Assembly (NCBI GenBank): GCA_946885605.1
Contig: CAMPGR010000074.1
Coordinates: 1-18,706 of the forward strand
DNA: 18,706 nucleotides
Source: an uncultured Pseudomonadota bacterium
GTDB taxonomy: Bacteria; Pseudomonadota; Gammaproteobacteria; Burkholderiales; SG8-41
Direction: 5' to 3'
Below, in pieces: positions 1 to 18,706 of the stretch (the stretch's first letter is position 1; the number at the start of each line of letters is the position of its first letter). The notes under the pieces were generated by a model. It did no database searches. It had not been told where the DNA came from and saw nothing but the letters and a program-made list of their open reading frames with translations. Position numbers and translations under genes: made by a program.

Positions 1-488
1 CGCGAGCGGAAGATCGCGCGCGAGCACTGAAAGAAAACCGTATCGACGGAGATCACGAGCACCGAGCGCGGCAGTTTTTCGTTTACCTTGAAGCGCTCCA
101 GGAGCGCGGGATCGACGCAGATGGCGGCACGCCCGTTCACGCGCAGCGTCTCGCCGATGCCGGGAATCAGGAAGAGCAGCGCGACATGCGGGTCGAAGAG
201 GATGTTGCGCAGGCTGTCAATGCGGTTGTTGCCCGGACGATCGGGCAGGAGCAACGTCTTTTCGTTCTCGAGCGCCACGAATCCGGGCGCATCGCCGCGT
301 GGTGAAGCATCGAGGCCGCCGGGGCCATTCGTCGCGAGCACGGCGAAGGGAGATGCCAGGATCATGCGCTGGTAATGCGGATGGAGGTGGTCGATCTCCT
401 TGGCGACGGCGGCGCCGGCCGGCTTGCCGTAGAGGCGTTCGAGCGTTGCGACGTCCGTGATGCGGTGCTCCTGAGACATTTCCGTCAT
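1..488 (-). CDS. Pyridoxamine 5'-phosphate oxidase (PPOX)-family FMN-binding protein, MSMEG_1061-like, 3' end outside window
   Basis: The open frame starts at an ATG at 488 and runs off the left edge, giving 162 residues of a protein that is usually about 200 long. A good ribosome binding site (AGGA seven bases before the ATG) favours this start over the in-frame ATG at 479. Visible motifs are DASPRGDAPGFV, LLPDRPGNNRIDSLRNIL and FLIPGIGETLRVNG, which mark the split-barrel flavin-binding fold of PPOX-type proteins and resemble the MSMEG_1061 subfamily. Members bind FMN or a related flavin in the cytoplasm, and most have no assigned substrate. The gene is divergent from the glutathione S-transferase gene, with 92 bases between the starts. 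The family call is fairly sure; the reaction is unknown. Confidence 0.8.
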   Translation of the reverse strand, partial: MTEMSQEHRITDVATLERLYGKPAGAAVAKEIDHLHPHYQRMILASPFAVLATNGPGGLDASPRGDAPGFVALENEKTLLLPDRPGNNRIDSLRNILFDPHVALLFLIPGIGETLRVNGRAAICVDPALLERFKVNEKLPRSVLVISVDTVFFQCSRAIFRS

Positions 489-533
489 GATCGTTTCCTG
501 TCCGAACGGATTGCGGCATAGTATCCGCTATTT

Positions 534-553
534 CGGGCGTCGGCGGACGCCCG
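534..553. repeat. Inverted repeat in the divergent PPOX/GST intergenic region
   Basis: Eight-base arms CGGGCGTC and GACGCCCG are separated by GGCG, 28 bases upstream of the glutathione S-transferase start. It could be an operator or a 5' leader hairpin. Only the symmetry is visible. Confidence 0.35.
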
Positions 554-580
554 TGCTTAGACGACACGGGAGAACACGCA

Positions 581-1225
581 ATGAAGCTCACGCTGTACTA
601 TGGTCCCCAGACTTGCGCGACGGTGCCCTTCATCACGCTTACGGAGGCGGGGGCGGAATTCGACGTGCGCAACGTCAACACGCGCGGCGGCGAAAACCAC
701 AGCCCCGAATTCCTCAAATTGAACCCCAAGCACAAGGTGCCGGTACTGGTGATCGACGGCGAGCCTCTTACCGAGAACATCGCAATTCAGATCTGGATCA
801 ACCGCCAGTTCGCGCACGCGCGATTGCTTCCCGCCGACCCCAAGGACGAAATCAAGGCGATCTCGCTCATGGGCTGGTTTGGCTCGGGTGTCCATCCGCA
901 TCTCACGCCGAATGCGCGCCCGCAGAATTACTGCGATCTGCCGGGGTCGGAAGAGAGCGTGAAGCGCGTCGCGAACAAGCTGCTCTTCGCGGACTTCAGG
1001 ATTGCCGACGACCGGCTCGCGCGCCGCGAATGGTTTTTCCAACACTTCACCGCGTGCGACGCGTATTTCTTCTGGTGCTTCCGCCGCGCGCTGTCGTTCC
1101 AGCTCGATCTTTCTTCGTTCAAGCACTGTACGGCGCATTTCGAGCGCATGCACGAGCGCCCGAGCGTGCAGAAGGTGATCGCGCACGAGAAGCAGGTGAT
1201 GGAGGCGTTCGCCAAGGCGGCTTGA
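581..1225 (+). CDS. Glutathione S-transferase family protein
   Basis: This 214-residue protein has the two-domain length of a soluble GST. The N-terminal thioredoxin-like domain (about 1-80) starts with MKLTLYYGPQTCATVPF, carries Cys12 near the position of the beta-class active-site residue, and shows the glutathione-contact region KVPVLVIDG followed by TENIAIQIWI, the equivalent of the usual ES-A-I motif. The rest is the helical C-terminal domain. Cytoplasmic GSTs conjugate glutathione to electrophiles or use it in isomerisation or dehalogenation; no substrate can be assigned here. The start ATG has GGGAG about ten bases upstream. The stop lies only two bases from the stop of the convergent cytochrome gene, so no separate terminator fits between them. 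Confidence 0.9.
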   Translation: MKLTLYYGPQTCATVPFITLTEAGAEFDVRNVNTRGGENHSPEFLKLNPKHKVPVLVIDGEPLTENIAIQIWINRQFAHARLLPADPKDEIKAISLMGWFGSGVHPHLTPNARPQNYCDLPGSEESVKRVANKLLFADFRIADDRLARREWFFQHFTACDAYFFWCFRRALSFQLDLSSFKHCTAHFERMHERPSVQKVIAHEKQVMEAFAKAA

Positions 1226-1227
1226 CG

Positions 1228-1857
1228 CTACCTGGAGTAATGCGCGAGGTAATGCGCGAGCGCCTGGATGTCCGCGTCCGATACCTGGTAGAGCACGCTG
1301 TTCATGCTGGTGTCCGTGCCCGACCGCCGGTTGTCGCGATAGTCTTTAAGCGCGGTAACGAGGTAATCCTCGCGCTGATTGGCGATGCGCGGGACCTGGT
1401 TCTGCCCGCGGTAATCGGACATGTGGCAGCTTCCGCAGCCTATCGAGGCAGAGAGCGATGCGCCGCGCGCATGCAGCTTGGGATCGGGTTTGCCCGCCGG
1501 GGGCGAAAGCGTTTTCTGGCTCGCGAAATACTTCGCCATCACAACCAGTTCGGTATCGCTCACGCCCTTGAACATACCCGCCATCTGCGGCACATCGCGC
1601 AGGCCTTCGCGGAAGAGGAACATCTGCAGTTCGAGGAAGTCACGCTGCTGTCCCGCGAGAGAGGGTGTGCGCACTTGAGGTGCGCGCTCGGGCGTGCCGT
1701 GACACGTTGCGCAAGCCTGCGCGCGCGCCGGCGCAGGGGCTGAGGGCTCTGGCTGTGTCTGCGCGCTCGCTGTGCCCGCCGCTGTACCGAGCGCGCACAC
1801 GAGCGCGAAAGCGCGGCCGCTCGAAGCTAGCCGCCGCGCGGCCATGCGTAACGCCAT
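1228..1857 (-). CDS. Diheme cytochrome c (cytochrome c4-like), periplasmic
   Basis: This 209-residue protein has an N-terminal signal peptide ending near ASAQ (about residue 33) and two heme-attachment motifs, CATCH at 49-53 and CGSCH at 141-145. The repeat of two heme domains and candidate methionine ligands around residues 92-95 and 185 match class I diheme cytochromes such as c4. It should carry electrons in the periplasm towards a terminal oxidase. Its ATG abuts the stop codon of the upstream dehydrogenase with no gap, so the two are almost certainly co-transcribed and translationally coupled. I infer that it accepts electrons from that dehydrogenase. An in-frame ATG at 1845 is an alternative start. 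Confidence 0.88.
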   Translation of the reverse strand: MALRMAARRLASSGRAFALVCALGTAAGTASAQTQPEPSAPAPARAQACATCHGTPERAPQVRTPSLAGQQRDFLELQMFLFREGLRDVPQMAGMFKGVSDTELVVMAKYFASQKTLSPPAGKPDPKLHARGASLSASIGCGSCHMSDYRGQNQVPRIANQREDYLVTALKDYRDNRRSGTDTSMNSVLYQVSDADIQALAHYLAHYSR

Positions 1858-3213
1858 CTACGCTTTCTTCTTCGGCTTGGCGTTCTGCCCCTTGTAGCTC
1901 ACGCGATAGATGGCGCCGGAGTGCTCGTCCGAGACGAGCATGGAGCCGTCGGGCATCAGCATGACGTCCGTCGGGCGGCCGGAGTATGCGTTCTTCTCCT
2001 TGTTGAGGAAGCCCGTCATGAACGGCTTCACCTGCGCATTCTTGCCATCGGCGGCCGCTTTCACGGTCACCACGTCATAGCCCGCGCGCTCGGTCTTGTT
2101 CCACGAGCCGTGGCGGGCAATGAAGATCGCGCCCTGGTATTCCGCCGGGAACATCTTGCCGGTATAGAAGCGCATGCCGAGCGCCGCGGTGTGCGGCCCG
2201 AGCGTCACCACCGGCATGACGACGCCGGCGCAAGGATTCGGCTTCTTGATGTCCGGATCGGGCTGACCTTTGGCATGGCAGTACGGGAAGCCGAAGTTCG
2301 CGCCGATCATGTTCTTCGGCACGCGGTTCAACTCTTCCTCGAATCCGGTCTCGCCGGCCCAGTCGCGGCCGTTGTCGGTGAACCACAGCTCGCCGGTCTT
2401 GGGATGGAAGTCGAAGCCCACGGTGTTCCGAACGCCGCGCGCGACGATCTCCATGCCGCTGCCATCGAGGTTGTAGCGCCGGATCTGACCGTGGACGCCG
2501 GGATTGATCTCGCAGATGTTGCATGGCGAGCCGACCTGGAAGTAGATCTTCTTCTTGTCCGGGCTCAAGGCCATGAACTTCCAGTTGTGGTGGACCTCAG
2601 GCGGCAGCTTGAACGCCTCCGTCATGTCCACCGGGGTCGGCAGGTTCTCGAGGTTGGCCTCGATGTTGTTGTAGCGCAGCACCTTGTTGATCGCCGCGAT
2701 GTAGAGCGAGCCGTCGTGAAACAGCACGCCGTTCGGCTGCGTGAGTTTCTCTGCGATAATCTTCGTGGTTCGCTTGCCGTCCTTGTCCATCACGGCATAG
2801 ACGCGCCCGATGGCGCGCGTTCCGACGAACACGGTGCCCTTGTCCCCGCGCGTCATCATCCGCGCGCCCGGAATCCCGTGGGCCCAGACTTCCACCTCGA
2901 ATCCCGGCGGGACTTTGATATCCTTCACCGGGATCTCCTCGAGCGGGGTGGTGGTCATCTTCGGCGGGTTGGGCGAGAGGTTGGGGTTCTTCATCCGCTC
3001 GGGGTGATAACCGCCCATCTTCTCCCGCCGCGCTCTTTCCTCGGGAGACATCGGCTTCGCCGCGGGCTTGGCATCGGCGGCCGGCTTTGCCTCGGACTCA
3101 GGCTTTGCGCCAGGCGTCTGCTGCGCAAAGGCAGAGGGCGCCATCGCCAGAGTGCCCGAGACCCATGCCGAGAAAAATGCGGCGCCCATAAAACTCGTAG
3201 CATCGCGTTTCAT
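1858..3213 (-). CDS. PQQ-dependent sugar/aldehyde dehydrogenase, sorbosone dehydrogenase family
   Basis: This 451-residue exported protein has a signal peptide (about 1-30, ending SAFA), then a linker rich in Ala, Lys and Pro to about residue 60, then a six-bladed beta-propeller of the GdhB / L-sorbosone dehydrogenase type. Family segments seen are VPPGFEVEVWAHGIPGARMM (101-120), HHNWKFMALSPDKKKIYF near 208, GFDFHPKTGELWFTDNGRDW (266-285), GANFGFPYCHAKGQ near 304 and IARHGSWNKTERAGYDVV near 365. Relatives use PQQ and calcium to oxidise sugars or aldehydes in the periplasm. The start at 3213 is preceded by GAGAGGAGAGAAAT; an upstream in-frame ATG at 3270 lies inside a terminator hairpin and was rejected. 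The gene leads a two-gene operon with the cytochrome c. The actual substrate and use of PQQ are inferred from family. Confidence 0.85.
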   Translation of the reverse strand: MKRDATSFMGAAFFSAWVSGTLAMAPSAFAQQTPGAKPESEAKPAADAKPAAKPMSPEERARREKMGGYHPERMKNPNLSPNPPKMTTTPLEEIPVKDIKVPPGFEVEVWAHGIPGARMMTRGDKGTVFVGTRAIGRVYAVMDKDGKRTTKIIAEKLTQPNGVLFHDGSLYIAAINKVLRYNNIEANLENLPTPVDMTEAFKLPPEVHHNWKFMALSPDKKKIYFQVGSPCNICEINPGVHGQIRRYNLDGSGMEIVARGVRNTVGFDFHPKTGELWFTDNGRDWAGETGFEEELNRVPKNMIGANFGFPYCHAKGQPDPDIKKPNPCAGVVMPVVTLGPHTAALGMRFYTGKMFPAEYQGAIFIARHGSWNKTERAGYDVVTVKAAADGKNAQVKPFMTGFLNKEKNAYSGRPTDVMLMPDGSMLVSDEHSGAIYRVSYKGQNAKPKKKA

Positions 3214-3236
3214 ATTTCTCTCCTCTCTAGCGGAAC

Positions 3237-3267
3237 AAAAAAGCCCGGTCGCTCGCGACCGGGCTTT
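3237..3267 (-). terminator. Rho-independent terminator of the peroxiredoxin gene
   Basis: A perfect 12-base inverted repeat (AAGCCCGGTCGC at 3241-3252, GCGACCGGGCTT at 3255-3266) is followed on the minus strand by a run of six T. It lies 26 bases past the peroxiredoxin stop codon and before the dehydrogenase start, so it separates the two minus-strand units. Confidence 0.9.
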
Positions 3268-3292
3268 CATCGGTTACATGCTGTTCACCAAC

Positions 3293-3751
3293 CTATAGCT
3301 GACGCAGCCGCTCGAGCAGGTCCTTGCTCTCCGGTATCGTCCCCGGCTCGTAGACCTTCGCGAAGCGGATGATGCCGCTTGCATCGACGAGGAACGCCGA
3401 GCGCTTGTCCATGCCGCGCTCGTCGTTGAAGACGCCGTAGGCCTTGCCGATCGCGCCGTGCGGCCAGTAGTCCGAAAGGAGCGGGAAGGGAAGCCCGCCC
3501 AACTGCTCGACCCAGGCTTTCAGGCTCGGCACGGGGTCGGCGCTGATCTGGAGAATCTCGACGTTCAGCTTCTTGAATTCATCGTAGTTCGCACGGAACC
3601 CGCTGACTTGATTCTTTCACCCGCCGGTGAACGCGAAGGGCAGAAAGCTCACCACGGTCGTGCGGCCGCGGAAGCTCGCAAGCGAGAGCTTCTGGTCGGT
3701 ATGCGAGGCGAGCTGGAAATCGGGAGCGGTGGTGCCGGGCTGCAGTTCCAT
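3293..3751 (-). CDS. AhpE-like 1-Cys-type peroxiredoxin with in-frame TGA at the peroxidatic position (candidate selenoprotein)
   Basis: Read through one TGA (3617-3619), the frame gives 152 residues, close to the length I recall for mycobacterial AhpE (about 153). The thioredoxin-fold peroxiredoxin features are all present: APDFQL near 9-14, the active-site segment with Pro38, Thr42 and codon 45 in the P-x-x-x-T-x-x-C pattern, the catalytic Arg117 (KRSAFLVD), and AhpE-like segments FPLLSDYWPHGA and YGVFN. Codon 45, the peroxidatic cysteine of the family, is TGA, and the protein has no cysteine anywhere. I infer selenocysteine at 45, giving a one-Sec peroxidase that reduces H2O2 or organic peroxides in the cytoplasm using an external thiol. 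A strong ribosome binding site (AAAGGAGAAGTCA) precedes the ATG. The gene is monocistronic, with its own terminator. The rival view is a nonsense mutation or base error (TGC to TGA); intact codons on both sides and a hairpin after the TGA argue against it. Confidence 0.85.
3576..3609 (-). promoter_or_regulatory. Candidate bacterial SECIS hairpin after the peroxiredoxin TGA
   Basis: On the minus strand, starting eight bases after the TGA, the coding sequence folds by eye into an imperfect stem. The apical part is CGGGUUC paired with GAACU(A)CG, with one bulged A and one G-U pair, closing a five-base loop CGUGC. Below it, after a G-A mismatch, UCA pairs with UGA, and after a second G-A mismatch AA pairs with UU. 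The loop begins 22 bases after the TGA and has GU at its second and third positions. Position, size and loop G agree with known bacterial SECIS elements, which bind SelB directly downstream of the Sec codon. No folding energy was computed. Confidence 0.6.
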
Positions 3752-3895
3752 TGACTTCTCCTTTCGTAAGGCCAAGAAGACGGTAACGTGAAACCGTGTC
3801 GGGACGTGAAGTTTACGTGAGCCGCCCGGCTCCCGCCAGTCGTCCAGATGGCGCCAGCCCGCAAAGCCGGAGGGCGGCAGCGAGGGTGAGCGCCG

Positions 3896-5110
3896 TCAGC
3901 GCCTCTCGCTTTCCGCGGCGCATGCAACGACGCCGGCAGCCTCGAGCGCGGCGATCTCTTCGGCATTCATGCCCAGCACTTCGCGCAGCACCTCGCGCGT
4001 GTGCTGCCCCTGAATCGGCGAAGGGGTCCGAACCTGCGCCGGCGTGCGCGAGAGGCGCACCGGGCTGCCGACCGCCCGCACCCGGCCGACGCGCGGGTGC
4101 TCGAGCTCGACCAGCGAACGGCGCGCCTTGACCTGCGGATGCTCCACCACCTGCGCGATGTTGTTGATGGCACCGACCGGGATGTCGTTCTTGAGGAGCA
4201 ACGGCTCCCATTCTTCATACGTGCGGGTAAGAAAAACCTTCTGCATCGTCGGGATGAGCGTGTCGCGGTTCCTCATGCGGTCGGTGGTCGTGCGGTAGCG
4301 CGGGTCGTCCGCGAGCTCCGGGCAGCCGATGGTGGGGCAGAGCTTGTGCCACAGCTTCTGCCCGGCGATCGCCAGAGCGAGGTCCCGCGTTCTGGTGTGG
4401 AACGTCTGGTAGGGGACGACGACCGGATATGCGGTGCCCATGGGTCCCGGCACCTCGCCGTTCGCGAAGTAGTTCGCAATCGACGTGCCGAGGAGCGAGA
4501 GCTGGCCTTCGAGCATCGAGATATCGACCTGCTGGCCTTCGCCGGTGCGCTCCTTGACGCGCAGTGCGAGCATCACCCCGTAGGCGCAGTACATGCCTGC
4601 GGTCAAATCGGCGATGGAGACGCCGGCGCGTGTGCCGGTCGTCCCGGGCTCTCCGGTGACGCTGATCATGCCGCTTTCGGCCTGCAGGATGAGATCGAGC
4701 GCCGCGCGGTCGCGATAGGGGCCATCCTGCCCGAATCCCGAGATCGAGCAGTAGATGATCCGCGGGTTGCGCTGGCGCGCCGCCTCGTAGTCGAGCCCCA
4801 GCCGCTTCAGCGCGCCGACGCGATAGTTCTCGATCACGATATCGCAGCGCTCCACCAGCCGCATGAAGAGCGACTTGCCATCGGGATGCTTGAGATCGAC
4901 GACGATGCCGCGCTTGTTGCGGTGGAGCGTCGTGAAATAGGAAGTCTCTCCGCCCTCCAGCGGCACGCCCCAGCCGCGGGCGATATCGCCGGCGCCGGGC
5001 GGCTCGAGCTTGATCACGTCCGCGCCGAAGTCGGCGAGCATGGTGGAACAGAAGGGACCGGCAAGCGCGTGTGTGAGGTCGAGTACGGTGACGCCTTGTA
5101 GTGGCTGCAT
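3896..5110 (-). CDS. CaiB/BaiF (class III) CoA-transferase
   Basis: This 404-residue protein has the standard length and layout of class III CoA-transferases: N-terminal VTVLDLTHALAGPFCSTML and DFGADVIKLEPPGAGD (about 8-42), HRNKRGIVVDLKHPDGK near 63-79, a likely catalytic aspartate (Asp139) in RAALDLILQAESG, and GVSIADLTAGMYCAYGVMLA. The family moves CoA between a thioester and a free acid through an aspartyl-CoA thioester. The acid is not predictable from sequence; formate/oxalate, carnitine, benzylsuccinate, mesaconate and alpha-methylacyl-CoA enzymes all share this fold. The start at 5110 (MQPLQGV) was chosen because the family begins there; an open frame runs upstream to 5194 without family similarity. 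It lies 111 bases downstream of two small exported-protein genes on the same strand and may share their transcript. Confidence 0.9.
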   Translation of the reverse strand: MQPLQGVTVLDLTHALAGPFCSTMLADFGADVIKLEPPGAGDIARGWGVPLEGGETSYFTTLHRNKRGIVVDLKHPDGKSLFMRLVERCDIVIENYRVGALKRLGLDYEAARQRNPRIIYCSISGFGQDGPYRDRAALDLILQAESGMISVTGEPGTTGTRAGVSIADLTAGMYCAYGVMLALRVKERTGEGQQVDISMLEGQLSLLGTSIANYFANGEVPGPMGTAYPVVVPYQTFHTRTRDLALAIAGQKLWHKLCPTIGCPELADDPRYRTTTDRMRNRDTLIPTMQKVFLTRTYEEWEPLLLKNDIPVGAINNIAQVVEHPQVKARRSLVELEHPRVGRVRAVGSPVRLSRTPAQVRTPSPIQGQHTREVLREVLGMNAEEIAALEAAGVVACAAESERR

Positions 5111-5221
5111 GGTGGGCCTGAGTGAACGTTGAATGAACTTTGCGGCCGGAATGATAGCGAACCGCTCAGCGCGGCACGAGCCGTGCGTAATCAACGCACG
5201 GCGGCGTACATGCGCTCGATG

Positions 5222-5476
5222 TCATTGTTTCTGCGCGACGACGCGGCCTTCGGCGTTCACGAAGACGCGATAGCGGTTCTTGTCCTTGCACGTTGCGATG
5301 TAATCGTTGTCGCCCAGCCGCTTGACGCTGACGACCTGCCCGCACGGCAGCCCGAGCAGCGTGATGGTGGCGGTGAGGTCCTTCGTGAGCTTGGCGTCCT
5401 CCGCGGGAAACGCCGGCCCGCTCGCACAAAATGCCATCACGATCGTCAGGGCCCGCATTGCCGCATGCGTTTTCAT
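5222..5476 (-). CDS. Small exported protein of unknown function
   Basis: This 84-residue product has a signal peptide (about 1-25, ending AFPA), leaving a mature domain of about 59 residues. That domain carries two cysteines (45 and 63) that could form a disulfide, and a C-terminal segment ATCKDKNRYRVFVNAEGRVV that looks like a short beta-hairpin fold. I do not recognise a named family. A strong ribosome binding site (AGAGGAGGAGCACC before ATG) overlaps the stop codon of the upstream gene, so the pair is translated from one message. The signal peptide, the strong ribosome binding site and the tight packing make it a credible gene. The function is unknown. Confidence 0.75.
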   Translation of the reverse strand: MKTHAAMRALTIVMAFCASGPAFPAEDAKLTKDLTATITLLGLPCGQVVSVKRLGDNDYIATCKDKNRYRVFVNAEGRVVAQKQ

Positions 5477-5488
5477 GGTGCTCCTCCT

Positions 5489-5971
5489 CTATAGCCTTGT
5501 GAATTTTCCGCGGTCCGTGAGTATGCTCCAGATCGCTTCGCGCGAGTCGGCAATGGTGCGTGCCAGCGCCGGGTCGCCGTCCTGGAGCAGGGTGAGCACT
5601 TTGAGGATCAGCAGCTCGTAGGGCTGCCGGAGCTCCGCAGGCGTCGCTTCGCTCCGTCCCTCGTAGTGTGCGCGGAAGCGCTCGAGGAGATCGTCGACCT
5701 CATTCTTGAGCGTGAGCTTCGTGAAAAGCCCGATCGCTTCCGTCTCCTTGAGGCGTTTTTCGAGCGCTTCCAGGTCGAGCGTGGGCTCCGCGGGCTTTGC
5801 CCCGTTTCGCTTGGGGGACTCGGAAGGCTTAGCCTTGTCTTGCTTCGCCGACTCGGCCTGGAGCGCACGCTGTGAAGCGGTTGGAGCCGGATCCCCGGCC
5901 CGCTCCACGGCTTGCAGGGGGCCCAAAAGCGAAACCAGAAAGATGAACGCTGCGATCCGCACAGCGGGCAT
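5489..5971 (-). CDS. Exported protein of unknown function with Lys/Pro-rich linker
   Basis: This 160-residue product has a signal peptide (about 1-22, MPAVRIAAFIFLVSLLGPLQ), a low-complexity hydrophilic linker rich in Lys, Pro, Ser and Ala, and a helical C-terminal domain of about 95 residues with LEALEKRLKETEAIGLFTKL, DDLLERFRAHYEG, and DGDPALARTIADSREAIWSI. I chose the ATG at 5971 because GAGGT lies eight bases upstream; ATGs at 5977 and 5986 are alternatives and the frame stays open to 6094. The domain looks like a conserved betaproteobacterial hypothetical seen by eye, but I cannot name a family. It is probably periplasmic. It precedes the small exported protein, whose ribosome binding site overlaps this stop codon. 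Confidence 0.75.
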   Translation of the reverse strand: MPAVRIAAFIFLVSLLGPLQAVERAGDPAPTASQRALQAESAKQDKAKPSESPKRNGAKPAEPTLDLEALEKRLKETEAIGLFTKLTLKNEVDDLLERFRAHYEGRSEATPAELRQPYELLILKVLTLLQDGDPALARTIADSREAIWSILTDRGKFTRL

Positions 5972-6117
5972 CGTCATGCACCTCATCAAAATACGGGTGG
6001 ACCGAAGTATAACGTCCCGCTCCGCTTTCCTCTCGCATGGCTCGGGGGATTGCTGCAAAGCATGGTTGCGCCTCGCCGGCTTACTCAATAGCATTGCACT
6101 AAATTGGCCGACCGAAA

Positions 6118-6142
6118 CGCGATTTCATCACACGAAATCGCG
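6118..6142. promoter_or_regulatory. Perfect palindrome between divergent operons, candidate operator
   Basis: Nine-base arms CGCGATTTC (6118-6126) and GAAATCGCG (6134-6142) flank a seven-base spacer. It lies 35 bases upstream of the reductase-like gene start, within the 206-base intergenic region (5972-6177) shared with the divergent exported-protein operon. The position and symmetry fit a dimeric repressor or activator site. No convincing -35/-10 pair was seen nearby, and a leader hairpin is the alternative. Confidence 0.45.
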
Positions 6143-6177
6143 GTCTCTCATTTTCATTCGACATTCGAGGTGAAGTC

Positions 6178-7248
6178 ATGGGCACTACCTACAAAATACT
6201 GATCATGGGCGCCTCTTACGGCTCGCTGCTCGCCGCCAAGGTACTGCCCGCGGGCCATACGGTGAAGCTGATCTGCCTTCCGGTGGAAGCGGATCTCATC
6301 AACGCCGAAGGCATACGGGTCCGCCTTCCGGTCAAAGGCCGCGAGGGTTTGTACGAAATCGATTCGCGCAAGCTTCCGGGCAAGCTTACGGCCGGCACCC
6401 CCGGCGCCATCACGGAGGGCGATTACGATCTCGTCGCGCTCGCGATGCAGGAGCCGCAGTACCGTTCGCCCGGGGTGCGCGAAATGCTGGATGCCGTGGC
6501 TAAAGCGAAGGTGCCGTGCATGTCGATCATGAACATGCCGCCGCTCCCGTATTTGAAGCGCATTCCGGGGCTCGACACGCAGGCCTGCCGCGCGGCGTAT
6601 ACCGATCCAACGGTCTGGGACAGCTTCGACCCGGCATACTTGACGCTTTGCAGCCCGGATCCGCAGGCGTTCCGCCCGCCGGAGGAGAAGGTGAACGTGC
6701 TGCAGGTTCGGCTGCCGACCAACTTCAAGGCGGCGCGCTTCGAATCGGATGCGCACACCGCGATCCTCCGCCAGCTCGAATCCGACGTCGAGGAAGCGCG
6801 CTTCGACGACCATGGCAATCGCATCGAGTTGCCGGTCAAGTTGAAGGTGCACGATTCCATCTTCGTGCCGCTCGCGAAATGGCCGATGCTGATCGCCGGC
6901 AACTATCGCTGCGTGACGAAAGAGGGCATGCGCACCATCCGCGAGGCGGTGCACAGCGACATCGAAGCCTCGCGTTCGGTCTACAACTGGGTGGTGAAGC
7001 TCTGCACCACGCTCGGTGCCGCGGAGAAGGACCTGGTACCGTTCGAGAAATACGCCAATGCAGCGCTCTCGCTGCAAAGCCCGTCGTCGGCGGCGCGCGC
7101 GCTCTTTGGCGGTGCGCCGTACATCGAGCGGGTCGACCGCCTGGTGAAGATCATCGGCGGGCAGAAAGGCATGAAGCTCGACGTGCTCGACCAGACGGTG
7201 GCGCTCGTCGATGAGCGGCTCGAGATGAACCGCAAGAAAGCGAGCTGA
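6178..7248 (+). CDS. Ketopantoate reductase-like NAD(P)-binding protein
   Basis: This 356-residue protein begins with a Rossmann beta strand and glycine-rich turn KILIMGASYGSLLAAKVL (6-23), and continues like ApbA/PanE N-terminal domains: an HTVKLICLP strand, a substrate-facing region, then GDYDLVALAMQEPQYR near 81-96. The turn reads G-A-S-Y-G where classical ketopantoate reductases have G-A-G-x-x-G, and the C-terminal half is not an obvious PanE helical domain. I expect an NAD(P)H-dependent oxidoreductase acting on a 2-oxo or beta-hydroxy acid, but not true ketopantoate reductase. The ribosome binding site is GAGGTGAAGTC. Its TGA overlaps the ATG of the ThDP enzyme (TGATG), so the two proteins are translationally coupled and probably act in one pathway. 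Confidence 0.7.
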   Translation: MGTTYKILIMGASYGSLLAAKVLPAGHTVKLICLPVEADLINAEGIRVRLPVKGREGLYEIDSRKLPGKLTAGTPGAITEGDYDLVALAMQEPQYRSPGVREMLDAVAKAKVPCMSIMNMPPLPYLKRIPGLDTQACRAAYTDPTVWDSFDPAYLTLCSPDPQAFRPPEEKVNVLQVRLPTNFKAARFESDAHTAILRQLESDVEEARFDDHGNRIELPVKLKVHDSIFVPLAKWPMLIAGNYRCVTKEGMRTIREAVHSDIEASRSVYNWVVKLCTTLGAAEKDLVPFEKYANAALSLQSPSSAARALFGGAPYIERVDRLVKIIGGQKGMKLDVLDQTVALVDERLEMNRKKAS

Positions 7249-8927
7249 TGGACGCGCGCGCACAAAAGCAGGTGAAAACGACGACCGCCGCGCGCGCGCT
7301 CGTCGACGCGCTCTTGAGGGAAGGGGTCGATCACGTCTTCGGCATTCCGGGCACGCAGAATCTCGCGGTGCTGGACGCGTTGCGCGACACGCCGCAGATC
7401 CGGTTCATCCTGACGCGCCACGAGCAGGGCGCCGCGTTCATGGCCTACGGGTATGCGCGCGCCGCGAAACGCCCGGCCATCGTCACGGCGACGGAAGGGC
7501 CGGGGGTCACCAACCTCGTCACGGCGATTGGCGCCGCGTTCCGCGGCTACGTCCCGGTGATCAGCGTGTGCGGCGTGCAGGAAAGCGCGATGCGCGAGCG
7601 CGATGCGACGCAGGACATGGACCAGATTCCGTTCCTGCGCCCGATCACCAAGTGGGCGTACAGCATACCGAACCCGCAGAAGGTGCAGGAATCGGTGCGC
7701 AAGGCGTTTCGCGTGGCGCTCACCGAGCCGCAGGGGCCGGCGCATATCGAAGCCTCGAGCGAAATTCTCCTCGAGCCCGTCGTACCCGAGCCGATCGAGC
7801 CCGCGGCCTACCGCAATACTGTTCTTCCTTCCTGCGACGCGGGCCAGCTCGACCGCGCGTTCGAGCTCCTCTCGCGGGCAGAGCGGCCGGTCTTTGTGAT
7901 CGGCCGCGGTGTGCTGAACGAAGGTCAGACTGCAGCGATGGCGCAGCTCGCGGAACGGACCGGAATACCGGTCGCAGTGCTGCAGTACTCGCCCGATGCA
8001 TTCCCTACCGATCACGCGCTCGCCCTCGGCCCGCTGGGCCGAAATGGCTACGGCAGTGCGAACCGCGTCGTGCCGAAGGCGGACTTGATCGTCGCGATCG
8101 GCGCGCATTTCGACGTGTTCTCGACGATGTACAAGCACGGCATCTTCAGCGAGCACGCGAAGATCGTTCATCACAGCACGGCGCCGGGCCAGATCGGCAT
8201 CGTCTTTCCGGTGGCGCTCGGCGTTGCGGGGTCCACCGCAAGTTTCGTATCCGGACTCGCCGCGCGCGCGGCCCGGACGAAGCTCAGGAAATCGTGGGTC
8301 GACGTGGCGCAGGCGCGTGCCGAGTGGGAGCGCGAGCTCGAAGGCGCGCTGCGCCCGGAGGCCGAGCCGATCCAGTCGCAGTTCGTTGCTCACGTGATCC
8401 GCAAGGTGCTGCCGCGCGACGGGCTCGTCGTGGTCGATGCGGGGAACGGCGGCAAGCACGTCCGCAGCTACTTCAGAAGTTACGAGCCCGGCACGTTCAT
8501 GGGCATCGATGACTGGGGCTCGGTCGGCGGCGCCTTCCCGATGGCGCTCGGCGCGAAACTCGCGCGGCCCGATCGGCCCGTCCTGTGCGCATGCGGCGAC
8601 ATGGGCGCGATGTGCAACATCGGCGAGCTGGAAACCGCGGTGCGGGAGAAGATTCCCGTGGTGCAGGTGATCTTCAACGATCAGGGTCTGGGCAACGAGC
8701 GCGCGTTCCAGCAGGAGCACTACGGCGGGCGTTACTACGCCGTGGACTACAGCAATCCGGACTTCGGCGCGATCGCCCGCGTGTTCGGCGCGCACGGCGA
8801 GCAGGTGCGCAAGCCCGGCGAGCTCGAGGGCGCGCTCGAGCGCGCGTTCGCGAGCGGCAAGCCGGCCGTGATCGATGTGCTGATCGACAAGAAGACGCTC
8901 GCGCCGGTGGTGTACCGGCCGCAGTAA
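7248..8927 (+). CDS. Thiamine diphosphate-dependent enzyme, acetolactate synthase large-subunit-like
   Basis: This 559-residue protein has the three domains of the ThDP decarboxylase/synthase superfamily. The N-terminal PYR domain has the ThDP-activating glutamate in TRHEQGAAFMA (Glu59) and the segment TATEGPGVTN. The central domain spans about 190-340 and includes RAERPVFVIGRGV. The C-terminal PP domain has the magnesium/diphosphate motif starting GDMGAMCNIGEL (450-461) and ending in FND (476-478), a variant of G-D-G...N. It probably cleaves or joins a 2-oxo acid. The central region (VLQYSPDAFPTDHALALG onward) differs from biosynthetic IlvB/IlvI and no regulatory-subunit gene is nearby, so a catabolic or specialised role is more likely than valine/isoleucine synthesis. 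It is coupled to the upstream reductase-like gene by a TGATG overlap. Confidence 0.85.
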   Translation: MDARAQKQVKTTTAARALVDALLREGVDHVFGIPGTQNLAVLDALRDTPQIRFILTRHEQGAAFMAYGYARAAKRPAIVTATEGPGVTNLVTAIGAAFRGYVPVISVCGVQESAMRERDATQDMDQIPFLRPITKWAYSIPNPQKVQESVRKAFRVALTEPQGPAHIEASSEILLEPVVPEPIEPAAYRNTVLPSCDAGQLDRAFELLSRAERPVFVIGRGVLNEGQTAAMAQLAERTGIPVAVLQYSPDAFPTDHALALGPLGRNGYGSANRVVPKADLIVAIGAHFDVFSTMYKHGIFSEHAKIVHHSTAPGQIGIVFPVALGVAGSTASFVSGLAARAARTKLRKSWVDVAQARAEWERELEGALRPEAEPIQSQFVAHVIRKVLPRDGLVVVDAGNGGKHVRSYFRSYEPGTFMGIDDWGSVGGAFPMALGAKLARPDRPVLCACGDMGAMCNIGELETAVREKIPVVQVIFNDQGLGNERAFQQEHYGGRYYAVDYSNPDFGAIARVFGAHGEQVRKPGELEGALERAFASGKPAVIDVLIDKKTLAPVVYRPQ

Positions 8928-8930
8928 TGA

Positions 8931-8971
8931 AGGGGTCAGACCACTAAAAAAGTAAAAGGGGTCTGACCCCT
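8931..8971. repeat. Dispersed palindromic repeat, copy 1
   Basis: AGGGGTCAGACC (8931-8942) pairs with GGTCTGACCCCT (8960-8971) across a 17-base A-rich spacer. The right arm also contains a near-perfect inner palindrome GGGGTC-T-GACCCC. It starts three bases after the ThDP enzyme stop codon. The same core recurs at 14122-14158. There is no U tract after the stem, so a terminator role is uncertain. Confidence 0.75.
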
Positions 8972-9022
8972 AAGCACGAGGCCCCGCAGAGGGCTTTACC
9001 GCCACGGAAGGAGGAGACGACG

Positions 9023-10018
9023 ATGTTCGAAGCCACAGGCACGCGCTATCTCCGTACCTCTGCAGCGGCGATAGCCTTTGCGCTCATCTCCGGCACCGCG
9101 CCGGCGCAGCCGGCGTGGAAGCCGGAAAAGCCCGTCGAATTGATCGCGCTCAACGCGCCGGGCGGGGGCGGCGACCGGATACTGCGGATCATGTCGAGCA
9201 TCATGCAGGAACGCCGCCACCTCGACGTGCCCGCGAACGTGGTGAACAAGCCGGGCGGCGGCGGGGCTGTCGCTTACGCCTACTTGAACCAGCATCCCGG
9301 CGACGCGCATTACCTCGTGCTCGCATCGAAGTCGATCCTGACGAATCACATCGCGGGGCGCGGCCCGAGCTACACGGAATTCACGCCGGTCGCGTTTCTC
9401 TTCGGCGAATACATTTCCGTGACGGTGAAGCCGGAATCGCCGCTCAAGACCGGACGCGACATCGTCGAGCGCCTGAAAAAAGACCCTGCGGCGCTGAGCT
9501 TCGGCATCGCGACCAGCATGGGCAATCCCAACCACCAGGGTGTTGCGAGCGCTTTGAAGGCGGCCGGCGTCGATATCCGGAAAATGCGCACGGTGATCTT
9601 CCCTTCGGGCGGCGCGGCGACCACCGCGATGCTCGGCGGCCACGTCGACGTCGTGCCGATCACGGCGGCCTTCGCCGCCTCCATGGCGCGGCAGGGACAG
9701 GTGCGCGTCATCACCGTCACCGCGCCGTCGCGCCTGGCCGACGTGCTCGCGGACGTGCCCACGTGGCGCGAGCAGGGCTACGATGCGGTCGTGTCGAACT
9801 GGCGGGGGATGGTCGGACCCAGGGGGATGGCCCCGGTGCAGGTCGCCTACTGGGAGCACGCGCTCTCACGCTTCGTCGAGTCCGACGAGTGGAAGAAGGA
9901 GCTCGAGAAAAACTTCTGGCGGAGCGAATACATGCGCAGCGCCGAGATGCGCAAGTACCTCGATCAGGACAACGAGCAGGTGAAAGCGTTTCTCGCCGAG
10001 TTGGGCCTCGCCAAGTGA
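9023..10018 (+). CDS. TctC/Bug-family periplasmic solute-binding protein
   Basis: This 331-residue protein has a signal peptide (about 1-28, ending APA) and the two-lobe fold of Bug receptors. Markers are KPVELIALNAPGGGGDRILR near 35-54, VVNKPGGGGAVAYAYLNQHP near 72-91, the FPSGGAATTAMLGGHVDVV segment with the family's G-G-H-V-D pattern, and WRGMVGPRGMAP near 257-268. Such proteins capture carboxylates or other small organic acids and normally deliver them to a TctAB membrane pair, but no TctA or TctB gene is in the window, which is common for the large Bug repertoires of Burkholderiales. The start is set by a strong ribosome binding site (GGAAGGAGGAGACGACG). It may serve the upstream reductase/ThDP pair, but that is inference. 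Confidence 0.9.
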   Translation: MFEATGTRYLRTSAAAIAFALISGTAPAQPAWKPEKPVELIALNAPGGGGDRILRIMSSIMQERRHLDVPANVVNKPGGGGAVAYAYLNQHPGDAHYLVLASKSILTNHIAGRGPSYTEFTPVAFLFGEYISVTVKPESPLKTGRDIVERLKKDPAALSFGIATSMGNPNHQGVASALKAAGVDIRKMRTVIFPSGGAATTAMLGGHVDVVPITAAFAASMARQGQVRVITVTAPSRLADVLADVPTWREQGYDAVVSNWRGMVGPRGMAPVQVAYWEHALSRFVESDEWKKELEKNFWRSEYMRSAEMRKYLDQDNEQVKAFLAELGLAK

Positions 10019-10033
10019 CCCTCAATGAGGGGC

Positions 10034-10053
10034 ATCCCGGCAAGAGCCGGGAT
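10034..10053. repeat. Short palindromic repeat at a convergent gene junction
   Basis: ATCCCGGC and GCCGGGAT are separated by AAGA, 15 bases past the binding-protein stop and 17 before the convergent MFS gene's stop. The perfect 8-base stem could end transcription from both sides or be a REP-type unit; no T tract is present. Confidence 0.55.
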
Positions 10054-10069
10054 CCAGAGAAGTGAGACT

Positions 10070-11416
10070 TCACCGCGCATTCGCCAACGCATCCAGCCGC
10101 CACAACTGCGCGCGCCAGCGAACGGCGATCAGCATCGTGACGGCGATGCCGAGTAGGCAGTAGAGCGTCGCGGTGACGGGATAACCCAGGCTCGCGATGA
10201 GCGGGCCGGAGATGAGCAATCCCGGAAGGTTGCCGTAGATCGCGAGCATGCGAATCCCCATGATGCGGCCGCGGTACTGCACGTCGGAGGTGCGGAGCAG
10301 CATGGTCGCCATCGGCACCTGGCTTACGCTCTGCGCGCAACCGGCGAGGAAGAGCGCGACGATGCCCGCAGCGGGATGCGCGGTGTGCGCGAAGCTCAAG
10401 AGCAGCGCATACCACACGACGCACGCAACGAGCATCACGCGCGAAGCCCTCAGTAACCCGCCATAGCGGCTCAGCACGAGTGAGCTCAAGAGCGCGCCGC
10501 TCGCCGCGCCCGCCACCATGTAGCCGAGCACCGTCTGGTCCGCGCGGTAGATCTCCTTCGCCACGTAGGGAAGGAGGTTGTTCGAAAGCGGAAAGGCGGT
10601 GAGATTGAGCATGAAGGCGAGCAGCATCACGGCAAGGAGGTGCGGGGTGTTCCAGACGTAAGCGAGTCCCGCCTTGAGCTCGTGCCACGGCGAGGCGCGG
10701 GCAACCTCGGGCGCCCGCGTGGCGGCGGCGTGCGGGGCCGTGTGCGAGCCGCTGCCCGCCTTGAGCGTCAGCACAATGCTCGTGATGTAGAGGCTTGCGA
10801 CCACCAGGTACGCCGGCCCCATGCCGAGGGTCGCGACGATACCCGCGCCGGTGAGCGCGCCCGCGATGCGCGCGGAATCCTGCGTGGTGCGCTGGATGCT
10901 CATCGCGGCCATCAACTGCTGTGCGGGCACGATGTCGCCCACGACCGCGGTGCGCATGCCGATATCGGATGGCCGCACCAGCCCGAAAATCGTGGCGCTC
11001 ACGAGCACGTAGCCCGGCGTGACGACGTCCGTGAAGGCCAGGATCATGAGTATCGTCGCAAGCGTTGCGTACACGCTTCGCATGGCGCAGAGCACGTTGC
11101 GGTGCCCGACGCGATCGCCCATCACCCCGAACATCGGCGAGAGCAGCGTGCCGATATAGAGGAGCGACGCGAATACCGTAAGCATGAACACCGACTGCGT
11201 CTCGACCAGGACGTACCAGCCGAGAATGAGCATTTCCATCTCGAACGCCCACGAGGTCGCGAGATCCGCCGGCCACTGGAATCGGAAACTGCGAACGCGG
11301 AATGGAGCGAGCGCCGCGACACGCGCGGTGGCGCTCAAGATGCGGCACCGTGAATCATTTTGAACCGCTTGATCCTGGACCTTCCCTGAGGGAGCGAATT
11401 TAACACGCAATTCCAC
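10070..11416 (-). CDS. MFS transporter, EntS-like (MFS_3 type)
   Basis: The 448-residue frame opens with GTG at 11416. The membrane part begins near residue 46 and shows the EntS/enterobactin-exporter type pattern: FRFQWPADLATSWAFEMEML in the first helix, PMFGVMGDRVGHRNVL as the loop 2-3 motif, VRPSDIGMRTAVVGDIVP and QDSARIAGALTGAGIV in the middle, and YRGRIMGIRMLAIYGNLPG in the C-terminal half. About twelve helices are expected. It is an inner-membrane exporter of unknown substrate; no siderophore genes are present. The start is uncertain. The GTG has only GAGG ten bases upstream, and a TTG at 11338 would give a more usual 422-residue protein starting just before the first helix. The gene is divergent from the small unknown gene at 11465. 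Confidence 0.8.
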   Translation of the reverse strand: MELRVKFAPSGKVQDQAVQNDSRCRILSATARVAALAPFRVRSFRFQWPADLATSWAFEMEMLILGWYVLVETQSVFMLTVFASLLYIGTLLSPMFGVMGDRVGHRNVLCAMRSVYATLATILMILAFTDVVTPGYVLVSATIFGLVRPSDIGMRTAVVGDIVPAQQLMAAMSIQRTTQDSARIAGALTGAGIVATLGMGPAYLVVASLYITSIVLTLKAGSGSHTAPHAAATRAPEVARASPWHELKAGLAYVWNTPHLLAVMLLAFMLNLTAFPLSNNLLPYVAKEIYRADQTVLGYMVAGAASGALLSSLVLSRYGGLLRASRVMLVACVVWYALLLSFAHTAHPAAGIVALFLAGCAQSVSQVPMATMLLRTSDVQYRGRIMGIRMLAIYGNLPGLLISGPLIASLGYPVTATLYCLLGIAVTMLIAVRWRAQLWRLDALANAR

Positions 11417-11439
11417 GGCGCGCTTGCCTCGCTTACACT
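11411..11439 (+). promoter_or_regulatory. Weak candidate sigma-70 promoter for the 11465 operon
   Basis: A TACACT box (11434-11439, four of six to TATAAT) lies 25 bases before the ATG, with a poor -35 match (TTCCAC) 17 bases upstream. Only the -10 box and its position support it. Confidence 0.22.
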
Positions 11440-11464
11440 AACCGTCCGTTTTGGACCACGGACC

Positions 11465-11857
11465 ATGGCGCAAGAGAAACTGTCGATCGAGGAAGAGCTG
11501 GCCGCGCTCGAGGCGGCCTGCCAGAAGGCGATACGGGCGATCAGCGACGCGCGCAGCGTGCGCGAGGTGTCATCGCTGGAAGAAGTCGAGGTGCCCCATC
11601 ACCTGCGCGCGATGGCGCATTCCAAGGTGCCCGCGCTGGGCCGGCTGCGGCGGCTCAAGGACAACCGCGTGGAGGAGATCGTCCACAACCAGCTCCATGC
11701 GATCCGCATCGAGCGCAACGAGCTCGTCGCAAGCCGCGAGTTCGACCGGATCAAGGCGGGCGATTGGTACGTGCTGCGCGCCAACTATCCCGAGCTCTAC
11801 GCGAAATCGCTGCGCGAGGCGAACCTGATACTGGAGCGCAAGCGGCAGCGCAAGTAA
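11465..11857 (+). CDS. Conserved-looking small cytoplasmic protein, function unknown
   Basis: This 130-residue protein is highly charged, without signal peptide or membrane segment, and is predicted largely helical. It has an N-terminal helix rich in Glu and Ala (about 5-28), a middle segment VPHHLRAMAHSKVPALGRLR and a C-terminal segment with Tyr/Trp (DWYVLRANYPELYAKSLREA) ending in a basic tail. I recognise no domain. The coding frame has strong third-position GC and ends 24 bases before the hydrolase gene, so it is probably the first gene of that operon. Its ribosome binding site is weak (CGGACC directly before ATG). It could be nucleic-acid- or membrane-surface-associated given the basic tail, but no function is assigned. 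Confidence 0.65.
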   Translation: MAQEKLSIEEELAALEAACQKAIRAISDARSVREVSSLEEVEVPHHLRAMAHSKVPALGRLRRLKDNRVEEIVHNQLHAIRIERNELVASREFDRIKAGDWYVLRANYPELYAKSLREANLILERKRQRK

Positions 11858-11881
11858 CCGTTTCGATCAACTGGAGGAGTC

Positions 11882-12778
<897 letters not shown>

Positions 12779-12788
12779 GGGGCCCGTC

Positions 12789-12809
12789 ATTCCAGCGCGG
12801 AGCTGGAAT
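12789..12809. repeat. Short palindromic repeat after the hydrolase gene
   Basis: ATTCCAGC and GCTGGAAT flank GCGGA, ten bases after the hydrolase stop. It resembles the dispersed GTCATTCC...GGAATCC palindromes of many proteobacterial genomes and parallels the element at 10034-10053. Weak terminator function is possible, but the downstream MFS gene is only 60 bases away on the same strand. Confidence 0.55.
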
Positions 12810-12869
12810 CCGTAAAAGAAGACCCGGGCAGGTCAGACGCCGGGGTGGATCGGGGAGGTGAGAACAAGA

Positions 12870-14096
12870 ATGCCGGCACTATCCGGAGCGCGGCTCGTCG
12901 CGATCGTCTGCGCGGCGCAAGTATTGGTGCAGATCGGCGCGTACTTCTGGCCGGCGCTTCTGCCGACAATGATTCCGCTGTGGGGCCTCACCAACAGCGA
13001 AGCGGGGTGGATCACCGGCATCTTCTACGCCGCATATCTCGTGTCGGTCCCCGTGCTGGTGACGCTGACCGACCGCGTCGATGCGAAGCGCGTGTATCTC
13101 TTCGGCGTGGCGTGCACGGTTGCGGGCCACGTCCTGTTCGGCCTCTATGCTGACGGCTTCTGGAGCGCGCTCGCAACGCGGGCGCTTGCCGGCATGGGCT
13201 GGGCCGGCACCTACATGACCGGGCTGAAACTGCTCGCTGACCGCGTCGATGCCAAACTGATGTCGCGCGCCGTCTCCGGCCACGCAGCGGGGGTGGGTGT
13301 GTCGGGCGCGCTTTCGTTCTCGTGTGCGGGACTTCTGGCTGAAGCATTCGGCTGGCGGGAAGCCTTCGTGGTCGCGGGCGTGAGTGCGGCGGCTGCCTGG
13401 ATGCTCGTCGCTGTTTCTGTACCGTGGCGGACAAAATCGCCGGAAAAGGCCGCAACGCGCGCGCCGCTCTTCGATTTCCGTCCCGTGTTCCGCAACCGCT
13501 CGGCGATGGCGTATTCGATCGGCTACTGCATCCACACGCTCGAGATGAACGCGCTGCGCGGCTGGGGCGTCGCGTTCCTCGGCTTCGTTGCGGTGGGCGC
13601 GGGCATGGACAATCCGCCGATCTCTCCGACCGCGGTGCTCACGGGACTGGGTTTGCTCGGCACGGCCGCGAGCGTGCTGGGCAACGAAGCGGCAATTCGT
13701 CTGGGTCGCCGGCGACTCATTGCTTTTGCCATGCTCGCGTCCGCGATCGTGGCTGCGGCCATCGCGTCCGTCGGCACGCTGTCGTATTCGCTCGCCGTCG
13801 CGCTCTTGCTGCTCTACGGATTCATCGTCTGGCTCGATTCATCGGCGCTCACCGCCGGCTCCGCAGGCACGGCGGATCCGGAGAAGCGCGGCGCAACGCT
13901 CGCCGTGCACTCGATGCTCGGCTATTCCGGCGGCTTCGTCGGCCCGTTGTTGATAGGCGTGATCCTCGACTGCTCGGGCGGCATGTCAAACGCGGGTTGG
14001 CGAATGTCCTTTCTCGCGGTGGGTGCGTTGATGCTGCTCGCGCTCCTCGTGTTCCTGGTGATGCGCCCGCGTACCCTCGCCGGGGAAAAAGCCTAG
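12870..14096 (+). CDS. MFS transporter of unknown substrate
   Basis: This 408-residue inner-membrane protein has about twelve hydrophobic segments. Helix 1 begins LVAIVCAAQVLVQIGAYFWP, the loop 2-3 motif appears as TLTDRVDAKRVYLFGVA (a diverged G-x-x-x-D-R-x-G-R-R/K), and the halves are joined by a basic segment PWRTKSPEKAATRAP near 190-205. C-terminal features include GNEAAIRLGRRRLIAFAM and HSMLGYSGGFVGPLLIGVI. The ATG at 12870 has GGAGGTGA eight bases upstream; an in-frame GTG at 12858 overlaps that ribosome binding site and was not used. It lies 91 bases downstream of the exported hydrolase and could take up its product or a related acid, but this is only inferred from position. Confidence 0.85.
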   Translation: MPALSGARLVAIVCAAQVLVQIGAYFWPALLPTMIPLWGLTNSEAGWITGIFYAAYLVSVPVLVTLTDRVDAKRVYLFGVACTVAGHVLFGLYADGFWSALATRALAGMGWAGTYMTGLKLLADRVDAKLMSRAVSGHAAGVGVSGALSFSCAGLLAEAFGWREAFVVAGVSAAAAWMLVAVSVPWRTKSPEKAATRAPLFDFRPVFRNRSAMAYSIGYCIHTLEMNALRGWGVAFLGFVAVGAGMDNPPISPTAVLTGLGLLGTAASVLGNEAAIRLGRRRLIAFAMLASAIVAAAIASVGTLSYSLAVALLLLYGFIVWLDSSALTAGSAGTADPEKRGATLAVHSMLGYSGGFVGPLLIGVILDCSGGMSNAGWRMSFLAVGALMLLALLVFLVMRPRTLAGEKA

Positions 14097-14121
14097 TTGG
14101 CTGGATAACTTAGGAGATAGC

Positions 14122-14158
14122 TTAGGGGTCAGACCCCGGGCTGCGGTCTGACCCCTAA
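14122..14158. repeat. Dispersed palindromic repeat, copy 2
   Basis: TTAGGGGTCAGACC (14122-14135) pairs perfectly with GGTCTGACCCCTAA (14145-14158) across nine bases. The left arm also contains the inner palindrome GGGGTC-A-GACCCC. It lies between convergent genes and includes the stop codon of the dioxygenase (14155-14157). It shares its core with 8931-8971 and could also act as a bidirectional terminator stem. Confidence 0.75.
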
Positions 14159-15234
14159 ATCACACGCATGCCGAGCGCGGCTGCCTGGCGCTGCTCGAAC
14201 GCCTTGCAGCGCTCGTCGTGATGCTGGCCGATGATGCCGCCGCGCACGGTGCCCACTTCGACCGCCTTGTAGAGCACGCGCCAGCTCTCGGGCAGCAGAT
14301 CGCCATCAGGGGGCGCGATCCATAAACGGAACAGGAGCCGCTTCTCCGCGGGATCGTCGTGATCGACGAACTCGGTGCGCGAATGCAGCGTGACGTGGCT
14401 GTTGATGATCTGCAGGTCTCCGGGCCCAAGCCACATGGCATGCGCGAGATCGCGACGCCGAACCGTCGCGTCGAACGTTTCCAGCGCCTCACGATGCGCC
14501 GGCGTCAAGCGCGGGATGCCCTCGAGCTTCTGCGCGGAATTCACGCGATTCCAGTTCCACTTGCTGAAGCGCTTGCCGCCGCGCTCGTCGAAGATCGGGT
14601 GCGGATAGAACGGCGTCTCGTCCGCCGCTTCCTCGCCCTGCCGGCTGAAGTGCACCGCCCGGTGCAGCCACTCGACGAGCGCGGGATACTCCACCCTCAT
14701 CCGCTCGTAGGCCGCAAGCGAGCTCGTCGTGATGCTCATGCCGCCGGACGCGGCCTTGTTGTAGCAGCTAAGCGCCACGACGTCCGCCGAGTCCGTGTGG
14801 AAGTCGAGTTCCGCATTCGAGGAATACCCGCGGCCCGTCCCGGTGCGGTACTGGGTGCCGGCATCGCGCACGGCGGAGATGTAATGGCTCGCCTTGCCCT
14901 GCGGCCGCGCCACCCCGGCATGCAGGCCGATACCCCAGGTGAGAAGCTTGAACCCTTCTTCATCGATCCCCTCGCGGGGCAGTCCGCGCACGAGCGCGAC
15001 GCCGCGGCCGCGTTTCGCTTCGCTGAACGCCGCGTCGATCGTCCCCCACGCGGAGCCGAGATCGAAGTCCTCGCGGCGATATTCGAGAAGCGGCTTGTCG
15101 GGTGTGCGCGCTTTTTCGAGCGCCGCCCTCAGGTCGCGACGCGCCTTGTCGTCCAGCGTGTAGATCCAGCGCCGGTCGGCATCGAGCTCGGCGGCATTCC
15201 ACACGGCAGACGTATCAATTGCTTTCTCGCCCAT
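14155..15234 (-). CDS. TauD/TfdA-like Fe(II)/2-oxoglutarate dioxygenase
   Basis: This 359-residue protein shows the facial-triad motif H-T-D (His146, Asp148) in AELDFHTDSADVVALSCY and a distal His284 in GDLQIINSHVTLHSRTEF. Arg303 in LLFRLWIAPP probably binds the 2-oxoglutarate carboxylate. The double-stranded beta-helix core fits about residues 75-310. The family hydroxylates small substrates such as taurine, 2,4-D, alkyl sulfates or gamma-butyrobetaine, releasing succinate and CO2; the substrate here is unknown. The start at 15234 (MGEKAID) lies four bases after the yceH stop, supporting an operon; its ribosome binding site is weak, and a GTG eight codons upstream is an alternative. The stop codon is inside a dispersed repeat, so the last residues may have been altered by the insertion. 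Confidence 0.85.
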   Translation of the reverse strand: MGEKAIDTSAVWNAAELDADRRWIYTLDDKARRDLRAALEKARTPDKPLLEYRREDFDLGSAWGTIDAAFSEAKRGRGVALVRGLPREGIDEEGFKLLTWGIGLHAGVARPQGKASHYISAVRDAGTQYRTGTGRGYSSNAELDFHTDSADVVALSCYNKAASGGMSITTSSLAAYERMRVEYPALVEWLHRAVHFSRQGEEAADETPFYPHPIFDERGGKRFSKWNWNRVNSAQKLEGIPRLTPAHREALETFDATVRRRDLAHAMWLGPGDLQIINSHVTLHSRTEFVDHDDPAEKRLLFRLWIAPPDGDLLPESWRVLYKAVEVGTVRGGIIGQHHDERCKAFEQRQAAALGMRVI

Positions 15235-15238
15235 GGCA

Positions 15239-15904
15239 TCAATCCCGCATTTCACGTCGAGCGTCCAGCCTCTCGAGCCGCGCCCTGAGTTCCGCCACAT
15301 CCTTCTGCAGCTCCACGATGCTGGCCTTCATCGCGGCGATCTCGGAAATCGCGCCTCCCGTCGCCTCGACTGCCGGCGCCGGTGCGCTCACCGCAGCTTC
15401 CTGCGCCGACGCGGCGCCGGAGAGAAGATGCATCCAGCGGTTTTCGCGCGCGCCCGGCTGACGCGAAAGCTCGGTGGCGAGCGCACCGGCCGCGCGCTCC
15501 GCGAGCTCGCGCAGGAAGGTCTCCACGAGCTCGATATCGCTGAAGGCGTGCAGCCGCTCGGCGTTGATGCGCAGCTCGCCCGCGGTCTGCGGCCCCCGCA
15601 GCATGAGCACGGTGAGGAGTGCCGTCGCCTGCTTCGGGATCTGCAGCACGCGCTCGATGTTGTGGCTGTAGCGGGCGACGCGTCCGCCGCTCGACTCGAT
15701 CACGAGCATCATCGCCCGCAGATGGTCGAGCGCAGCCTGGACCTCGGTCTCCGTCGCGTTGATCACCGGGTCGCGGCTCGTCTTCTGGTTGCATCCGGCA
15801 ACCAGCGCGTTGAGCGTCATCGGGTAGACGTCGGGCACGGTGCGCTCTTTTTCGGCGAGCACGCCGAGCACCCGCGTCTCCAGGAAAGAGAGGTGCGGAA
15901 CCAT
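15239..15904 (-). CDS. yceH: YceH family (DUF480) protein
   Basis: This 221-residue protein matches the family length of about 215. The YceH signature is clear: [20 protein letters not shown] at the N-terminus, then [20 protein letters not shown], then a second winged-helix segment with [18 protein letters not shown]-terminal heptad-like segment ([20 protein letters not shown]) is probably coiled-coil. Members are small cytoplasmic double winged-helix proteins of uncertain role, possibly DNA-binding. The ATG at 15904 was chosen; a GTG directly before it is possible. It lies 45 bases after prfC on the same strand. Confidence 0.88.
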
Positions 15905-15924
15905 CACTGCGGTCTTCGTTTATG

Positions 15925-15950
15925 GATCGCGGGCTATTTTACCCGCGATC
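15925..15950 (-). other. Hairpin at the prfC stop codon
   Basis: GATCGCGGG (15925-15933) and CCCGCGATC (15942-15950) form a nine-base stem with an eight-base loop, overlapping the prfC TGA. There is no U run after it on the minus strand, so it may attenuate, or protect mRNA ends, rather than terminate. Confidence 0.5.
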
Positions 15951-17559
15951 AGACGACCGAATTCGAGTGGAACAGGAGCCCCGCGTGCTCGCGCAGCGTG
16001 TGAAAACGGATCCTGGGCCACAGCTCGTGCGCGGCCTTGATCTCGGCCTCGTACGCGGCGAGAAACGTCGGCGCCTCGACCGCGTCGTGAGCGATGCGGT
16101 GCGCGTTCTCGTCGATGAAGCGTTTCATCTCACGCGGGTCTTCGGCCGTCACCCAGCGCGCGGCGGTGTAGCGGGCGGGCGCGAGCCGCGCCTCGCAGCC
16201 GTACTCGTGTCGCAGGCGGTGCGCGACGACCTCGAACTGAAGCTGCCCCACTGCGCCGAGAAGGAGCGAGCCGCCCGAGACGGGCCGGAAGACCTGGATC
16301 GCGCCCTCTTCGCCGAGCTGCGCGATGCCGGTGCGCAATTGCTTGCTGCGTAGCGGGTCGGCGATCTCGACCGTCTGGAAGAGCTCCGGGGCGAAGAACG
16401 GCAGCCCGGTGAACTGGAGGTCCTCTCCTTCGGTCAGCGTGTCGCCCAGTTGCAGCACGCCGTGATTGGGGATGCCGATGATGTCCCCGGCGTACGCGTC
16501 TTCGACGATTTCACGCCGCTGCGAGAGGAACGAGACCACGTTGTTGGGGCGGAAATCCTTGCCCGTTCGGCAATTGCGCAGCCGCATGCCGCGCTCGAAG
16601 TGCCCCGAGCAGACGCGAATGAACGCCACGCGATCACGGTGACCGGGGTCCATGTTCGCCTGGATCTTGAACACCACGCCGGAGAACTTCGGCTCCATCG
16701 GGTCCACGGTGCGCTGGAGCGCGCGCCGCGAGCGGGGCGGAGAAGCGAAGTCCACCAGCGCGTCGAGCACCTCCTTCACGCCGAAGTTGTTGATGGCGGA
16801 GCCGAAGAAGAGCGGCGTCTGCTTCCCGCGAAGAAACGCCTCGCGGTCGTACTCCGGCGATACGCCGCGCACGAGCTCCATCTCCTGGCGCGCGTGCGAG
16901 AAGACTTCGCCGAAGCGCGTGCTGCACTCGGGGTTGTCCACGCCGGTGATGATTTCGGCGTCGTCGGCAACACGGTCCGCGCCGGCACGGAAGACCCGCA
17001 TCGCGTTTGCGCGCAGATCGAACACGCCCTTGAACGATTTCCCCATGCCCACCGGCCACGTGCACGGCACGACCGGCATGCCGAGCACGCGCTCGATCTC
17101 GTCCACGAGATCGACGGGGGGGCGCACCTCGCGGTCCATCTTGTTGACGAAGGTGATGACCGGCGTCGATTGCGCGCGGCAGACCTTGAGGAGACGCAGC
17201 GTCTGCGGCTCGATGCCGTTCGCCGCGTCGATCACCATGAGCGCCGCGTCCACCGCGGTCAGGACGCGATAGGTGTCTTCCGAGAAATCGCGGTGGCCCG
17301 GCGTATCGAGGAGATTGATCACGCAGTCGCGGTACTCCATCTGCATGACGGAGCTTGCGACGGAAATCCCGCGCTGCTTTTCGATCTCCATCCAATCTGA
17401 GGTGGCGTAGCGCGAGGACTTACGCGCCTTGACGCTGCCCGCGATGTGGATCGCGCCGGCGTACAGCAGGAGCTTCTCCGTGAGCGTGGTCTTGCCCGCG
17501 TCCGGATGCGAAATGATGGCGAAGGTCCTTCGCCGCGAAACTTCCCGATCGATGCTCAT
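15949..17559 (-). CDS. prfC: Peptide chain release factor 3 (RF3)
   Basis: This 536-residue translational GTPase matches the length of RF3 (529 in E. coli). The GTPase motifs are intact: P-loop SHPDAGKTT (17-25), switch region RGISVASS (63-70), DTPGH (85-89) and NKMD (139-142). RF3-specific segments include KARKSSRYATSDWMEIEKQR near 45-62, the beta-barrel domain 2 with FKIQANMDPGHRDRVAFIRV, and the C-terminal GAVGQLQFEVVAHRLRHEYG. It recycles RF1/RF2 from the ribosome after peptide release. The ATG at 17559 (MSIDREVSRRRTFAI) fits the family start; the longer open frame to 17976 is a shadow of the divergent gene. The ribosome binding site is weak. Confidence 0.96.
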   Translation of the reverse strand: MSIDREVSRRRTFAIISHPDAGKTTLTEKLLLYAGAIHIAGSVKARKSSRYATSDWMEIEKQRGISVASSVMQMEYRDCVINLLDTPGHRDFSEDTYRVLTAVDAALMVIDAANGIEPQTLRLLKVCRAQSTPVITFVNKMDREVRPPVDLVDEIERVLGMPVVPCTWPVGMGKSFKGVFDLRANAMRVFRAGADRVADDAEIITGVDNPECSTRFGEVFSHARQEMELVRGVSPEYDREAFLRGKQTPLFFGSAINNFGVKEVLDALVDFASPPRSRRALQRTVDPMEPKFSGVVFKIQANMDPGHRDRVAFIRVCSGHFERGMRLRNCRTGKDFRPNNVVSFLSQRREIVEDAYAGDIIGIPNHGVLQLGDTLTEGEDLQFTGLPFFAPELFQTVEIADPLRSKQLRTGIAQLGEEGAIQVFRPVSGGSLLLGAVGQLQFEVVAHRLRHEYGCEARLAPARYTAARWVTAEDPREMKRFIDENAHRIAHDAVEAPTFLAAYEAEIKAAHELWPRIRFHTLREHAGLLFHSNSVV

Positions 17560-17602
17560 TGCCGTGTGCGCACGGGATCCCCGCGGATCCCAAAGGGCGC
17601 GG

Positions 17603-17631
17603 ATGATACAGCAAAGAGAGCGGCGAGACCA
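17603..17631 (-). promoter_or_regulatory. Weak candidate promoter for prfC
   Basis: On the minus strand a TATCAT box (17603-17608, five of six to TATAAT) lies 43 bases before the prfC ATG, with TGGTCT 17 bases upstream as a poor -35. Only the -10 is convincing. Confidence 0.25.
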
Positions 17632-17671
17632 CCCGCTCACGTGACTTAATGCGCTGTCGCGATTGGTGATT

Positions 17672-17699
17672 TTGCGGAGCGATGGGCGCGGCGTATCAT
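17672..17699 (+). promoter_or_regulatory. Candidate sigma-70 promoter for the second TctC-like gene
   Basis: TTGCGG (17672-17677) and TATCAT (17694-17699, five of six) are separated by 16 bases, and the ATG follows 56 bases later. It sits in the 196-base region between the divergent prfC and binding-protein genes, which otherwise shows no feature. Confidence 0.35.
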
Positions 17700-17755
17700 C
17701 CGGGCGGAACGGCTCAATGCCGCCCAAGATGTTTTCAACAAAGGAGGAGAAAAGA

Positions 17756-18706
17756 ATGCGTGTTTTGAGAGCGACCCTGTGCGCGGCGCTGTTCGCCGCG
17801 ACGGTGTGCCCGCTGCCGTCCCTTGCCCAGAAGTACCCGGAGAAGAGCATCCGGCTCGTGGTGGCATTCCCCACGGGCGCGCCGTACATCCTGGCGCTGC
17901 TCATGTCGGAGAAGCTGCGCGAGACGCTGGGCCAGTCGGTCGTGCCCGATTTCCGCGGCGGCGCGGGCGGCAGCATCGCCTCGGAGCTCGTGGCGAAGGC
18001 GCCGAACGACGGCTACACGTTGCTCTTGACGAGCGCGACCATCGTCATCAGCCCGAGCCTATACCCGAAGCTTGCCTACGATCCGTTCCGCGATTTTGTG
18101 CCGATCACGCGCGTTGCGACGGTGCCGAATGTGCTCATCGTCCATCCGTCCGTGCCAGCGAAAAGTCTTCGCGAGCTCGTCAAACTGGCGAAGAGCCATC
18201 CTGGAAAACTCAATTACGGCTCGGGTGGGGTCGGGTCGGGGAGCCAGCTCGGCAGCGAGCTCTTCAAGACGCTGAGCAAGATCGAGCTCGTGCACGTGCC
18301 GTACAAGGGGGCGTCGCTCGCGCTGCAGGCGATGTTGAGCGGCGAGGTCGATATGGTCACATCGACAGTTCCTGCGACGATTCCGCTCGTAAATGCAGGA
18401 AAGATCCGCGCGCTCGCCGTGATGGCGCCGAATCGCGTGGCTGCGCTGCCCAAAGTGCCGACCACCGCGGAAGGCGGCATGCCGGAGCTCGTCGTCATCA
18501 CGTGGTACGGACTCTTCGCGCCGGCGGGCGTGAAGGCCGACATCGTCGAGCGCCTGAATGCGGAGATGGTCAAGCTCTTCAACAAGCCCGATACGCGCGC
18601 GCGGCTCGCCAAGGTGGAGCTCGAGCCGGCGACGACGACGCCGGCGGAATTCGCGAAGTTCGTGCGCGAGGAATCGGACAAGTGGGCGCGCGTCATCAAG
18701 GACGCC
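17756..18706 (+). CDS. TctC/Bug-family periplasmic solute-binding protein, 3' end outside window
   Basis: There are 317 residues up to the right edge, nearly the full family length of about 320-325. A signal peptide (about 1-24, ending PSLA) is followed by KYPEKSIRLVVAFPTGAPYI, then FRGGAGGSIASELVAKAPND, YGSGGVGSGSQLGSELFKTL, VPYKGASLALQAMLSGEVDM and WYGLFAPAGVKADIVERLN, all classic Bug features. Where many relatives have P-G-G-x-x-D near residue 40, this one reads P-T-G-A-P-Y, so the ligand pocket may differ. The ribosome binding site AAAGGAGGAGAAAAGA is strong. Ligand unknown; no TctAB partner is visible. Confidence 0.9.
   Translation, partial: MRVLRATLCAALFAATVCPLPSLAQKYPEKSIRLVVAFPTGAPYILALLMSEKLRETLGQSVVPDFRGGAGGSIASELVAKAPNDGYTLLLTSATIVISPSLYPKLAYDPFRDFVPITRVATVPNVLIVHPSVPAKSLRELVKLAKSHPGKLNYGSGGVGSGSQLGSELFKTLSKIELVHVPYKGASLALQAMLSGEVDMVTSTVPATIPLVNAGKIRALAVMAPNRVAALPKVPTTAEGGMPELVVITWYGLFAPAGVKADIVERLNAEMVKLFNKPDTRARLAKVELEPATTTPAEFAKFVREESDKWARVIKDA

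Follow-up and report, generated by a model that had tools for sequence, protein, structure and literature searches.

A very probable selenocysteine form of an AhpE-type peroxiredoxin in Burkholderiales, with UGA at the peroxidatic codon

The window, meaning the whole stretch of 18,706 nucleotides analysed here, carries on its minus strand a peroxiredoxin frame whose sole in-frame stop before its end is the TGA of codon 45 (Table 1). An earlier note, made from the sequence alone, had proposed a frame of 152 codons with this single TGA, and translation of the region bore it out. The coordinates in that note were right; it gave no strand, which we can now state as minus. The read-through product (MELQPG...LPFAFTGGUKNQV...RLRQL) has 152 residues. 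Pro38, Thr42, Sec45 and Arg117 are all present and the chain contains no Cys, again as proposed. The ribosome binding site claimed for the gene was found, and the 36 relatives listed likewise have GGAG or GAGG ahead of their start codon. For the claimed terminator the picture was divided. A hairpin with a T run does lie 3' of the TAG (−23.5 kcal/mol, z −4.57, none of 200 shuffles as good), and a consensus terminator scan of the window reported nothing at this place. The GTG at 3532, from which automatic annotation was expected to start, is indeed the first in-frame ATG, GTG or TTG past the TGA. Neither Rfam nor ARAGORN gave RNA genes in the window.

Table 1 Features of the peroxiredoxin locus in the window.
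Feature	Position	Strand	Details
AhpE-type selenocysteine peroxiredoxin gene (very probable)	3293..3751	-	152 codons, ATG at 3751, TAG at 3295-3293; AhpC-TSA profile
In-frame TGA, codon 45, peroxidatic position, very probably read as selenocysteine	3617..3619	-	3619-3617 in reading direction; frame and conservation in relatives
Ribosome binding site AGGAG	3758..3762	-	6 nt ahead of the ATG
Probable intrinsic terminator	3237..3268	-	13-bp stem and T run
Predicted SECIS hairpin CGGGUUC-CGUGC-GAACUACG	3583..3602	-	7 pairs with one bulged A; loop of 5 nt (3595-3591)

The read-through protein matched the AhpC-TSA family profile with 117.7 bits. Its closest solved relatives by sequence were the AhpE structures of Mycobacterium tuberculosis (best E 2.8e-36), with which it shares 42% identity, the motif Pro-x-x-x-Thr-x-x-C/U and the Arg. 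An AlphaFold2 model built from 11 sequences had a mean pLDDT of 85.7 and a TM-score of 0.91 to AhpE. In peroxiredoxins generally, the catalytic residue lies near the start of a helix; in the model, residue 45 is near the start of helix 43-54, in the part where model confidence was lowest (block mean 61, residues 41-50). Profile, PxxxTxxC/U motif with Arg, and predicted fold agree in placing the protein among the AhpC-TSA/AhpE peroxiredoxins. Unlike the window protein, AhpE is a 1-Cys enzyme, with Cys where the window has Sec. The title of one AhpE structure, 5id2, mentions exposure to mycothiol, and Betaproteobacteria are not known to produce this thiol.

The earlier note had compared the protein with PrxU of Eubacterium acidaminophilum, and this needs correcting. 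All 13 NCBIfam matches fell below their own cut-offs, including the top one, PrxU (NF040737, 88.2 vs 270 bits), and we therefore regard the protein as an AhpE-type peroxiredoxin and not as a PrxU equivalog. The Sec peroxiredoxin family, of which PrxU was the first, shares with the window protein PF00578 and the peroxidatic Sec in PxxxTxxU (PMC13188914). It differs in that the window protein fails the equivalog cut-off, is of the AhpE type and comes from Betaproteobacteria. The thiol peroxidase Prx-SUH (NF045827) is also a selenoprotein and matches the same superfamily. However, the window protein reached only 25.3 vs 298 bits, and the motif is CxxU in Prx-SUH (according to the table in PMC13188914) and TxxU here.

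To find relatives we scanned a collection in which each species is represented by a single genome. The pattern at the peroxidatic site was written with Cys, so that TGA was not favoured by the scan. The 27 loci recovered encode proteins 68-83% identical to that of the window. The peroxidatic codon was TGA in all 27, each from a separate assembly. Of 399 genomes sampled from the order, 27 had a match; there were 28 matches altogether, and 26 of these had one TGA. The other two were L086 and L090. L086 (G154) lies at a contig end and covers the C-terminal half of the gene; the TGA is in the remaining half, L091. L090 (G180) is a paralogue of 37% identity that has Cys, within SPVC. With a threshold of E <= 1e-20, the order sample yielded no Cys form besides this paralogue. 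When any codon was allowed at the site, 54 of 56 sequences had TGA (the set being the window, L001-L027 and L064-L091, some genes being counted twice), the exceptions being again L086 and L090. The alignment of homologues thus upheld what had been claimed for codon 45. Scattered stops in close relatives, named beforehand as a sign against the claim, were not seen. The gene shows what is expected of a bacterial selenoprotein: the in-frame TGA is conserved and occupies a redox position, which is Cys in AhpE and in the database protein P0008, described below. Some relatives have a further Cys, e.g. in KKLNCEIL of L002.

Broader samples gave few matches. In a class sample, three of 369 genomes gave matches: G004, and two with proteins 35-38% identical and without the stop. 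In a phylum sample there were two of 398, G004 and G180. As far as the sequences in these samples tell, the gene appears to occur mainly in Burkholderiales.

For codon statistics, we required a motif including the TGA and NQV. It was matched by 51 of 55 sequences (window, L001-L026, L064-L091) and failed by L086, L087, L088 and L090. Removal of the truncated L089 and L091 and of identical copies left 37 distinct copies. In these, positions +6 to +11 counted from the TGA hold the codons GGG, TTC, CGT, GAG (22 copies) or GCG (15), AAC, and TAC (35 copies; one CTC, one CAT). There is zero synonymous change in this stretch: copies that share an amino acid also share its codon. Mean codon identity was 0.99 at +6 to +13, vs 0.55 for the 110 codons outside +1 to +16. 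Of 121 sliding intervals of codons, the one starting at +6 ranked highest, with the core chosen after the table had been inspected. Likewise, pS was 0.05 at codons +6 to +14 vs 0.58 at +17 to +104. The pN/pS ratio was ~0.3 both before and after the UGA.

This stretch contains the predicted SECIS hairpin, with seven pairs, a CGUGC or CGUGA loop and 21 nt between UGA and loop. The bacterial SECIS model, as given in PMC13188914, has a loop of 3-9 nt, an upper stem of 4-16 bp and a distance of 16-37 nt from the UGA, and also needs a G in the first two loop positions and a minimum free energy <= −7.5 kcal/mol. The window hairpin agrees with all the geometric rules (loop CGUGC with G second, seven pairs with one bulge, 21 nt), but misses the energy rule with −6.7 vs −7.5 kcal/mol, and shuffled sequences fold equally well (z −0.01). 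Stretches of 42-48 nt gave −6.9 for L004, −6.2 for L016, −7.9 for L024, −9.2 for L005 and −8.9 kcal/mol for the divergent L087. When 48 or 54 nt of the window were folded, the lowest-energy structure (−8.3) differed from the SECIS hairpin. In a scan of 27 genes, 9 of 134 other codon positions had hairpins that were, on average, equally long. The hairpin alignment, for which 32 of the 37 copies were supplied (22 distinct rows), had 99.4% of its cells paired. Five of the seven pairs never vary, two vary on one side, and one cell breaks. Compensatory pairs were not found within the main clade, with no double change in the 22 distinct rows. Because the energy is unremarkable, a longer stretch folds differently, equally long hairpins are no rarity in the gene and the main clade shows no covariation, our case for the SECIS is built on the conserved codons and on where the hairpin lies.

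Two divergent homologues of 40-42% identity, L087 (G196) and L088 (G160), form a second Sec peroxiredoxin subfamily. Their TGA comes after FTGG and is followed by CUUCAAC-CGUGC-GUUGAAG, which has the same loop on a different stem. At the level of sequence, this is independent support for the predicted hairpin. The SECIS region, on which the earlier note was silent, bears much of the evidence for the selenocysteine reading.

The earlier note had suggested a search for the selenocysteine machinery. We ran it in the 27 genomes of relatives carrying the gene, plus 14 well-known control genomes. The machinery was there: selB and selA exceeded their cut-offs in all 27 genomes, and tRNA-Sec and selD in 26 each. 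In the 26 genomes tRNA-Sec scored 71-79 bits and lay on the same contig as selB in 23. The exception was G002, where selB lies within 600 bases of a contig end. No selD above the cut-off was found in G012. Among the controls, cut-offs were exceeded by selB in two, selA in one, selD in two and tRNA-Sec in five genomes; with 5 of 14 controls positive, a tRNA-Sec score lacks specificity when taken by itself. Of the 399 genomes in the order sample, 107 had selA above its cut-off. They include all 27 in which a peroxiredoxin match occurred, namely 26 that have the Sec form and G180. As the genomes are related, this link is an association and not 27 independent events.

Each of the 26 selD-positive genomes had a selD copy with one in-frame TGA, and G007 had a second copy without a stop. 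The 15 copies fetched (L094-L108) all read SHGGGUGCK, indicating that SelD is a second Sec protein in these genomes. After the selD TGA, most copies have a stretch like GCCAGC-GUU-GCUGAGC, in which a hairpin is possible. An FdnG-type formate dehydrogenase (TIGR01553) with an in-frame TGA was present in nine of the 27 genomes (G003, G004, G008, G009, G012, G017 as a fragment, G023, G024 and G025). In G001, a TIGR01553 fragment does not reach the TGA site. A weak partial match to the same family, with one in-frame TGA, was seen at G019:C156:5538-6347 and is a possible further selenoprotein. Among the TIGR01591 matches listed, none had an internal stop.

No credible conserved neighbour was found at the 37 loci, so that gene context gives no reductant. 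The two largest clusters of predicted frames spanned 21 and 15 loci, the next only six. The 21-locus cluster runs antisense over the peroxiredoxin gene and the 15-locus cluster has frames on both strands; in our judgement both are probably spurious GC-rich frames. Within the window, different genes had different closest genomes. The peroxiredoxin was closest to G001 (83%), as was the frame at 15239-15907, which we take to be YceH (69%; matched in 8 of 32 genomes). On the other hand, prfC (RF3, 15949-17976) was closest to G007, with 88% vs 76% in G001. Gene transfer may be behind this, or the window may belong to a distinct lineage.

A protein collection gave 1044 matches. Of the 120 listed, 109 have 86-113 residues, in several different lengths, and are too short for the active site. 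This was the kind of truncation by annotation that had been foreseen for Sec peroxiredoxins. All six of the pieces examined start past codon 45. A search with residues 1-62 alone retrieved 10 proteins. Among the 120 listed there were 11 full-length relatives, with W at the site in eight, C in two (P0008, P0043) and L in one (P0004). The W would stem from table-4 translation of the TGA in JGI predictions. P0043 has an N-terminal half unlike that of the clade and looks like a chimera. P0008 (FTGGCTNQVCGF) belongs to the clade, is full-length and carries Cys at the site. A second Cys follows five residues later and may be a resolving Cys acquired when Sec was lost. Six metagenome bins carrying the gene (L008, L009, L010, L012, L014, L021) are titled Bordetella parapertussis; they seem to be environmental Betaproteobacteria that were mislabelled automatically.

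The predominance of pieces, in 109 of the 120 matches listed out of 1044, could also be taken to mean that the TGA is a regulated stop, the real product being a 44-residue peptide or a separately started C-terminal piece. We consider this very improbable. The lengths of the pieces differ, as expected without a conserved start, and none of the pieces would include the catalytic site. Both the constraint seen just past the TGA and the link to selA point to recoding, which may be partial and selenium-dependent.

Reading of the TGA as tryptophan (code 4 or similar) has even less in its favour, and we give it next to no probability. It would explain the W printed in some JGI predictions and in 8 of the 11 full-length relatives listed. 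However, the same gene ends on TGA, as its first downstream stop, in 17 of 37 distinct copies, so that TGA is not simply a tryptophan codon. The W-bearing P0003, P0007 and P0010 overrun the usual protein end through further W. Moreover, the site is Cys in AhpE and P0008, and the gene is accompanied by selA, selB and tRNA-Sec. A pseudogene or a sequencing or assembly error, to be weighed because the TGA of the window is known from assembled sequence, is effectively excluded by the TGA being kept in all 27 relatives, which come from 27 independent assemblies. In addition, a second in-frame stop before the end of the window frame is missing, and pN/pS is ~0.3 on either side of the TGA.

We conclude that the gene almost certainly encodes an intact AhpE-type peroxiredoxin with one selenocysteine, its UGA being recoded via the hairpin. 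The use of selenocysteine at codon 45, the core of the earlier note, is supported by the conservation of the TGA, by constraint at the RNA level and by the Sec machinery in relatives. For the window organism we infer the insertion itself, the binding of SelB to the hairpin, the peroxidase activity and the reductant. SelB with Sec-tRNA-Sec would bind the predicted hairpin 21 nt past the UGA, and selenocysteine would be inserted at codon 45, giving the 152-residue protein. The selenol, at the helix start and held by Pro38, Thr42 and Arg117, would attack H2O2 or an organic peroxide and be oxidised to a selenenic acid. An external thiol would then regenerate Sec45; glutathione or a glutaredoxin- or thioredoxin-like protein would be our guess. 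Because the window protein has no resolving Cys, a one-Sec cycle with an outside thiol is the simplest proposal.

Sec peroxiredoxins as such are already known. They are listed with TxxU, and PxxxTxxU is described, in PMC13188914. They are also listed in PMC9312934; PMC2398784 counts 253 sequences in ocean metagenomes and PMC5029168 counts 91 in 78 organisms. PMC4607533 concerns Epsilonproteobacteria. For proteobacteria, a 2006 survey (PMC1794560) states that those Alpha-, Beta- and Pseudomonadales Gammaproteobacteria which decode Sec have FdhA as their sole selenoprotein, and PMC8124441 describes Sec use as serving formate dehydrogenase. A term search of the text of PMC12013277 gave nothing on the subject. 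Among the titles and abstracts searched, none deals with this gene in Betaproteobacteria. It may be listed elsewhere, e.g. in the tables of a survey or in a groundwater study to which PMC13188914 refers.

The frozen stretch after the UGA, and the one loop on two stems, offer a test case for how SelB recognizes its signal in this lineage. Since protein collections, going by the matches listed, hold mostly fragments, the peroxide defence and the selenium demand of environmental Burkholderiales are under-annotated. The gene adds a Sec antioxidant enzyme, next to a Sec-containing SelD, to a proteobacterial lineage whose Sec use had been described as serving formate dehydrogenase. The Sec peroxiredoxin was present in all 27 genomes because these were chosen for carrying it. 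It is conceivable, if rather doubtful, that this subfamily is nearly always a Sec form and, together with Sec-SelD, keeps the Sec machinery in many Burkholderiales, its main client there being a 1-Sec peroxidase and not formate dehydrogenase.
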